Position numbers and translations under genes: made by a program. Below, piece after piece: positions 1 through 64,000 of a stretch of 64,000 bases of DNA. Within the stretch, counting starts at the first letter, position 1, and each line of letters opens with the position of its first letter. The notes beneath the pieces are model-generated. The model made no database searches. It had not been told where the DNA came from and saw only the letters and a program-made list of their open reading frames with translations. Location of the stretch: assembly GCF_004337705.1 (NCBI RefSeq), contig NZ_SKBU01000012.1, forward strand, positions 1 through 64,000, read 5' to 3'. Source of the stretch: Rubrobacter taiwanensis. Its GTDB lineage: Bacteria > Actinomycetota > Rubrobacteria > Rubrobacterales > Rubrobacteraceae.

Positions 1-88
1 GATAGCTATGGACGAGGGGTTGAACTTCGCCATAAGGGAGGGTGGCCGGACGGTTGGTGCCGGTGTGGTCACCCAGATCATAGAGTAG
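1..88 (+). CDS. tuf: Elongation factor Tu, 3' end (partial)
   Basis: The first 88 bases read in frame from position 2 as the last 28 codons of EF-Tu and end at TAG (86-88). The visible tail contains [20 protein letters not shown], the standard C-terminus of EF-Tu domain III. EF-Tu delivers aminoacyl-tRNA to the ribosome as a GTP complex. Its place directly before rpsJ matches the usual str-to-S10 order (rpsL-rpsG-fusA-tuf). The N-terminal and GTPase domains lie outside the window. Confidence 0.95.
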
Positions 89-98
89 GAGAGCCGGG

Positions 99-410
99 AT
101 GGCCGTCTCAAAGATAAGGATCAAGCTCAAAGCCTATGACCACGAGGTCATAGACAAGACGGCTAAGTCCATAGTCGAGACCGCGGAGAGGACCGGGGCC
201 TTCGTCTTCGGCCCCGTTCCTCTGCCGACGAAGCGCAGCGTGTACACCGTGATCCGCTCCCCCTTCAAGGACAAGGACTCGCGGGAGCACTTCCAGCTCA
301 AGACGCACAAGCGGCTGATAGACATCCAGCAGCCGACGCCGAAGACGGTGGACTCGCTGCAGCGGCTGGACTTGCCGGCCGGAGTGAGCATCGAGATAAA
401 GGCGACTTAG
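99..410 (+). CDS. rpsJ: 30S ribosomal protein S10
   Basis: This 103-aa protein has the normal S10 length. It carries the family signature running from [20 protein letters not shown] to HKRLIDI. S10 sits in the head of the small subunit and, as NusE, also joins antitermination complexes with NusB. It starts at ATG 11 nt after tuf, behind the SD-like run AGGAGAG at 88-94. It is the first gene of the S10 block, and no separate promoter is visible, so read-through from tuf is likely. Confidence 0.97.
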
Positions 411-414
411 AGTT

Positions 415-1032
415 ATGGCGGTAGCACTGGTAGGACGCAAGAAGCACATGACCCAGGTCTTCGAGGAGGACGGGACGGTCGTGGGTGTCACGGTCCTCGA
501 GGTGGAGCCGAACGTCATCACGGCGGTCCGCACCGAGGAGGCCGACGGCTACGAGGCCGTGCAGGTCGGCTTCGGGCAGGTGGACTCAAGGAAGGTGAAC
601 AGGCCCCAGGCCGGCATCTTCGCCCGGCTGGGCGTGCCGCCGCGGCGGCATCTGCGCGAGCTGCGGGGCGTCTCGGGCGAGGTGGGCGAGACGCTGACCG
701 TCGAGGCGTTCGCGCCCGGAGACCGGGTGCACGTCACGGGGACCTCCAAGGGCCGGGGGTTTCAGGGTACGGTCAAGCGCCATGGCTTCGGCCGCGGTCC
801 CGTCACCCACGGTTCGCACAACGTTCGCCAGCCGGGCTCCATCGGCCAGTCGGCCGATCCTTCACGGGTCTTCCCGGGGCGGAAGATGCCCGGCCACATG
901 GGCAGCGAGACCGTTACGGTCCGGAATCTGCGCGTGGTCGCGGTGGACCCGGAGAAGGGCGAGATCCTGGTCGAGGGCGGCGTACCCGGGGCCCGCAACG
1001 GCCTGGTGACCATCCGGAAGGCGGGTGAGTAG
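415..1032 (+). CDS. rplC: 50S ribosomal protein L3
   Basis: This 205-aa L3 opens with [18 protein letters not shown]. In the middle it has the [17 protein letters not shown] loop that reaches toward the peptidyl-transferase centre, followed by [22 protein letters not shown]3 is an early assembly protein of the large subunit. ATG follows the rpsJ stop by 4 nt and the Shine-Dalgarno is weak, so translational coupling to rpsJ is likely. Confidence 0.97.
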
Positions 1033-1033
1033 C

Positions 1034-1672
1034 ATGGCGCAGGCACAGGTGCTCGACGCGCGCAACGGTCAGAAGTCCACGCTGGAGCTCGAAGGGCGGC
1101 TGTTCGAGACCGAGCCGAAGGAGCACGTGATACACCGGGCCGTGGTGGTCGAGCTCGACCGGCGGCGGCGCTGGACCGCCTCGACGAAGGGCCGCAGCCA
1201 GGTCGCCGGGTCGGGGGCGAAGCTCTACCGCCAGAAGGGGACCGGACGGGCCCGGGCGGGCGACATAAAGTCGCCGATCCGGGTCGGCGGAGGGACTTGG
1301 GGCGGGCCGCGCCCCAAGCACGCCCGCTACGGCAAGAAGATCAACAAGAAGGAGGCCCGGGCGGCGTTCTACGGGGCGCTCTCGGCCAAGGCCCGGGACG
1401 GCGAGATCTTCGTCCTCGATTCGCTGCGGTTCGAGGAGCCCTCCACCAAGGCGGCGAAGAGGATTCTGGAGCAGCTGGAGGTGCGGGGGCCGGTACTGCT
1501 GGTCGTCACCGACGAGGATCAGAACGCCGCGCTGTCGTTCCGGAATCTGCCGGAGGTCACGATCGTAGGGCCGAACGGCTACGGGGTCTACGAGCTGCTG
1601 ACGCACCGGGAAGTGGTCTTCTCGCGCGCGGCCTATCAGGCGCTCGTGCGGCGGAACGAGGGGGTGAGCTGA
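1034..1672 (+). CDS. rplD: 50S ribosomal protein L4
   Basis: L4 of 212 aa, bearing the typical internal signature [15 protein letters not shown] and [20 protein letters not shown], the extended loop lining the exit tunnel. An in-frame GTG at 1025 would overlap rplC and add three residues. The ATG at 1034 is preferred because it begins MAQAQVLDA, 1 nt after the rplC stop. L4 in E. coli also represses its own operon. Whether it does so here cannot be told. Confidence 0.95.
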
Positions 1673-1677
1673 GGGCG

Positions 1678-1965
1678 ATGGATCCGCATCAGGTGATCAT
1701 AAGGCCGGTCATCTCCGAGAAGAGCTATAATCTGATCGAGTCCGAAGGCCAGTACACCTTCCAGGTAGATCCCAGGGCCAACAAGAATCAGATCAAGCGT
1801 GCCGTGGAGCAGGCTTTCGACGTGAAGGTGGTCAAGGTCAACACGGTGAACGTGAAGAGCAAGCCCAAGCGGCAGGGCTTCACCCGGGGTCGGACCTCCA
1901 GCTGGAAGAAGGCTCTGGTGCAGCTCGCCGAGGGCGACAGGATAGAGTTCTTCGAGGGAGTCTAG
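1678..1965 (+). CDS. rplW: 50S ribosomal protein L23
   Basis: A 95-aa L23 starting at ATG 1678 ([19 protein letters not shown]), 5 nt after rplD. A much longer open frame runs upstream inside rplD, but it is only the shadow frame of that gene. L23 sits at the polypeptide exit and is the docking site for trigger factor and SRP. The C-terminal half has the expected basic loop [20 protein letters not shown] and then the family pattern ending in DRIEFFEG. Confidence 0.95.
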
Positions 1966-1978
1966 AAGGAGTCTGAGG

Positions 1979-2815
1979 ATGCCGGCGATACGCTACAAGC
2001 CGACGAGCCCGGGGCGGAGGAACTCCTCCGTGCTAACGCGCGACTCGGTGACGAAGAACAAGCCGGAGAAGAGCCTGCTGGCCAAGCTCCACAAGACCGG
2101 TGGGCGCAACCACCACGGCAGGATCACAACCCGGCACATCGGCGGCGGGCACAAGCGCCGCTACAGGATAATAGACTTCAAGCGCGACAAGGACGGGGTG
2201 CCGGCCACGGTCGCGGGCATAGAGTACGACCCGAACCGCTCGGCGAACATCGCGCTGTTGCACTACCACGACGGTGAGAAGCGCTACATCCTGGCTCCGC
2301 GCAACCTGACGGTGGGCTCCATCGTCGAGAGCGGGCCGGACGTCGAGGTGAGCGTGGGCAACGCGCTGCCGCTCAACCGGATCCCGGTCGGCACGGTGGT
2401 GCACGCCGTGGAGCTGGAACCGGGCCGGGGGGCGCAGCTCGCCCGCAGCGCCGGGACCAGCGCGCGCATCCTCGCCCGTGAGGGCGCTCTGGTCACGCTG
2501 CGGCTGCCGAGCGGCGAGCGGCGCCGGGTGCGCGGCGAGTGCCGGGCCACCGTGGGTGTCGTGGGCAATCAGTCGCACCAGAACGTGCGGTGGGGCAAGG
2601 CCGGGCGCAAGCGGCATCTCGGCGTGAGGCCCACGGTGCGCGGTACGGTGATGAACCCGGTCGATCACCCGCACGGCGGCGGCGAGGGCAAGAGCACGCC
2701 GGGCCGGCCGCCGGTCACGCCGTGGGGCAAGATCACGCAGGGGCAGCCCACCCGCAAGAAGAAGCGCTCGGACGCCATGATCGTCCAGCGGCGCAGGAAG
2801 GGAAGGAGGCGCTAA
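1979..2815 (+). CDS. rplB: 50S ribosomal protein L2
   Basis: L2 of 278 aa, the normal length. It has the conserved N-terminal [20 protein letters not shown] segment and the C-terminal [21 protein letters not shown] loop, whose histidines (about residues 230 and 232) lie near the peptidyl-transferase centre. L2 is needed for subunit association. ATG follows an AAGGAG Shine-Dalgarno at 1967-1972, 13 nt after the rplW stop. Confidence 0.97.
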
Positions 2816-2816
2816 G

Positions 2817-3098
2817 GTGACCCGGTCTTCGAAGAAGGCGCCGTACGTCGAGGAGAAGCTTATGCAGCGCATCCTGCAGCTGAACGAGCGCAACGAGAAG
2901 CGCATCCTGAAGACCTGGAGCCGGGCCTCCGTGATCTACCCCGAGATGGTCGGCCACACCATCGCCGTCCACGACGGACGCAAGCACGTTCCCGTCTACA
3001 TAACCGAGAGCATGGTCGGCCACCGGCTCGGGGAGTTCGCGCCCACCCGAACCTTCCGCACGCACGTGAAGGCGGACAAGACGGCGAGGAGGCGGTAG
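2817..3098 (+). CDS. rpsS: 30S ribosomal protein S19
   Basis: S19 of 93 aa starting at GTG, 1 nt after the rplB TAA. Typical features are [13 protein letters not shown] near the N-terminus, [21 protein letters not shown] in the core and [13 protein letters not shown] toward the end. S19 binds the 16S head with S13 and touches the A-site finger of the large subunit. The tight spacing implies coupled translation with rplB. Confidence 0.96.
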
Positions 3099-3100
3099 CG

Positions 3101-3481
3101 GTGAAGGCGACGGCCAGATACGTGCGCATCTCTCCCCGCAAGGCCCGGCTGGTGGTGGACGAGATCCGGGGCAAGAGCTACCCGGAGGCCCGCTACACCC
3201 TGCAGTTCATCAACAAGCGGGCGGCAGCCCTGGTCGGGGACGTGCTCAAGAGCGCCGCGGCCAACGCGGAGAACAACGACGGGATGGACCCCGACGATCT
3301 GTACGTCAAGGCCGCCCGGGTGGACGAAGGCCCGACCATCAAGCGCTACCGCCCCCGGGCCATGGGGCGCGCGACCATGATCCGGAAGCGCACCAGCCAC
3401 ATCACCATCGAGCTCGGCGCCCGGGAAGGCGTGCCGGTCGGCGGCGCTGTAGACACGCCCGGAAGCGAGGAGGAGAGATAG
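3101..3481 (+). CDS. rplV: 50S ribosomal protein L22
   Basis: L22 of 126 aa beginning at GTG 3101. The N-terminal half has the family pattern ARYVRISPRKARLVVDEIRG. The C-terminal beta-hairpin, which lines the exit tunnel constriction, is RVDEGPTIKRYRPRAMGRAT. There is a short acidic and Gly/Val-rich tail (about residues 112-126) beyond the usual end. The gene lies 2 nt after rpsS and abuts rpsC. Confidence 0.96.
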   Translation: MKATARYVRISPRKARLVVDEIRGKSYPEARYTLQFINKRAAALVGDVLKSAAANAENNDGMDPDDLYVKAARVDEGPTIKRYRPRAMGRATMIRKRTSHITIELGAREGVPVGGAVDTPGSEEER

Positions 3482-4147
3482 ATGGGTCAGAAGATACATC
3501 CGGAGGGCTTCCGGCTCGGCGTTCGCCGCAGGGGCGAGAAGCTCGACTGGAAGAGCAGCTGGTATGCCAGCCGGGACTTCGCCGAGCAGCTCGGCGAGGA
3601 CATGAAGATCCGGGATCACATCGAGAGGAAGCTCCGCCGGGCCGGCATAGCCAGCATAAACATCCGCAAGGCCGCCGAGCAGGGTGAGATAGCGGTAGAC
3701 ATCCACACTGCCCGGCCGGGCATCGTCATCGGGAAGGGCGGCAGCGAGGTAGATGCGCTGCGCAGGGATCTGGAGAAGCTCACCGGCAAGAAGGTGCAGA
3801 TCAACGTGCGGGAGGTCTCCCGGCCCGAGCTGGACGCCAATCTGGTGGCCGAGTCCATTGCGGAGCAGCTTGAGGGGCGGGCGGCGTTCCGCCGGACGAT
3901 GAAGCGGGCGCTCACGAGCGCCATGCGCAGCGGGGCCGAGGGTGTACGCATCCGGTGTTCCGGCCGGCTGGGGGGCATCGAGATGAGCCGGGCGGAGACC
4001 ATCTCCGAGGGCCGGGTGCCGCTGCACACGCTGGACGCGAACATCCAGTACGGGTTCAAGGAAGCTAACACGCAGATGGGCCAGATCGGGGTAAAGGTCT
4101 GGATCAACCACGGTACGGCGGGTGAGGATGAGGAGGTGAGGCGCTAG
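3482..4147 (+). CDS. rpsC: 30S ribosomal protein S3
   Basis: S3 of 221 aa. It starts [24 protein letters not shown]-binding domain follows with the GxxG loop IGKGG at residues 83-87, and then the C-terminal domain with [16 protein letters not shown]3 forms part of the mRNA entry tunnel with S4 and S5. Its TAG stop shares its last base with the GTG start of rplP. Confidence 0.97.
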
Positions 4148-4566
4148 TGCTGGTGCCCAAGAAGCTCAAGTACCGCAAGCCCCAGCGGGGCCGCATGAAG
4201 GGCAGGGCCAAGGGCGGCACCGAGGTCATGTTCGGGGATTACGGGCTGCAGGCGCTGGAGCCCGCCTGGATCACCAACCGTCAGATAGAGGCCGCCCGAA
4301 TCGCCATGACGCGCAAGATCCGGCGCGGCGGGAAGGTCTGGATCAACATCTTCCCGCACAAGCCGGTGACCAAGAAGCCGGCCGAGACCCGGATGGGCAG
4401 CGGCAAGGGCAGCCCGGAGTACTACGTTGCGGTGGTCAAGCCGGGACGGGTCATGTTCGAGATGAGCGGCGTGAACGAGGATCTCGCCCGGGAGGCGATG
4501 GAGCTCGCTGCTCAGAAGCTGCCCATCAAGACGCGGTTTTTGGTCCGGGGAGGTAGCCAGTCGTGA
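4147..4566 (+). CDS. rplP: 50S ribosomal protein L16
   Basis: L16 of 139 aa starting at GTG, overlapping the rpsC stop by one base (TAGTG). Family marks include [19 protein letters not shown] at the start, then [20 protein letters not shown] and [20 protein letters not shown]16 organises the A-site region of the large subunit and is one of the last proteins to assemble. Confidence 0.97.
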
Positions 4567-4757
4567 AGGCGTCCGAGATACGAGAGCTGGACGTGGAGGA
4601 GCTGGAGCGGCGCATCGCCGACACGCGGCGGGAGCTCTTCAACCTCCGGTTCCAGCACGCGACGGGCCAGCTGGAGAACACGGGGCAGTTGAGGGAGGTT
4701 CGGAAGAACATCGCCCGGCTCCTCACGGCACTGAACCAGAAGAAGCGGGAGAGTTAG
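4563..4757 (+). CDS. rpmC: 50S ribosomal protein L29
   Basis: L29 of 64 aa, a two-helix protein beginning [18 protein letters not shown] and containing the signature [20 protein letters not shown]. It lies next to L23 at the tunnel exit. GTG overlaps the rplP stop by 4 nt (GTGA), a coupling pattern seen repeatedly in this window. Confidence 0.96.
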
Positions 4758-4761
4758 CATA

Positions 4762-5118
4762 GTGACGGAGAATCAGGAGAATCAGGGCGTACCCGTGGAG
4801 GAGGGTGCGGAGGCCGCGTCTCCGCGTCTGGACCGGGACGAGGGGCAGGTGCAGAGCCCCCACACCGGCCGCGGCAGCCGCAAGGAGCGCGTGGGGGTCG
4901 TGGTCTCCGACGCGATGGACAAGACGATCACCGTCAAGGTCGAGCGGCTCGTGCGCCATCCCAAGTACAAGAAGCGCATCCGGCGCTCCAGCAAGTTCCT
5001 GGCGCACGACGAGCGCAACGAGGCGCGGGTTGGCGACACGGTGCGCATCGTGGAGACCCGGCCGCTGTCGGCGCGCAAGCGGTGGCGGCTCGCCAGGATA
5101 GTAACGAGGGCTGAGTGA
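4762..5118 (+). CDS. rpsQ: 30S ribosomal protein S17 with N-terminal extension
   Basis: The protein has 118 aa, whereas S17 is usually 80-90 aa. The core starts near residue 41 ([20 protein letters not shown]) and holds the OB-fold pattern through [15 protein letters not shown]. Residues 1-40 form an acidic Gln/Glu-rich extension. S17 binds helices 7 and 11 of 16S rRNA. The start at GTG 4762 follows rpmC by 4 nt. A shorter product cannot be excluded, but no strong internal start is obvious before residue 45. Confidence 0.93.
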
Positions 5119-5119
5119 G

Positions 5120-5488
5120 ATGATCCAGAACGAGACGAGACTCAAGGTGGCGGACAACTCCGGCGCTCGGGAGCTCTTATGCATCCGCGTTCTCGGCGGC
5201 AGCAACCGCCGCAGTGCGGGCGTGGGCGATGTGATCGTGGCCTCGGTCAAGGAGGCGACGCCCGGGGGTTCGGTCCAGAAGGGCAGTGTCGTGCGGGCCG
5301 TGGTCGTGCGCACCAAGAAGGAGACCCGGCGACCCGACGGCTCGTACATCCGGTTTTCGGAGAACGCGGGCGTGCTCATAAATCAGGAGGGGCTGCCGCG
5401 GGGGACGCGCATCTTCGGGCCCGTGGCGCGGGAGCTGCGCGACAAGGGGTACACGCGGATAATCTCGCTGGCTCCGGAGGTGTTGTAA
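5120..5488 (+). CDS. rplN: 50S ribosomal protein L14
   Basis: L14 of 122 aa, the exact usual length. Its start [18 protein letters not shown] and the later [19 protein letters not shown] and [20 protein letters not shown] are diagnostic. L14 forms part of inter-subunit bridges and is the binding site of the silencing factor RsfS. ATG is one base after the rpsQ stop. In many genomes this gene opens the spc operon, but here there is no gap for a promoter. Confidence 0.97.
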
Positions 5489-5492
5489 GGAT

Positions 5493-5804
5493 ATGGGATT
5501 CAAGATCAAGCGCGGCGATACCGTGGTGGTGATCACCGGCAGGGAGAAGGGCAAGCGCGGCGAGGTCGAGCGCGTGCTGCCGAAGGAGAACCGGGTGGTG
5601 GTCAAGGGCGTGAACGTCCGCACCCGGCACGCGCAGCCGAGCCAGAAGAATCCGGACGGGCTCTACACCTTCGAGGCTCCGATACACATCTCGAACGTGA
5701 GGCTCGTGGACCCGCACACCGGGGAGCCGACGAAGGTCACGTACCGGTTCACGGAGGCCGGGGAGAAGATCCGGATCAGCAAGAGCTCCGGGAGGGAGAT
5801 CTAG
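5493..5804 (+). CDS. rplX: 50S ribosomal protein L24
   Basis: L24 of 103 aa with the N-terminal KOW motif ([20 protein letters not shown], residues 4-23), then [16 protein letters not shown]. It is an assembly-initiator protein bound near the tunnel exit. ATG follows an AAGGAT run, 4 nt after rplN. Confidence 0.96.
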
Positions 5805-5805
5805 C

Positions 5806-6348
5806 ATGGCCGCCAGGTTGAGAGAGCTCTACCGGTCGGAGGTGGCTCCGGCACTGAGGGAGCGGTTCGGCTACGAGAACGTGCATCAGATACCGAAGCT
5901 GGAGAAGATCGTTGTCAACATGGGCGTCGGCGAGGCGGCGCAGAACGGCCGGGCGCTCGAGGGAGCGATGAACGATCTGGCGAAGATCACGGGCCAGAAG
6001 CCCCAGCTCCGGCGGGCGCGCAAGAGCGTTGCCGGGTTCAAGATCCGGGAGGGGATGCCGGTAGGCGCCCGCGTCACGCTGCGGGGCGAGCGCATGTGGG
6101 AGTTTCTGGACCGTCTGATCTCGATCGCGCTGCCGCGGGTGCGCGACTTCCGGGGTTTGAACCCGGCCTCCTTCGACGGCCGGGGCAACTACGCCCTGGG
6201 GCTGCGCGAGCAGCTGATCTTCCCGGAGATCAGCTACGACGAGGTGGACAGCATCCGCGGCATGGACGTGTCGGTCGTGACCACGGCCGAGAGCGACGAG
6301 GAGGCGCGGGAGCTGCTCGCGCTGCTGGGCATGCCGTTCCGGCGCTAG
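5806..6348 (+). CDS. rplE: 50S ribosomal protein L5
   Basis: L5 of 180 aa with [16 protein letters not shown] in the N-terminal part, [19 protein letters not shown] in the middle and [17 protein letters not shown] near the C-terminus. L5 binds 5S rRNA together with L18 and contacts the P-site tRNA. ATG begins one base after the rplX stop. Confidence 0.97.
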
Positions 6349-6360
6349 GAGGAGGAAGCT

Positions 6361-6546
6361 TTGCCGAGAAAAGCGCTGATAGTCAAGCAGAGGAAGAGGC
6401 AGAAGTACTCCACGCGGGAGTACAACCGGTGCCAGCGGTGCGGCCGGGCTCACGGGTACTTCCGCAAGTTTGGTCTGTGCCGGATCTGCCTGAGGGAGCT
6501 GGCTCACGAGGGCAAGATTCCCGGCGTGACGAAGGCTAGCTGGTAG
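6361..6546 (+). CDS. rpsN: 30S ribosomal protein S14, zinc-binding type
   Basis: A short S14 (61 aa) starting at TTG behind the SD GGAGGA (6348-6353). It holds four cysteines as CQRCGR and CRICL, about residues 24, 27, 40 and 43, so it is the zinc-ribbon form (C+). Bacteria with a C+ S14 often carry a zinc-free paralogue elsewhere under Zur control. None is in this window. S14 joins the 30S head with S19. Confidence 0.96.
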
Positions 6547-6558
6547 GTGTAAGAGAAG

Positions 6559-6960
6559 ATGTCTTCTGTGAACGATCCCATAGCGGATATGCTGACCCGC
6601 ATCCGGAATGCGGGCATGGCCCGCCACGAGACGGTGAGGGTGCCGGCCTCGAACATGAAGCGGGAGCTGGCGCGCATCCTCAAGCGGGAGGGTTACATCG
6701 CCGACTACGAGGAGCGGGGCAACGGCGCTCGCCGCGACCTGATAATCCATCTGAAGTACGGGCCGGATGGCGAGCGGGTCATCTCCGGGCTCAGGCGGCT
6801 GAGCCGCCCGGGCCGGCGGGTGTACCGCAAACAGGCGGACATCCCGCGGGTGCTGGACGGGCTCGGGATCGCCATCCTCTCGACCTCCAGAGGCGTGATG
6901 ACCGACCATGAGGCCCGGCGCGCCGGTATAGGTGGCGAGGTCCTCTGCTACGTCTGGTAA
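6559..6960 (+). CDS. rpsH: 30S ribosomal protein S8
   Basis: S8 of 133 aa, beginning with [15 protein letters not shown] and ending with the invariant pattern [20 protein letters not shown] followed by VLCYVW. In E. coli S8 binds its own mRNA at rplE to repress the spc operon. No equivalent site was searched for here. The gene follows rpsN by 12 nt. Confidence 0.97.
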
Positions 6961-6970
6961 GGAGAGGGAG

Positions 6971-7504
6971 ATGTCAAGGATAGGGAAGGCTCCGGTAGAG
7001 CTGCCGAGCGGGGTCTCGGTGGATATCTCCGGGCGGCGCATAAAGGTGACGGGGCCGAAGGGAGAGCTGGAGGTGCCTGTCGGCGAGGGCGTCACGGTCC
7101 GGCAGGAGGACGGCGCTCTGATCTGCGAGCGGGCTTCGGACTCCCCGAAGCACCGGGCGATGCACGGCCTGACCCGTTCGCTGCTCTACAACGCGGTTAG
7201 GGGCGTCACGGACGGGTTCTCAAAGACCCTCCAGATACAGGGCGTCGGATACCGGGCTCAGATGCGCGGCGGCAACATCGAGTTTCAGGTCGGCTACTCG
7301 CACCCGGTGGTGGTCGAGCCGCAGGAGGGCGTGGAGTTCGAGCTGCCGAACCCCACGACCGTCGTCGTCAGGGGCATAGACAAGCAGCGCGTCGGGCAGG
7401 TGGCGGCCGAGATCCGTGCCATCCGTCCCCCCGAGCCCTACAAGGGCAAGGGCATCCGCTACGAGGGCGAGCAGGTGCGGCGCAAGGTCGGCAAGGCAGG
7501 GTAG
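6971..7504 (+). CDS. rplF: 50S ribosomal protein L6
   Basis: L6 of 177 aa from ATG 6971 (MSRIGKAPVELPSGV), directly behind the SD GGAGAGGGAG (6961-6970). An upstream in-frame start inside rpsH is ignored. Two homologous L6 domains are visible, the second ending in the signature PPEPYKGKGIRYEGEQVRRK. L6 lies near the sarcin-ricin loop and the elongation-factor site. Confidence 0.96.
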   Translation: MSRIGKAPVELPSGVSVDISGRRIKVTGPKGELEVPVGEGVTVRQEDGALICERASDSPKHRAMHGLTRSLLYNAVRGVTDGFSKTLQIQGVGYRAQMRGGNIEFQVGYSHPVVVEPQEGVEFELPNPTTVVVRGIDKQRVGQVAAEIRAIRPPEPYKGKGIRYEGEQVRRKVGKAG

Positions 7505-7519
7505 CGGGAGGTTTTCCAG

Positions 7520-7876
7520 ATGCCAACGGCGGTTGAGAAGAAGCGGGCGCACCGGGCCAGGCGCCGGGCGCGCGTCCGGCGGCGGATCTTCGGCACGCCG
7601 GAGCGGCCCCGGATCTCGGTGTTCCGCTCCAACAGGTACACCTACGCGCAGCTCATAGACGACATCGCCGGCCACACGCTGGCCGCGGTGGACACCCGGC
7701 GGGTGGCCGGCGCCGAGAGCCCGACCGATGCCGCCTACAAGGCCGGGGAGCTGCTGGCGAAGAAGGCGGCCGAGGTCGGGATAGAGCGGGCCGTCTTCGA
7801 CCGGGGCGGGTATAAGTATCACGGCCGGGTCAGGGCCCTGGCCGAGGGTGCGCGTTCCGGCGGGCTGAAGTTCTAG
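7520..7876 (+). CDS. rplR: 50S ribosomal protein L18
   Basis: L18 of 118 aa with basic N-terminus and the core [20 protein letters not shown]. The C-terminal motif [20 protein letters not shown] is typical. It binds 5S rRNA with L5. ATG follows GGGAGG (7505-7510). Confidence 0.96.
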
Positions 7877-7902
7877 AGAAGGTTCTCGCGAGGGAGGAGA
7901 TC

Positions 7903-8535
7903 TTGGACGGACCCAGAACAGGTCAGAGCAGGGGGCACGGCCCCTCCGGCAGCAGCCGCGGTGGGGGTATGGACGCCCGCGGCGGCGGCCGGGGCGGGGG
8001 CGGCACTACGCGGGAGCGGGACGCCCGCGGCCCCCGGCCGCGCGAGCGCGGACAGCGTGATGGCGGCTCCGAGCTGCAGGACCGGGTCGTGGAGATCCGG
8101 CGCGTGGCCAAGGTCGTGAAGGGCGGGCGCCGGTTCAACTTCTCGGCGCTGGTCGTCGTCGGTGACGGCAACGGCCGCGTCGGTGTGGCGCTCGGCAAGG
8201 CCAATACCGTCCCCGCCGCGATAGCTAAGGGGCAGGAGAAGGCCAAGGCGAACATGTTCGACGTGCCGCTGCGGGGCACGACCATCCCGCACGAGGTGCT
8301 GGGCGAGTTCGAGAGCTCGTCGGTGGTGCTGAAGCCGGCCTCCGAGGGTACGGGGGTCATTGCGGGCGGCGGCGTCCGCGCCGTGCTGGAGCTGGCCGGC
8401 ATCAAGGACGTGCTCACCAAGTCCCTCGGGTCGAACACGCCGGTCAATCTGGTACGGGCGACGGAGCGGGGGCTGCGGCAGCTCCGCTCCAAGGCGGCCA
8501 TCGAGCGGGCCCGGGGGGTGAAGATCACGCTATGA
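7903..8535 (+). CDS. rpsE: 30S ribosomal protein S5 with an RG-rich N-terminal extension
   Basis: The protein has 210 aa. The S5 core begins near residue 58 ([20 protein letters not shown]) and includes [18 protein letters not shown] and a C-terminal [11 protein letters not shown] segment. Residues 1-56 are a Gly/Arg-rich low-complexity tail with repeated RGGG and RER units. Typical bacterial S5 has about 10-20 residues before this point. S5 helps maintain decoding accuracy. The TTG at 7903 follows GGGAGGAG. Later starts would lose the tail but are less well placed relative to an SD. Confidence 0.93.
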
Positions 8536-8714
8536 GCCAGATCAGGGTGACGCAAACGAAAAGCGTGATAGGCTCCAAGGAGAAGCACAAGCGGACCGTG
8601 CGGGCTCTGGGGCTCAAGCGCATCCGGGACTCGCGCGTGCATGAGGACACGCCCCAGATCCGGGGGATGATCCGGAAGGTCTCCCATCTGGTGAGCGTAG
8701 AGGAGGTGAAGTAG
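8532..8714 (+). CDS. rpmD: 50S ribosomal protein L30
   Basis: L30 of 60 aa, with [20 protein letters not shown] and LGLKRI in the first half, the normal single-domain bacterial form. ATG overlaps the rpsE stop by four bases (ATGA). L30 binds 23S domain II near 5S rRNA. Confidence 0.96.
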
Positions 8715-8715
8715 C

Positions 8716-9177
8716 GTGCGGCTGAACGAGCTCTCGCCGGCTCCGGGCTCCCGCAGGGAGCGCAAGCGCGTGGGCCGGGGCTCGGGCTCCGGATACGGCA
8801 AGACGGCCGGCCGGGGGACGAAGGGTTACAAGAGCCGCTCGGGCGGTCAGGTGGATCCCACCTACGAGGGCGGCCAGCTCCCGCTGCAGCGCAGGCTGCC
8901 CCGCTTGAAGGGAGTGGCTCGCGGGAGGCACAAGCCGACCCACCCGACGGTCTACCAGCCGGTGAACCTGAGCCGGCTGGAGGAGATCGGCAAGGACGAG
9001 ATCGGCGTTGAGGATCTGCGGGAGGCCGGGATCATCCGCAAACGGGAGACCCCGGTCAAGATTCTCGGTGACGGGGAGGTGAGCCGGGCGCTCAAGGTGC
9101 GGGCGCACGCCTTCTCCAGGACGGCGCGGGAGAAGATCGAGGCCGCCGGGGGCACGGCCGAGGTTCTGGAGCGGTAG
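8716..9177 (+). CDS. rplO: 50S ribosomal protein L15
   Basis: L15 of 153 aa from GTG, one base after rpmD. It has the usual glycine-rich N-terminus (RVGRGSGSGYGKTAGRGTKG) and GGQLPLQRRLPRLKG. It is a late assembly protein of the large subunit. Confidence 0.96.
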   Translation: MRLNELSPAPGSRRERKRVGRGSGSGYGKTAGRGTKGYKSRSGGQVDPTYEGGQLPLQRRLPRLKGVARGRHKPTHPTVYQPVNLSRLEEIGKDEIGVEDLREAGIIRKRETPVKILGDGEVSRALKVRAHAFSRTAREKIEAAGGTAEVLER

Positions 9178-9179
9178 AG

Positions 9180-10466
9180 ATGATAGATGCCCTGGCGAAT
9201 GCCTGGCGCGTTCCCGAGCTGCGCCGGAAGCTGTTCTTCACCGTAGGGATGCTGGCCCTCTACCGGCTGGGGGCGTACATACCCCTGCCGGGGGTGAACC
9301 GGGAGTTCCTCGCCGCCGGCGGGGTGGACACGGGCGAGAACGCCATAACCGGTCTGGTCGGGATCTTCACCGGCGGGGCCTTCAACAACCTCTCGATCTT
9401 CGCTCTGGGGATAATGCCGTACATCACGGCAGCGATCACCATGCAGCTTCTGACGGTGGCGATCCCGCGCCTGCAGCAGCTCGCGCGCGAGGGCGAGACG
9501 GGGCAGAAGAAGATCACGCAGTATACCCGGTACTTTACGCTGGGGCTGAGCTTCATCCAGTCGGTCTCGGTGGTGATGCTCTTCCGCTCGGGGGCCCTGG
9601 GTGGCGGAGTGCTTGCGAACTCCACGCCGCTGGACCTCTACCTGATCGTTCTGACGCTCACCACCGGCACGATGCTTATCATGTGGATGGGCGAGCTCAT
9701 CTCGCAGTACGGTATCGGGAACGGCATCTCGCTGATCATCACGGCGGCCATCATCTCGCAGGCGCCCAACGGCATCCGGACGCTGTTTGAGGGGGGCAAT
9801 GTCCTGACGATCGTGATCATAGGCCTTCTGGCGCTCCTGATCATCACGGCCATCGTGTTCGTAAACGAGGGGCAGCGGCGGATCCCCATCTCTTACGCCA
9901 AGCGGCAGGTGGGCCGCCGGATGACCCAGGGCGGCACGACCTACCTGCCGATGAAGGTGAACATGGCCGGGGTCATCCCGATCATCTTCGCATCCTCGCT
10001 CTTGATCTTCCCGACCGCCATCCTGCAGTTCGCCGGGGGAGATCCCGACTCGTTCCTGGTCAGGTTCGCGCAGTTCTTTGCTCCGGGCGAGCTGCCGTAC
10101 CTGGTGCTGTTCGCGATCTTAATCGTCCTCTTTACCTACTTCTACACGGCGGTCCAGTTCAACCCGATCGAGCACGCCGATAACCTGAAGAAGACCGGCG
10201 GCTACATCCCCGGCATCCGGCCGGGCCAGCCGACGGCCATCTACATGAACAACGTGCTGACCCGGATAACGCTCTTCGGGGCGTTGTTCTTGGCAGCGGT
10301 GGCCGTGGTCCCGTACGTCATCACGGGCTTCATGAACGTGCAGATATTTCTGGGCGGCACCTCCATGCTGATCGTGGTCGGCGTGGCGCTGGACTTCGTG
10401 CGCCAGCTGGAGAGCCAGCTGATGATGCGCAACTACGAAGGGTTCTTGAGGAAGCAGAGGATATGA
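9180..10466 (+). CDS. secY: Protein translocase subunit SecY
   Basis: SecY of 428 aa with about ten hydrophobic helices. Signatures include RLGAYIPLPGV in helix 1 and the plug-region stretch around GGAFNNLSIFALGIMPYI. The cytoplasmic loop ISYAKRQVGRRM and the KKTGGYIPGIRPGQPT loop preceding helix 9 are also present. It forms the channel for protein export and membrane insertion with SecE and SecG. ATG lies 2 nt after rplO. The gene overlaps adk by four bases. Confidence 0.97.
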   Translation: MIDALANAWRVPELRRKLFFTVGMLALYRLGAYIPLPGVNREFLAAGGVDTGENAITGLVGIFTGGAFNNLSIFALGIMPYITAAITMQLLTVAIPRLQQLAREGETGQKKITQYTRYFTLGLSFIQSVSVVMLFRSGALGGGVLANSTPLDLYLIVLTLTTGTMLIMWMGELISQYGIGNGISLIITAAIISQAPNGIRTLFEGGNVLTIVIIGLLALLIITAIVFVNEGQRRIPISYAKRQVGRRMTQGGTTYLPMKVNMAGVIPIIFASSLLIFPTAILQFAGGDPDSFLVRFAQFFAPGELPYLVLFAILIVLFTYFYTAVQFNPIEHADNLKKTGGYIPGIRPGQPTAIYMNNVLTRITLFGALFLAAVAVVPYVITGFMNVQIFLGGTSMLIVVGVALDFVRQLESQLMMRNYEGFLRKQRI

Positions 10467-11089
10467 GGATACTGATACTCGGGCCCCAGGGAGCCGGAAA
10501 GGGGACTCAGGGCCAGCGGCTGGCGGAGATTACCGGCGCCCGCCACATCTCTACCGGCGACATCGTACGGGCGGAGATCAAGTCCGGCAGCGAGCTGGGC
10601 CGGAAGGTGAAAGAGTACCACGACCGGGGCGAGCTGGTGCCGGACGAGATCATCGTCGAGATGGCCCGGCCTCACCTGCGCGACGCCGGGAGCTGGATCC
10701 TGGACGGGTTCCCCCGCAACGAGGCTCAGGCCCGCGCGCTGGACGAGGCACTGGAGGAGATGGGGGTGGAGCTGGACCGGGCGGTGGCGCTGGAGGCGCC
10801 GGACGAGCACCTCGTCCGGCGCCTCTCGGGCCGCCGGCAGAGCCGGGCGACGGGCCGTATCTACCACCTCGAGTACGACCCGCCCCCGCCCGATGACCCG
10901 GGACCGTTCGTCCAGCGCGAGGACGACACCGAGGAGGCCATCCGGCGGCGGCTGGAGATCTACCACCGGGAGACCGAGCCGCTAAAGGGGTACTACGCAG
11001 AGCGGGGGCTGCTCGTGAGCGTGGACGCCACCCGGAGCATCCCGGAGGTCACGGAGAGCATCCTGCAGGCGCTGGGAGAGAAGGGGTGA
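10463..11089 (+). CDS. adk: Adenylate kinase
   Basis: Adenylate kinase (208 aa) converts ATP and AMP into two ADP. The P-loop GPQGAGKGTQ is at residues 8-17, and ISTGDIVRAEI and ILDGFPRNEAQA form the AMP site. The LID region (GRIYHLEYDPPPPDDPG) has no cysteine quartet, so unlike many Gram-positive enzymes it should not bind structural zinc. It overlaps secY by 4 nt and map by 4 nt, the classic secY-adk-map order. Confidence 0.96.
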   Translation: MRILILGPQGAGKGTQGQRLAEITGARHISTGDIVRAEIKSGSELGRKVKEYHDRGELVPDEIIVEMARPHLRDAGSWILDGFPRNEAQARALDEALEEMGVELDRAVALEAPDEHLVRRLSGRRQSRATGRIYHLEYDPPPPDDPGPFVQREDDTEEAIRRRLEIYHRETEPLKGYYAERGLLVSVDATRSIPEVTESILQALGEKG

Positions 11090-11832
11090 TCGTCCGCAAG
11101 AGCCGCAAGGAGCTGGAGGCGATGCGGGAAGGCGGCCGCATAACGGCAGGCTGCCTCGGGATGCTGCGCGAGAGCGTGCGGCCGGGTGTCACCACCGCCG
11201 AGCTGGACCGGCTGGCCGAGGAGTACATCGTCTCCCGCGGCGGCCGCCCGGAGTTCAAAGGGTATCAGGGGTTCCCGGCCTCGATCTGCGCCTCGCCGAA
11301 CCACATGATCGTCCACGGCATCCCCGGCCCCTACAGGCTCAAAGAGGGCGACATAATATCCATCGACGTCGGGGTGCGTTACAAGGGGTTCGTCACCGAC
11401 AGCGCCACGACGGTCGCCGTCGGCGAGGTGCCGGAGGAGGTGCGGGGACTCCTGGAGGTGACGCGGGAGTGCCTGGAGGCCGTGATCCGGCAGATGATCC
11501 CCGGCAACCGGCTCGGAGACCTGGGCCACGCCATCCAGTCGGTCGCCGAGCCGCGCGGCTACGGGGTGGTGCGGGACCTCGTCTCCCACGGCGTGGGGCG
11601 CCGGATGCACGAGGAGCCCCAGATCCCCAACTACGGCGAACCGAACACCGGGCCGCGGCTGCAGCCGGGTATGACCTTCGCGCTGGAACCCATGATAACC
11701 CTGGGCACCTGGAAGATCCTGCTCGACGAGCAGGACGGATGGTCCATCTACACCGCAGACGGCTCGCTCGCAGCTCATTTCGAGCATACCGTGGCCGTCA
11801 CCGAGGACGGGCCTCTGGTGCTCACCGAGTAG
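11086..11832 (+). CDS. map: Methionine aminopeptidase, type I
   Basis: MetAP of 248 aa that removes the initiator Met from new proteins. The two-metal site residues are visible: D94 in IDVGVRYKGFVTDSAT and the following Asp of that motif, the His in DLVSHGVGRRMHEEP, Glu in FALEPM and Glu in EHTVAVTE. The GTG start overlaps adk (GTGA). Length and lack of an N-terminal extension fit type Ia. It is the last gene before the infA promoter. Confidence 0.96.
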   Translation: MIVRKSRKELEAMREGGRITAGCLGMLRESVRPGVTTAELDRLAEEYIVSRGGRPEFKGYQGFPASICASPNHMIVHGIPGPYRLKEGDIISIDVGVRYKGFVTDSATTVAVGEVPEEVRGLLEVTRECLEAVIRQMIPGNRLGDLGHAIQSVAEPRGYGVVRDLVSHGVGRRMHEEPQIPNYGEPNTGPRLQPGMTFALEPMITLGTWKILLDEQDGWSIYTADGSLAAHFEHTVAVTEDGPLVLTE

Positions 11833-11848
11833 ATAAAAGCGGAATGCG

Positions 11849-11857
11849 TGCTAGAAT
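11849..11857 (+). promoter_or_regulatory. Extended -10 promoter for infA and the alpha genes
   Basis: TGCTAGAAT (11849-11857) is an extended -10 element (TGn plus TAGAAT, five of six matches to TATAAT). It lies in the 69-nt gap between map and infA. Expected start of transcription is about 11864, giving a leader of about 38 nt with an SD-like GTAGGGAGG before the TTG of infA. No good -35 box is seen, which is normal for extended -10 promoters. Confidence 0.6.
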
Positions 11858-11901
11858 AGGCGATTGGCTTCAGAAAAAGATTAAGACAGGTAGGGAGGTC
11901 C

Positions 11902-12120
11902 TTGGCTAAAGAAGACGTCATAGAGGTTGAAGGCACCGTCATCGAGGCTCTGCCGAACACACAGTTTCGCGTGGAGCTGGACAACGGGCACATCGTGCTG
12001 GCGCACATCTCCGGCAAGATGCGCATGAACTACATCCGCATCCTGCCGGGGGACAAGGTCAAGGTCGAGCTGAGCCCCTATGATCTGGACCGGGGCCGGA
12101 TAACCTACCGCTACAGGTAG
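11902..12120 (+). CDS. infA: Translation initiation factor IF-1
   Basis: IF-1 of 72 aa, the normal length. It starts at TTG behind GGGAGG (11893-11898) and reads [20 protein letters not shown]. The OB-fold is complete through the usual end [14 protein letters not shown]-1 blocks the A-site during initiation. It opens the alpha-operon part after its own likely promoter. Confidence 0.97.
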
Positions 12121-12145
12121 TCTCAGGCGACTCTCGGGAGGAACG

Positions 12146-12259
12146 GTGAAGGTAAGAGCGAGTGTGAAACCCATCTGCGAGCGCTGCAAGGTGATCCGGC
12201 GCCGCGGCGTGGTGCGCGTCATATGCGTGAATCCGCGGCACAAGCAGAGGCAGGGGTAG
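12146..12259 (+). CDS. rpmJ: 50S ribosomal protein L36, zinc-binding type
   Basis: A 37-codon gene starting at GTG 12146 behind CGGGAGGAA (12135-12143) and ending at TAG 12257-12259. The protein reads [19 protein letters not shown] followed by [18 protein letters not shown]. Cys11, Cys14, Cys27 and His32 give the C-C-C-H zinc site of L36. It sits 25 nt after infA and 6 nt before rpsM, the standard position. It is easily missed because of its length. Confidence 0.96.
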
Positions 12260-12265
12260 GGTCTC

Positions 12266-12637
12266 ATGGCGCGCATCGCGGGCGTGGACCTTCCGCGCGA
12301 GAAGCGGGTGGAGATAGGGCTCACTTACATCTACGGCGTCGGACGCTCGACGGCGAGGAAGATCCTGGAGGAGACGGGCGTAGATCCGGACACGAAGGTC
12401 CGGGATCTCACCGAGGGCGAGACGGCCAAGATCCGCAGCTACATAGACGAGAATCTGCGGGTCGAGGGAGATCTCAGGCGTGAGGTCAACCAGAACATCC
12501 GGCGTCTGATCGAGATCGGCTGCTACCGGGGCATCCGGCACCGCCGGTCTCTGCCGGTCCGCGGCCAGCGGACCCGGACCAACGCCCGGCAGCGGAAGGG
12601 ACCGAAGCCATCCATAGGCGGGAGGAAGAAGAAGTAG
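12266..12637 (+). CDS. rpsM: 30S ribosomal protein S13
   Basis: S13 of 123 aa starting [20 protein letters not shown]. The helix-hairpin-helix region has [15 protein letters not shown] and the C-terminal tail has [20 protein letters not shown]. It contacts the P-site tRNA and forms bridges to L5. It abuts rpsK with no gap. Confidence 0.97.
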
Positions 12638-13042
12638 ATGGGCAGGCAGCGCAGCAGGACCCGCGGCGGCCGCACGCGGCGCAAGGCCCGCAAGAACATA
12701 GCGGTCGGCGTGGTGCACATCAAGAGCTCGTTCAACAACACCATCATCTCGGTGACCGATCAGGAGGGCAACGTCATAGCCTGGGAGTCGGCCGGTTCGC
12801 TGGGCTTCAAGGGCAGCCGGAAGAGCACGCCCTTCGCGGCGCAGATGACGGCCGAGAGCGCGGCGAACAAGGCCATGGAGCACGGTGTCAAGCGCGTGGA
12901 CATCCGGGTTCGCGGGCACGGATCGGGCCGGGACATGGCCGCCCGCACCTTCCAGGCCATGGGCATCGAGGTACTCTCGGTCAAGGACGTGACGGGTCAG
13001 CCGCACAACGGTTGCCGGCCGCCCAAGCGGCGCCGGGGTTAG
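12638..13042 (+). CDS. rpsK: 30S ribosomal protein S11
   Basis: S11 of 134 aa with the core [20 protein letters not shown] and the terminal motif [18 protein letters not shown]. It lies in the platform close to the E-site mRNA. ATG directly follows the rpsM stop. Confidence 0.97.
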
Positions 13043-13069
13043 AACGAGCATCGGGAGGTTGTAGGAGAA

Positions 13070-13672
13070 TTGGCACGCTACACGGGACCCAAAGTCCGGA
13101 GGGACCGCCGGGCGGGGGTGATGCTCTCCAACAAGCGCAAGAACGCGCTGGAGCGCAAGCCCTACCCGCCGGGCGAGCACGGCCGGGGACGCCACCGGCA
13201 GACGGAGTACGGCATGCGGCTGCTGGAGAAGCAGAAGGCCCGGTGGTTTTATGGGGTCTCTGAGAAGCAGTTCCGCAGGGCTTACGAGAAGGCGACCCGG
13301 ATGCCGGGGGTTACGGGGGAGAACCTGCTCCGGCTGATGGAGCTGAGGATGGATAACGTGGTCTTCCGGCTGGGGTTCGCCAGCAGCCGGCCGCAGGCCC
13401 GCCAGCTCGTGGTACACGGCCACTTCCAGCTCAACGGCCGCAAGCACAACATTCCGTCGGCGGTGCTCAAACCGGGCGACGTGATAACGGTGCGGGAGAA
13501 GAGCCGGAACCTCCAGCCCATACAGGAGGCCGTCGAGAACGTGGTGGCCGTTCCTCCGTGGCTGGAGGCCGACCACGACAACTTCACGGGCCGTGTGCTG
13601 CATGCCCCGAGCCGGGAGGAGATGGAGGTCCCGGTCGAGGAGCAGCTGATCATCGAGTTCTACAGCCGGTAG
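13070..13672 (+). CDS. rpsD: 30S ribosomal protein S4
   Basis: S4 of 200 aa starting at TTG behind TAGGAG (13062-13067). The N-terminus ARYTGPKVRRDRRAGVML lacks the cysteine cluster of zinc-type S4 proteins, so it is the C-minus form. The S4 RNA-binding domain is around LRMDNVVFRLGFASSRPQAR, ending in VEEQLIIEFYSR. It is a primary 16S-binding protein and helps accuracy with S5. Confidence 0.96.
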   Translation: MARYTGPKVRRDRRAGVMLSNKRKNALERKPYPPGEHGRGRHRQTEYGMRLLEKQKARWFYGVSEKQFRRAYEKATRMPGVTGENLLRLMELRMDNVVFRLGFASSRPQARQLVVHGHFQLNGRKHNIPSAVLKPGDVITVREKSRNLQPIQEAVENVVAVPPWLEADHDNFTGRVLHAPSREEMEVPVEEQLIIEFYSR

Positions 13673-13712
13673 TAGTCCAAAAGAAGAGTTCGTTGCAGGT
13701 GGTAGTTTGACG

Positions 13713-14642
13713 ATGTTAGATGTTGCGCCGCCCCGTTTCCGGGCGGAAGAGGAAGAGGAGCGCCGGGGGCTCTTTGTGGCCGAGCCGCTGCCGCGGGGAT
13801 TCGGCCACACTCTGGGGAACTCGCTGCGGCGGGTGATGCTCTCCGGTCTGACCGGAGCGGCTGTGACCAAGGTTCGCATCGAGGGTGTCTCGCACGAGTT
13901 CTCGACCATCCCCGGCGTGCGGGAGGATGTCGTGGACCTGATCCTCAACGTCAAGGGCCTGAAGTTCAGGCTGGAGCGCGACGAGCCGATGGAGCTGGAG
14001 TTGATCAAGGACACCCCGGGCGAGGTCCGGGCCTCCGACATCCAGCTGAAGGCCGACGTGGAGGTTGTGGACCCCGACCACTATCTGGCTACCGTCTCGG
14101 AGGGCGGGAGCCTGGAGATGCGGCTTACGGTCGAGCGGGGTCAGGGCTACGTGCGGGCCGAGCAGAACAAGAGCGACGCCGACCCGATCGGAGTCATCGC
14201 CGTGGACTCGATGTTCTCGCCGGTGCAGCGGGTGAGCTATACGGTCTCCGAGACGCGCGCGGGTGCCCGGGCGGACCTGGACTCGCTCACCATAGAGGTG
14301 TTCACTGACGGCCGCATAACGCCCCGGGAGGCGGTTCAGGAGGCCGCCGGCCGGCTCATGGAGATGCTGCAGCTCTTCACCGACGGCTACGAAGGCTCCC
14401 TCGGGGCCGAGCCGCGCCGAGGCGGGCGGCCCGCCATCGCGGACGAGCGCCCGATAGAGGACCTGGAGCTTACCGTACGCTCCTACAACTGCCTCAAGCG
14501 CGAGGGCGTGGACACCATCGGACAGCTGGCGACGATGACCGAGGAGGAGCTGATCAACATCCGCAACCTCGGCCAGAAGAGCGTGGACGAGATCCGCAGC
14601 AAGCTCGCGGAGTACGGATACCAGCTGGAGAGTGGGCTATGA
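13713..14642 (+). CDS. rpoA: RNA polymerase alpha subunit
   Basis: Alpha subunit, 309 aa from the ATG at 13713. An in-frame TTG at 13707 would add two residues. The ATG is preferred because the AGGTGG run (13698-13703) then lies 9 nt upstream instead of 3. The N-terminal dimerisation domain includes RGFGHTLGNSLRRVMLS. The C-terminal domain, which contacts UP elements and activators, includes IRNLGQKSVDEIRSKLAEYG. It overlaps rplQ by 4 nt. Confidence 0.96.
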   Translation: MLDVAPPRFRAEEEEERRGLFVAEPLPRGFGHTLGNSLRRVMLSGLTGAAVTKVRIEGVSHEFSTIPGVREDVVDLILNVKGLKFRLERDEPMELELIKDTPGEVRASDIQLKADVEVVDPDHYLATVSEGGSLEMRLTVERGQGYVRAEQNKSDADPIGVIAVDSMFSPVQRVSYTVSETRAGARADLDSLTIEVFTDGRITPREAVQEAAGRLMEMLQLFTDGYEGSLGAEPRRGGRPAIADERPIEDLELTVRSYNCLKREGVDTIGQLATMTEEELINIRNLGQKSVDEIRSKLAEYGYQLESGL

Positions 14643-15019
14643 GGCACGCTAAGAGGGGTCGCAAGCTCGGCCGCGAGAGGCAGCACCGGCACCTGATGCT
14701 GGGGACGATGGCCGGACAGCTCATCGATCACGGGCGCATCAAGACCACCGAGCCCAAGGCCAAGGAGCTGCGGGGCGTGGTGGACCGGCTGGTCAACCTC
14801 GCCAAGCGGAACGACCTGCACGCCCGGCGGCAGGCGGTGAAGGTGCTCAGGGACAAGCGCATCCTGCGCAAGCTGTTCGAGGAGATCGCGCCGGAGATGG
14901 CCGACCGCGATTCCGGGTACACCCGCATCCTGAAGCTCGGTCCGCGGCCCGGAGACGGCGCCGGTCAGGTGTATATCGAGTTCGTCAACTACGACACGAT
15001 CTACAGCGTCGAAGAGTAG
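14639..15019 (+). CDS. rplQ: 50S ribosomal protein L17
   Basis: L17 of 126 aa starting MRHAKRGRKLGRERQHRHLM, with RIKTTEPKAKELRGVVDRLV. The C-terminus GAGQVYIEFVNY is typical. It lies at the tunnel exit. ATG overlaps the rpoA stop (ATGA). It closes the ribosomal block before the ECF transporter genes, the same order as in Firmicutes and many Actinobacteria. Confidence 0.97.
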   Translation: MRHAKRGRKLGRERQHRHLMLGTMAGQLIDHGRIKTTEPKAKELRGVVDRLVNLAKRNDLHARRQAVKVLRDKRILRKLFEEIAPEMADRDSGYTRILKLGPRPGDGAGQVYIEFVNYDTIYSVEE

Positions 15020-15023
15020 GCCG

Positions 15024-15881
15024 GTGGCTCCGGAGGGAGGACGCCCGGCGAGGGGGGAGGGAGCTCGCTCCGGCGGGCTCCTTCTCGTCTGCTGCGAGGG
15101 CGTGACCTACTCCTATCCGGGCTCCTCCCGGCCGGCCATAGATCGTCTGGATCTGCGGGTCTCGGCCGGCGAATACGTGGGCGTGCTCGGTCCGAACGGG
15201 AGCGGCAAGTCCACGCTGGCGCGTCTGCTGAACGGGCTGCTTCGGGCCGACTCCGGGAGGGTGCTGGTGGCCGGGTACGATCCGGCCGAGGAGCCGTGGG
15301 AGGTGCGCCGGCGGCTGGGCGTGCTCTTTCAGAACCCAGACAACCAGCTCCTCGCACCCTTCGTGGAGGACGACGTGGCCTTCGGGCTGGAGAACCTGGG
15401 GGTGAGCCGGGAGGAGATGCGCGGCCGGGTGCGGGCGGCGCTGGAGGCGGTGGGTCTCTCCGGGTTCGAGCGGCGGGAGCCGCACACCCTCTCCGGCGGG
15501 GAGAAGCAGCGGGTGGCGCTGGCCGGGATTCTGGCCGTCGAGCCGGAGGTGCTGGTGCTGGACGAGCCGACCTCGATGCTGGACGCCGCCGGGAGGCGGG
15601 AGGTGCTGGAGCGGATCTCGGCCCTGCGCGGGGAGAGGACCGTGGTGCATATCACGCACCACCTGGACGAGATCCTGGACGCCGACCGCGTGCTCATCCT
15701 GAACGGGGGGCGTCTGGTGGCGGAGCTGGCACCGGAGGAGCTGGTGCGGGAGCCGGAGCTGCTGCGGGAGAACCGGCTCGTGCTGCCGCCGGTGCTGCGG
15801 CTCGCTGCCGCCCTGGGGCTCGGATTCTGCCGCACGCCGGAGGAGCTGGCCAGGGCCATAGCGGGGCAGAGGGTGTGGTGA
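15024..15881 (+). CDS. ecfA1: ECF transporter ATPase EcfA1 (CbiO type)
   Basis: ABC ATPase of 285 aa. Walker [10 protein letters not shown] begins near residue 56. The Q-loop FQNPDNQL, signature LSGGEKQRVALAG and Walker B VLVLDEPTS follow. FQNPDNQ and the C-terminal helical region are typical of energising ATPases of energy-coupling-factor vitamin or metal transporters. Residues 1-30 are a poorly conserved basic extension, so the true start may be later. It acts as a heterodimer with EcfA2 on EcfT. The S component is not in this window, which suggests a shared group II module. Confidence 0.92.
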   Translation: MAPEGGRPARGEGARSGGLLLVCCEGVTYSYPGSSRPAIDRLDLRVSAGEYVGVLGPNGSGKSTLARLLNGLLRADSGRVLVAGYDPAEEPWEVRRRLGVLFQNPDNQLLAPFVEDDVAFGLENLGVSREEMRGRVRAALEAVGLSGFERREPHTLSGGEKQRVALAGILAVEPEVLVLDEPTSMLDAAGRREVLERISALRGERTVVHITHHLDEILDADRVLILNGGRLVAELAPEELVREPELLRENRLVLPPVLRLAAALGLGFCRTPEELARAIAGQRVW

Positions 15882-16687
15882 GGTTAGAGCTGGAGGATGT
15901 GCACCACGTCTACGCGCCGGGCACCCGTTTCGAAGTGCCGGCGCTGCGGGGCGTCTCGCTCGCCGTGGAGCCGGGTGAGGTTCTGGCCGTCGTCGGCGGC
16001 ACCGGCTCCGGCAAGAGCACGCTGGCGCAGCACCTGAACCTGCTGCTCAAACCGACACGCGGGCGGTTGCTGGTGGACGGCGAGGACGCGCGGGGTATGA
16101 AGCTGGGCGAGCTGCGCCGGCGGGTGGGGCTCGTCTTCCAGTTCCCGGAGGCGCAGCTCTTCGAGAGCAGCGTGCGCCGGGATGTGGCCTTCGCGCCCCG
16201 GCGGCTCGGGCTGGGCGAAGACGCGGTCGGGGAGCGGGTCCGGCAGGCGCTTGCGGAGCTGGAGATCTCTCACCTCGCCGACCGCAGTCCCTTCTCGCTC
16301 TCGGGCGGCGAACGGCGGCGGGCCGCGATTGCGGGCGTGCTGGCGATGGACCCGGAGGTGCTGGTGCTGGACGAGCCGACGGCCGGGCTGGACCCGTTCG
16401 CCCGGGCGGAGCTGCTGGGGCTCGTGCGCCGCTTCCGGGAGAGGGGGCGCTCGGTCGTGCTGATCTCCCACGATCTGGACGAGGTGGCCGAGGTCGCGGA
16501 CCGGGTCTGCGTGCTGGAGCGCGGCCGGGTGCGGGCGCTTGGCACGCCGGAGGAGGTCTTCTACGCGAACCCCGCCCTCGCCCCGGCGACGGTGCGGGTT
16601 ATGGCGGCGCTGGGGCGGGCGGAGGCCGGCCGGCCGGTACGGTTCGCAGATACGCTGCAGGCGCTGAAGGAGCTGCTGGAGGGGTAG
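15878..16687 (+). CDS. ecfA2: ECF transporter ATPase EcfA2
   Basis: Second ABC ATPase, 269 aa from GTG 15878 (RLELEDVHHVYAPGTRFE), overlapping ecfA1 by 4 nt. Walker A GGTGSGKST lies near residues 40-48. FQFPEAQLFESSV is the EcfA2-type Q-loop. LSGGERRRAAIAG and VLVLDEPTAGLDP complete the site. A longer frame upstream belongs to the shadow of ecfA1. It pairs with EcfA1 to drive substrate uptake. Confidence 0.92.
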   Translation: MRLELEDVHHVYAPGTRFEVPALRGVSLAVEPGEVLAVVGGTGSGKSTLAQHLNLLLKPTRGRLLVDGEDARGMKLGELRRRVGLVFQFPEAQLFESSVRRDVAFAPRRLGLGEDAVGERVRQALAELEISHLADRSPFSLSGGERRRAAIAGVLAMDPEVLVLDEPTAGLDPFARAELLGLVRRFRERGRSVVLISHDLDEVAEVADRVCVLERGRVRALGTPEEVFYANPALAPATVRVMAALGRAEAGRPVRFADTLQALKELLEG

Positions 16688-16688
16688 G

Positions 16689-17477
16689 TTGCTCGGCAGG
16701 GGGTTGGGACAGTTCTATCCGGCCGAGTCGCCGGTGCACCGGCTGGACCCGCGGGCCAAGATAGTGGCCGCCGGCGCTATCGTGGCCGGGCTCTTCCTCG
16801 TGGACTCGATGGCGGGGTTTCTCGTCATCGGGGGCGCGGTGGTGGCGGCGCTCGTGGTGAGCCGGGTGCCGGTGGGGAGCTTCCTGCGCGCCATGCGGCC
16901 CGTCCTGTTCATCCTCGTCATCACGAGCCTCTTCCAGATCCTCTTCTACCGGCGGGGGGAGCTCATCTTCGGGTGGGGCTGGATCCAGGTCTACACCGGC
17001 GGGGTGGAGCTGGCCGCGTTCCTGGCGCTGCGGCTGGCGCTCCTGATCTCGGCGACCACCCTGCTCACCGCCACTACGAGCCCGCTCGCGCTCGCCGACG
17101 GGCTGGAGGATCTGCTCTCGCCCCTCTCGCGCCTGCGCTTCCCCGCACACGAGCTCGCGATGATGATGAGCATCGCGCTGCGCTTTATCCCGACCCTCTC
17201 CTCCGAGGCGGAGAAGGTGATGAAGGCCCAGGCCGCCCGCGGTGCGGAGTTCTCCGAAGGGGGGCTGCTGCGAAGAGCCCGGGCGCTGGTTCCCGTGCTG
17301 GTGCCGCTCACCATAGGCGCCTTCAAGCGGGCCGACGAGCTCGCCGAGGCAATGGAGAGCCGGGGCTACCGCGGAGGTGCGGGCCGGACCCGCTACCGGG
17401 AGCTGCGCTTCCGGCCGCCGGACGCGGCGGTGCTCGCGCTCGCGGTGGCCGCCGTTGCGGGAGGTGCCCTCGTTTGA
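16689..17477 (+). CDS. ecfT: ECF transporter transmembrane protein EcfT
   Basis: Integral membrane protein of 262 aa (TTG start) with five or so hydrophobic segments and the N-terminal motif HRLDPRAKIVAA. The two coupling-helix motifs are recognisable as AQAARGAEF (A-R-G) and AMESRGYRG (S-R-G), which contact the two ATPases. It is the scaffold of the ECF module. It overlaps truA by 4 nt. Confidence 0.92.
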   Translation: MLGRGLGQFYPAESPVHRLDPRAKIVAAGAIVAGLFLVDSMAGFLVIGGAVVAALVVSRVPVGSFLRAMRPVLFILVITSLFQILFYRRGELIFGWGWIQVYTGGVELAAFLALRLALLISATTLLTATTSPLALADGLEDLLSPLSRLRFPAHELAMMMSIALRFIPTLSSEAEKVMKAQAARGAEFSEGGLLRRARALVPVLVPLTIGAFKRADELAEAMESRGYRGGAGRTRYRELRFRPPDAAVLALAVAAVAGGALV

Positions 17478-18226
17478 AGTTCGCCGGGCTCGTGGAGTAC
17501 GACGGTACGGAGTTCGCCGGCTGGGCCGAGCAGCCGGGGCAGAGGACCGTGGAGGGCGAGCTGCGGCGGGCGCTCGGGACCGTCCTGCGCCAGCCCGTGA
17601 AGCTGAGCGTGGCCGGCCGCACCGACGCCGGGGTGCACGCCTCGGGCCAGGTCGTCTCGTTCGCAGCGGAGACCGGGCTCGCCCCGGACCTCATCGCCTA
17701 CAAGGCGACCGCCGTGTTGCCGCAGGACGTGGCACTGCGACGCTGCACGGTCGTGCCGGACGCCTTCGACGCCAGAAAGGACGCCCGCTCGCGCAGCTAC
17801 GAGTACCGGATCGTGAACTCGCCGGTGCGCTCGCCGCTCCGGCGGCGCTACGCCGCGTTCGTGCCGCGGGAGCTGGACTTCGGCCTCCTGCGGCGAGCGG
17901 CCGCACTCGTCCGGGGCGTGCACGACTTCCGGGCCTTCACGCCGAGCCGGACGTACCACGTGCGGTTCGAGAGGATAGTGAGCGAGTCCCGCTGGGAGCG
18001 GGCGGGGGAGCTGCTGACCTACCACGTGACCGCCGACTCGTTCCTCTACGGTATGGTCCGCTCGCTGGTGGGGACCATGCTGGAGGTGGCCGAAGGGAAG
18101 CGGTCTCTGGAAGGCCTCGAGCGGCTGCTGGAGGGAGCGGAGCGCCGGCAGGCGGGGCCGGCGGCTCCGGCGCGCGGCCTCACGCTGGTGGGAGCCGGGT
18201 ACGAAGATCTGAGCTTCGGAGGATAG
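17474..18226 (+). CDS. truA: tRNA pseudouridine synthase A
   Basis: TruA, 250 aa from TTG 17474 (KFAGLVEYDGTEFAGWAEQP). It makes pseudouridine at positions 38-40 of tRNA anticodon arms. The catalytic Asp lies in GRTDAGVHASGQVVSF. DSFLYGMVRSLVGTMLEV is the C-terminal family motif. A longer frame extends upstream in the shadow of ecfT and is discarded. The gene order ecfT-truA downstream of rplQ is common. Confidence 0.95.
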   Translation: MKFAGLVEYDGTEFAGWAEQPGQRTVEGELRRALGTVLRQPVKLSVAGRTDAGVHASGQVVSFAAETGLAPDLIAYKATAVLPQDVALRRCTVVPDAFDARKDARSRSYEYRIVNSPVRSPLRRRYAAFVPRELDFGLLRRAAALVRGVHDFRAFTPSRTYHVRFERIVSESRWERAGELLTYHVTADSFLYGMVRSLVGTMLEVAEGKRSLEGLERLLEGAERRQAGPAAPARGLTLVGAGYEDLSFGG

Positions 18227-18229
18227 AGC

Positions 18230-18904
18230 TTGAGCGTGGACGAAGGGCTGCTGAGGGAGATAGACGGCTACATCGAGAGCCTCTTCGGCGAGCAGGACGA
18301 GGCGCTGCGGGCGGCGCTGGAGGAGTCCCGGCGGGCGGGGCTGCCCGAGATACAGGTCTCGGCCAACCAGGGGAAGCTGCTGCACATCCTGGCGGCTGCG
18401 AGCGGCGCGCGGCGCGTTCTGGAGATCGGCACTCTGGGCGGGTACAGCACGATCTGGCTCGCCCGCGCCCTGCCGCGGGACGGGGTCCTGATCTCGCTGG
18501 AGCTGCGTGAGCATCACGCCGGGGTGGCCCGCCGGAACATTGAGCGGGCCGGGCTCTCCGGCCGTGTCGAGGTGCGTGTGGGCGACGCCCGGGAGAGGCT
18601 GGCGGAGCTGGCCGGGCAGGGTGGGGTCTTCGACCTGATCTTCATAGACGCGGACAAGACGGGATATCCGGAGTATCTGGAGTGGTCGCTCAGGCTCTCC
18701 CGGCCCGGGACGCTCATTCTGGCCGACAACGTCATCCGGGGCGGGGCGGTGCTGGACGCGGAAGACGAGGTCTCGCGGGCGGTCCGTCGCTTCAACCGCG
18801 TCCTGGCGGAAGATCCGCGCCTCTCGGCCGTGATACTGCCCATACTGCGCGAGAGGGTAGACGGACTCGCCATAGCGCGAGTGCGGGGGATGCCGCAGTC
18901 GTAA
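18230..18904 (+). CDS. SAM-dependent O-methyltransferase, CCoAOMT/PF01596 family
   Basis: A 224-aa Rossmann methyltransferase. Motif I is EIGTLGGYSTIWLARALP, and the metal-binding FIDADKTGYPEYLEW and LADNVIRGGAV segments are typical of Mg-dependent catechol/caffeoyl-CoA-type enzymes. The substrate cannot be told. Related bacterial proteins methylate catechols or tRNA uridine-5-oxyacetate precursors. TTG start, 3 nt after truA, so probably the last gene of this transcription unit before the rplM promoter. Confidence 0.85.
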   Translation: MSVDEGLLREIDGYIESLFGEQDEALRAALEESRRAGLPEIQVSANQGKLLHILAAASGARRVLEIGTLGGYSTIWLARALPRDGVLISLELREHHAGVARRNIERAGLSGRVEVRVGDARERLAELAGQGGVFDLIFIDADKTGYPEYLEWSLRLSRPGTLILADNVIRGGAVLDAEDEVSRAVRRFNRVLAEDPRLSAVILPILRERVDGLAIARVRGMPQS

Positions 18905-18908
18905 CAGT

Positions 18909-18937
18909 TTGACACTTGCGGTCCCGTTATTTAACAT
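18909..18937 (+). promoter_or_regulatory. Sigma-70-type promoter for rplM-rpsI
   Basis: A perfect -35 TTGACA (18909-18914), a 17-nt spacer and a -10 TAACAT (18932-18937, four of six matches) lie in the 84-nt gap upstream of rplM. The predicted start is about 18944, giving a leader of about 45 nt. It is one of the clearest consensus promoters in the window. Confidence 0.72.
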
Positions 18938-18988
18938 CACAGGGTTGGTTTCGACCCCCGTGAAGGCGGCATTCGGAGCTGGAGGACT

Positions 18989-19423
18989 ATGAGGAGTTAC
19001 ATGGCGCGGCCCCTAGAGGTCGAGCGTAAATGGTACCTGATAGACGCGGAGGGCAAGACGCTGGGGCGGCTGGCCTCGGAGATCGCGACGCTCTTGCGCG
19101 GCAAGCGGAAGCCGCAGTACACCCCGCACGTGGACGTGGGGGACTTCGTGGTCGTGGTCAACGCCGGGAAGGTCGCGGTGACCGGCAGGAAGGCGGAGCA
19201 GAAGGTCTACTACCGGCACAGCGGCTATCCCGGTGGCCTCAAGACGACGACCTTCGAGCAGATGATGGAGAAGAAGCCGGAGGAAGTCCTGCGCCGGGCG
19301 GTCGCCGGCATGATGCCGAAGACCCGGCTGGGGCGCAGGCAGCTCAAGAAGCTCAAGATCTACGCCGGCCCGGAGCATCCGCACCGGGCCCAGGCTCCCG
19401 AGACTTACGAGGTGAGGCAGTAG
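18989..19423 (+). CDS. rplM: 50S ribosomal protein L13
   Basis: L13 of 144 aa. From ATG 18989 the N-terminus [20 protein letters not shown] aligns without gap to the usual bacterial start. The internal ATG at 19001 is possible but would truncate it. Later signatures are [20 protein letters not shown] and [10 protein letters not shown]. It is an early assembly protein of the large subunit, co-transcribed with rpsI. Confidence 0.96.
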
Positions 19424-19424
19424 G

Positions 19425-19820
19425 ATGGCTCAGCAGGCACTCTACAGGGGAACGGGGCGCAGGAAGACCTCGGTGGCGCGGGTACGGATCTTGCCGGGGG
19501 AGGGCAAGATCACGGTCAACGGCCGCGACTACACCGAGTACTTCCCGCGGCTGACCTACCAGCACGCGATCCGTTCCCCGCTCAGGATACTGGACGCTGA
19601 GGGACGCTACGATATAGTCGTCAAGGTCGAGGGCGGCGGCCCGACCGGTCAGGCGGAGGCTGTGCGGCACGGCATAGCCCGGGCGCTGGCCGAAGAGTCT
19701 GAGAGCGCGCGCGCCGAGCTGAAGAGCGCCGGGCTCCTGACCCGGGATGCCCGGGCCGTGGAGCGCAAGAAGTACGGTCTGAAGAAGGCCCGCAAGCGCC
19801 CGCAGTTCTCCAAGCGGTAG
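19425..19820 (+). CDS. rpsI: 30S ribosomal protein S9
   Basis: S9 of 131 aa with [19 protein letters not shown] at the start and the long basic C-terminal tail [19 protein letters not shown] that reaches the P-site tRNA. ATG is one base after the rplM stop. A strong palindrome follows the gene. Confidence 0.97.
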
Positions 19821-19850
19821 GGGTCGCGTGCCGGAGATCGTCTCTCGGGA

Positions 19851-19874
19851 GCGGACGGGCGCGCGCCCGTCCGC
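19851..19874. terminator. 24-bp perfect palindrome between rpsI and glmM
   Basis: GCGGACGGGCGC followed directly by GCGCCCGTCCGC is a perfect inverted repeat. It can fold as a 10-bp G/C stem with a GCGC loop. It lies 30 nt after rpsI and 21 nt before glmM. There is no T-run after it, so it is either a weak or Rho-assisted terminator, an mRNA-stability hairpin, or a protein-binding site. Confidence 0.5.
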
Positions 19875-19895
19875 GCGGGGGGTGATGCAGTCCCG

Positions 19896-21197
19896 GTGAG
19901 GATCAGGTTCGGAACCGACGGGGTACGCGGGGTGGCCAACCGGGAGCTGGCACCCGAGCACGCCCTCGCCCTGGGGCTCGCTGCCGCCCGGCTCTTCGGC
20001 GGGCCTCTCGCCGTCGGGCGTGACACCCGGCTCTCGGGCGGGATGCTCTCGGCAGCGCTCGCGGCCGGGGCCGCGAGCGGCGGGTCGGAGGTGCTGGACC
20101 TCGGGGTTCTGCCCACGCCGGGCGTTGCGGCGCTGGTCGGGGAGCTGGGCGGGGCGGCTGCGGCGGTCATCAGCGCGTCGCACAACCCCTACCCGGACAA
20201 CGGTATCAAGTTCCTCTCCCGCGAGGGGCGCAAGCTGCCGGACGGGCTGGAACGCGAGCTAGAGCATCTGGTGGAGAGCACCTTCGACGACCGGCCGGCC
20301 GGAGCGGGTGTCGGCGGCATAAAGCGCATTGAGGACGCTGCCGGGCGCTACGCGGGGTTTCTGGCCGCCCGGATCCGGCCGCGGGCCGGGGGGATGCGGG
20401 TGCTTCTGGACTGTGCGAACGGCGCGGCGTACCGGGTTGCCCCGCTGGCGTTCGAGCGGACCGGGGCGGATCTCACGATCGTCTGCGGCGACCCCGACGG
20501 GACGAACATAAACCGGGGCTGCGGCTCGACTCACGTCGAGGGGCTGGACGTGCGGGGGCACGATGTGGCCTTCGCCTTCGACGGGGACGCCGACCGGGTG
20601 CTGGCGGTGGACGAGACGGGCTCCGTGGTGGACGGGGACAGGATCATCGCCATCCTCGCCCGCGACCTGAAGGAGCGGGGCGAGCTCTCCGGCGGGGTGG
20701 TGGTCACGGTAATGAGCAACCTCGGCTTCTTCAAGGCCATGGAGGGGCTCAACATACCGGTCGAGGTCACGCCGGTCGGGGACCGGCATGTGGCCGAGGC
20801 CATGCGGAAGACCGGGGCCGCCGTGGGCGGCGAGCAGTCCGGGCACATCATCCTCTCCCGGTACACCACGACCGGGGACGGTATCCTGACGGCGCTCGCG
20901 CTGCTGGAGGTGATGGTGCGCTCGGGCCGGCCGCTCTCGGAGCTGGCCCGGGTTATGGAGGTCTATCCCCAGCGCCTCATCAACGTCCGCGTGAAGGACC
21001 GCTCCGTGGCCGGGGATGGGGCCGTGCGGCGGGCTGTGCGCAGTGCGGAGGAGAGGCTCGGGAAGGAGGGCAGGATACTCCTGCGCCCGAGCGGCACGGA
21101 GCCCGTGGTGCGGGTTATGGTGGAGCACGTGGACGAGGAGGTGTGCCGGACGGTGTGCGAGGAGGTCGCCGGGGTGGTCGAGAGGGCGGGCGCGTGA
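19896..21197 (+). CDS. glmM: Phosphoglucosamine mutase
   Basis: GlmM of 433 aa interconverts glucosamine-6-P and glucosamine-1-P for peptidoglycan precursors. The start has RFGTDGVRGVAN, the active-site serine loop is ISASHNPYPDNGIKF, the Mg loop is FDGDADRVLAVDE, the sugar loop is GGEQSGHIIL and the phosphate-binding loop is RPSGTEPVVRVMVE. GTG start. The gene overlaps the next one by 4 nt. The rplM-rpsI-glmM order is common in Gram-positive bacteria. Confidence 0.96.
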   Translation: MRIRFGTDGVRGVANRELAPEHALALGLAAARLFGGPLAVGRDTRLSGGMLSAALAAGAASGGSEVLDLGVLPTPGVAALVGELGGAAAAVISASHNPYPDNGIKFLSREGRKLPDGLERELEHLVESTFDDRPAGAGVGGIKRIEDAAGRYAGFLAARIRPRAGGMRVLLDCANGAAYRVAPLAFERTGADLTIVCGDPDGTNINRGCGSTHVEGLDVRGHDVAFAFDGDADRVLAVDETGSVVDGDRIIAILARDLKERGELSGGVVVTVMSNLGFFKAMEGLNIPVEVTPVGDRHVAEAMRKTGAAVGGEQSGHIILSRYTTTGDGILTALALLEVMVRSGRPLSELARVMEVYPQRLINVRVKDRSVAGDGAVRRAVRSAEERLGKEGRILLRPSGTEPVVRVMVEHVDEEVCRTVCEEVAGVVERAGA

Positions 21198-22030
21198 GGT
21201 TCGTGGGATGCGCGCTCGCCTGGCGGCCGGGTGAGGCGAGGGACCGGAGCTCCGCGCTCGTGGTACTGGACGAGCGCGGCGGGATCATCGCCAACGCGTT
21301 TGCCGCCGGGGTGGAGGAGCTCGCCGGGGCGATAGAGTCTTACGCCGGCGGCGAAGGCGTGCTGGTGGGGGTAGACGCCCCGCTCTCCATCCCCAACGAG
21401 CGCGGCACGCGCGAGGTGGAGCGCATCCTGTCGCGGGTCTCGCTCCCGGCCTACTCGGCCAGCCGTAAGATGTTCGGGGAGGAGGTCTACCCGGAGGAGT
21501 TCCTGGCTGCGCTGGAGAGGGTTGGGATCCAGTACACCGACTACCCCTTCCCCCGTGACCGGGAGCAGCGGGCGGTGGTGGAGGTGAACTCGGCGGCCAC
21601 GCTGAAGGTGATCTCTTTCGAGCGCGCCGGCAGCGACGGCCGGCTGGAGGAGATCCGGGAGCCCCGCTACCGCAAGGGGAACAAGGCGCAACGGGCCGCG
21701 GCCCTCAGGGAGGTCGTGGAGATCCTCTGGAACACGCCGGGGCTCCGGTTGCGTACCGGCAACCTCTCGGACGACCTGAGCGCACCGGAGAACGTGGACG
21801 TCTCGCGCATAGAGGTGACCGAGGAGATGTCGCACGCGGAGCTGGACCGGATCATGAACCTGGTCGAGGGCACGCTCGCGGCCTACACGGTGCTGCGGCA
21901 CTGGAGGGGGCGCGACGGTTCGCTCGTGGTGGGGACCGGCCCCGAGGGATACGTGCTCATCCCGGCCCCGGAGATCCTGCGCCGGCGCATAGCCGAGGAG
22001 TGCCGGGCGGCGGGGGTGCCCTACGTCTGA
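21194..22030 (+). CDS. DUF429 family protein (predicted RNase H-like fold)
   Basis: A 278-aa protein from GTG 21194 ([14 protein letters not shown]) overlapping glmM. It shows DUF429 marks: an early Asp-containing strand ([20 protein letters not shown]), [14 protein letters not shown], and a late segment with the acidic [21 protein letters not shown]429 proteins are predicted to be RNase H-like nucleases but have no proven activity. It is translationally coupled to both glmM and hisF (last base shared with the hisF ATG), so it is likely made along with cell-wall and histidine enzymes. The reason is unknown. Confidence 0.75.
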
Positions 22031-22788
22031 TGGCCCTCTGCGTGCGAATAATCCCCTGTCTGGACGTGGATGCCGGGAGGGTCGTCAAGGGGACGCGCTT
22101 CAGGGATCTGCGGGACGCCGGGGACCCGGTCGAGCTGGCTGCGCGTTATGACGCCGAGGGGGCAGACGAGATCGTCTTCTACGACATAACCGCTTCGCAC
22201 GAGCGGCGGGCCACCTCCGTGGCGCTGGCCCGCCGGGCCGCCGAGGAGGTCTTCATACCCTACACCATCGGGGGTGGCGTGCGCACGGTCGAGGACATGC
22301 GCGCCATGCTGCGCTCCGGGGCCGACAAGGTCTCCGTCAACACCGCTGCCGTGAAGAACCCCGACCTCATAAGCGAGGGCGCGGAGCGCTTCGGGAGCCA
22401 GTGCGTCGTCCTGAGCGTGGACGTGAAGCGGCGGGAGGACGGTCCGGGCTGGGAGGTGTACCTGAACGGCGGCCGGGTGAACACCGGCCGCGACGCGCTG
22501 GAGTGGCTCGTGGAGGGCGAGCGGCGGGGCGCGGGCGAGTACGTGCTGAACAGCATGGACGCCGACGGCACGGAGACCGGCTACGATCTGGAGCTCATCT
22601 CAGCGGTCGCCGAGCACACGAATCTGCCCGTCATCGCCTCGGGCGGGGCCGGGCATCCGGATCACATGGTCGCGGCCGTCGAGGCCGGGGCCGACGCCGT
22701 GCTCGCTGCCAGCATCTTCCACTTCGGGGAGTGGTCCATAGCGGAGGTGAAGGCGTGGATGAAGAAGGCCGGCATCCCGGTGCGATGA
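22030..22788 (+). CDS. hisF: Imidazole glycerol phosphate synthase, cyclase subunit HisF
   Basis: HisF of 252 aa from ATG 22030. It closes the imidazole ring in histidine synthesis, using ammonia from HisH, and releases AICAR. The two catalytic aspartates of the TIM barrel are seen in [15 protein letters not shown] (D12) and [10 protein letters not shown]. The phosphate loops are [11 protein letters not shown] and [13 protein letters not shown]. HisH and the other his genes are not in this window. It overlaps hisIE by 4 nt. Confidence 0.96.
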
Positions 22789-23393
22789 AGCTGGAGGGCG
22801 TGAAGTTTGACGGGCGGGGGCTGGTGCCGGTCGTAGCTCAGGACGCGCGCACCGGCGAGGTCCTGATGCTGGCCTACGCCGACCGCGCGGCGCTGGAGCG
22901 GACCGCCGCCACCGGCGAGGCCCACTACTACTCCCGCTCCCGCGGGGAGCTGTGGCACAAGGGAGCCACTAGCGGCAATACTCAGCGGGTGGTCGAGATG
23001 CGGCTGGACTGCGACGGCGATGCCGTGCTCTACCGGGTTGAGCCCCGCGGCCCGGCCTGCCACACCGGGGCGCGGAGCTGCTTCTTCACCCGGCTCGCCG
23101 GGGAGGGTGCTGCCGGGCTTGGGGAGATGCTGGCGCGGCTCTCCCGCGTCATCTCCGAGCGCCGCCGGGCGCTGCCGGAGGGCTCTTACACGGCGGAGCT
23201 CTTCCGGGGCGGTTCGGGGCGCATCGCGCAGAAGGTGGGCGAAGAGGCCGTGGAGACGGTCGTGGCCGCGCTGGAGGGGGAGCGGCTGGAGGAGGAGGCT
23301 GCGGATCTCCTCTACCACCTGCTGGTGCTGCTGGAGGACCGGGGCGTAAGCCCGGACGAGGTGGCGAGGGTCCTGGATGAGCGTCACCGCTGA
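22785..23393 (+). CDS. hisIE: Bifunctional phosphoribosyl-AMP cyclohydrolase / phosphoribosyl-ATP pyrophosphatase HisIE
   Basis: A 202-aa fusion from ATG 22785. Residues 1-110 are the cyclohydrolase HisI with [31 protein letters not shown] and the metal site [10 protein letters not shown]. Residues 115-202 are the pyrophosphatase HisE with [14 protein letters not shown] and [17 protein letters not shown]. Together they do steps 2 and 3 of histidine synthesis. The long frame upstream is the shadow of hisF. The last 17 nt overlap trpE. Confidence 0.96.
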
Positions 23394-24894
23394 CTCTCTC
23401 ATCCCCGCCCTCCCCGAGGCCCGGCGGCTGGCCCGGGAGTACGACGTCGTACCGGTCTACGCGGAGTTCATCGGGGATCTGGAGACCCCGATCTCGGCCG
23501 CGCTCAAGTTCGCGAACGAGGAGACCGTCTTCCTGCTGGAGAGCGCCGAGGGGGCCGAGCGCTTCGGGCGCTACTCCTTCCTGGGCTTCGATCCCAAGCG
23601 CACGCTCTTCTACCGGGGCGGCGCGTATACGGTTGTGGACGCCGACGGGGCGCGCGAGGTCCCGGCGAAGGACCCGTTCCGGGGCCTTGCGGAGCTGGTG
23701 GGTCGGCGCAGCGTCGCACCCCTGCCGCACCTGCCGCCCTTCGTGGGCGGGGCCGTGGGCTACTTCGCCTACGATGCCGTGCGCTACCTGGAGAGCCTGC
23801 CGGACGCCCCGCCGGACGATCTGAGCCTCCCGGAGGCATACTTCGCCGTGACCGAGACGCTGGTCGTCTTCGACCACCTGCGGCACAAGGTGCTTGTGAT
23901 CTCGCTCCTCGATGCCGGCCGCCTGCGGGACGTGGAGGGCGAGGGCTTCGCCGCCGCCTACCGCCGGGCGGCGGACGAGGTGCGCCGGGTGGCCGAGCGG
24001 CTGTCGGGACCGCTGAGAGACCGCGGTCTCGCCCCTGGCGCCAAGAGGCCGCAGGTAGACTCCAACTTCACCCGGGCTGCTTACATGGAGGCCGTGGAGC
24101 GCGCCCGGGAGTACATCCGGGCCGGGGATGCTTTCCAAGTCGTCCCCTCACAGCGCTTCGTGGCCGAGACCGGAGAGCTAGACCCGTTCCGTCTCTACCG
24201 GGGCCTCAGGAGCGTGAACCCCTCTCCGTACATGACCTGCCTGAAGCTCGGGGATCTGGCCCTGGTCGGGGCCTCGCCCGAGCCGCTGGTACGGGTGGAG
24301 GGACGCACCGTGATGACCCGGCCCATCGCCGGGACCCGCCCCCGCAGCGAGGACCCCGAGCGCGACGCCGCACTGGCCGAGGAGCTGCTCGCCGACGAGA
24401 AGGAGCGCGCCGAGCACGTGATGCTTGTGGACCTCGGCCGCAACGACCTGGGACGGGTCTCGGAAGCCGGCTCCGTGAGGCTGGAGCGGTTCATGGAGAT
24501 CGAGCGCTACTCGCACGTAATGCACCTGGTCTCCACCGTGACCGGGCGCCTGCGGCCGGAGCTCACCGCGCTCGATGCCCTGGCCGCCGCCTTCCCCGCG
24601 GGCACCGTCTCCGGCGCGCCCAAGGTGCGGGCGATGCAGATCATAGACGAGCTGGAGCCCGTCCGCCGCGGCCCGTACGCCGGGGCCATCGGCTACTACG
24701 GCGTGGACGGCCGGCTGGACACCTGCATCACCCTGCGCACCGCCCTGCTCAGGGACGGCCTGGCGTACTTCCAGGCCGGAGGCGGCGTGGTCGCCGACTC
24801 GGACCCCGCCGCCGAGTACGAGGAGACCCGCAGCAAGGCCCGGGCGCTGGTGCGGGCGCTGGAGGTCGCCCGCAGCCGCGAGCTGTGGCTTTAG
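23377..24894 (+). CDS. trpE: Anthranilate synthase component I
   Basis: TrpE of 505 aa turns chorismate plus ammonia into anthranilate, with TrpG as glutaminase. The feedback site LLES is at [18 protein letters not shown], so Trp inhibition is expected. The catalytic chorismate-binding part has [46 protein letters not shown] and [15 protein letters not shown]. The start ATG lies inside hisIE (17-nt overlap), coupling it to his genes rather than to trpG, which is more than 20 kb away at 45,523. Confidence 0.96.
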
Positions 24895-24898
24895 GGCC

Positions 24899-25567
24899 CT
24901 AGCGGCGGCGTTGGCGGCGGTAGATGAGTAAGGCCACCACGAGCGCGGCGGCGAGCAGCGCTACGGCCCGGCCGTAGGACTGGAGGGCCGTTATGATCAC
25001 CTCCCAATACTCGCCGAAGAGGAACCCGATGGAGCCCATGGAGACGGCCCAGAGGGATATGGCGAGCAGGTCGAAGGCCAGAAAGCGGGGGTAGAGCATC
25101 TTGCTGAGGCCCGCGGAGAGCGGCATCGCGGCCCGCATCCCCGGCGTGAAGCGCCCGAAGAGGACCGTCTTGCCGCCGTGCAGGTAGAACCACTTCTCCA
25201 CCCGCCGGAGGTGGCGGGGCTTCAGGAAGCGCCGCAGCAGCCGGGAGCGGAAGAGGCGGTTTACGAAGGCATAGCCCCCGATGCGTCCGGTCCAGTACAT
25301 GGTGCTGTCGCAGACTGCGGCTCCCAGAGCCCCGATGAGTATGACGTAGATCAGATGTATATCCCCGGTGCTATTGGCGAGCCAGCCGCCGGCGAGCATG
25401 ACCAGATCCCCCGAGCTCGGCAGGCAGAAGTCCAGCGCGGCGCCCAGAAACACGATCAGGTACCCGTGTTCGGTGAGCAGGCGCGTCAGGAACTCGAGCA
25501 GCTCTTCGGGGGAGCTGAGGGCGGATCTCAGATCTGTCAGCAGCGCTCCGGCCATCTTCGTACTCAT
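24899..25567 (-). CDS. DedA-family membrane protein
   Basis: A DedA/SNARE-associated (PF09335) protein of 222 aa from ATG 25567. An ORF start 15 nt further out falls inside the promoter. It has four or so hydrophobic stretches. Family marks are LGAALDFCLPSSGDLVMLAG, GAAVCDSTMYWTGRIGG and the motif GRFTPGMRAAMPLSAGLSKM. DedA proteins include undecaprenyl-phosphate and phospholipid transporters or scramblases. Which lipid this one moves cannot be told. Convergent with trpE (4-nt gap) and divergent from plsY. Confidence 0.88.
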   Translation of the reverse strand: MSTKMAGALLTDLRSALSSPEELLEFLTRLLTEHGYLIVFLGAALDFCLPSSGDLVMLAGGWLANSTGDIHLIYVILIGALGAAVCDSTMYWTGRIGGYAFVNRLFRSRLLRRFLKPRHLRRVEKWFYLHGGKTVLFGRFTPGMRAAMPLSAGLSKMLYPRFLAFDLLAISLWAVSMGSIGFLFGEYWEVIITALQSYGRAVALLAAALVVALLIYRRQRRR

Positions 25568-25581
25568 ACCCACAGAGCGCA

Positions 25582-25590
25582 ATTAAAGCA
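25582..25590 (-). promoter_or_regulatory. Extended -10 promoter for the DedA gene
   Basis: On the minus strand TGCTTTAAT (25590 down to 25582) is an extended -10 element. A start of transcription near 25575 would leave a leader of only about 8 nt before ATG 25567, with no clear Shine-Dalgarno. The same nonamer precedes the GH31 gene at 44498-44506. Confidence 0.45.
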
Positions 25591-25636
25591 CAGATGTCCG
25601 GAGCCTCCACCGCGGGATAATCCCCCGGCGTTCCGC

Positions 25637-25642
25637 TATACT
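25637..25642 (+). promoter_or_regulatory. -10 box of plsY, probable leaderless transcript
   Basis: TATACT (25637-25642, five of six matches) ends 7 nt before the plsY ATG. With the usual 6-8 nt to +1, transcription should begin at or just before the A of the start codon. No SD is present between the box and the ATG. The -35 region is not convincing. Confidence 0.5.
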
Positions 25643-25649
25643 TCGCGCC

Positions 25650-26267
25650 ATGCTGGAGGTCTTCCTGATCCTGCTCGGGTATCTTATGGGGTCCGTGCCG
25701 ACCGGGGTTCTGGCGGCGCGGGCTTCGGGCGTGGATGTCCGGCGGGTGGGCAGCGGGAACATCGGGACGGCGAACGTGCTGCGGGCGGCGGGCAAGAAGG
25801 CGGCCTTCGTCACGATGCTAGGCGACATGGCCAAGGGTTTCGCGCCGGTCCTGATCTCGGTGCACCTTACGCCGTCTACATGGGTGCACGCGGCGGTGGC
25901 CTTCGCGGCGCTCGCGGGCCACACCTGGCCGGTCTTCCTGCGCTTCAAGGGGGGCAAGGGGGTGGCGACCGGGGCCGGGACCGTCATCGCGCTCGCGCCG
26001 CTCGTGGGACTCTTCATGTTCGCCGTCTGGTGGGCCGTCGTGCTTATTAGCCGGTATACTTCTCTGGGGGCCATGGTCACGATGGTGCTTGGGCCCGTGG
26101 CGTTCATCCTCACGGGCCAGCCGCTGCCGTATGTGGCGTACACGGTCTTGGGGGCCGCGCTCGTGATCTGGCTCCACCGCGAGAACATCCGGCGGCTGGC
26201 CGCGGGGACCGAACGCAAGGTCGGCCAGCGAGAGAGGTTAGAGAGGAGCGGCGAGCGTGTTAGGTGA
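25650..26267 (+). CDS. plsY: Glycerol-3-phosphate acyltransferase PlsY
   Basis: PlsY of 205 aa, an integral membrane enzyme that acylates glycerol-3-P with acyl-phosphate, the first step of phospholipid synthesis. Signatures are YLMGSVPTGVLAAR, VGSGNIGTANVLRAAGKKA, LRFKGGKGVATGAG and the late WLHRENIRRLAAGTERK. The last 30 or so residues are hydrophilic and longer than usual. It overlaps the following reductase gene by 11 nt, so the two are translated together. Confidence 0.94.
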   Translation: MLEVFLILLGYLMGSVPTGVLAARASGVDVRRVGSGNIGTANVLRAAGKKAAFVTMLGDMAKGFAPVLISVHLTPSTWVHAAVAFAALAGHTWPVFLRFKGGKGVATGAGTVIALAPLVGLFMFAVWWAVVLISRYTSLGAMVTMVLGPVAFILTGQPLPYVAYTVLGAALVIWLHRENIRRLAAGTERKVGQRERLERSGERVR

Positions 26268-28491
26268 CGCTTACCGGGGCAAGTCCCTGCTCCTGACCGG
26301 CGGGACGGGTTTTCTGGGGACGGCTCTGGTGGAGAAGATGCTGCGCAGCCTGCCGGAGCTGGAGCGGATCTACCTCCTCATCCGGCCGTCTTCCGGCAAG
26401 GGCGGCCGGGAGCGCTTCGAGAAGGACATCCTCGGCTCGGACGCCTTCGACCGCCTGAGAGAGGAGCTGGGAGAGGAAGGACTCGCGGAGCGGGCCGCGA
26501 AGGTGCGCGTGCTGGAGGGGGACGTGCAAGCCCGGGACCTGGGGCTCTCCCGGGAGGAGCTGGACGAGCTGGCCGAGGGCGTGGACGTTGTCATCCACTC
26601 GGCGGCCTCGGTTATCTTCGACGCTCCGCTGGACGCCGCCGTGGATTCCAACGTGCGGGGCACGCTGGGGCTGCTGCGCCTCGCCCGCGGGTGGGAGAAG
26701 CGGCCGCTCTTCATGCACATCTCCACCGCCTACGTGGCGGGCGAGGTGGAGGGACCGGTGCCGGAGCTGCTGCCCGGCGGAGAGACCCCGAACGGCGCCC
26801 GCATAGACTGGCGTGAGGAGGTTGCGGCGCTGGACCGGATGGTGCAGGAGGTGGAGGACGCTTCCTGGGAGCGGGAGCGGGCGAGCGAGTTTGAGGCTGA
26901 GGCCCGGCGCGAGCTCGGGATGGTCGGTGAGGAGCCGGAGGTGGCCGAGCGTGCCGAGCAGCTGCGCCGGGCGTGGGTGCGCGAGCGGCTGGTGGAGCGC
27001 GGTAACGAGCGCGCCCGCGAGCTGGGCTGGCACGACGTGTACACCTTCACCAAGTCGCTGGCCGAGCGCGGGGTGCTGGCCGAGCGCGGCCCGCTGCCGC
27101 TCGTGATACTGCGGCCGGCGATCATCGAGAGCAGCCTCTCCGAGCCGCGGCCGGGGTGGATCCAGGGCTCCCGCATGGCCGACCCCATCATCATGGCCTA
27201 CGCCAAGGGCGTTCTGCGCGAGTTCCCCGGGAACCCGGAGAGCGTCGTGGACCTCGTGCCGGTGGACCACGTGGTGAACGCCGCGCTTGCGGCGGCAGCC
27301 CGGCGGCCGGAGGAGCCCGAGGTCTATCAGGTGGCCTCCGGTGAGCGCAACCCGCTACGCTACCGCGAGCTATACGGCTACGTGCGGGAGTACTTCCTGG
27401 AGAATCCGCTGCGCGACGCCGGACAGCGCCCCATCCCGCTCCCCGAGTGGAGCTTCCCGGGCCGCCGGGCGGTGGAGAACAGGCTCCGGGCCGAGCTGGC
27501 GGCGCTGAAGGCGGCGGGGAAGGTGGCCGAGCGGCTCCCCGAGGGGCACATGACGCAGGATCTGCGCGGCCGCATCGCGCGCGCCGAGAAGCGTGCCCGC
27601 ATGAGCTTCTACTACAGCCGTATCTACGGCCCTTACTCGGATATCAGATCCACATTCTCCGCCCAGAACACCTACCGGCTCTACCGGGAGCTTACCGAGG
27701 AGGACCGGAGGGAGTTCCCCTTCGACATCGCGGAGGTGGACTGGGCCGAGTGGCTGCAGAGGATTCACCTGCCCGCGATCACGGCCCGCCCGGGCCGCAA
27801 GACGCGCCGGGTGGCGAAAGAAGAGGAGCCCGGGCAGGTGGCCGCCATCTTCGACGTGGACGGCACGCTGGTGGAGGCCAACGTGGTCGCCTACTATGCG
27901 TGGCTCAGGATGCAGCAGCTGCCGCGCCCGCTGCGCCCGCTGTGGTTGGCCACCTTCCTGCCGAAGATCCCATACTACTGGGGGCTGGACAAGATCAGCC
28001 GCGCTCACTTCAACCGCGCCTTCTACAAGAACTACGCGGGCTGGACCCACGAGCAGGCCCGGCAACTGGGACGGGAGAGCTTCCACAACTTCACCCTGAA
28101 GCGCCTCTACCCGGAGGCCATGGAGGTCCTGCGGGACCACCGGGAGAAGGGTCACCGCATCGTCTTCCTCTCCGGCGCCCTGGATTTCGTGCTGGAGCCG
28201 CTCGGCGGGCTCGCCGACGATGTGCTCTGCGCCCGGCTCTCGGAGGAGAACGGGACCTACACGGGCCGGCTCTCCGGCGCCCCGGTAGCCGGAGAGGCGC
28301 GCGCCCGGATGCTGGCCTCCTTCGCCCGCCGCCGCAACATAGACCTCTCCCGGTCCTACGCCTACGGAGATTCCATCTCCGACCTGCCGATGCTGGAGGC
28401 CGTAGGATACCCGGTCGTCGTGAACCCCGACCGGCGGCTGGCAGCCGAGGCGAAGCGGAAGGGATGGCCGGTCCGGCGCTGGAGGCGCTAG
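26257..28491 (+). CDS. Fatty acyl-CoA reductase-like / HAD-IB phosphatase fusion
   Basis: A 744-aa two-domain protein. Residues 1 to about 400 match the male-sterility (NAD_binding_4) type of fatty acyl-CoA reductase: NAD(P) loop GGTGFLGTALVEKMLR at 15-30, STAYVAGEVEGPVPE, and catalytic Tyr262/Lys266 in DVYTFTKSLAERG. Residues about 525-744 are a HAD-IB phosphatase: nucleophile Asp533 and Asp535 in FDVDGTLVEAN, and Asp705/Asp709 in YGDSISDLPMLE. This suggests a reductase making fatty alcohol or aldehyde joined to a phosphatase. The overlap with plsY and the abutting alcohol dehydrogenase point to lipid metabolism, perhaps ether or wax lipids. Substrates are unproven. Confidence 0.85.
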   Translation: MLGDAYRGKSLLLTGGTGFLGTALVEKMLRSLPELERIYLLIRPSSGKGGRERFEKDILGSDAFDRLREELGEEGLAERAAKVRVLEGDVQARDLGLSREELDELAEGVDVVIHSAASVIFDAPLDAAVDSNVRGTLGLLRLARGWEKRPLFMHISTAYVAGEVEGPVPELLPGGETPNGARIDWREEVAALDRMVQEVEDASWERERASEFEAEARRELGMVGEEPEVAERAEQLRRAWVRERLVERGNERARELGWHDVYTFTKSLAERGVLAERGPLPLVILRPAIIESSLSEPRPGWIQGSRMADPIIMAYAKGVLREFPGNPESVVDLVPVDHVVNAALAAAARRPEEPEVYQVASGERNPLRYRELYGYVREYFLENPLRDAGQRPIPLPEWSFPGRRAVENRLRAELAALKAAGKVAERLPEGHMTQDLRGRIARAEKRARMSFYYSRIYGPYSDIRSTFSAQNTYRLYRELTEEDRREFPFDIAEVDWAEWLQRIHLPAITARPGRKTRRVAKEEEPGQVAAIFDVDGTLVEANVVAYYAWLRMQQLPRPLRPLWLATFLPKIPYYWGLDKISRAHFNRAFYKNYAGWTHEQARQLGRESFHNFTLKRLYPEAMEVLRDHREKGHRIVFLSGALDFVLEPLGGLADDVLCARLSEENGTYTGRLSGAPVAGEARARMLASFARRRNIDLSRSYAYGDSISDLPMLEAVGYPVVVNPDRRLAAEAKRKGWPVRRWRR

Positions 28492-29700
28492 ATGCAGGCC
28501 CTGCGGTATAGGAAGTCCATCCCGCGCTACCTCCTGATGCGGCTGGCTGCGAAGCGTGTCAGGGGCCTGGACACGAGTTCTGCCGCTCCGTTCGGGCTGG
28601 AGGAGATCCCGGAGCCCGTACCGCCCACCCCGGAATGGGTCCGGGTACGGCCGCGGCTGGCCGGGATCTGCGGCTCCGACCTCTCGACGCTCTCTGCCAC
28701 AAGCTCGCCGTACTTCTCCCCGCTCACCTCGCCGCCGTTCGTGATGGGACACGAGGTAGTGGGAGAGGTCGCCGAAGACGCCGGAGACTTCCGCGCCGGA
28801 GATCGGGTCGTGATCGAGCCCGCGCTCGGATGCCGGGTGCGCGGGATCTCCCCGGAGTGCCCGATGTGCTCCGCCGGCCGCTACGCCCTGTGCACAAACG
28901 TCACCGAAGGCGATATCTCGCCCGGCATCCAGACCGGCTTCTGCCGCGACACCGGCGGCGGCTGGTCGGAGATGCTCGTCGCCCACCCCTCGCAGCTCTA
29001 CCGCGTTCCGGAGACCCTCTCCGACGAGGAGGCCGTGCTGACAGAGCCCCTGGCCTGCGCCGTCCACGCCGCCCTCACCCACGCCCCAGACCCGGAGGAG
29101 ACCGTGGTCGTACTCGGTGCCGGGAGCATCGGCCTGCTGGTCGTGGGAGCCCTGAAGCAGCTCACCGGCGTGGAGCGCCTGATCTGCGTCGCCAAACACC
29201 CCCGGCAGAGACAGGAGGCCCTGCGCCTCGGCGCAAGCGCGGTCGTCTCGCCGAAAGAGGTCTACACCCGACTGCCGGAGCTGCTCGGCGCGCGCCTCCA
29301 CAGACCCGAGCTCGGCAAGCCGGTCGTCCTCGGCGGCGCAGATAAGGTCTTCGAGTGCATCGGCTCCCCCGGCACGCTGGAGGACGCTACGCGCCTCGCC
29401 CGCCCCGGCGGAACGGTCGCCTTCGTCGGCATGCCGGGACACTCGAGCCGCCTGGACCTCACCCCCCTCTGGCATCAGGAGACGGAGCTGGTCGGAACCT
29501 ACGCCTACGGCATAGACGAATACCGCGGCGAACGAGTGAAGAGCTTCGAGCTGGCGCTCAGAATAGCCCCCGCTCTGGACCTGAAGGGACTCGTGGGACC
29601 CCGCTTCCGACTCCCCCAGTACCGGGAAGCCATAGCCGCCGCCCGCGCCGCCGGACGTAACGGCCACGTGAAGGTCGCCTTCGACCTGCGCGAAGAGTAG
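28492..29700 (+). CDS. Zinc-dependent alcohol dehydrogenase (MDR family)
   Basis: A 402-aa medium-chain dehydrogenase. The catalytic zinc site is ICGSDLSTL plus MGHEVVGEV (Cys and His-Glu). The Rossmann loop is VVVLGAGSIGLLVVGALKQL. The structural-zinc loop is altered: CRVRGISPECPMCSAGRYALC keeps four cysteines but with long spacing. ATG directly abuts the stop of the reductase/phosphatase gene, so it likely works on the same alcohol or aldehyde. Some members of this group act on sorbitol or glutathione-type substrates, so the substrate is open. Confidence 0.82.
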   Translation: MQALRYRKSIPRYLLMRLAAKRVRGLDTSSAAPFGLEEIPEPVPPTPEWVRVRPRLAGICGSDLSTLSATSSPYFSPLTSPPFVMGHEVVGEVAEDAGDFRAGDRVVIEPALGCRVRGISPECPMCSAGRYALCTNVTEGDISPGIQTGFCRDTGGGWSEMLVAHPSQLYRVPETLSDEEAVLTEPLACAVHAALTHAPDPEETVVVLGAGSIGLLVVGALKQLTGVERLICVAKHPRQRQEALRLGASAVVSPKEVYTRLPELLGARLHRPELGKPVVLGGADKVFECIGSPGTLEDATRLARPGGTVAFVGMPGHSSRLDLTPLWHQETELVGTYAYGIDEYRGERVKSFELALRIAPALDLKGLVGPRFRLPQYREAIAAARAAGRNGHVKVAFDLREE

Positions 29701-29706
29701 CCGCCC

Positions 29707-29988
29707 TTGACCTACGACCGGGAGTGGCTGGACTACCAGCAGGAGATAGCCCTGCGCCACACGCGGGCGAAGAAGAACCGCACCGATGGGGTGGACTCGG
29801 TCGAGCACATCCCGCTGCGGTACATGGTGGCGTTCATCTACCCGATCACGGCTACTATCAGGGGGTTTTTGGAGAACAGGGGGCATGGCGCCGAGGAGGT
29901 GGAGAAGATGCACCAGGCGTGGTTCAAGTCGGTGGTGTTGCAGGTTGCGCTCTGGAGCCAGCCGTACGCGAAGGCCGGGGATTTCTAA
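29707..29988 (+). pseudogene. Protoglobin, C-terminal half only (remnant)
   Basis: The 93 codons from TTG 29707 match the C-terminal half of protoglobins, the archaeal and bacterial heme sensors of about 195 aa. They read YDREWLDYQQEIALRHTRAK, then VAFIYPITATIRGFLENRG and EKMHQAWFKSVVLQVALWSQ, ending YAKAGDF. The proximal-heme His in LRHTRAKKN is kept. The first 100 or so residues (helices Z through E, the distal heme pocket) are absent, because the dehydrogenase gene ends 6 nt upstream. A stable heme protein is therefore unlikely. This reading comes from remembered family sequence, not a search. Confidence 0.72.
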
Positions 29989-29990
29989 TC

Positions 29991-30414
29991 GGCTCCGTCT
30001 TCGACCCGGCGGCGCAGCATGGTGGCGTAGACGCCAAGATCGTCGCGGCGCTCGAGCGGCTCGGTCAGGTCTTCCTCACGCTGCTGCGCGAGCGGGCAGC
30101 GGAGGCCGGGCTCAGCCCGATCCAGGCCCGCTTCCTGCTCTACCACGCCGTCGAACTGCGCCGGGTCGGCCAGCTCGCCCGCGAGTTCGGCCTCACGCCG
30201 GCTACCGTGAGTGATGCGGTAGACGCCCTGGAGGACAAGGGGCTCCTCAGCCGGGATCCTGACCGTCGCGCGGATGTGCATCACCTGCCGGTTCTTCCGG
30301 CGCGACGCCCATCCGGGTGCGGGCTCTCCCCACCACTGCCGGCTGCTGGACGTGCCGCTGTCCGACGCCGACCTCCGGCCGGACTGCCCGGAGCACGAGC
30401 TCGCCAGGAGTTGA
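29991..30414 (+). pseudogene. MarR-family regulator, start lost and internally deleted
   Basis: From 30000 one frame reads a MarR winged-helix: VDAKIVAALERLGQVFLTLL, then VGQLAREFGLTPATVSDAVD and ALEDKGLLSRDPDRR. Right after the recognition helix the frame changes. From 30274 another frame reads MCITCRFFRRDAHPG and HHCRLLDVPLSDADLRPDC, ending in PEHELARS. That is the Cys-rich tail found in some actinobacterial MarR proteins. The wing and dimerisation helices (about 60 codons) are missing and the junction is out of frame. No ATG, GTG or TTG precedes the first part in a sensible place. It is adjacent to the protoglobin remnant. Confidence 0.72.
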
Positions 30415-30446
30415 GAAACCATCGGTAATCTTCAGAGGAGGGGTAC

Positions 30447-31121
30447 GTGAAGGCACGGTTGGTCTCGTTGAACGTAGGGAAGCCGCGGGAGCTGGCGCAC
30501 GGCCGGCGGACGGTGCGCAGCGCCATCTACAAGACGCCGGTCTCCGGCGTGCTCTGGCTCGGTGAGCGCGGGCTGGAGGGCGACGAGCAGGCCGACCTCC
30601 GCGTCCACGGCGGGCCGGAGAAGGCCGTGTGCGTCTACCCGCTGGAGAACCTGCCGCACTGGCGGGCGGTTCTGGGCCTGGAGCTGGGGCCGGGAGCGTT
30701 CGGAGAGAACTTCAGCGTCTCAGGAATGGTGGAGGAGGCGGTACACATAGGAGATACGTACCGGGTCGGGGAGGCGGTGGTGCAGGTCAGCCAGCCTCGC
30801 CAGCCGTGCTTCAAGCTGGCGGCCCGGCACGAGGTGCCGGAGCTGGCGCTGCTGGTGCAGGAGTCGGGCCGGACCGGCTTCTACTTCCGGTGCCTGCAGC
30901 CGGGTCGGGTGCGGGCGGGGGACGAGCTGGCGCTACTGGAGCGTCCCGGGGCCTCCGTGAGCGTTGCGGAGGCCAACCGCATCATGCACCGCGACAAGCG
31001 GGACGCAGCCGGCATAGAGCGGCTGCTCGCGATCCCCGAGCTATCTGCCTCCTGGCGGCGCACCCTGGAGAAGCGGCTCGGGGGTGCGGTGGAGGACGCA
31101 GGACGCCGCCTGAGCGGTTAG
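30447..31121 (+). CDS. MOSC-domain protein (YiiM-like)
   Basis: A 224-aa protein from GTG 30447 behind an excellent SD (GAGGAGGGG). The MOSC core has LGERGLEGDEQADLRVHGGP, YPLENLPHWRAVL, FGENFSVSGM and QPRQPCFKLAARHEVPEL with the conserved Cys. Residues 165-215 form the extra helical 3-alpha domain seen in YiiM. MOSC proteins bind molybdenum or sulfur ligands and include molybdenum-cofactor-dependent N-hydroxylated-base reductases. The substrate here is unknown. Confidence 0.88.
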   Translation: MKARLVSLNVGKPRELAHGRRTVRSAIYKTPVSGVLWLGERGLEGDEQADLRVHGGPEKAVCVYPLENLPHWRAVLGLELGPGAFGENFSVSGMVEEAVHIGDTYRVGEAVVQVSQPRQPCFKLAARHEVPELALLVQESGRTGFYFRCLQPGRVRAGDELALLERPGASVSVAEANRIMHRDKRDAAGIERLLAIPELSASWRRTLEKRLGGAVEDAGRRLSG

Positions 31122-31183
31122 AATGCTTCCGGAGCCCGGGGCCGCCGGGAGAAAACCTGTAGCTTCCGACCGCAGGGAGGGAG

Positions 31184-32761
31184 ATGAGCCGTCCGAGCCA
31201 GACCGTAATTCTGGACAGAAACAGCCCCCCCATGATGTTCAATGCCGGGGAGGGGTTCCGCTACGAGAAGCTGCCGGAGGGGACGCGGGTAATCTATCCT
31301 CCGGGGCCGGTGGAGCCGCTGGCCGACCCCAACGTGGCCATCGAGCGGGCGTTGCTGGAGCCGCTAGAGATGGAGCCGCTGCACGAGCTGCTCTTCCCCG
31401 GCATGAAGCTCACCATCGCCTTCGACGATCTCTCGCTGCCGCTGCCGCCGATGCAGAAGCCGGACATCCGGCAGCTCGTCATAGAGAAGGTCGTCGAGAA
31501 GGCGCGCGCGAAGGGTGTAGAGGACATACACCTCATTGCGGCTTTGGGGCTGCACCGGCGCATGACGCCGTGGGAGCTCAGGCGCTGTCTGGGGGACAGG
31601 ATCTTCAACCAGTTCCACCCCGACCGCCTCTACAACTACGACGCCGAGGACGAGGAGGGGAACGTCAAGATCGGGGAGACCGAGCGGGGCGAGGAGGTGA
31701 CCGTAAGCCGCCGCGTCGCCGAGAGCGACCTGCTCGTCTACGTCAACATAAACTACATCCCGATGGACGGCGGGCACAAGTCCGTGCACACCGGGCTTGC
31801 GCCCTACTCCTCCATCCGCCACCACCACACCCCGGAGACCCTGCGGAACACCCGCTCTTTGATGGACCCGCACAACTCGGCCATGCACGCCTCCATAGAC
31901 CGCATGGGCCGGCTCTTCGACGAGCACGTCAAGGTCTTCCACATCGAGACGACCCTCAACAACGCTGCCTTCCCGCAGCTCTTCGACTTCATGGCCAGAC
32001 CCGAGCATGAGTGGGGCCCCGTTACGAAGGCCAACTTCCTGATCAACCACACCTCCACGCAGCGGCTGCCGTGGAAGGTTTCGCACAAGATCTTCCAGAG
32101 CCTCGTCGCCCCGCACAGGATGACCAGCGTGCAGGCCGGGGCTACCGAGCCCGTACACCGGAAGACGCTCGAGGAATGCTACGAGCAGCAGCTGGTGCCG
32201 GTGGAGGGACAGGCGGACGTCTTGCTGCTCGGCGTGCCGTATCTGGGGCCGTACAACGTGTACTCGATCATGAACCCCCTGCTCGTGTACAATTTGCTGC
32301 TCGGCTACCTCTTCAACCTCTACCGGGGCAGACCGCTGGTGCGTGAGGGCGGGGTGCTCATCGGGACGCATCCCATGTACGAGCGCTTCCACGAGGTGCA
32401 CCACCCCTCCTACATAGACCTCTACAACGAGGTCCTGCCCGAGACCAGCGACGTCTACGAGATCGCGCACCGCTACGAGGAGAAGTACGCCAACGACCCC
32501 TGGTACCGCACCCTCTACCGCAACTCCTACGCCTACCACGGCGCGCACCCCTTCACCGTGCTCTACTGGGCCGCTCACGCCCTCGACCATCTGGGGGACG
32601 CCATCGTGGTCGGCGCGAACCCGAACGCCGCGTCCCGGATGGGCCTCAAGCGGGCCGATACCGTGGCCGAGGCGCTGGAGATGGCGAAGGACGTCGTGGG
32701 GCCGAGCCCGCAGATCACCTACATGCACATCCCGCCGCTTTTTATGTGCGAGGTGAGTTAG
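31184..32761 (+). CDS. LarA-like protein (DUF2088, nickel-pincer family)
   Basis: A 525-aa protein longer than lactate racemase LarA (about 425 aa). LarA-like marks are FDDLSLPLPPMQKPDIRQ, ALGLHRRMTPWELRR and GGHKSVHTGLAPYSSIRHHH. Lys199 and His215 are 16 residues apart, the same spacing as the cofactor-tethering Lys184 and nickel-binding His200 of L. plantarum LarA. The position of LarA His174 appears to be Ile here, so the reaction is probably not lactate racemisation. Activity would need the LarB/C/E cofactor pathway, not seen here. ATG sits 7 nt after GGGAGGGAG. A weak -10 (TAGAAT, 31119-31124) overlaps the MOSC stop. Confidence 0.7.
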   Translation: MSRPSQTVILDRNSPPMMFNAGEGFRYEKLPEGTRVIYPPGPVEPLADPNVAIERALLEPLEMEPLHELLFPGMKLTIAFDDLSLPLPPMQKPDIRQLVIEKVVEKARAKGVEDIHLIAALGLHRRMTPWELRRCLGDRIFNQFHPDRLYNYDAEDEEGNVKIGETERGEEVTVSRRVAESDLLVYVNINYIPMDGGHKSVHTGLAPYSSIRHHHTPETLRNTRSLMDPHNSAMHASIDRMGRLFDEHVKVFHIETTLNNAAFPQLFDFMARPEHEWGPVTKANFLINHTSTQRLPWKVSHKIFQSLVAPHRMTSVQAGATEPVHRKTLEECYEQQLVPVEGQADVLLLGVPYLGPYNVYSIMNPLLVYNLLLGYLFNLYRGRPLVREGGVLIGTHPMYERFHEVHHPSYIDLYNEVLPETSDVYEIAHRYEEKYANDPWYRTLYRNSYAYHGAHPFTVLYWAAHALDHLGDAIVVGANPNAASRMGLKRADTVAEALEMAKDVVGPSPQITYMHIPPLFMCEVS

Positions 32762-32799
32762 TCGGGGAGTAGGAGTTTAGCGTTCGAGCGGGGGTAAGG

Positions 32800-34443
32800 A
32801 TGTCTGAGACGCACGAGGTGTTCAACCAGCCACCCCCTCTCGTGGACTACGACGCCGCGGACGACCCGGCGCTGCTCGAGGCGCTGCGCCGGGAAGGCGG
32901 GGAGGAGGCGGAGGTGCGTGCCGTGGGGAAGCTCGTGGGCTCCGGCCGCGTGCAGGAGCTGACGCGCCTGGCGAGCGAGTGCTCGCCCACCCTCCGCACC
33001 CACGACCGATACGGGTACCGCATAGACGAGGTCGAGTACCACCCGGCGTGGCACGAGCTCATGCGTACGGCGGTGTCGCTGGGGTTGGCCGGCAGCCCGT
33101 GGCGGGGCTCCGCCTCCGGCGCGCATGTAGTGCGTGCCGCGAAGTACCTCGTCTGGGCGACGCAGTCTGAGCAGGGGAATTGCTGTCCGGTGACGATGAC
33201 CTACGCCGCGGTGCCGGCTCTGCGCTCCGAGCCGGAGCTCGCCGATCGCTTCGAGCCCCTGCTGACCTCCTCCGAGTACGACTTCGGCCTCAGGCCTCCG
33301 GAGAGCAAGCACGGCATCATTGCGGGCATGGCGATGACCGAGAAGCAGGGTGGGTCCGACGTGCGCGCCAATACCACCCGTGCCGAGCCCGCGGGCGACG
33401 GCACCTATCGCATCACCGGGCACAAGTGGTTCTGCTCGGCACCGATGAGCGACGTCTTTCTGGTGCTGGCTCAGGCTCCGGGAGGGCTTACCTGCTTCCT
33501 CCTGCCGCGCGTTCTCCCCGATGGGGAGCGCAACCGCATGCGCCTGCAACGCCTCAAGGAGAAGCTCGGTAACCGCTCCAACGCCTCCTCCGAGGTAGAG
33601 TACGAGGGTGCGGTGGCCTGGCGCGTCGGGGAGGAGGGACGGGGCGTACGCACCATTATCGAGATGGTCAACATGACCCGGCTGGACTGCGTTATCGGTG
33701 CCGCAGGCGGGATGCGGTGGGGGCTGCATCAGGCCGTCCACCACGCCCGCCACCGCGAGGCGTTCGGGAGGCGGCTCATCGAACAGCCCCTAATGCGCAA
33801 CGTGCTCGCCGACCTGGCCACCGAAACCGAGGCGGCGATCGCTCTCGCTCTGCGGCTCGCGGGTGCCGTGGACCGCTCCCTCGCCGGGGATGCGGGAGAG
33901 GCGGCTTTCAGGAGGCTTGCGATACCGGTCTCCAAGTACTGGGTCACCAAACGCTGGCCGGCGCATGCGGCAGAATGCCTGGAGTGTCTGGGCGGCAACG
34001 GCTACATAGAGGAATCCGGTATGCCCCGTCTGTACCGTGAGGCTCCCCTCTACAGCATCTGGGAAGGTGCTGGCAACGTCGCCGCGCTGGACGTGCTGCG
34101 CGCCATGAAGCGCGAGCCCGAGAGTCTTGAGGCGTTCTTCGCGGAGCTCGGGGCCGCTGCTGGCGTCGATCGCCGGCTGGACGGGGCCGTTCGCGCGCTG
34201 CGGCGGGAGCTATCGCACCCGGAGGGGATGGAGCCGCACGCCCGGAGGCTAGTCGAACGCATGGCCCTCGCTTTGCAGGGGTCCCTGCTCGTCCGGCACG
34301 GGCACCCGGCAGTCGCCGACGCCTTCTGCGCCTCCCGGCTCGCCGGGGAGTGGGGCCATGCTTTCGGCACACTTCCGGAGGGGCCGGGGCTCGACGCCAT
34401 CCTGAGGCGTGTCCTGCCCGGAACCGGCGGTCATGCGCGTTGA
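32800..34443 (+). CDS. aidB: AidB-type acyl-CoA dehydrogenase family protein
   Basis: A 547-aa protein closely resembling E. coli AidB along its length: THEVFNQPPPLVDYD, EYHPAWHELM, GMAMTEKQGGSDVRANTTRA, RLQRLKEKLGNRSNASSEVE, ECLGGNGYIEESGMPRLYRE and SIWEGAGNVAALDVLRAM. AidB is a flavin protein of the alkylation (Ada) response that binds DNA through its C-terminal domain. Its true substrate is unsettled. No ada or alkB is nearby. Its start follows GGGGGTAAGG, and a 12-bp hairpin follows its stop. Confidence 0.9.
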   Translation: MSETHEVFNQPPPLVDYDAADDPALLEALRREGGEEAEVRAVGKLVGSGRVQELTRLASECSPTLRTHDRYGYRIDEVEYHPAWHELMRTAVSLGLAGSPWRGSASGAHVVRAAKYLVWATQSEQGNCCPVTMTYAAVPALRSEPELADRFEPLLTSSEYDFGLRPPESKHGIIAGMAMTEKQGGSDVRANTTRAEPAGDGTYRITGHKWFCSAPMSDVFLVLAQAPGGLTCFLLPRVLPDGERNRMRLQRLKEKLGNRSNASSEVEYEGAVAWRVGEEGRGVRTIIEMVNMTRLDCVIGAAGGMRWGLHQAVHHARHREAFGRRLIEQPLMRNVLADLATETEAAIALALRLAGAVDRSLAGDAGEAAFRRLAIPVSKYWVTKRWPAHAAECLECLGGNGYIEESGMPRLYREAPLYSIWEGAGNVAALDVLRAMKREPESLEAFFAELGAAAGVDRRLDGAVRALRRELSHPEGMEPHARRLVERMALALQGSLLVRHGHPAVADAFCASRLAGEWGHAFGTLPEGPGLDAILRRVLPGTGGHAR

Positions 34444-34445
34444 GA

Positions 34446-34487
34446 CGGCCCTCCTGGTTGATCTGTACCGCTCCGCCAGGAGGGCCG
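34446..34487 (+). terminator. Hairpin after aidB
   Basis: CGGCCCTCCTGG (34446-34457) and CCAGGAGGGCCG (34476-34487) form a perfect 12-bp stem around an 18-nt loop, starting 3 nt after the aidB stop. There is no T-run, so it may be a Rho-assisted terminator or an RNA-stability hairpin. Confidence 0.6.
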
Positions 34488-34595
34488 GCCGTAACTCGCC
34501 TTCGAAGTCCATGCGGACGGGTAAGCGCCTTGTAGCGATATGCGGGCCGGAAGGTTCCGGAGGTGATCTCTCGAACAGATCCGGGACGTCCGGAT

Positions 34596-34604
34596 TGCTA
34601 GTAT
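34596..34604 (+). promoter_or_regulatory. Extended -10 promoter, probable leaderless transcript
   Basis: TGCTAGTAT (34596-34604) is an extended -10 element ending 7 nt before the ATG of the next small membrane-protein gene (34612). The start point should fall on the A of the ATG or within a base or two. The GGAG at 34607-34610 is too close to the ATG to act as a Shine-Dalgarno. Confidence 0.55.
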
Positions 34605-34611
34605 ATGGAGC

Positions 34612-34977
34612 ATGAAGGCGGTTATGCGGACCCCGTTCGTGGTCTTCTGGAACTGGCTGGCGTGGGGGCGGCGCACCCGGCTCAACAGGGTGCTCTTCGC
34701 GCTCTCCTGCGGAGTCTCCGTCTTCGTGACGGCGGCCTTTCTGTGGGCCACCCTCTCTCCGGCTCCGGGCGACGTGGTGCGCTACTTCGCCCTCTACTAC
34801 GTGTGGGGGATGTGCGCCATCGGGCTCATCTTCGGGCTCGGGGAGTACAAGACCAGTCCTCTGAGGGAGAAGCGGGAGCGGGGGCATCTCTTCATCCTGC
34901 TCTACCTGGGCGTGCTGCTCATCATCACCCGGGCTCTGAACGCCTACCTCTACTACAACCCCGACGGCTACATGTAG
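34612..34977 (+). CDS. Small three-helix membrane protein, unknown function
   Basis: A 121-aa protein not recognised. It has three hydrophobic segments at about residues 28-47 (LFALSCGVSVFVTAAFLWAT), 60-77 (FALYYVWGMCAIGLIFGLGE) and 92-110 (FILLYLGVLLIITRALNAYL). Charged loops include SPLREKRERGH. It has its own leaderless-type promoter and lies upstream of the cobalamin riboswitch, so it is probably a single-gene unit. Confidence 0.6.
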   Translation: MKAVMRTPFVVFWNWLAWGRRTRLNRVLFALSCGVSVFVTAAFLWATLSPAPGDVVRYFALYYVWGMCAIGLIFGLGEYKTSPLREKRERGHLFILLYLGVLLIITRALNAYLYYNPDGYM

Positions 34978-34978
34978 A

Positions 34979-35007
34979 TTGACGCCCTGCCCGGGGGCTG
35001 TTAGGCT
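34979..35007 (+). promoter_or_regulatory. Promoter of the cobalamin-transport operon
   Basis: -35 TTGACG (34979-34984), 17-nt spacer and -10 TAGGCT (35002-35007) preceded by TG one base upstream (TGtTAGGCT). The predicted start, near 35014, is just before the riboswitch. Confidence 0.55.
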
Positions 35008-35014
35008 CTGCGTG

Positions 35015-35186
35015 CTGCCAGTTGCGCCGCGGTGTCAGGGAAGCCGGTGAGAATCCGGCGCGGTCCCGCCACTGTGAGCGGCGAGCCGGGGGCGCTATCG
35101 GGTGGTCCCGGACCACTGGGCCCGTAGGCCCGGGAAGGTCGCGCCCGGCCGGCGTTCGAGCCGCAAGCCAGGAGACCTGCCGCGGT
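35015..35186 (+). ncRNA. Cobalamin (B12) riboswitch
   Basis: The leader of btuF holds the class hallmarks in order: GGGAAGCCGGTGAGAATCCG (35038-35057), then GCGGTCCCGCCACTGTGAGC (about 35059-35078), and the B12-box AAGCCAGGAGACCTGCC (35165-35181). The spacing and order fit the cobalamin element. Adenosyl- or other cobalamin binding would lower expression of the importer. About 125 nt separate it from the btuF start. No clear intrinsic terminator was seen there, so control may be at the ribosome-binding site. Confidence 0.93.
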
Positions 35187-35313
35187 GCCCGCAACCCGGA
35201 AGCTCTTCGAGGAAGGAGTGTGGGGATAAGTGAGCATCAGCGGTTTCTTCTAGCGCCTCTCGAGAACGAGTGCTGGTTCGGCGAACTTCTGTCTCTTGGG
35301 GGGTGATCTGCTC

Positions 35314-36249
35314 TTGCGCAACAGGCTGTTTGTGATGCTAGCCGTTCTGGCGGTTCTCATCTTCGCCGCCGCGTGCGGCGCGGACCGGCAGGAGGGAGCC
35401 GGGGAAGATGCGGCCGCCGAGACCGGCTACCCGCTGACCGTTACGGACGCCGTAGGCCGGGAGGTGGAGATAGAGGGGCGTCCGGAGCGGATCGTCTCCA
35501 TGGCCCCGAGCATCACGGAGACGCTCTTCGCCGTCGGGGCCGGAGAGAGGGTCGTGGGCGTGACGACCGCCGACGACTATCCGCCGGAGGTCGAGGCCAT
35601 AGAGCGGGTTGGGGACTTCCAGGGTCCGAACGTGGAGAAGGTGGCCGCCATGGAGGTGGACGTGCTCTTCCTCTCCTTCGACTACTCGACCCCCGAGACC
35701 GCGGACGACCTGCAGCAGAAGACCGGGGCGGACGTGGTGGTCCTCAACCCGCAGACGGTGGAGGAGGCCATCTCCAGTATCGGTACGGTGGGTGAGATCG
35801 TGGGCGAGCCGGAGCGGGCGCGGACGGTGGAGGAGCGGCTGCGCGGCGAGCTGGAGGAGATCCGGAGCGCGGTCGAGGGCCGCGAGCGTCCGGCGGTCTT
35901 CTACGAGATCTGGCACGAGCCGCTGCAGACGGCCGGCGGCGGGAGCTTCATCGGCGATGCCATAAGGCTCGCGGGCGGGCGGAACGTCGCCGAAGACGCC
36001 GCGCAGGACTACCCGCAGTACCCGCTGGAGCGGCTCCTGGCGGAAGACCCGGAGTACTACTTCGTCGGCAGCAGCTCTGGGGCGACTCCGGAGGACGTGG
36101 CCGCGCGCCCGAACTACGGGAGCCTCCGGGCCGTGCGGGAGGACAACGTCGTCGTCATAGACGACGATCTTGTGAACCGCCCCGGCCCCCGGATAGTCGA
36201 GGGAGTCCGGCAGCTGGCGGAGGCGCTCCACCCGGATGCGTTCGAGTAG
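35314..36249 (+). CDS. btuF: Vitamin B12 ABC transporter, substrate-binding lipoprotein
   Basis: A 311-aa binding protein. The TTG at 35314 is chosen because it gives a clean lipoprotein signal (RNRLFVMLAVLAVLIFAAAC with Cys as the lipobox residue) and is preceded by GGGGGGTGA. An earlier TTG at 35296 adds six residues. The PF01497 domain follows: PERIVSMAPSITETLFAVGA, VGDFQGPNVEKVAAMEVDVL and the C-terminal PGPRIVEGVRQLAEALHP. It captures cobalamin outside the membrane. The riboswitch in front makes B12 the likely ligand rather than a siderophore. Confidence 0.92.
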   Translation: MRNRLFVMLAVLAVLIFAAACGADRQEGAGEDAAAETGYPLTVTDAVGREVEIEGRPERIVSMAPSITETLFAVGAGERVVGVTTADDYPPEVEAIERVGDFQGPNVEKVAAMEVDVLFLSFDYSTPETADDLQQKTGADVVVLNPQTVEEAISSIGTVGEIVGEPERARTVEERLRGELEEIRSAVEGRERPAVFYEIWHEPLQTAGGGSFIGDAIRLAGGRNVAEDAAQDYPQYPLERLLAEDPEYYFVGSSSGATPEDVAARPNYGSLRAVREDNVVVIDDDLVNRPGPRIVEGVRQLAEALHPDAFE

Positions 36250-37252
36250 GCCGGGGATCTGGGCGTTCTGGATCGGGGCTTCCCTGGCCGCGCTCGCCGG
36301 GGTGAGCGTTCTGGCGCTCGGCACCGGGCCCTCTTGGCTGCCGCCGGGAGAGGTGGTGCGGGCGCTGCTCGGCGGGGGAGAGGGGCCCTCTGCTGCCATA
36401 GTGAACGATATCCGGCTGCCCCGCATCGCGCTCGGCGCGCTCGTGGGGTGCGCTCTGGGGATCAGCGGGGCGGCGATGCAGGGCGTCTTCCGCAACCCCA
36501 TGGCCGACCCGTACATCATCGGGATCTCGCCCGGCGCGGCGCTGGGCGCGGTGGTGGCGGTGGCCTCGGGCGTCTCCGTCTCCGTGCTCGGGCTCTCGGC
36601 GATCTCGCTCGCCGCGTTCGCCGGCGCGCTGCTGGCCGCCCTGACCGTGATGACGCTGGCGCGCCGGGGCAGCCTCTTCCCGGTCGCCGACCTGTTGCTC
36701 GTCGGGATAGCGGTCGGGGCGTTCGCCTCGGCGGTCTACTCGCTGCTCGCACTCACGCTCGCCGACAGCCGTATCGCGGCCGTCTTCTACTGGCTCCTGG
36801 GCTCCCTCTCCGCCGCCGACTGGGACCGGGTTCTGGCGACGCTGCCGTACCTGGCCGTGGTTGCGGCGGTGCTCCTGAGCATGGCCCGGCAGCTGGACGT
36901 CTTCGCGTTGGGGGAGGAAGAGGCCGGGTATCTGGGCATCCGGGTCGAGCGGATGAAGCTGATCGTGGTCGGAGCGGCCTCGCTCGGGGCTGCGGCGGCA
37001 GTGGCCGTGAGCGGGGTGATCGGGTTCGTCGGGCTCATCGTGCCGCACCTGGCCCGGCTGGTGGTGGGGCCGCGGCACGCCCTGCTGCTCCCCGTCTCCG
37101 GTATCTGGGGGGCGACGCTGCTCGTCGCGGCCGACGCGGTGGCGCGCAGCGCGCTGGCCTATTCGGAGATCCCGGTCGGCATTATCACCGCGCTCTGCGG
37201 TGCGCCGTTCTTCCTGTACCTCCTGAAGAGGACGCGCAAGCGTGGGCTCTAG
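36236..37252 (+). CDS. btuC: Vitamin B12 ABC transporter, permease
   Basis: A 338-aa FecCD-type permease with about ten hydrophobic helices. Family marks include RLPRIALGALVGCALGISGA, MQGVFRNPMADPYIIGISPG and GVIGFVGLIVPHLARLVVGP. It overlaps btuF by 14 nt and btuD by 11 nt. It forms the membrane pore with BtuD. Confidence 0.93.
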   Translation: MRSSRPGIWAFWIGASLAALAGVSVLALGTGPSWLPPGEVVRALLGGGEGPSAAIVNDIRLPRIALGALVGCALGISGAAMQGVFRNPMADPYIIGISPGAALGAVVAVASGVSVSVLGLSAISLAAFAGALLAALTVMTLARRGSLFPVADLLLVGIAVGAFASAVYSLLALTLADSRIAAVFYWLLGSLSAADWDRVLATLPYLAVVAAVLLSMARQLDVFALGEEEAGYLGIRVERMKLIVVGAASLGAAAAVAVSGVIGFVGLIVPHLARLVVGPRHALLLPVSGIWGATLLVAADAVARSALAYSEIPVGIITALCGAPFFLYLLKRTRKRGL

Positions 37253-38540
37253 GCTGGCGATAGAGGTCCGCGGGGTCCGGATCGCCTACGGCACGGCGGA
37301 CGTGTTGCACGGCGTCACGCTGGAGGTCCCGGCCGGGGGATTTCTCGCCGTGGTCGGACCGAACGGGAGCGGGAAGAGCACGCTGCTGCGCGCCGTCGCG
37401 CGCGCCCTCAAACCCCGTGCCGGAGCGGTGCTGCTGGACGGGAGAGACGTGGGCTCCTGGGACTCGCGGGAGTTTGCCCGCGAGGTGGCCGTGGTCCCGC
37501 AGCACGGCGAGCCCGCCTTCGACTACACCGCCCGCGAGCTGGTAGCTATGGGGCGCACCCCCTACGAGCGGCGCTTCACGCCGGACGCGGGCGGCCGGGA
37601 GGCCGTCGAGGGCGCGATGCGCCGGGTCGGGGTGTGGGAGCTCAGGGACCGCCCGGCGAGCACCCTCTCCGGCGGCGAGCGGCAGCTGGTCAGGCTCGCC
37701 CGCGCGCTGGCCCAGCAGCCGGAGGTGCTGCTGCTGGATGAGCCCACCAACCACCTGGACATCCGACACCAGGTGACCTTCATGGAGGTGCTGAAGGGAC
37801 TGAACCGCGGTGGCGTCACGGTGCTCATGGTCGTACACGACCTAAACCTCGCCGCCCGCTACGCAGACCGGGTGATCGTCATGCGGGAGGGGGAGATCTC
37901 CGCTGCCGGGCCGCCGAGCGCGGCTCTGAACCCGGCGGTGGTAAGAGCGGTCTTCGGGGCCGAGGTGGAGGTCTCGGTCTCGCCCCGGACGGGAGCGCTC
38001 AACGTTCAGACCGTCGGCGTGCCGGATCCGGGAGCCGGCGGCGAGCCTCGCGTCCACCTCGTCTGCGGCGGCGGCTCCGGGGCGGCCCTGATGCGCCGTT
38101 TGTATGAGGAGGGTATACCCTTCTCCGCCGGAGTGGTGAACGCCGGAGACACCGATCACGCCCTCGCCCGCGCGCTCGGCGCGCCGGTGGTGGAGGGAGC
38201 CCCCTACTCCCCCGTCTCCGACGAGGCGCACGCCGCGAACGTCGCGGCCGCAGAACGGGCGGAGCTGGTGGCCGTCTGCGACATGCCGGTGGGGCCGGGC
38301 AACCTGAGGAATCTGCAGGCCGCGCTGGAGGCGCTGGACGCCGGGGTCCCGGTCGTCCTGCTGCGCGACGGCCCCCATCACGGCGAGAAGCGCGACTACA
38401 CCGGCGGGGCCGCTACGGAGCTGGCCCGGCGTCTAAAGAGCGGCGGCGCGCGGGTGGTCGAGTCCGCAGACGGCGTGGTCCGGCTCCTGGCCCCGGACCG
38501 GGGAGCGGGGAGGGAGCCGGCGGCTAGAAGAACCTCTTGA
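37242..38540 (+). CDS. btuD: Vitamin B12 ABC transporter ATPase with extra C-terminal domain
   Basis: A 432-aa protein. Residues 1-250 are a normal FepC/BtuD ATPase: Walker [10 protein letters not shown] (39-47), signature [15 protein letters not shown] (142-156), Walker [13 protein letters not shown] (162-173). Residues about 270-425 are an additional Rossmann-like domain with a glycine loop [44 protein letters not shown] and [19 protein letters not shown] similar tail is found, as I recall, on haloarchaeal BtuD proteins. Its role is unknown. GTG start overlapping btuC. Confidence 0.9.
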
Positions 38541-39573
38541 GCAGCCCGAGCGCGCCCTGCTTCCACGGCACGCGGTGTGAGACACCGCTCTTCTTCTCGA
38601 ACTGCTTGCGGTTCTCGATGTACCACTCGAAATTTCTGAGCAGCGCCTCCCTGTTGGAGTACTTCGGGGTGAAGCCGAGCTTCTTCTCGGCCTTCTCGAT
38701 GGAGACGAAGGAGTCCTTTGAGGCCGTCTCGTAGACCCACCTATACAGGGGGGAGAGGCCGAGCCTGTCCAGCAGGCGCAGCCCCCAGATGGCGGGCGCG
38801 GCCGGGAAGCCGATGACCCGCTTGCCGTGGCCCGCGCGGTCCAGCACGGCCTGGTAGTCCTCCTTCATCGTGGCAAACTCCTTGGCCCCGATGTTGAAGG
38901 TGTCGTTCACCACGTCCTCCGGGAGTGTCATGGTGCGGTGGATCGCCTCGCAGAGGTCTTCTACGTCCAGCAGCTGGTAGCGGTTGTTCCCGCTCCCAAT
39001 CATGGGGAAGTTGCGCCCGTCGAGCGCCCAGTCGTAGAGCAGCGCGAAGACCCCGAGACGCTCCGGGCCGACGAACGACTTGGGCCGGATGATGGGCACC
39101 ACCATCCCCTTCGCCCGCCACTCCAGGCAGACCATCTCGGCCTGGATCTTGGCCTGCCCGTAGGGCCCGACGCCCTCCAGCCGGTCGTCCTCGTAGAGCG
39201 GGTGGTGGTCCGGGATGCCGTAGACCGCCGTGGACGAGATGTGCACGAAGCGCTCCACGCCGCGGTGGTGCGCGGCCTCCAGAAGGTTGCGCGTCCCCTC
39301 CACGTCGGTGGTGTAGATCTCCTCCGGTGAGTAGAGGGGCAGCGCGGCGGCGGTGTGCACCACGATGTCCACGTCCTCCATCGCCCGCTCCACGGCGCGT
39401 CTGTCCCGGATGTCGCCGCGGATGATCTTCACTTCGTCACGCATGTCCGGGTAGTCGAAGTCGGCGATGTCGAGCGAGACCAGCTCGTATCCCCGCTCGT
39501 GCAGGTAGCGGATCAAGTTTATCCCCAGAAAACCGGCTCCCCCGGTGATGAGAACCCTCTTCTTCTCTCGCAT
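38524..39573 (-). CDS. NAD-dependent epimerase/dehydratase (extended SDR)
   Basis: A 349-aa extended short-chain dehydrogenase. The NAD loop is [32 protein letters not shown] and [13 protein letters not shown] hold the Ser/Thr and the YxxxK catalytic pair (Tyr in GPYGQAK). The C-terminal part after [13 protein letters not shown] sets the substrate and is not typical of GalE. It may act on a nucleotide sugar or be a 3-beta-HSD-like reductase. The 3' end overlaps btuD convergently by 17 nt. ATG 39573. Confidence 0.82.
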
Positions 39574-39668
39574 GGCCTCTCCTCGCAGGTGTTATGCCTC
39601 GGTCAAGGCGAGAATTCTACACGAGAGCAAGGGTGCTTGTAAGACTTTGATCCGGATCGAACGGCGAA

Positions 39669-39695
39669 GGAGCCGGTCCCGGCAGGACCGGCTCC
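39669..39695 (-). terminator. Hairpin terminator after sodA
   Basis: GGAGCCGGTCC (39669-39679) and GGACCGGCTCC (39685-39695) form a perfect 11-bp stem with a 5-nt loop, 21 nt beyond the end of the superoxide dismutase gene (minus strand). No clear T-run on the minus strand. It separates sodA from the epimerase gene. Confidence 0.65.
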
Positions 39696-39716
39696 CCCTC
39701 TCCCTCAGAATCCGCT

Positions 39717-40334
<618 letters not shown>

Positions 40335-40494
40335 CTGTGCGTCTCTCCTTTCCTCGCTCTACACCACGCTTCGCTCCGGGATCGGCGTCTCCCTACATCT
40401 TCCCTGCACACCTCCTCTGCACCGGTCGTTCCGGCTCCCTGCACTACTTACCCCACTTTCGCACAGATTATGCTCCCGCGCTATCTGCGCGGGG

Positions 40495-41979
40495 CTAGAT
40501 GTCGTAGCGCGGGAGCGGGCCGCCGCCGGCCTCCTCGACGATGCGGTCGAAGATCTCGCGCGCCACCTCCGGCTTTTCACCGGAGATGTCCCGCCTCTGT
40601 TCGGGGTCCTCCCGGAGGTCGTAGAGGCTCGGGTTCTCACCGCGGTTTTCGGACATGTAGACGTAGCGGTCGTCCCGCGACCATACGAAGCGGTCGTAGC
40701 CGGAGACCATGTAGGGCCGCTCGGCGGCGGGCCTCTGGCCCTCCAGCAGCGGCGCGAGGCTCACGCCGTCGAGCGGCTGGTCTGCGGGTTCGAAGCCGAG
40801 CATATCCGCGATGGTGGCGGGGATGTCGTGGAAAGCGGAGAAGTAGTCGGTGGTCTGGCCGCGGCCCTTGCCCTCCGGGTGGCGGATGAGCATCGGGATG
40901 TCCATGAGGTCCGGGAAGAGGCGGGAGGAGACCTTGCCGACCACGCCGTAGTCCCCGAGCTGGAGCCCGTGGTCGGAGACGAAGATGAGCAGCGTCTCCT
41001 CGAAGAGCCCGAGCTCGTCCACCTTGTTGAGGAACTCGCCAAACCAGCGGTCCATCATCGTGGTCTCGCCGGCGTAGAGGGCGCGCGCCCGCTGCAGCAG
41101 CCGCTCGTCGAGGTAGCCGGCGTCGCCGTACTTGACGGTTATGGGCTCTATACCGTCGTAGTCTGGATCGTCGTAGAGGTAGACGTACTTGAGCGGCGGG
41201 TCCCAGGGCTCGTGCGGATCGAAGACGTCCACGGTGAGGAAGAAGGGCCGGCTCTCCTTGAGCTCCTCCAGCACCTCCATGGCCTGGATGAAGACCTGTG
41301 GCGCGAACCAATCCTCTTCGGTCTCGCGCCCCTCTGTGTTGGCGACGTACTGCCGGATCTTGCTCTCCACGTGCGTGCCCCGGTAGGCGTCCAGCAGATA
41401 GCGCTGCACCCGCTCCTCGTCGGCCTGGCGGGCCGGACGGTACTCGGACCACTCCTGGCCCTCGATCTTGCGCCGGATGTGGAAGCGCTCCATGAAGTTC
41501 ATGTGCGGCTCGAACTGATGCCGGGTATCGGTCACGATGGCCGTCTCGAAGCCGGCGTCGCCGAGCACCTCGGAGATGGTGACCTGGCCGTCCGGGATGG
41601 GTTCCCAGCCGTAGACCCGCACGTCGCCGGGTTCGTACTCCCAGTTCCGGAAGGGGAAGGAGCGCAGCCCCGTGTGGATGGAGCGCCGGGCCGGAATGGT
41701 CGGCACCGACTCCGGGAAGAAGCGGTCGAAGCGCAGGCTGTCCCCGGTGAGCGCGTCTATGCTGGGGGTCCGGATCCGGTCGTGCCCGTAAGCTCCCACG
41801 GCGTCCTTGCGCAGGCTGTCCACGATGACCAGGATGATGTTCATTGCATCTTCCGGGGCTTCCCGGCGGACGAGCGATCCCGCGCCGCCGGTGCATGCCG
41901 CACCTCCGAGCAGAGCGGCCCCGGCGACGCCGGCTCCACCCAGTCTGAGAAACTCCCGCCGCGAGAACTTGCGACCCAT
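40495..41979 (-). CDS. Tat-exported sulfatase/alkaline-phosphatase-superfamily lipoprotein
   Basis: A 494-aa protein. The N-terminus has a twin-arginine signal (SRREFLRLGGAGVAGAALLG) with a lipobox AAC at about residue 29, so it is likely anchored outside the membrane. The metal site includes VIVDSLRKDAVGAYG and FVSDHGLQLGDYG. The nucleophile motif is VPTIPARRSIHTG, so the position that is Cys or Ser in formylglycine sulfatases is Thr94. That points to a phosphodiesterase, phosphatase or phospho-transferase rather than a sulfatase. Substrate unknown. Confidence 0.85.
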   Translation of the reverse strand: MGRKFSRREFLRLGGAGVAGAALLGGAACTGGAGSLVRREAPEDAMNIILVIVDSLRKDAVGAYGHDRIRTPSIDALTGDSLRFDRFFPESVPTIPARRSIHTGLRSFPFRNWEYEPGDVRVYGWEPIPDGQVTISEVLGDAGFETAIVTDTRHQFEPHMNFMERFHIRRKIEGQEWSEYRPARQADEERVQRYLLDAYRGTHVESKIRQYVANTEGRETEEDWFAPQVFIQAMEVLEELKESRPFFLTVDVFDPHEPWDPPLKYVYLYDDPDYDGIEPITVKYGDAGYLDERLLQRARALYAGETTMMDRWFGEFLNKVDELGLFEETLLIFVSDHGLQLGDYGVVGKVSSRLFPDLMDIPMLIRHPEGKGRGQTTDYFSAFHDIPATIADMLGFEPADQPLDGVSLAPLLEGQRPAAERPYMVSGYDRFVWSRDDRYVYMSENRGENPSLYDLREDPEQRRDISGEKPEVAREIFDRIVEEAGGGPLPRYDI

Positions 41980-42025
41980 ATGTGCGAAGACCCTCCCCAG
42001 GATTAGCTCAGCGCCAACAGAACAT

Positions 42026-42031
42026 ATTGTA
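42026..42031 (-). promoter_or_regulatory. -10 box for the sulfatase-family gene
   Basis: On the minus strand TACAAT (42031 down to 42026) lies in an A/T-rich run (cgtaTACAATatg) that stands out in this GC-rich sequence. It gives a leader of about 40 nt with GGGGAGGG before the ATG. No convincing -35. Confidence 0.4.
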
Positions 42032-42042
42032 TACGTAGTGCG

Positions 42043-42056
42043 GCCGGATTTCCGGC
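42043..42056 (-). terminator. Short hairpin after the GH31 gene
   Basis: GCCGG-ATTT-CCGGC (42043-42056) directly follows the stop of the GH31 gene on the minus strand and precedes the sulfatase promoter. The stem is only 5-6 bp, so its strength as a terminator is doubtful. Confidence 0.35.
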
Positions 42057-44459
42057 TTACAGCGTTGCCTTTACCACGTGTTCTGCGGCGTCCTCGGGGA
42101 GCTCCACGGTGAGGGTCTCCTCCCCGTACTCCCAGTCCGCATCTCCGCCGTCGAGTGTCACCGAGCGGGGCCGGGATTCGAGGGCCCGCAGCTCCAGCCG
42201 CACCCGCTCCCGCGGCGGTTCATAGCCGCCCGCGCGCTCCCCGAGGCGTACGGTCACGGTCCCGTCTCCGGCCTCGCACTCCACCCGGCGGCGGGCGTAG
42301 ACGCCGCTTTCGTGCTCGTAGCCGTCCCCGGCGTCCTCGTAGAGGGTGAACTCACCCCGGCCTTCGGAGGGGTAGGCGAACAGCGTCAGCGGATCTTTGC
42401 CCTCCCCGGTGTGGCCGGATTCCGGCCAGAGCGGGACGGGAGTGTTGGCCTTCACGTAGACGGCGGGTTCCCCGAGCGGGGCGCGGGCCAGGATGTGTGC
42501 GGGACCTTCGGTGCGCTCCCCGCTCCAGAGGTGGAACCACTCGCCCTCCGGGAGGTAGACGTGGCGGTGCTCGATGCCGGGGCGGGTGATCGGGGCGACG
42601 AGCAGCGCGCTGCCGAGCAGGAACTCGTCGTCCAGCGCGTAGGTCGTCTCATCCTCCGGGTACTCGAAGAGGAGGGGGCGCAGGATCGGGGCCCCGGTGC
42701 GGTGGCACTCCTCGAAGAGCGTGTAGAGGTAGGGGAGGAGGCGCTGGCGCAGCTTGAGCATCTTGCGGATGACAGCCTCGTACTCCGTTCCGAAGGCCCA
42801 GGGTTCCTGGTCTACGGTCCCCTTCGCGGAGTGGTTGCGGCAGTAGGGCTGGAAGACGCCGAACTCGTACCAGCGGGCCAGCAGCTCGCCGTTCGCGTCG
42901 CCGAAGAACCCTCCGATGTCCACACCGGCCCACGCGACGCCCGAAAGCCCCAGGTTCTGGAGCTGGGGCATGCTCATCCAGAGGTGCTCCCACCAGGAGG
43001 AGTTGTCCCCGGTCCACTGCATGGCGTGCCGTTGCAGCCCGGCGTAGCCTGCCCGCGTGATGACGAACGGCCGGCGGTCGGGCCGGAGCCGCCCGAGCCC
43101 CTCGCGGGCGGCGCGGGCCATGAGGGAGCCGTAGGCGTTGTGTATCTGGGCGTGGAGCTTCGGCTCTCCGTCGCCGGGGTGAACCACGTCGGGCGGCATC
43201 GTGGACTGCTTGGGGATTGCGAGCGAGGGCTCGTTCATGTCGCACCAGATGCCGGCGACGCCCGCGTCCAGCAGCGCCCGGTGGTTCTCGCCCCACCACT
43301 CGCGCACCCGCTCGCTCGTGAAGTCCGGGAAGGCGCAGAGCCCGGGCCAGACCACGTTGCGGTACTCCTCGCCGCCGCGGGTCTTGCAGAAGAAGTCCCG
43401 CTCGCGGCCTTCGGCATAGATGCGGTAGCTCTCGTCCACCTTCACGCCGGGGTCTACGATGGTCACCACGCGGAAGCCCTGCTCGCCCAGCTCGGAGATC
43501 AGCCCCTCGGGGTCCGGGAAGCGCTCCTTATCCCAGGTGAAGACCCGGTAGCCGTCCATGTAGTCTATGTCGAGGTAGAGCACGTCGCACGGCAGGTCGC
43601 GTTCGCGGTACTCGCGGGCTATTTCGCGCACCCGGTCTGCGGTCATGTAGCTCCAGCGGGACTGCTGGTGACCCAGCGCCCACAGCGGCGGCATCGGGGT
43701 ACGGCCGGTGAGCTCGGTGTAGCGGTCCAGGACCGCGCGCGGCGTGGGACCGCAGAAGACGTAGTAGACGAGGCTGCCCCCGGCGGCTTCGAACCGGGAC
43801 AGATCTTCGTCCTCGCGGGCCAGATCGAACTCCACCCGGTGGGTGCTGTCGAAGAAGAGGCCCCACGCCCGGCCCTCTCTGAGCGCCAGCAGGAACGGGA
43901 TGGAGGTGTAGAGGTTGTTGAAGGAGGCGGTGTGTCCGGCCGGCGGGTCTATGTTCCAGAAGATCTGGTGCGAGTTGGTCTTCTCCAGACCGCCGGTGCG
44001 CTCTCCGCAGGCGAAGTATCGCTCGCCGGGGGCGCGCCGCTTGTAAAGCCGCACGGCCGGGCCGACGGGGTCCAGGAAGGGGTCCGCCGGTTCTGAGGGA
44101 CGCACCACGCCCATGCCGGGTCCGCCGTCAGCCGCGAAGGCGCGGCCCCCGGAGTCCTCGAAGCCGATGCGCAGAGGGTCCAGGCCGATGCGCGCCGTGG
44201 CCTGGGGGGTGGAGAGGGTAAGCTCGCGGGAGCCGCCCCGGATCCTGACCTTCAGCCTCTCCCAGTCCTCCTTCGCCACCCCTTCGGAGGCGTACTCCGG
44301 CGGGCGGCCCTCCGGGAACATCCCGACCCGGAAGAGGTCGGGCGCGAGCGCCGCCACTTCCACGGTCGCGGAGCCGGCCCAGAGCCGGACGCCGCGGTCG
44401 TCGTGGTCCGCGAGCTCGGCCGCTCCGAGCGGCTCGTAGTTCTTCGGGTTCTCGGACAA
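42057..44459 (-). CDS. GH31 family alpha-glycosidase
   Basis: An 800-aa glycoside hydrolase of family 31, starting at TTG 44459 behind GAGGAGGGGAG. The nucleophile is Asp407 in GIWCDMNEPSLA and the acid/base is Asp485 in WTGDNSSWWEHL. Other family marks are LWALGHQQSRWSYM, VLYLDIDYMDGYRVFTWD and the beta-sandwich C-terminus. No signal peptide, so it should be cytoplasmic. It may be an alpha-glucosidase (maltose or trehalose-derived sugars) or alpha-xylosidase. Confidence 0.9.
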   Translation of the reverse strand: MSENPKNYEPLGAAELADHDDRGVRLWAGSATVEVAALAPDLFRVGMFPEGRPPEYASEGVAKEDWERLKVRIRGGSRELTLSTPQATARIGLDPLRIGFEDSGGRAFAADGGPGMGVVRPSEPADPFLDPVGPAVRLYKRRAPGERYFACGERTGGLEKTNSHQIFWNIDPPAGHTASFNNLYTSIPFLLALREGRAWGLFFDSTHRVEFDLAREDEDLSRFEAAGGSLVYYVFCGPTPRAVLDRYTELTGRTPMPPLWALGHQQSRWSYMTADRVREIAREYRERDLPCDVLYLDIDYMDGYRVFTWDKERFPDPEGLISELGEQGFRVVTIVDPGVKVDESYRIYAEGRERDFFCKTRGGEEYRNVVWPGLCAFPDFTSERVREWWGENHRALLDAGVAGIWCDMNEPSLAIPKQSTMPPDVVHPGDGEPKLHAQIHNAYGSLMARAAREGLGRLRPDRRPFVITRAGYAGLQRHAMQWTGDNSSWWEHLWMSMPQLQNLGLSGVAWAGVDIGGFFGDANGELLARWYEFGVFQPYCRNHSAKGTVDQEPWAFGTEYEAVIRKMLKLRQRLLPYLYTLFEECHRTGAPILRPLLFEYPEDETTYALDDEFLLGSALLVAPITRPGIEHRHVYLPEGEWFHLWSGERTEGPAHILARAPLGEPAVYVKANTPVPLWPESGHTGEGKDPLTLFAYPSEGRGEFTLYEDAGDGYEHESGVYARRRVECEAGDGTVTVRLGERAGGYEPPRERVRLELRALESRPRSVTLDGGDADWEYGEETLTVELPEDAAEHVVKATL

Positions 44460-44497
44460 GCTCCCCTCCTCTTTCGCGGGTGTTTGACCGCTACCAG

Positions 44498-44506
44498 ATT
44501 AAAGCA
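44498..44506 (-). promoter_or_regulatory. Extended -10 promoter for the GH31 gene
   Basis: TGCTTTAAT on the minus strand (44506 down to 44498), identical to the element before the DedA gene. The predicted leader is about 30 nt and includes the GAGGAGGGGAG Shine-Dalgarno. It sits in the 55-nt gap after the ornithine-cyclodeaminase-family gene. Confidence 0.45.
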
Positions 44507-44514
44507 TCTCGCAC

Positions 44515-45468
44515 TCAGAGCTCTATGTCCCGGCCCACGTCCCGCTCGAGCGCGCGGTCGTAGACGAGGCGAGCGGCCGCCATGTCTTCCAGGGCGAGCC
44601 CTTGGCTGCAGAAGAGGGTTATCTCCTCCGGACCGCTGCGGCCCCGGACTTGGCCGGCGATGACCTGGCCGAGCTCGTAGACTTCTTCGGGCAGGATCTG
44701 GCCGGTCTCCAGCGGCTGCAGCAGGTCGCCGGCCTCGGTCCCGAGCTCGCCGCGCGAGTCTACGCAGATGAAGCCGGCCCGCCGCACGACGTGCCGGTCT
44801 ATCTCGGACTTGAAGAGGAAGTTGGAGCCCGCGGCGTTGACGTGGGTGCCGGGCCGCAGCCACTCGCCTTTCAGAACCGGCTCTTTCGAGGAGGTTATGG
44901 TTACCACCACGTCTTGTGCGGCGGCCTCCTCGGGGGAGTCTACGGGCTCTATGTTCTCCAGCCCGAGCGCTTCGCTCATCCTCTCCGCGAACAGCCGGCG
45001 GTTCTCCTCCGAGCGGCTATAGACCGCGACGCGCTCCAGATCCAGCACCTCTGAGATGGCTTCGAGCTGGCTCTCGGCCTGCCAGCCGGAGCCGAAGATG
45101 CCCAGAGAAGAGGCGTCCTCGCGCGCGAGATGCTTGGTGGCGACGCCGCTGGCAGCCCCGGTGCGCATCTGGCCCAGTTTGTCCGCCTGCATGATGGAGA
45201 GCAGCTCGCCGCCCTCGGCGTCGAAGAGCAGGACGTAGAAGCGGGCTCCGGTGCGCGAGACGGTGTACGCCTTGAGACCCAGCGCGTCCAGCTCCGGGGC
45301 TCCGGCGGCCATCACGTTGAGGCTGCTCGTGGAGAGCCCCACCCGGTAACGGGGGCGGTTGGTGGCCCGGCCCTCGGCCTGCTGTCTCAACACCTCTTCC
45401 ACCGCGCGCAGGGTGGAGGGCATATCCAGGAGCTCTTCCACTTCGGCTTCGGTCAAAAGCAGGGGCAT
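44515..45468 (-). CDS. Ornithine cyclodeaminase / mu-crystallin family enzyme
   Basis: A 317-aa protein from ATG 45468 (MPLLLTEAEVEELLDMPSTL). The frame is open much further upstream only as the shadow of trpG/trpD. Signatures are SIMQADKLGQMRTGAASGVA, GIFGSGWQAESQLEAI (NAD loop), GTHVNAAGSN and GQILPEEVYELGQVIAG. The family includes ornithine cyclodeaminase, archaeal alanine dehydrogenase and ketimine reductases, so the substrate is open. It is divergent from trpG, with 54 nt between the two start codons. Confidence 0.85.
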   Translation of the reverse strand: MPLLLTEAEVEELLDMPSTLRAVEEVLRQQAEGRATNRPRYRVGLSTSSLNVMAAGAPELDALGLKAYTVSRTGARFYVLLFDAEGGELLSIMQADKLGQMRTGAASGVATKHLAREDASSLGIFGSGWQAESQLEAISEVLDLERVAVYSRSEENRRLFAERMSEALGLENIEPVDSPEEAAAQDVVVTITSSKEPVLKGEWLRPGTHVNAAGSNFLFKSEIDRHVVRRAGFICVDSRGELGTEAGDLLQPLETGQILPEEVYELGQVIAGQVRGRSGPEEITLFCSQGLALEDMAAARLVYDRALERDVGRDIEL

Positions 45469-45506
45469 TGCGTCTCCTCTCGGTCGTAAGGGGACTCCGT
45501 TTAAGC

Positions 45507-45512
45507 TACAAT
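45507..45512 (+). promoter_or_regulatory. -10 box of trpG, near-leaderless transcript
   Basis: TACAAT (45507-45512, five of six matches) ends 10 nt before the trpG ATG. The start point is expected 2-5 nt before the ATG. No trp attenuator or leader peptide fits in this space, so attenuation control of this operon is unlikely. Confidence 0.45.
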
Positions 45513-45522
45513 CCGGTGAACC

Positions 45523-46086
45523 ATGCGGGTTCTGGTGTTGGACAACTACGACTCCTTCACCTACAACCTCGTCCAGTACCTGGGCGAGCTCGGGGCCGGG
45601 GTGCTCGTCCGGCGCAACGACGAGGTCACGCCGGAGGAGGTCTTGGCCCTCGCACCGGACAGGATAGTCATCTCGCCGGGCCCGTGCACCCCGAACGAGG
45701 CCGGGGTCTCGCTGGAGGTGATCCGGCAGCTCTCGGGGAGCCTCCCGATACTGGGGGTCTGCCTGGGGCATCAGGCCATCGGGCAGGCGTTCGGGGGCCG
45801 GGTGGTGCGGGGCGAGCCGGTGCACGGCAAGACGGCCCGCATCCTGCACGACGGCGAGGGGGTCTACCGGGGCCTGCAGCAGGGGTTCGTGGCGACGCGC
45901 TACCACTCGCTCGTGATCGAGCCCGAAAGCGTACCGGGGTGTCTGAAGGTCACCTCCCGTACGGAGGACGGCGTGATCATGGGCGTGCGGCACCGGGAGC
46001 TGCCGGTGGAGGGCGTTCAGTTCCACCCGGAGAGCGTACTGACCGCTGGCGGCCACGACGTCTTGAAGAACTTCCTGGAGCTGTAG
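45523..46086 (+). CDS. trpG: Anthranilate synthase component II (glutamine amidotransferase)
   Basis: TrpG of 187 aa. It starts MRVLVLDNYDSFTYNLVQYL. The class I amidotransferase triad is Cys in GVCLGHQAIGQAFGG, then His and Glu in VEGVQFHPESVLT. It feeds ammonia to TrpE, whose gene is more than 20 kb away at 23,377. Some such subunits also serve aminodeoxychorismate synthase. It lies 7 nt before trpD. Confidence 0.95.
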   Translation: MRVLVLDNYDSFTYNLVQYLGELGAGVLVRRNDEVTPEEVLALAPDRIVISPGPCTPNEAGVSLEVIRQLSGSLPILGVCLGHQAIGQAFGGRVVRGEPVHGKTARILHDGEGVYRGLQQGFVATRYHSLVIEPESVPGCLKVTSRTEDGVIMGVRHRELPVEGVQFHPESVLTAGGHDVLKNFLEL

Positions 46087-46093
46087 GTGGTGT

Positions 46094-47119
46094 ATGCTGC
46101 GTGAGGTTTTGCGGAAGGCCGCCGCCGGAGAGAGGCTCTCTGCGGGCGAGGCCGAGCGGGCGCTGGAGGCCATCATGGAGGGGACGGCCTCTCCGGCGGC
46201 GACGGCGGCGCTCTTTACCGTGCTGCGGGTGCGGGGCGAGTCGGTGGATGAGATCGTGGGCTTCGCCCGCGCGATGCGGCGGTTCGCAGAAAGGGTGGAC
46301 GCTCCCGGCGACGTGGTGGATACCTGCGGAACCGGGGGCGACGCGAAAGGGACGATCAACGTCTCCACCGCCGCGGCGTTCGTGGCGCGGGGCGCGGGGG
46401 TGAGGATAGCCAAGCACGGCAACCGCTCGGCGACGAGCCGGTGCGGCTCGGCCGACGTGCTGGAGGCCCTGGGAGCGGAGATAGAGCTGAGCCCGCAGCA
46501 GGTGAGCGCGTGCATCGCGGAGGCGGGGATAGGCTTCATGTTCGCCCGCACGCACCACCCGGCGATGCGCTACGTGGTCCCAATCCGGGCCGAGCTGCCG
46601 TTCCGCACCGTCTTCAACATCCTCGGTCCCCTGACCAACCCGGCCGGTGCCCGGAGGCAGCTCGTGGGCGTCTTCGCGCGGGAGTACGTGCGTCCCGTGG
46701 CCGAGGCGCTGGGGGAGCTGGGGGCCGAGCGGGCGCTCGTGGTGCACGGCGCGGACGGGATGGACGAGATCACGGTCACCGGCGCCACGCACGTGGCGGA
46801 GCTGAAGGGCGGGAAGATAGAGGCCTACGACCTCTCCCCGGAGGACTTCGGCCTCTCCCGCCACGAGCCGGACGACCTGCTCGGGGGAGACGCCGCCCTG
46901 AACGCCCGCATCCTGCGCGACATCCTCTCCGGCCGCGAGCAGGGCGCAACAAGGGAGATAACGCTGCTGAACGCAGGAGCCACCATCTACGTCGCCGGGA
47001 AGGCGGGGTCCATAGAGGAGGGCGTGCGCGCCGCGGCGGAGTCTATAGACTCCGCCGCGGCGGCCGGGGCGCTGGAGGGCTTCGTCCGCATCACGCGCCG
47101 GATGGGGGGGCTGGTGTGA
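46094..47119 (+). CDS. trpD: Anthranilate phosphoribosyltransferase
   Basis: TrpD of 341 aa joins anthranilate to PRPP. The PRPP loop is DTCGTGGDAKGTINVSTAAA, the second site is KHGNRSATSRCGSADVLEAL and the third is ARTHHPAMRYVVPIRAEL. ILGPLTNPAGARRQLVGVF follows. It overlaps trpC by 4 nt. Confidence 0.95.
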   Translation: MLREVLRKAAAGERLSAGEAERALEAIMEGTASPAATAALFTVLRVRGESVDEIVGFARAMRRFAERVDAPGDVVDTCGTGGDAKGTINVSTAAAFVARGAGVRIAKHGNRSATSRCGSADVLEALGAEIELSPQQVSACIAEAGIGFMFARTHHPAMRYVVPIRAELPFRTVFNILGPLTNPAGARRQLVGVFAREYVRPVAEALGELGAERALVVHGADGMDEITVTGATHVAELKGGKIEAYDLSPEDFGLSRHEPDDLLGGDAALNARILRDILSGREQGATREITLLNAGATIYVAGKAGSIEEGVRAAAESIDSAAAAGALEGFVRITRRMGGLV

Positions 47120-47874
47120 GCGTGCTGGACGAGCTGGCCGCGGCGGCGGCGGAGCGGGCGCGGGCGCTGCGCGAGCGGATGGACCCGGACGAGCTCTACC
47201 AGCGGGCCGTGCTCTTCGACAAGCGGGACTTCACCGCCGCCCTCAGGAGACCCGGCCTGAGCGTGGTGGCCGAGGTCAAGCGCGCCTCGCCCTCGGCAGG
47301 CTTCATAGCCGATGTCGATCCGGCAGAGCAGGGAGTGCTGTACGAGTCCCGGGGTGCGAGAGCCCTCTCGGTCCTCACCGAGCCGGAACGGTTCAAGGGG
47401 TCGCTGGAAGACTTGGACGCCGCGCGCGAGCGGGTGGAGATACCCGTTTTGCGCAAGGACTTCACGGTGGACGAGGTGCAGGTGCTGGAGACAGGAACCC
47501 GGGCAGACGCCGTGCTCCTCATCGCCGCGCTCTTCGATAAGACGCACCTTCCGCGCTACGTCTCGCTCGCCATGGAGCTGGGGCTCACGCCGCTCGTGGA
47601 GGTGCACGACGAGCGGGAGGCGGACCTGGCGCTGGCGTGCGGGGCGCAGGTGGTCGGAGTGAACAACCGCGACCTCAGAGACTTCACCGTGGACCTCGCC
47701 ACGACCGAACGGCTGGCCCCGATGCTGGAGGGTGTGACGCTCGTCGCCGAGAGCGGCGTCAAGACGGTGGAGGACGCCCGGCGGCTGCGCGACGCCGGAG
47801 CCGACGCCGTACTCGTCGGGGAGGCGGCGATGCGCGACTCGGCCCTGATCTCCGGGATAGCCGGCATAGAGTGA
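47116..47874 (+). CDS. trpC: Indole-3-glycerol phosphate synthase
   Basis: TrpC, 252 aa from GTG 47116 (MSVLDELAAAAAERARALRE). Catalytic residues are the Glu and Lys in VVAEVKRASPSAGFIAD, Lys in PVLRKDFTVDEVQVLE, Glu in LVEVHDE and VGVNNRDLRDF, and the phosphate site LVAESGVKT and DAVLVGEAAM. A longer frame upstream is the shadow of trpD. It overlaps the start of a dead methyltransferase gene by 4 nt. Confidence 0.95.
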   Translation: MSVLDELAAAAAERARALRERMDPDELYQRAVLFDKRDFTAALRRPGLSVVAEVKRASPSAGFIADVDPAEQGVLYESRGARALSVLTEPERFKGSLEDLDAARERVEIPVLRKDFTVDEVQVLETGTRADAVLLIAALFDKTHLPRYVSLAMELGLTPLVEVHDEREADLALACGAQVVGVNNRDLRDFTVDLATTERLAPMLEGVTLVAESGVKTVEDARRLRDAGADAVLVGEAAMRDSALISGIAGIE

Positions 47875-48248
47875 GCGGCGGGGACAACAGGACGGTCGCA
47901 CTCGAAGCCTACGAGCGTCCGGCGACGCTCTCCCTGCTGCCGGATGTAGCCGGCAAACGTGTCCTGGACGCCGGCTGCGGGCCGGGAGTCTACTCCGAGT
48001 AGCTCTCAGAGCGCGGCGCGGAGTTCCACCGGATGTTGCGGTGGGGCAGACACCTGGTCTTCTCGATGGAGCACCCGTTCCTCAAGTTCGCCGAGCGGGG
48101 CGAGGGGAGCTACTTCAAGGTCGAGCGGGTGCTAGAGCCTCGCCCGACCGGGCAGTTCGAAGCAACGGACCCGGAGGAGTACAGAAGGCTCCTGCGCGAG
48201 CCCGGCTTTCTGTGCGTTCGAGCGGCGAAGCGCGAAGTTGGCCGGTGA
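47871..48248 (+). pseudogene. Class I SAM methyltransferase, nonsense mutation plus internal deletion
   Basis: The GTG at 47871 overlaps the trpC stop and opens a frame reading EAYERPATLSLLPDVAGKRV and then LDAGCGPGVYSE, a methyltransferase motif I. TAG at 48000-48002 replaces what is usually Trp. The same frame continues with LSERGAEFHRMLRWGRHLVF and SMEHPFLKFAERGEGSYF up to a TGA at 48246-48248. Between GAE and HRMLR about 70-90 codons (motifs II-III) are missing compared with a normal 240-aa enzyme. Both halves are in one frame, so there is one nonsense codon and one in-frame deletion. Confidence 0.78.
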
Positions 48249-48291
48249 TCTTCTGGGACAGGCCATCCGCCTGCGCAAGGATAAGGCGTAA

Positions 48292-48320
48292 TTGGCCGGG
48301 GCTCGGTGTGGCGGTGAAAT
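48292..48320 (+). promoter_or_regulatory. Possible promoter of the toxin-antitoxin module
   Basis: TTGGCC (48292-48297, four of six to TTGACA), 17-nt spacer and TGAAAT (48315-48320, four of six to TATAAT). The -10 lies inside the left arm of the inverted-repeat operator, which would allow the antitoxin to block RNA polymerase. Confidence 0.35.
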
Positions 48321-48347
48321 CGGTGAAATTTCTTCACCGATTTCACC
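48312..48347. promoter_or_regulatory. Perfect 15-bp inverted repeat, likely antitoxin operator
   Basis: GGTGAAATCGGTGAA (48313-48327) and TTCACCGATTTCACC (48333-48347) are exact reverse complements around ATTTC. Inside, CGGTGAAAT is repeated head to tail (48312-48320 and 48321-48329). The site lies 29 nt before the antitoxin GTG start. Nested direct and inverted repeats of this kind fit cooperative binding of ribbon-helix-helix dimers. As RNA it could also fold into a stable hairpin. Confidence 0.7.
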
Positions 48348-48376
48348 ATTGTCATCTCATGCGGTACGGTGTTGGT

Positions 48377-48628
48377 GTGAAACGTGCAGCTATCACGCTA
48401 CCGGATGAGCTGGAAGAGGCGATCGAGGCATACCGGCGCTCTCAGGACGCTCCGCTACCCTTGACTGCGGTAACGCAGGCTGCCCTTCGGGAGTATCTGG
48501 AGCGGCGAGGATTCTTGTCTCCTTCTCCGTTCCGGCCGTTCAGGATCACACCGGCCAAGGAGGGGAGCGGGACGAGAGACGTTAGCAAAGAGCACGATAA
48601 GTATTTCGCCGGGACCGTCGAAAGGTGA
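48377..48628 (+). CDS. Ribbon-helix-helix antitoxin (CopG/VapB-like)
   Basis: An 83-aa protein from GTG 48377 (MKRAAITLPDELEEAIEAYR). The short strand RAAITLP followed by two helices (DELEEAIEAYRRSQ and TAVTQAALREYLERRGF) is the ribbon-helix-helix DNA-binding fold. The C-terminal half (KEGSGTRDVSKEHDKYFAGT) would wrap the toxin. An ATG at 48359 in the same frame would add six residues. It overlaps the PIN toxin remnant by 4 nt (GTGA), the normal antitoxin-first order. The gene looks intact. Confidence 0.8.
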   Translation: MKRAAITLPDELEEAIEAYRRSQDAPLPLTAVTQAALREYLERRGFLSPSPFRPFRITPAKEGSGTRDVSKEHDKYFAGTVER

Positions 48629-49012
48629 GAAGGGCGGTGCTGGCCGATACGGGCCCCCTCTATGCGGCGTTTGATCCTTCTGACGGTGAGCACGAACGGG
48701 CAACCGGGAGGAGTGAGGGGTGATGGTATCGTATCCGACGCTGTGCGAGGCTTACTCCCTGGTTCTGTATAAGCTGGGTATCGGCAATGCGCATAGCTGG
48801 CTGAGAGAGGTGCAAAGTTACGCTACCCTGATAAACCCCACTTCCCCGAAGACTACCGGGAGGCACTGGGCCGGCTTCTCGACTACCGGGATCAGGGACT
48901 GAGCGTATTCGACGCCGTGGCCGCCGTTGTGAGCACGCGGCTCTCTCTGCCGGCGTGGACCTACGACCACCACTTTGACATTATGCGCGTGGAGATCTGG
49001 CGGGGCGCTTGA
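48625..49012 (+). pseudogene. PIN-domain toxin (VapC-like), frameshifted
   Basis: Three frames together read one PIN domain. Frame 1 from GTG 48625: RRAVLADTGPLYAAFDPSDG and EHERATGRSEG, then stop. Frame 2 from 48720: VMVSYPTLCEAYSLVLYKLG and NAHSWLREVQSYATLINPTS. Frame 3 from about 48836: FPEDYREALGRLLDYRDQGL, SVFDAVAAVVSTRLSLPAWT and YDHHFDIMRVEIWR, to TGA at 49012. The acidic residues of the nuclease site (Asp in ADTGPLY, Glu in CEAY, Asp in SVFDA and YDHHFD) all survive but no single frame joins them. Two indels therefore killed the toxin. Confidence 0.8.
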
Positions 49013-49050
49013 TACGCGGGCTCTTCTTCCGGTAAGCCCTCTCAGAGGAG

Positions 49051-49056
49051 TACAAT
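49051..49056 (+). promoter_or_regulatory. -10 box of trpF, probable leaderless transcript
   Basis: TACAAT (49051-49056) ends 7 nt before the trpF ATG at 49064, so +1 should be at or next to the start codon. No Shine-Dalgarno lies between. It gives trpFBA-accDA a promoter separate from trpGDC. Confidence 0.5.
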
Positions 49057-49063
49057 TCCCCAC

Positions 49064-49681
49064 ATGGTCAGGGTGAAGGTCTGTGGCATAACGAGGCCGG
49101 AGGACGGACACGTGGCCGCCGGGGCGGGGGCCGACGCCATCGGTCTCGTCTTCTTCGAGAAGAGTCCGCGGCGGGTGAGCGTGGAGCGGGCGCGGGAGAT
49201 CTCGGCGGCGCTGCCGGAGGGCGTGCTGAAGGTAGGGGTCTTCGTGAACGAAGAGGCCGGGGAAGTCCTGCGCGTAGCTGCTGAGGTCGGGCTGGACTGC
49301 GTGCAGCTGCACGGGGACGAGGGACCGGAGGTAGTGCGGGAGCTGCGGGCTAGCGGCCTGAAGGTGATCAAGGCCCTCCGGGTGCGGGACGCGGGGTCGC
49401 TAAAGAGGATGGGGGAGTATGGGGCAGATCTCTTCCTGCTCGACGCCTGGAAGAAAGAGTTGTACGGCGGGACGGGGACCCGGTTCGACTGGGGGCTGGC
49501 CAACGTGCTCGGCGGTTGTGCTAACATCGTCATCTCCGGGGGGTTGACCCCGGAGAACGTGCGCCGGGCGGTGGAGCTCTTCGAGCCGTACGGGGTAGAT
49601 GCTTCGAGTTCTCTGGAAGACGCGCCCGGCAGGAAGAACGGCGAGCGGGTCCGGAGGTTTATAAGTGCGGCAAAGGGCTAG
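49064..49681 (+). CDS. trpF: Phosphoribosylanthranilate isomerase
   Basis: TrpF of 205 aa with the catalytic Cys in [17 protein letters not shown] and Asp in [19 protein letters not shown]. Phosphate loops are [15 protein letters not shown] and [20 protein letters not shown]. It performs the Amadori rearrangement in Trp synthesis. Its last 17 nt overlap trpB. Confidence 0.95.
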
Positions 49682-50852
49682 ACCGGGATACTTCGGAGGT
49701 TTCGGGGGGCGCTTCGTGCCCGAGACCTTAATCCACGCCCTGGAGGAGCTGGAGGCGGCCTATGAGCGCTACCGGACGGACCCGGAGTTCGTGGAGGAGC
49801 TGGACGCTCTGGCGAAGGACTTCGTGGGCCGCCCGACGCCGCTGATGTTCGCCGAGCGCCTCACGCGGAAGTGGGGCGGGGCGCGGGTGTACCTCAAGCG
49901 CGAGGATCTGGCGCACACGGGGGCGCACAAGATAAACAACACTTTAGGCCAGATCCTGCTCGCCGACCGGATGGGCAAGTCCCGGATCATCGCCGAGACC
50001 GGGGCCGGGCAGCACGGGGTGGCGACCGCCACCGTCGCGGCCCTCTACGGCAAGGAGTGCGTGGTCTACATGGGCGAGGAGGACACGCGCCGCCAGCGCC
50101 TCAACGTGGTGCGGATGCAGCTTCTGGGTGCGGAGGTGCGCCCGGTCAAAAGCGGCTCCCGCACGCTCAAGGACGCGGTGAACGAGACTATCCGGGATTG
50201 GGTCGCCAACGTGGAGGACACGCACTACATCATCGGGAGCGTGGTCGGGCCCGCGCCGTACCCGAGGATGGTGCGGGACTTCCAGACCGTAATCGGCAGG
50301 GAGATCGAAGCCCAGGCGCGCGAGCGGTTCGGGCGCGACCCGGACGCCATCGTGGCGTGCGTCGGTGCGGGCTCTAACGCCATCGGCGCGTTCCACCCGT
50401 TCATCGGGCGGGAGGGAGTGCGGCTCATCGGGGTGGAGGCCGCGGGGCACGGGATAGGCACCGGGAAGCACGGGGCGTCGCTGGCAGGCGGGCGGCTCGG
50501 GGTGCTGCACGGGGCCATGAGCTACGTGCTCCAGACGGAGGACGGCCAGATCCAGGAGGCGCACTCCGTCTCCGCCGGGCTGGACTACCCGGCCGTCGGT
50601 CCCGAGCACGCCTACCTCCGGGATGAGGGGCTGGCCGAGTACGTGAGCGTCACCGACGAGGAGGCGCTGGAGGCGTTCACGCTCCTGGGCCGTACCGAGG
50701 GGATACTCCCCGCGCTGGAGAGCGCGCACGCCGTCTCTTACGCGGAGAAGGTCGCAAAAGAGCTGGGACCGGAGGCGAACGTGGTCATAAACCTCTCCGG
50801 GCGCGGGGACAAGGACGTAGAGGTCGCGGCGGAGGCGCTGGGGGCCTTGTGA
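49665..50852 (+). CDS. trpB: Tryptophan synthase beta subunit
   Basis: TrpB of 395 aa from GTG 49665. [20 protein letters not shown] opens the protein. The PLP lysine is Lys89 in [15 protein letters not shown]. The catalytic Glu lies in [14 protein letters not shown], and the PLP phosphate site is [10 protein letters not shown]. It condenses indole and serine. It is translationally coupled to trpF (17-nt overlap) and trpA (4-nt overlap). Confidence 0.96.
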
Positions 50853-51631
50853 GGGGCCTGAAGGGAGCATTCCGCGCGGACCGGGCGGCGCTCATCCCGT
50901 ACCTCACCGCCGGATACCCGACGCTGGAGGGGGCGCGCGAGGTAGCTGCGGCCTACGTTGCGGCCGGGGCGGATATCCTGGAGATCGGGGTCCCCTTCTC
51001 CGACCCGCTCGCCGACGGCCCGACCATACAGGACACCACCACGCGGGCGCTCCGGAACGGGGCCGACCTGGACTACTGCCTGGAGCTGGCCGCCGGGTAC
51101 GCGGAGCGGGTGCCGGTGGTGCTGCTCGTCTACTACAACAACGTGTTCGCCCGGGGAGCGGAGCGTTTCCTGGACGAGGCGGCGGGGGCCGGGGTCGCCG
51201 GGCTCGTGATCCCGGACCTCCCGGCGGATGAGGCGGGGGAGTTCCGGGAGCTGGCCGGCGCGCGGGGGGTGGCCATGTGTCCGCTCGTCGCGCCGACCTC
51301 GACCGACGAGCGGATCGAGCACATCGGCGGGATCGCCACCGGGTTCGTCTACTGCGTCTCGGTCGCCGGGGTGACCGGGGTGCGGGAGGGGCTGCCGCCG
51401 GGCGCGGTGGAGCTGCTGCGGCGCGTCCGGCGGCGCGTCTCCGTTCCGGTCGCGCTGGGATTCGGCATCGGGTCGGTGGAGGCCGCGGTCGAGGCATCTG
51501 CCGAAGCAGATGGGATAATAATAGGGAGCCGGCTGATGCAGCTCGTCGGGGAGGGCGGCGCGGAGAGGGCCGGCGGGTGGCTGCGCGAGGTGCGCGAGGC
51601 GCTGGACGGAGCGAAGGCAGGTACGAGATAA
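50849..51631 (+). CDS. trpA: Tryptophan synthase alpha subunit
   Basis: TrpA of 260 aa starting at GTG. Catalytic Glu and Asp lie in [19 protein letters not shown]. The phosphate loops are [12 protein letters not shown] and [12 protein letters not shown]. It cleaves indole-3-glycerol phosphate and passes indole to TrpB. Its TAA overlaps the likely start region of accD. Confidence 0.95.
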
Positions 51632-52476
51632 GGCACTGGCTCAGCAAGCGGAGGGAGTACGCCCGGCCGGCTCCGGAGACCGAGAGCGGCCTGGGGCCCA
51701 TAGACGGTGTCTTCACCAAGTGCGAGGCCTGCAACGAGCCGGTCTACGCCAAGGATTTCGAGGCCCGCTACAACGTATGCCCCAACTGCGAGCATCACTA
51801 CCCGCTGGCTGCCCCCGAGCGGGTGCGGCTGCTCGCCGATAGTGGGAGCTTCGAGGAGTGGGACGGTGGGATGGTCGCCGGGAACCCGCTCGGCTTCGAG
51901 GGTTACGAAGAGCGGCTGGAGAAGGCGCGCCGCAGGAGCGGGCTGGAGGACGCCGTGCTGAGCGGGGGAGCGGCGATCGGGGGGCGCCCGGTGGCGCTGG
52001 CCGTGATGGACTTCCGGTTCGTCGGGGGCTCGATGGGGAGCGTGGTCGGCGAGCGGGTGGCGCGGACGATAGAGCGGGCCACCGAGCGCCGGCTGCCGCT
52101 GATCATCGTATCGGCTTCGGGCGGGGCCCGGATGTTTGAGGGGATCTACTCGCTCATGCAGATGGCCAAGACCAGCGTGGCGCTCGCCCGCTACCGGCGG
52201 GCGGGCGCCGGGGCGTACGTCTCGGTGCTCACCGACCCCACCTTCGGCGGGGTCACGGCCAGCTTCGCGACGGCGGCGGACGTGATCATCGCCGAGCCGG
52301 GGGCCAGGATCGGGTTCGCCGGGGCGCGGGTGATCGAGCAGACCACCCGCGAGAAGCTGCCCGAGGGGTTCCAGACGGCGGAGTTCCAGCGGGAGCACGG
52401 CAACGTGGACCGCATCGTGCACCGGCTGTCACTGAGAAGCGACCTGGAGCGGGTGCTGGGGTACCTGGCGTGGTAG
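51577..52476 (+). CDS. accD: Acetyl-CoA carboxylase carboxyltransferase subunit beta
   Basis: AccD of up to 299 aa. It has the zinc ribbon C-x2-C-x15-C-x2-C (CEACNEPVYAKDFEARYN, then VCPNCEHH), then MDFRFVGGSMGSVVGERVAR and SASGGARMFEGIYSLMQM. The start is uncertain. The only close in-frame canonical codon is GTG 51577, 55 nt inside trpA, which would add a 17-residue Gly/Arg-rich tail. By alignment the protein should begin at [11 protein letters not shown], where the codon is ATA at 51628-51630, with AGG 7 nt before it and ATAA overlapping the trpA stop. The subunit transfers the carboxyl group to acetyl-CoA with AccA. Confidence 0.88.
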   Translation: MAARGARGAGRSEGRYEIRHWLSKRREYARPAPETESGLGPIDGVFTKCEACNEPVYAKDFEARYNVCPNCEHHYPLAAPERVRLLADSGSFEEWDGGMVAGNPLGFEGYEERLEKARRRSGLEDAVLSGGAAIGGRPVALAVMDFRFVGGSMGSVVGERVARTIERATERRLPLIIVSASGGARMFEGIYSLMQMAKTSVALARYRRAGAGAYVSVLTDPTFGGVTASFATAADVIIAEPGARIGFAGARVIEQTTREKLPEGFQTAEFQREHGNVDRIVHRLSLRSDLERVLGYLAW

Positions 52477-53429
52477 TCCTGGAGTTCGAGCGCCCGATCA
52501 AGGAGCTTGAGGACCGCATCGGGGAGCTGCGGCGGCTCGCCGGCCCGAGCGAGGAGCTGCAGGGCGAGATCGCGCGCCTGGAGGAGGCACTGGAGGCCGC
52601 CAAGCGGCGGATCTACACCAACCTCACCCCGTACCAGCGGGTGCAGATCGCCCGCCATCCGGACCGGCCGCATTTCGAGGCGTACGTGGACGCGATAGCC
52701 GAAGACTTCTACGAGCTCTCGGGCGACCGGCTCTTCGGCGACGACCCGGCGGTGCGCGGCGGGTTCGCGAGAGTAGGGGAGCACCGGGTCGTGCTGCTCG
52801 GCCACGACAAGGGGAGCGACGTGAAGAGCCGCGTCAAGACCAACTTTGGCATGGCCCACCCGGAGGGGTACAGGAAGGCCCACCGGTTATATGAACTGGC
52901 CGGGAGGTTCGGGCTGCCGATCGTCACCCTGATAGACACGCCGGGGGCGTTCGCCGGGCGCGGGGCCGAGGAGCGGGGACAGGCGTGGGCTATCTCCGAG
53001 GATCTGATGGCGCTGGCCGGCGTGCCGGTGCCGGTGGTCTCGGTCGTCGTGGGGGAGGGGGGCTCCGGGGGCGCTCTGGCGATGTGCCTGGCGGATCACG
53101 TGGTGATGCTGGAGAACTCGTATCTCTCCGTGATCGCCCCCGAAGCTTGTGCCTCGATCATCTTCCGCGACTCCGGCCGCGCCGCCGAGGCGGCCGAGGC
53201 GATGAAGCTGACGGCCCGCGACCTGGAGGCGCACGGCATAGTTGATGAGGTGCTGCCCGAACCTTTGGGTGGTGCGCACCAGAACCCGGACGCGGCCACG
53301 GAGGCCGTCGCCGGGGCGGTACGCCGGGCGCTCTCCGGGCTGGCCGGCAAGGACCCGGCGGCGCTCGTCGAGTCCCGCTACGAGCGCTACCGGCGCATCG
53401 GGGCGCACGTTGCGGGGCAGCCCGGCTAA
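52470..53429 (+). CDS. accA: Acetyl-CoA carboxylase carboxyltransferase subunit alpha
   Basis: AccA of 319 aa from GTG 52470, overlapping accD by 7 nt. It begins VVLEFERPIKELEDRIGELR. Core marks are YVDAIAEDFYELSGDRLFGD, GRVKTN-like VKSRVKTNFGMAHPEGYRKA, LIDTPGAFAGRGAEERGQA and VVVGEGGSGGALAMCLADHV. It is partner to AccD in malonyl-CoA synthesis. The trpA-accD-accA linkage couples Trp and fatty-acid genes. The end overlaps the symporter gene by 4 nt, convergently. Confidence 0.95.
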   Translation: MVVLEFERPIKELEDRIGELRRLAGPSEELQGEIARLEEALEAAKRRIYTNLTPYQRVQIARHPDRPHFEAYVDAIAEDFYELSGDRLFGDDPAVRGGFARVGEHRVVLLGHDKGSDVKSRVKTNFGMAHPEGYRKAHRLYELAGRFGLPIVTLIDTPGAFAGRGAEERGQAWAISEDLMALAGVPVPVVSVVVGEGGSGGALAMCLADHVVMLENSYLSVIAPEACASIIFRDSGRAAEAAEAMKLTARDLEAHGIVDEVLPEPLGGAHQNPDAATEAVAGAVRRALSGLAGKDPAALVESRYERYRRIGAHVAGQPG

Positions 53430-54856
53430 TCCCTGATGGACCGCGCCGCCCCTGCGAGCGATTCGAGGTCGAAGGTGCTCCGCCGGGGCGTGAGCACGAG
53501 GGAGACGGCTACCGGGACGAGGGCCGCAGCCGCGAACGCTCCGAGCAGGCTGCCGCGGGTCATGTCCGGGTCGGGGAAGAGCAGCCCCCCGGCCGCGAGC
53601 CCCGCCAGCGTGCTCCAGATCGCGGCCCGGCCCGTGTAGCGCTCGCTGTAGAGCCCGTAGAAGACCGGGAAGGCCGCTGCGGCGCAGACCAGGTCTGCCA
53701 GGAGGAAGAGGTAGAGCACGCTGTAGCCCTGCGAGGCTATGAGCAGGAGCGGGAGCGCCAGCGCCACGGTGGACCAGCGCGAGATCCGCAGCAGGCTACT
53801 GGCCCGGACCCCGGGCATCGCCCGGCGCAGGTCCACGGCAACGATGCTGGCCAGTCCGTTGAGCAGCGAGTCGGCGCTGCTCATCACCAGCGCGAGGCCG
53901 AGGATTGCCAGAACCGCTACGAGGGCGGGCGGCAGGGCCTCCAGCAGGACGCTGAAAAGGGCGACCGAGGGCGTCCCGGCCCGGTCCAGACCGACCGCCG
54001 CCAGCCCGAAGAGCCCGAGCGCGAGCACTATCGGGATTACGGCCGCGGCCGCGACCAGGAACCCGGTGCGCAGGGAGCGGGCGCTGCGGGTGGCGTAGAC
54101 CCTCTGCCAGTAGCCCTGGTGGAAGAGGTTCGCCGCCAGGATGGCGATGACGAGGGTCAGAGCGCCTTCCAGGCCGGGCAGGTAGCTCCAGTCGAGCAGC
54201 TGCGGAGCACGCTCTTCGAGCCCCGCGAGAGCGGGCCCCGCGCCGCCCAGGGCGAGGTATCCCCCTGCCAGCAGGACCGCCAGCAGGGGCAGGATGAGGA
54301 CCGTCTGCACCGTGTCGGTGAAGATGGAGGCCTTGAGCCCGCCGTAGGCCGTGTACGCCAGGGTGGCGGTCATGACGATCAGGGCCGTGACCCAAAGTGG
54401 TACGCCGGCCACCAGGCTGGCGATGAGGGCCATGCCGGTGAGCTCGGCGGCCAGGAAGATGAACATGTAGAAGGAGATCACGAGCAGGGTGAAGAGGTAC
54501 ATGCCGCGCCCGTAGCGGTGCCGGACGTACTCGGTGAGGGTGTGCCCCTCGGGCATCAACCGCCGGAGCCGCCGGCCGAGCGGTATGAAGACCAGGAGCG
54601 GCGCGGCGGCCCCCAGGGCGTAGCCCGCGATCGCCGGCAGGCCGCCCCAGGTCGCCGCTTCAGCCGGGCTGAACAGAATCCAGGCCCCCATCCCCGAGGC
54701 CACGAGCGTCGCTGCGGTCGCGGCGGCGCCCAGGCTGCTCCGGGCGGTGATGTAGTCCTCCAGGCTGCCGATGAACCTGCTGGAGTAGGCGATCCCCGCC
54801 GCGGCAAACCCGGCCGCAACCAGGAAGAGGAGCGCGGCCGCCACCCCGCCGCTCAT
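53426..54856 (-). CDS. Sodium:solute symporter (SSS family), thiamine-precursor transport candidate
   Basis: A 476-aa transporter from ATG 54856 (MSGGVAAALLFLVAAGFAAA). The frame runs further upstream only as the shadow of tenA. It has about 13 hydrophobic helices. SSS marks include ARSSLGAAATAATLVASGMG, AYTAYGGLKASIFTDTVQTV and VMSSADSLLNGLASIVAVDL. It overlaps tenA by 4 nt behind a TPP riboswitch, so it probably imports hydroxymethylpyrimidine, another thiamine breakdown product, or thiamine. SSS proteins in similar contexts have been predicted as pyrimidine transporters (ThiV). The substrate is inferred from context only. Confidence 0.85.
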   Translation of the reverse strand: MSGGVAAALLFLVAAGFAAAGIAYSSRFIGSLEDYITARSSLGAAATAATLVASGMGAWILFSPAEAATWGGLPAIAGYALGAAAPLLVFIPLGRRLRRLMPEGHTLTEYVRHRYGRGMYLFTLLVISFYMFIFLAAELTGMALIASLVAGVPLWVTALIVMTATLAYTAYGGLKASIFTDTVQTVLILPLLAVLLAGGYLALGGAGPALAGLEERAPQLLDWSYLPGLEGALTLVIAILAANLFHQGYWQRVYATRSARSLRTGFLVAAAAVIPIVLALGLFGLAAVGLDRAGTPSVALFSVLLEALPPALVAVLAILGLALVMSSADSLLNGLASIVAVDLRRAMPGVRASSLLRISRWSTVALALPLLLIASQGYSVLYLFLLADLVCAAAAFPVFYGLYSERYTGRAAIWSTLAGLAAGGLLFPDPDMTRGSLLGAFAAAALVPVAVSLVLTPRRSTFDLESLAGAARSIRD

Positions 54857-55494
54857 CGCCGGCCTCCATCCATCCCCCGGGATGCAGACTCGAAGAAGTC
54901 TACCTCCAGCCGCATGGCCCGGCGGTAGGCGGACCTGATTGCCGGTGTATCCCTGCCGTAACGGTCCAGCAGCTCCTCCAGCCGGGAGGCGAGGGCCTCG
55001 AATCCTGGATCGGAGTACGTCCGGACCCACTCCGCGTAGGGGTTGTCTTCACCGGGGCCGCTTCCGGCCAGAGATTGTCCCAGGAAGGCGTAGAGGCGCA
55101 TGCAGGGCGTCATGGCGGCGCAGATCTCACCCACATCCCGCAGCCCGGCGGTCGCCAGCAGGAAGTCCGTGTAGGCCAGCGTTGCGCCGTCCGGGATGAC
55201 CTCCTCCAGTTCTATGCCCTGGCTCTGCGCGTAACCTTTATGCAGCTTGAGCTCCTCCAGCACGCCGGCCAGCAGCTCGAAGAACGCGTACAGCCCCTCG
55301 CGTTCCGGGCTGCGGGCCAGAGCCAGGGCGTAGGCGCGGGCGAAGGCTTCGAGGAAGAAGGTGTCCTGCGCCATGTACCGCCGGAAGTTCTCCTCCGGCA
55401 ACGTCCCATCCCCGAGGCCCCGCACGAAGCGGTGCTCCAGCGCGGCCTGCGCCAGATCCCGGTTCTCCTCCCACAACGTCTTAGCCAGCTTCAT
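54853..55494 (-). CDS. tenA: TenA family thiaminase II / aminopyrimidine aminohydrolase
   Basis: TenA-like protein of 213 aa from ATG 55494 (MKLAKTLWEENRDLAQAALE). The all-helical TenA fold is seen in RRYMAQDTFFLEAFARAYAL and LGQSLAGSGPGEDNPYAEWV. The catalytic-type Cys sits in ICAAMTPCMRLYAFL, so it is the TenA_C class that converts formylaminopyrimidines or aminomethyl-HMP to HMP for thiamine salvage. It overlaps the upstream tenA-like gene by 4 nt. Confidence 0.88.
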   Translation of the reverse strand: MKLAKTLWEENRDLAQAALEHRFVRGLGDGTLPEENFRRYMAQDTFFLEAFARAYALALARSPEREGLYAFFELLAGVLEELKLHKGYAQSQGIELEEVIPDGATLAYTDFLLATAGLRDVGEICAAMTPCMRLYAFLGQSLAGSGPGEDNPYAEWVRTYSDPGFEALASRLEELLDRYGRDTPAIRSAYRRAMRLEVDFFESASRGMDGGRR

Positions 55495-56111
55495 TCCTCT
55501 CCCCCTTCCAGGGCCATCTGCCAGAAGTCTCTCTCCAGCCGGGCGACCTCCAGGAAGGCGGCTTCGGCGCGCCGCCCCTCCTCGCCGCCGGATGCGAGCG
55601 CGCGGTCGGCTGCTTCTTCCAGTCCGCCCACGTAGTCCGCGAACTCGGGCGCCGTCCAGTGCTCCACGAACTCCCGGTACTTTGGGGCTCCCGGCGCGGC
55701 GCTCTGCCAGGCTTCCAGGTAGGCTCTCTCCAGCGCCCAGAGCGCCGTCAGGGCGGCGGAGTAGGGTTCGCGCTCCAGCCCCGCCAGGAAGTCGCGGTAG
55801 GCGGCGTTCGGCGGGTGGCGGGGAGCTTCGAGCGGCAGGCCGCGCCGGCCGGCCTGCTCCTCGAACCAGCCGAGCTCGCTCTCCAGCGCCACCAGGCCTT
55901 GCACCAGGATCGCCTGGTCGGGCCACGGCGCGCGGGCCAGGAGGCGGGCCTGGAAGGAGAGAGCGTCGTTTACGAAGAGGTAGTCCTGCACCAGCCAGGT
56001 CTCGAAGGCCCCGGCGGGCAGGGTGCCGCGGCGCACGGCGTCCAGGAACGGGTGGCGGGTCGCCTCCTCCCAGATCCCGGAGTACCGCTGCGGCAGTTCT
56101 CGGGCTTGCAT
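55491..56111 (-). CDS. TenA/THI-4 family protein, second paralogue (TenA_E type)
   Basis: A 206-aa TenA-fold protein, the first gene of the TPP-riboswitch operon. ATG 56111 follows GGGAGG. It reads WEEATRHPFLDAVRRGTLPA and FETWLVQDYLFVNDALSFQA, then VEHWTAPEFADYVGGLEEAA. The Cys of the TenA_C class is absent, as there are no cysteines in the sequence. A Glu-based TenA_E enzyme, such as those that hydrolyse formylaminopyrimidine, is likely. It is divergent from its neighbour in sequence, so not a recent duplication. Confidence 0.85.
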   Translation of the reverse strand: MQARELPQRYSGIWEEATRHPFLDAVRRGTLPAGAFETWLVQDYLFVNDALSFQARLLARAPWPDQAILVQGLVALESELGWFEEQAGRRGLPLEAPRHPPNAAYRDFLAGLEREPYSAALTALWALERAYLEAWQSAAPGAPKYREFVEHWTAPEFADYVGGLEEAADRALASGGEEGRRAEAAFLEVARLERDFWQMALEGGEE

Positions 56112-56153
56112 CGTCCTCCCTTCTCCACGGCCCGGGTGCCGGAGGGGAGGACG
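56112..56153 (-). promoter_or_regulatory. Ribosome-site-sequestering inverted repeat before tenA
   Basis: On the minus strand CGTCCTCCC (56153-56145) pairs exactly with GGGAGGACG (56120-56112). The second arm contains the Shine-Dalgarno directly before the ATG at 56111. Folding would hide the ribosome-binding site. Together with the terminator just upstream it forms the riboswitch expression platform. Confidence 0.55.
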
Positions 56154-56158
56154 GCAAA

Positions 56159-56185
56159 GCGCTCCGGCAATCTTCGCCGGAGCGC
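56159..56185 (-). terminator. Intrinsic terminator of the TPP riboswitch
   Basis: GCGCTCCGGC and GCCGGAGCGC form a perfect 10-bp stem with a 7-nt loop (56159-56185). On the minus strand it is followed by TTTGCC. It lies between the TPP aptamer and the first tenA gene, where a ligand-controlled terminator belongs. Confidence 0.7.
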
Positions 56186-56207
56186 CGGTGCGTTTTGATA
56201 TGGTTCC

Positions 56208-56299
56208 ATCTCTCCCTCCGCCGGCATTACCCGGATCAGGTTCCTCGGGTCGGCGCGGCTCCAGCGCCCTCTCAGCTCCCTGCCGGAAGCTCCCCAGAC
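56208..56299 (-). ncRNA. TPP (thiamine pyrophosphate) riboswitch
   Basis: On the minus strand the leader has the THI-box hallmarks: GGGAGCTGAGAGGGC near the 5' side and GACCCGAGGAACCTGATCCG then GGTAATGCCGGCGGAGGGAG toward the 3' side. CTGAGA and ACCTGA-TC-GGGTAATGCC are diagnostic. High TPP should reduce expression of the two TenA genes and the symporter. It starts about 10 nt after a -10 box TAGAAT (56314 down to 56309). Confidence 0.95.
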
Positions 56300-56308
56300 T
56301 GCTTCTTC

Positions 56309-56314
56309 ATTCTA
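56309..56314 (-). promoter_or_regulatory. -10 box of the TPP-riboswitch operon
   Basis: TAGAAT on the minus strand (56314 to 56309), preceded by TG (TGTAGAAT), lies right before the aptamer and 30 nt after the stop of the alanine symporter gene. No convincing -35. Confidence 0.45.
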
Positions 56315-56343
56315 CAGCGGGCGGCGGAGAGATTGTAGGGAGC

Positions 56344-57747
56344 TTAGCGTACCCGGTCGGGCTTGCCCCAGGCCTCGGTGTTTCGCAGGCCGGGTATGCT
56401 GTCCGTATGGAAGGTCGGGTCTCTGCCCGTCCGGCGCTGCCGGGTGTAGTCGTTGAGCGCGGCGAAGGCGATTCTGCCGAGCAAACCGATGGCGATCAGG
56501 TTCACGAGCGCCATCGAGCCCATGAACAGGTCGGCCATCGCCCAGACGAGCTCCAGAGCCGCCACCGAGCCGAAGACGACCAGCCCCAGCACGGCCAGCC
56601 GGTAGTAGAAGACGTAGCGGTCGTCGCCGGTGATGAACTGGATGTTCGTCTCGCCGTAGTAGTAGTTGGCGATGATGGAGGAGAAGGCGAAGGTGAAGAC
56701 CGCGAAGGCGAGGAACGCCGAGGCCCAGCCGCCGATGTGAGCGCTGAGCGCCTGCTGCGTGAGCTCGATGCCCGAGGCGTCGCCGGCCTCGTAGATGCCG
56801 CTGAACAGGATGATGAAAGCCGTGGCGGAGCAGATGAGCAGGGTATCGACGAACACGCCGAGAGACTGGACCAGACCCTGCTTGACCGGGTGGGAGACGT
56901 TGGCGGTCGCCGCGGCGTTCGGGGCACTGCCCATGCCGGCCTCGTTGGAGAACAGCCCGCGCTGCACGCCCGCCAGGAGCGCCGCGCCCAGCCCGCCGCC
57001 GGCGACCTCGGTGAGCCCAAACGCATTACCCACGATAAGAGCCAGAACTCGCGGTATCTCCGTGAAGTTCGCGAGGATCACGTAGAGCGCCATGAGCACG
57101 TAGGGGACCGCCAGGACCACGACGAGCACTTCTGCGGCGCGGGCGATGCGCTTGATGCCCCCGAAGATGATGGCACCCGAGATCGCCGCCAGCACCAGCC
57201 CGAGCAGCAGGCGGTTGGTGCCGTAGGCTTCTGAGAAGGCGAGGGAGATCGTGTTCGCCTGCACGGAGTTGAAGACCAGACCGAAGGTGACGGTTATGAG
57301 GGCGGCGAACAGAAGCCCCATCCACCGCTGGCCCAGCGCCCGCTCCATGTAGTAGGCCGGACCGCCGCGGAAGGTGTCTCCGTCGCGCACCTTGTACACC
57401 TGCGCCAGGGTGCTCTCGACGAAGGCGGAGGCCGCGCCGACGAGCGCGATCACCCACATCCAGAACACCGCGCCCGGCCCTCCGACCGCTATGGCGAGCG
57501 CTACCCCGGCCAGGTTGCCGGTGCCCACGCGCGCCGCCGTGCCGACGGCGAACGCCCCGAAGGACGAGACGCCTCCCCGGGAGCGGGTCCCACTGGCCAG
57601 GAGCCGGACCATCTCGCCGATCATGCGAAACTGCACGAAGTTCGACCGGACCGTAAAGTACACTCCAAGCCCGATTAGCAAGAAGATCAGGACGTAGGTC
57701 CAGAGCAGCGTGTTGCCCGCCGAAATTATGCTCTCAAGTATTCCCAA
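56344..57747 (-). CDS. Alanine or glycine:cation symporter (AGCS family)
   Basis: A 467-aa transporter. The TTG at 57747 (LGILESIISAGNTLLWTYVL) is chosen because GGAAAGGGG lies about 6 nt before it. A TTG at 57780 would add 11 residues. AGCS marks are VGTGNLAGVALAIAVGGPGA, FWMWVIALVGAASAFVESTL and the Na-binding GLFSNEAGMGSAPNAAATAN. It imports alanine, glycine or D-alanine with sodium. It is unlikely to be under the TPP riboswitch because it lies upstream of it. Confidence 0.92.
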   Translation of the reverse strand: MGILESIISAGNTLLWTYVLIFLLIGLGVYFTVRSNFVQFRMIGEMVRLLASGTRSRGGVSSFGAFAVGTAARVGTGNLAGVALAIAVGGPGAVFWMWVIALVGAASAFVESTLAQVYKVRDGDTFRGGPAYYMERALGQRWMGLLFAALITVTFGLVFNSVQANTISLAFSEAYGTNRLLLGLVLAAISGAIIFGGIKRIARAAEVLVVVLAVPYVLMALYVILANFTEIPRVLALIVGNAFGLTEVAGGGLGAALLAGVQRGLFSNEAGMGSAPNAAATANVSHPVKQGLVQSLGVFVDTLLICSATAFIILFSGIYEAGDASGIELTQQALSAHIGGWASAFLAFAVFTFAFSSIIANYYYGETNIQFITGDDRYVFYYRLAVLGLVVFGSVAALELVWAMADLFMGSMALVNLIAIGLLGRIAFAALNDYTRQRRTGRDPTFHTDSIPGLRNTEAWGKPDRVR

Positions 57748-58119
57748 GCTCGTCCCCTTTCCACAGGCTCGCCCGGCCAACGGGGCCCTGAGAACCCGGA
57801 TTGCCCGTCAGGCATCGAACGCCGGGATTATAGCGGAGGGCGGGTTTGCGTTAAAATCTTGGAGCTGTGGGAACGATCGTCTCGCCGAACGGTTCTGCGC
57901 GACCGCCGGAGCAGGTCGGGACCGGTCCCGTAAGGCCGGTCTGCCAGACCGTTTTCATCGGGCTCTTCAGGTTTCACATCTCGAGGAGGGTTCGTGGCGA
58001 TTCCCTGCTGCATGTCGATGGCCGCTCTCCCCCGCAGGGGATGACCCTCTAAAGAGGTCGGGCGGGGCACTCTCCGCCGGGTTATCCGAGTTCGTTCGAA
58101 CGAGGAGGGAGAGGTCGAC
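57748..58119. other. 370-nt intergenic leader region
   Basis: This gap separates the divergent AGCS and glycosyltransferase genes. It holds a possible -10 (TAAAAT, 57852-57857), a 14-bp palindrome CGGGACCGGTCCCG (57917-57930) and a terminator-like hairpin (57937-57955). Later come several short hairpins, and CGTTCGAACG just before the SD GGAGGGAGAGG of the glycosyltransferase. No protein-coding frame here looks real. It may be a regulated leader or encode a small RNA. Confidence 0.5.
57937..57955 (+). terminator. Terminator-like hairpin in the leader
   Basis: CGGTCT-GCC-AGACCG followed by TTTT (57937-57955), plus strand. With a start at about 57864 this would end a transcript of about 90 nt upstream of the glycosyltransferase gene. 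The stem is only 6 bp with a 3-nt loop, so termination would be partial. Confidence 0.4.
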
Positions 58120-58953
58120 ATGCGCTTTTCTCTGGTTATGCCAACTCTCGGAAGGGTTGAAGAGCCCGCGCGCTTTCTGGCCTCGCTGCGAGAGCAGCGC
58201 TTCCGGGATTTCGAGCTGATCGTGGTGGACCAGAACCCGGACGAGCGGCTCCGGCCGCTTCTTGCGGCCTGCCGGGACGAATTCCCGGTGCTGCATTTGC
58301 GGCTGCGGGAGAGCGGGGCCTCGAGGGCCCGGAACGCCGGGCTCGAACGGTGCCGGGGCGAGATAGTCGCCTTCCCGGACGACGACTGCCGCTACCCGGC
58401 CGGGCTCTTGGAGCACGTCTCGGGCTTCTTCGCCGGAAATCCCGGCATAGACGTCCTGTGCGGCCGGTTGGTGGACGATGAGGGGCGCTCCAGCATCCTG
58501 GACTTCGATCTGGAGGCCGGGCTGGTGGACGCCTCCAACGTATGGGTCCGGAGCATAGAGTCCACCATCTTCGTGCGCCGCGGAGCTACCCGGCGGGTGT
58601 GGTTCGACGAGAACCTGGGCAAGGGTGCGGGTACGCCCTGGGGCTCCGGCGAGGGCACGGACTACCTCTTGAAGCTGCTGGAGCTGGGGAGCCTGATCTA
58701 CTACGACCCGGACGTGAACGTGATACACCCCTCGCCCGTGCCGCCTTATGACCGCCGCGCCTGCCGGAGGGCCTACTCCTATGGATGTGGCATGGGCCGG
58801 GTGCTCCGCAAGTACAAGTATCCTGTGCGGAGCCGGATCTCGTACCTGTCCGGGCCGGCGGCCGAGGCCGTCCGCTCGCTCGCCGGGCTGCGGCCGGACC
58901 GGGCCGGCTACTACTGGAACGTCTTCCGGGGCCGGCTGCGGGGGATGCTGTAG
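58120..58953 (+). CDS. Family 2 glycosyltransferase
   Basis: A 277-aa GT-A-fold glycosyltransferase. The nucleotide-binding start is FSLVMPTLGRVEEPARFLAS, with ELIVVDQNPDERL and SRARNAGLERCRGEIVAFPD followed by DDC (the metal-binding acidic cluster). There is no clear membrane helix, so it is probably cytoplasmic or peripheral. Other glycan genes are not near, so it may add sugar to a lipid or polysaccharide of unknown type. SD GGAGGGAGAGG precedes the ATG. Confidence 0.85.
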   Translation: MRFSLVMPTLGRVEEPARFLASLREQRFRDFELIVVDQNPDERLRPLLAACRDEFPVLHLRLRESGASRARNAGLERCRGEIVAFPDDDCRYPAGLLEHVSGFFAGNPGIDVLCGRLVDDEGRSSILDFDLEAGLVDASNVWVRSIESTIFVRRGATRRVWFDENLGKGAGTPWGSGEGTDYLLKLLELGSLIYYDPDVNVIHPSPVPPYDRRACRRAYSYGCGMGRVLRKYKYPVRSRISYLSGPAAEAVRSLAGLRPDRAGYYWNVFRGRLRGML

Positions 58954-59115
58954 CTACCGCCGCCAGGTCAGGTAGACGGCCGAGATGCCGGCCGCCAGAG
59001 CCGCTGCGGCGAGGATCAGTGCCGGCCCCGGACCCCGGAAGACCAGCGCCGCATACGCCCCTCCGGAGAGGAGCAGCAATAGCAGGTAGGGGATCATCCA
59101 GAGCGGCGACCGCAT
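58954..59115 (-). CDS. 53-aa two-helix membrane protein downstream of pfkA
   Basis: A small gene from ATG 59115 to a stop at 58954-58956, starting 9 nt after the pfkA stop. The protein reads MRSPLWMIPYLLLLLLSGGA, then AALVFRGPGPALILAAAALA and AGISAVYLTWRR. Two hydrophobic stretches (about 5-25 and 31-49) suggest an inner-membrane hairpin with a basic C-terminus. It lacks a strong SD and is likely translated after pfkA. Function unknown. Its end touches the glycosyltransferase stop convergently. Confidence 0.55.
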   Translation of the reverse strand: MRSPLWMIPYLLLLLLSGGAYAALVFRGPGPALILAAAALAAGISAVYLTWRR

Positions 59116-59124
59116 CCCCGGCCG

Positions 59125-60174
59125 CTAGCCGAAGAAGGTCGCCAGGTCGTCGTAGAGCTCGCGCGGAACGGTCTTGGTCTCCTCGGTCGCCTCGGCCAGC
59201 GAGACCAGCACGATATCATTGCCCCTGAGCGCGACCATCTTGCCCCACTCGCCGTCCCGGACGGCCTCGGCGGCGCGCAGACCGTAGCGGGTGGAGAGGA
59301 TGCGGTCGTAGGCGGTAGGGGTGCCACCGCGCTGGAGGTGCCCCAGCACGACGTGCCGGGTGTCTATGCCGGTGCGCTCCTTCAGCTCGCCCGCGAGCGT
59401 CTCGCCGATGCCGCCCAGGCGCACGTGTCCGAACTCGTCTCGCTCGGCGGTCTGGGTGATGTACTCCTCGCCGATGGTCACGCCCTCGCTCACGGCCACG
59501 ATTCCCCAGGGCTCGCCCCGCTCGGCGCGCTTCTTGAAAAGATCGGCTACGGCGTCCAGGTCGGGCTCCACCTCGGGGATGAGGGTGACGTTCGCCGCTC
59601 CGGCCATCCCGGCGCCCCAGGTGATCCAGCCCGCGTGCCGGCCCATGATCTCCACGACTATGATCCGCTCGTGGCTTTTGGCCGTGGTGCGGATGCGGTC
59701 TATGGCCTCCGTTGCGATGGAGACGGCGGTGTCGTAGCCGAAGGTGGTGTCGGTCGCAGAGAGGTCGTTGTCTATGGTCTTGGGACACCCGACGACCCGG
59801 ATGCCGAACTCGTCGTGCAGCCTGCGGGCCACGCCTAAGGTATCGTCTCCGCCGATGGCGACCAGCGCGTCTATCCCGTTCTGCTCCATGTTCCTGACGA
59901 CCTTCTCGGCGTCGCCCTCTCTCTTGTAGGGGTTGGTGCGGGAGGAGCCCAGGATGGTGCCGCCCTCCTGCAGGATGTAGCGGACGTCGTCCACCTTGAG
60001 CGGGAAGATGTCGCCCTCCTTCGGGTCCAGAAGCCCCTTCCAGCCGAGGCGGATGCCCGCGACATCGTAGCCGTACTCGCCCGCGCACTTCATGGTCACG
60101 GCCCGGATCACGCCGTTCAACCCCGGCGCGTCGCCGCCCCCGGTCAGCATTCCGACCCTGCGTACCTCAGCCAT
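59125..60174 (-). CDS. pfkA: 6-phosphofructokinase, probably pyrophosphate-dependent
   Basis: A 349-aa PFK. The fold marks are LTGGGDAPGLNGVIRAV, GCPKTIDNDLSATDTTFG and MGRHAGWITWGAG. The donor site reads GGDDT at 108-112 and PKTIDND with Lys132. In ATP enzymes the first site is Gly (GGDGS), and the second is Gly (E. coli PGTIDND). Asp plus Lys is the pyrophosphate-dependent combination. It should phosphorylate fructose-6-P with PPi, reversibly. ATG is preceded by AGGAGGG. Confidence 0.9.
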   Translation of the reverse strand: MAEVRRVGMLTGGGDAPGLNGVIRAVTMKCAGEYGYDVAGIRLGWKGLLDPKEGDIFPLKVDDVRYILQEGGTILGSSRTNPYKREGDAEKVVRNMEQNGIDALVAIGGDDTLGVARRLHDEFGIRVVGCPKTIDNDLSATDTTFGYDTAVSIATEAIDRIRTTAKSHERIIVVEIMGRHAGWITWGAGMAGAANVTLIPEVEPDLDAVADLFKKRAERGEPWGIVAVSEGVTIGEEYITQTAERDEFGHVRLGGIGETLAGELKERTGIDTRHVVLGHLQRGGTPTAYDRILSTRYGLRAAEAVRDGEWGKMVALRGNDIVLVSLAEATEETKTVPRELYDDLATFFG

Positions 60175-60213
60175 CTCGCCTTTCCCTCCTGTGTCTCTCC
60201 CGTACTCCGGCTC

Positions 60214-60222
60214 AGTCTAGCA
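60214..60222 (-). promoter_or_regulatory. Extended -10 promoter for pfkA
   Basis: TGCTAGACT on the minus strand (60222 down to 60214), an extended -10 element of the same form as before infA (TGCTAGAAT). The predicted leader is about 33 nt and includes AGGAGGGAAAGG before the ATG at 60174. Confidence 0.5.
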
Positions 60223-60378
60223 AACCGGAATCCTGCGGCCATTATGCTACCCCTGCGCCGGGAGTCTCTACCTGAGGTTCGCCGGGCCCTCCGTCTGGGA
60301 GGCGAAATATCCTGTCGAGAAGGATGCTGTCCTCCGGTAGACTGGCCGTAAGCAATCGAGAACCGTTGGGGAACAGAT

Positions 60379-62334
60379 ATGTCGGATAAACGGGACCGTC
60401 CGCCCTCTTTGCTGGGAGACTCCTGCTCTGAAGGGACTTCGGGGCTGGAGGTCGTGCAGGCAAGGTTCGCCGGTCGCCGGCGGAGCTCTTTCGAGGATCT
60501 TGTCTCCGGTTACTCGTCCATGAGGGTGCTGACTTACTCCAACAGCGTCTCCATGATCGGGCGTGCCGCGGAGTTGCTGGACCGGATGGAGATCGTCTTC
60601 GGGTGCGAGGACGTTATCGGGAGCACGGCGGCGTACTTCCAGTTCCAGGAACAGCTCATCAAGGAGTTAGTAGACGAGGTAAGGGGCAAGGACGCTCTGG
60701 AGCAGAAGATCTCCTCGGGGGACGTGCGGCTCTACGTCGCGACGGAGACCGTCAACCACGAGAAGCTGTTCCTGCTGGAGGGCGAGCGGGGCCGGCGGGT
60801 CATTACGGGCTCGGCGAACTTCTCGGAGCGGGCGTTCTCCGGGCGGCAGAACGAGAGCTACATCTGCTTCGAGGACGACCCGGAAGCCTGGGAGTACTTC
60901 GACGAGAAGTACGAGCGGATCAAGGCCGCCTCCACCACGAGCATCTCCAAACGAGCGGTGCTCGCCGGCGGGTTCAGCCCGGAGCACCTGCCCGCTCTCT
61001 CTTTCGAGGAAGATTCCGGCGGGATCACCGTCGCGGTGGGAAAGCCGCCGGCACCCTCGGTGGTCCACAAGGTCATCGTGACGCGGCCGTCCAGGAAGTA
61101 CGAGGGGATGAGCCAGGTCATCCCGAGCCGCAACGGCCGGGCGAACATCGACCTTCAGAGGGCCTCCAGAGCGATCCGTTACATCAAGAGCAACTCCCGC
61201 ACGGAGGGTGCGAACCCGGAGGAGTACCTCAGCGTCTACCCGGAGTCCGGGGAGGTGGTCGTCTCGGGCGTGGTGCTGGATCTGGAGCCGGAGAAGCCGG
61301 ACGTCGCGCGGGACGTGAGGCTGCTTCTGGAGTACTTCCGGGGCTACGAGAACTTCAGGGGCGACGCGAAGAAGCTCGCCCGCGACTACTTCACCTTTAT
61401 GGCTTGGCTCTACGCCGGTCCTTTCGTCTGCGATCTCCGCAACGCGGCCCTCTCTCGCGAGGAGCACGTCCTCGACTACCCCACCTTCGGGATCCTCTAC
61501 GGCAAGAGCAACTGCGGCAAGTCCGAGCTGGTACGGACGCTGCTGGTCTCGATGTTCCAGAGAGAGGGGTTCCTGAAGAACGAGTGGTTCACCCGGACCC
61601 GGATGGAGGGTCTCATGGTCCAGAACAAACGTTACCCGCTCGCTTTCGACGATCTCGACCGCACCCGCTTCAACACTCATGCCGTCGCCCTGATCAAGGA
61701 CGACTACCTGACCCTGGACGAGTACCCGGTGACCGTCCTCTCCATGAACGCCGAGCAGGACACCTTCGGCACCGAGGTTCGCAAGCGGGCCTTGATCTTC
61801 TACACCAACGCTTCTCTTCCGGACCACGTGGGCGAGAGCCGAAAGCTCGCCAGCGACGTCCGGCGCACGAGACGCGAACTCGGCAACGCCCTCTATCGCG
61901 AGTACCTGCGGCGGGCGTTAGTAGCGCTCCGGGAGGAACGTTCGCGGGACATCCTGGCCTTCTCTTCGGAGATACTGCACGGCATCTTCGCCGAGCACTG
62001 CGAGGGAGAACTTCCCGCCTGGTGCCGGATTACGAGCATGGCGGACTACGAGCGGAGCAAACACGACAAGGTCCGGGACGAGCTGCTCCAGCTCATGCGC
62101 CACGCCCCGGACGCCTGGAAGCGGGACGCCAGCAAAGTCGTCCTCCGCCTCGCCGACATCCACGACCTGAGAAAGCTCAAGAAGGATGTGCCCGACTACC
62201 TCCTCGCCAGCGGCTCCCGGGGGAACGCCCTGGTCTTCGAGGCCCGGGATCTGGAGGAGTTCCTGGGAAGGCTCCCGCTCGAGAGACCCGGCCTCTCCGG
62301 CCTTCTGGCCCGCCTGTTCAAGGGCCGCGGGTAG
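60379..62334 (+). CDS. PLD-family nuclease fused to a P-loop NTPase, unknown system
   Basis: A 651-aa two-part protein that I do not recognise as a named system. Residues about 25-200 form a phospholipase-D-like domain with one HKD-type site: His127 and Lys129 in ETVNHEKLFLLEG, then GSANFSE (144-150) and Glu159. Residues about 310-515 are an NTPase: Walker A GILYGKSNCGKSELV (Gly375 to Ser382), Walker B-like YPLAFDDLDRTRF (419-431) and RALIFYTNASLP with Asn477 in a sensor/motif C position, like superfamily 3 helicases. Residues 550-630 look like a winged-helix tail. A single PLD half implies a dimer. It has its own upstream gap with a possible -10 (TAGACT, 60338-60343) and no obvious partner gene. 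Confidence 0.75.
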   Translation: MSDKRDRPPSLLGDSCSEGTSGLEVVQARFAGRRRSSFEDLVSGYSSMRVLTYSNSVSMIGRAAELLDRMEIVFGCEDVIGSTAAYFQFQEQLIKELVDEVRGKDALEQKISSGDVRLYVATETVNHEKLFLLEGERGRRVITGSANFSERAFSGRQNESYICFEDDPEAWEYFDEKYERIKAASTTSISKRAVLAGGFSPEHLPALSFEEDSGGITVAVGKPPAPSVVHKVIVTRPSRKYEGMSQVIPSRNGRANIDLQRASRAIRYIKSNSRTEGANPEEYLSVYPESGEVVVSGVVLDLEPEKPDVARDVRLLLEYFRGYENFRGDAKKLARDYFTFMAWLYAGPFVCDLRNAALSREEHVLDYPTFGILYGKSNCGKSELVRTLLVSMFQREGFLKNEWFTRTRMEGLMVQNKRYPLAFDDLDRTRFNTHAVALIKDDYLTLDEYPVTVLSMNAEQDTFGTEVRKRALIFYTNASLPDHVGESRKLASDVRRTRRELGNALYREYLRRALVALREERSRDILAFSSEILHGIFAEHCEGELPAWCRITSMADYERSKHDKVRDELLQLMRHAPDAWKRDASKVVLRLADIHDLRKLKKDVPDYLLASGSRGNALVFEARDLEEFLGRLPLERPGLSGLLARLFKGRG

Positions 62335-62496
62335 GGAGCGGAGCGCACTGCAGCACCTTGGTGGACGCGGGGAGAGCGGCGTACGCGAGTCGGAGCACCG
62401 GCTGAGCCAGGTTGGGAGGTGGCCTGCAACCGGACGCGATTTCTGGTATCCATTTAACTTGATGTCTGGTTGTGGTGCCGGACCGGAGGTGGCAGC
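62335..62496 (+). other. 160-nt intergenic region before the phosphatase gene
   Basis: No coding frame, tRNA-like fold or clear terminator was found. An A/T-rich patch (tccatttaacttgatg, about 62449-62464) could hold a weak promoter for the phosphatase-kinase pair, but no good -35/-10 pair is present. Confidence 0.3.
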
Positions 62497-62982
62497 TTGG
62501 CAAGCGTTCTCTTCGTCTGTATGGGGAACATCTGCCGCTCGCCGACGGCTCAAGGGGTCTTCGAGCGGCTCGTAGAGCGCGAGGGGCTGGAGGGCGAGAT
62601 CCGTGCCGACTCGGCCGGGACGGGCTCCTGGCACGTCGGCGAGCCTCCGGACCGGCGGGCGCAGGAGAGCGCGCGGCGGCGCGGGATAGACCTGAGCGGC
62701 CAGCGGGCGCGGCAGCTGGAGCCCGAGGACTTCGAGCGCTTCGACTACGTCGTGGTCATGGACCGGGAGAACTATCGCAACGTGCTCGCCATGTGTCCCC
62801 CGGAGCACCGGGAGAAGGTGCGCCTCCTGATGGAGTACGCGCCGGAAACCGGCGTCTCCGAGGTCCCCGACCCCTACTTCGGCGGGCCGGACGGCTTCGA
62901 GCGGGTTCTGGACCTCGTAGAGGAGGCCGCCGAAGGGCTGCTGGACGAGATCCGGGCCGGAGGCGGCGATGATGGCCGCTGA
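62497..62982 (+). CDS. Low-molecular-weight phosphatase (arsenate reductase-like LMW-PTP)
   Basis: A 161-aa protein starting at TTG 62497, 7 nt after GGAGG (62485-62489). The P-loop CMGNICRSPTAQG gives the C-x5-R nucleophile site (Cys8, Arg14). The general acid Asp is in EVPDPYFGGPDGF. A GTG at 62470 would add nine residues. LMW-PTPs next to fructosamine-kinase genes are known to dephosphorylate ribulosamine-type sugar adducts on proteins, so here protein repair is more likely than phosphotyrosine signalling. It overlaps the kinase gene by 14 nt. Confidence 0.88.
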   Translation: MASVLFVCMGNICRSPTAQGVFERLVEREGLEGEIRADSAGTGSWHVGEPPDRRAQESARRRGIDLSGQRARQLEPEDFERFDYVVVMDRENYRNVLAMCPPEHREKVRLLMEYAPETGVSEVPDPYFGGPDGFERVLDLVEEAAEGLLDEIRAGGGDDGR

Positions 62983-63829
62983 AGTGAGACGGGAGGCGGA
63001 GGCCGCGCTCGGAGTGCGGCTCACGAGCGTCCGCCCGCTCGGCGGCGGATGTATCGGGGAGGTCTACCGGCTGGACCTCCCGGACGGCTCCCGGCTGGTC
63101 GCCAAGGCGGATCCGTCCCACAAAGCGCACCTGGAGCGCGAGGCATACATGCTGCGCTACCTGCGGGAGAATAGCGACCTGCCGGTCCCGGAGGTGATCT
63201 ACTCCTCCGAAACCCTCCTGGTCATGGAGTTCGTGGAGAGCGACGGAGACATCTCCGGGACGGTGGAGGAGCACGCGGCGGAGATGCTGGCCGACCTGCA
63301 CAGCCTCTCCTGGAAGGCCTTCGGGCTGGAGCGGGACACCCTGATCGGGAGCCTCCCCCAGCCGAACCCTCCCTCAGAGTCCTGGGTGGAGTTCTTCTGC
63401 GAGTACCGCCTGCTCTACCTGGCGCGGGTGGCCCGCGAGGCCGGCCGTCTGCCCGCCGATACCTACCGCCGCCTGCAGCGGTTCGCGGACACCCTGCCAG
63501 GAAGACTGCCGGAACCCGAACGCCCGGCCCTGATCCACGGCGACGTCTGGAGCGGGAACGTGCTGGTACGCAACGGCCGGGTGGCGGCCTTCCTGGACCC
63601 GGCCATCTACTACGCCGACCCCGAGATCGAACTCGCCTTCATCACCCTCTTCAATACCTTCGGCGAGCGTTTCTTCCGGCGCTACGCAGAGCTCCGAGAC
63701 CTCCGGGAAGGGTTCTTCGAGGAGCGGCGCGACGTCTACAACCTCTACCCGCTCCTCGTGCACACCTACTACTTCGGCGGCAGCTACCTTGGCTCAGTGG
63801 AGAATACCCTGACCCGGTTCGGATTCTGA
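62969..63829 (+). CDS. Fructosamine/ribulosamine kinase family protein
   Basis: A 286-aa member of the fructosamine-3-kinase family (protein-kinase-like fold). It has LGGGCIGEVYRLDLPDGSRL with the ATP loop, LVAKADPSHKAHLEREAYML, the catalytic LIHGDVWSGNVLV and metal-binding AFLDPAIYYADPEIELAFI. It phosphorylates glycated lysines so that the adduct falls off. Coupled to the LMW-PTP gene. The C-terminus ends TRFGF, slightly short of some family members. The 3' end overlaps the partial gene on the other strand. Confidence 0.9.
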   Translation: MMAAEVRREAEAALGVRLTSVRPLGGGCIGEVYRLDLPDGSRLVAKADPSHKAHLEREAYMLRYLRENSDLPVPEVIYSSETLLVMEFVESDGDISGTVEEHAAEMLADLHSLSWKAFGLERDTLIGSLPQPNPPSESWVEFFCEYRLLYLARVAREAGRLPADTYRRLQRFADTLPGRLPEPERPALIHGDVWSGNVLVRNGRVAAFLDPAIYYADPEIELAFITLFNTFGERFFRRYAELRDLREGFFEERRDVYNLYPLLVHTYYFGGSYLGSVENTLTRFGF

Positions 63830-64000
63830 CCGGAGCCGCAGCTCTATGGTGACCATGTTGCCCCGGTTGCCCCGCAGCAGGTTCATGAGATCCATCACCC
63901 GCTTGAGCAGCCCATACTTCTGCCGGACCCGCTCGTTGATCTCGTAAGCCTCTTTCTCATCCTCAACTAAGCGCGCCTCAGCCCGGACCCAATCCCCCCG
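63794..64000 (-). CDS. PPOX-class flavin/F420 oxidoreductase-like protein, C-terminal part (partial)
   Basis: The minus strand from the window edge is open for 68 codons and ends with TGA at 63796-63794. It reads GDWVRAEARLVEDEKEAYEI, NERVRQKYGLLKRVMDLMNL and RGNRGNMVTIELRLRSE. VRAEARLVED followed by RQKYG and a final strand is the pattern of the C-terminus of PPOX-class, split-barrel F420- or FMN-dependent enzymes. The N-terminal half is outside the window. It overlaps the kinase gene tail by 36 nt convergently. Confidence 0.5.
   Translation of the reverse strand, partial: RGDWVRAEARLVEDEKEAYEINERVRQKYGLLKRVMDLMNLLRGNRGNMVTIELRLRSESEPGQGILH

Follow-up and report, generated by a model that had tools for sequence, protein, structure and literature searches.

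A solitary gene between pfkA and a phosphatase gene

In the 64-kb stretch of Rubrobacter taiwanensis DNA analysed here (the window), a forward-strand gene at 60379..62334 encodes a protein of 651 amino acids that joins a PLD-type nuclease domain to a P-loop NTPase, likely of the SF3/D5-like type (PLD-SF3 protein). It is a single gene, supported both by its open reading frame and by full-length homologues, and its coordinates and length of 651 codons agree with the original prediction made from the sequence. That prediction also placed the gene on its own between pfkA and a protein-repair pair; it is indeed solitary, with pfkA on one side and a phosphatase–kinase pair on the other. On the left of the insertion lies pfkA (59125..60174, reverse strand), and on the right lies a low-molecular-weight phosphatase gene (62470..62982, forward strand) for which 38 of the family's 40 genomes have a relative. 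The neighbours of the window copy are metabolic and none is a defence gene. The G+C content of the PLD-SF3 gene is slightly below that of its flanks; we found no tRNA gene in the 64-kb window and no convincing direct repeats at the insertion borders.

A single-HKD PLD nuclease domain at the N terminus

Conservation was assessed in two alignments. The close alignment contains 12 homologues, drawn from Rubrobacter-like relatives, Chloroflexota, another family of the same phylum and Acetobacteraceae plasmids, which align over almost their entire length. The wide alignment, also of 12 members, adds Arcobacter, Athalassotoga, three lactobacilli and two haloarchaea, with identity falling to 15–18%. 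Residues H127, G144, S145, N147, G380, K381, P420, D424, N457, R470 and D524 are invariant across the wide alignment, and the persistence of the same residues at such low identity indicates conservation far beyond chance.

The nuclease domain spans residues ~23–195 (60445..60963, forward strand, as are all features of the protein). Pfam assigns it to PLDc_2 above the cut-off (1.2e-6), with a sub-threshold match to RE_NgoFVII, and Foldseek matches its predicted fold to the NgoAVII restriction nuclease (NgoAVII R, 3.5e-5) and to SauUSI (4.4e-4). PLDc_2 is likewise matched by 12 of 12 members of the close alignment and 12 of 12 of the wide one, and RE_NgoFVII weakly by 11–12 of 12 alignment members. 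The motifs expected of the PLD superfamily are present at the positions originally predicted: an HxK motif (H127-E-K129; 60757..60765), GSANFSE at residues 144–150 (60808..60828) and the acidic residue E159 (60853..60855). The lysine of the HxK motif is nearly invariant, being replaced by Arg in one distant member, and E159, although invariant in the close alignment, is Asn in the haloarchaeal members. The single-HKD nucleases NucT and MitoPLD are among the PDB matches of the wide-alignment profile. By motif and fold similarity, the N-terminal domain is a single-HKD PLD nuclease.

An NTPase of likely SF3/D5-like type

The NTPase region (residues ~306–520; 61294..61938) was delimited by its motifs, by profile–profile comparison with DUF5906 and by a profile match to the SCCmec helicase Cch. 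As predicted, a Walker A motif, GKSNCGKS, occupies residues 375–382 (61501..61524), and the Walker B-like FDDLD occupies residues 423–427, with acidic residues D424-D425 at 61648..61653; position 425 is Asp or Glu across the alignment. The prediction erred in taking Asn477 as the sensor, as this position varies (N, T, G and others). The invariant asparagine is N457 (61747..61749), a motif C or sensor-1 residue that occurs in the contexts SMN, TTN and SSN and aligns with the SN of DUF5906. Thirteen residues downstream, the invariant R470 forms with K469 a candidate arginine finger (61783..61788) that aligns with the RR of DUF5906. This layout of N457 followed by R470 points to an SF3-type NTPase, and the elements of such an enzyme (Walker A, Walker B, motif C Asn and a downstream basic residue) occur in the expected order as K381, D424, N457 and R470.

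Profile comparison points the same way. Alignment with hhalign to DUF5906, a D5/SF3-type family profile drawn from related genomes, gave a probability of 72.7% over 197 columns (the E values being uncalibrated), with Walker A, Walker B, the asparagine and the basic residue co-linear. The same procedure gave 23.7% for DUF927, 17% for AAA_21, 3.3% for BrxL, 1.1% for DUF3987 and 0.3% for a UvrD-like helicase, and thus lent no support to BrxL, DUF3987, AAA_21 or UvrD-like helicases as relatives of the NTPase. The best PDB match of the wide-alignment profile was Cch (3.8e-4), the aligned segment being short and reaching from Walker A to Walker B; Foldseek returned Cch at 5.6e-3 from a low-confidence model. 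No Pfam NTPase model exceeded its cut-off for the window protein; the NTPase gave weak matches to PF00910 (best 3.2e-4), an SF3 family found in RNA viruses. Co-linearity with DUF5906 and the Cch matches make it likely that the NTPase half is of the SF3/D5-like P-loop type. The predicted fusion of a PLD nuclease to an SF3/AAA-like NTPase is therefore supported by the PLDc_2 matches, the invariant NTPase residues and the DUF5906 alignment.

The two domains are connected by a poorly conserved, variable linker (residues ~197–283; 60967..61227), with pLDDT below 50 at residues 197–286. Two AlphaFold models were obtained, each built with five sequences. The first has a mean pLDDT of 56.7, with the PLD part mostly at 60–90; the second, covering residues 283–637, is poor (mean 56.4) and gave nothing at E <= 0.001 in Foldseek. 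Only the PLD part of the models yielded significant fold matches. The low quality of the NTPase models (mean pLDDT ~56) makes ring formation and helicase activity matters of inference. A winged-helix-like tail, also proposed in the original prediction, is plausible for the helical C-terminal region (residues ~540–635; 61996..62283), where the low-confidence model places strands at 580–583 and 586–589, a helix at 594–603 and a strand at 618–621; the suggestion draws on predicted secondary structure alone. We identified no target-recognition domain in the 651-residue protein.

Patchy distribution, acquisition and decay

Proteins that combine the PLD and NTPase domains were found in Actinomycetota, Chloroflexota, Acetobacteraceae, Thermus, Arcobacter, Athalassotoga, lactobacilli and haloarchaea. 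Within the Rubrobacteraceae, a match occurs in 7 of 40 genomes (4/22 among the good ones), with carriers and non-carriers side by side within genera; across the phylum, matches were found in 8 of 397 genomes. Plasmid-borne copies are present in Acetobacteraceae, Thermus, Arcobacter, Athalassotoga, lactobacilli and haloarchaea. The patchy spread anticipated by the original prediction was thus recovered, with differing loci and frequent carriage on plasmids. Searches of phage records, and scans of IMG/VR with six queries, returned no relative.

In five relatives (L039, L049, L055, L057 and L058), pfkA and the phosphatase gene adjoin each other at a spacing of ~110–150 bases with no PLD-SF3 gene between them; in the window, ~2.3 kb including the gene separates them. 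An AGTCTAG element upstream of pfkA is conserved in the window and these five relatives. Other carriers hold the gene elsewhere: ~1 Mb away from pfkA in one genome (G016), and among other genes, away from the pfkA locus, in another (G007). The empty site in relatives, together with the other loci in carriers, indicates that the gene was acquired. In the tree, copies from the window family group with those of Chloroflexota (97/98), and a copy from the same phylum falls outside, although on a long branch. These sequence comparisons indicate that the PLD-SF3 gene is horizontally spread, patchy and acquired in the window lineage.

What lies between pfkA and the phosphatase gene (window 60175-62499) varies within the family: L034, L037, L038 and L044 carry 0.3–1.3 kb of differing DNA there, among them L037 and L044 with other insertions between the two genes.

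Several copies have decayed. The G007 homologue (L020:13277-15226) has an in-frame stop inside the linker between PLD domain and NTPase, an N-terminal remnant alone persists near a serine recombinase in G033, in Thermus each of the two copies is interrupted by transposase genes, one Komagataeibacter xylinus (K. xylinus) copy has a displaced end beside a transposase, and one L. salivarius copy is broken by IS3. Such copies, in several genomes, show that the gene is dispensable. In G007 the stop is the sole one in frame and the two halves are otherwise intact; it may mark a pseudogene, a version divided into two genes or an error in the sequencing. The Acetobacter pasteurianus plasmid Apa386Bp1 carries two separate copies (L027:7902-9962 and L017:7992-10052). 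We reject a housekeeping role on the grounds of the patchy, decaying distribution, and the known housekeeping family that the original prediction had allowed for did not emerge from library, fold or distribution searches.

Genomic neighbourhoods of the homologues

Plasmid copies are often surrounded by toxin–antitoxin, partition and replication genes, and those of Acetobacteraceae are solitary among toxin–antitoxin modules, recombinases and transfer genes. Defence genes, which the original prediction had expected around homologues, lie directly beside them, as individual cases, in at least three lineages. On the Athalassotoga plasmid, the gene has next to it a UvrD/GajB-like helicase together with Type III methyltransferase and restriction-subunit genes; in G216, a divergent WYL regulator precedes the copy and an AbiLi homologue (2.1e-84) comes after it; and around the G016 copy lie the PADLOC candidates PDC-M41A/B, an RmrA/CapP-like regulator and an XRE-ImmA protein. 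Haloarchaeal plasmid copies sit among helicases and a PD-(D/E)XK nuclease, and Chloroflexota copies have metabolic neighbours.

Further genes were observed at some of these loci. Near the G016 copy, a gene for a replication protein (L019:883-3411) combines DUF3987 with an NrS-1 polymerase helicase-binding domain; it and a nearby LexA-like repressor suggest an integrated mobile element. Proteins of 375–390 amino acids are encoded on the opposite strand near haloarchaeal and Athalassotoga homologues (L069:4518-5645, L070:4464-5591 and L065:9102-10274), and the Arcobacter homologue has close by a 1372-residue protein (L026:11010-15128) without a Pfam or PADLOC match.

Proposed function and alternatives

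We favour, with a probability of roughly 60%, the reading that this mobile gene works on its own and encodes an NTP-dependent nuclease, which would destroy invading DNA of phages, plasmids or both. Relatives on plasmids and neighbouring anti-virus genes in several phyla and in haloarchaea argue that the protein is probably a one-protein defence directed at foreign DNA. In favour of a defence role, which we grade as probable from sequence and context, both domains have been kept together over very large distances with catalytic motifs intact; counting against it, the window copy and several others, including those of Chloroflexota, have metabolic neighbours only.

Single-HKD PLD nucleases function as dimers whose subunits share one active site, and the PLD domain would dimerize to form such a site in the manner of BfiI and SauUSI. 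Driven by ATP, the SF3/D5-like module could form a ring on DNA or translocate along it, with the tail and linker holding or gating the nuclease. Recognition of a foreign feature (a replication intermediate, a DNA end or a modification) would then bring about ATP hydrolysis and cutting, such that an SF3-like ring or motor on invading DNA licenses the PLD cut.

Plasmid copies set among toxin–antitoxin, partition and replication genes would fit a plasmid-maintenance role equally well. The protein would then be a maintenance or competition factor of plasmids or mobile elements, a DNA-processing nuclease–helicase that aids replication or resolution of its carrier or keeps out competing plasmids; chromosomal copies would be what is left of integrated elements. 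The frequent carriage on plasmids beside rep, par, relaxase and toxin–antitoxin genes agrees with such a role, as do the recombinases adjoining several copies and the resemblance of the NTPase to replication helicases of mobile elements (DUF5906 and Cch). Overall we consider it unlikely: only a small minority of plasmids carry the gene, with no single replicon type; the window, Chloroflexota and G007 copies are chromosomal and lack plasmid genes; and Type III restriction–modification, AbiLi or PDC-M41 genes are near neighbours in three lineages. The WYL regulator adjoining the G216 copy, the weak PF00910 matches of the NTPase and the capacity of PLD nucleases to cut single strands would suit another role, that of an NTPase-gated effector of abortive infection whose target is RNA or the host's own nucleic acid. 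The nearest PLD structures, however, cut double-stranded DNA and the NTPase is closest to mobile-element DNA helicases, and we regard this role as quite improbable. That the protein is a TDP1-like DNA-repair or end-processing enzyme, as the annotation of a haloarchaeal homologue as 'tyrosyl-DNA phosphodiesterase' and the appearance of TDP1 in Foldseek (ranked under restriction nucleases) might suggest, seems very improbable given its one HxK site with a GSxN signature, its best matches to restriction PLDs and a patchy, decaying and mobile distribution unlike that of repair genes.

Returning to a nuclease directed against invading DNA, we tentatively extend it, at odds well short of even, to a widespread one-protein immune family, spanning bacteria and archaea, whose SF3-type ring might have become a sensor or motor, loading on the replicating DNA of invaders and bringing a dimeric PLD nuclease to it. 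SF3-type rings are otherwise familiar from the replication initiators of viruses and mobile elements. If confirmed, the PLD-SF3 proteins would constitute a compact single-gene nuclease family, extending from Rubrobacter-like Actinomycetota to haloarchaea and without a whole-protein model in the libraries searched; they would be a defence nuclease with a motor of the replication-initiator type, and would offer a natural way to ask whether motors of this kind can distinguish invading replicons from the host chromosome.

Comparison with known systems

PADLOC, Pfam, NCBIfam and PHROGs, as searched, contain no whole-protein model of the family. PADLOC gave two weak partial matches to the window protein, PHROGs gave only marginal unnamed ones (best E 0.16), and NCBIfam and a PDB sequence search gave no useful match. 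In the literature searched, we found no description of a PLD plus SF3-like NTPase architecture and no identification of ZacB or mad8.

DISARM DrmC, Mokosh type II and the PADLOC families PLD_Helicase and ZacB link a PLD nuclease to an NTPase, either by association or by fusion. PADLOC matches to ZacB, DrmC and PLD_Helicase were weak, covering only the PLD motif in their best stretches; those to DrmC occurred in 4 of 12 members, and with pfkA and the phosphatase gene as neighbours and neither DrmA/B nor any other partner gene present, the window protein does not belong to DISARM. The NgoAVII, NgoFVII and BfiI nucleases resemble its PLD domain, as indicated by the best Foldseek match (NgoAVII R, PDB 4RCT) and the weak RE_NgoFVII matches, but the window protein has no B3 domain, no adjoining methyltransferase and a different motor. 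Its NTPase shares motif order and spacing with Cch and the DUF5906 or D5-type primase-helicases, yet it lacks a primase and has gained a PLD nuclease, and the Cch match is short and modest.

Two systems combine a comparable nuclease and motor in one protein. BrxL with a joined C-terminal HKD DNase, which exists in Type 1 BREX (PMC12839542), likewise pairs a ring-type AAA+ motor with an HKD nuclease, and BrxL forms an MCM-like ring able to serve in phage restriction (PMC10164562). It differs in its reverse domain order, HRD variant, BREX operon and low hhalign probability against the window-family NTPase; the window protein has no PF13337 match and no adjoining BREX genes, and is not a BREX BrxL. 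SauUSI, a Type IV ATP-dependent restriction enzyme (PDB 7CLG), is also a single chain with an N-terminal one-HxK PLD domain, a linker and an ATPase, and couples a PLD dimer to ATP-driven translocation (PMC7913695). Its motor is an SF2 helicase and it carries an SRA recognition domain, whereas the window protein has a single SF3/D5-like P-loop NTPase; Pfam scans detected neither an SF2 nor an SRA domain, which places the protein outside the SauUSI type. By analogy with these enzymes, the PLD-SF3 protein probably acts like a compact ATP-dependent PLD restriction nuclease, outside SauUSI, BREX and DISARM.
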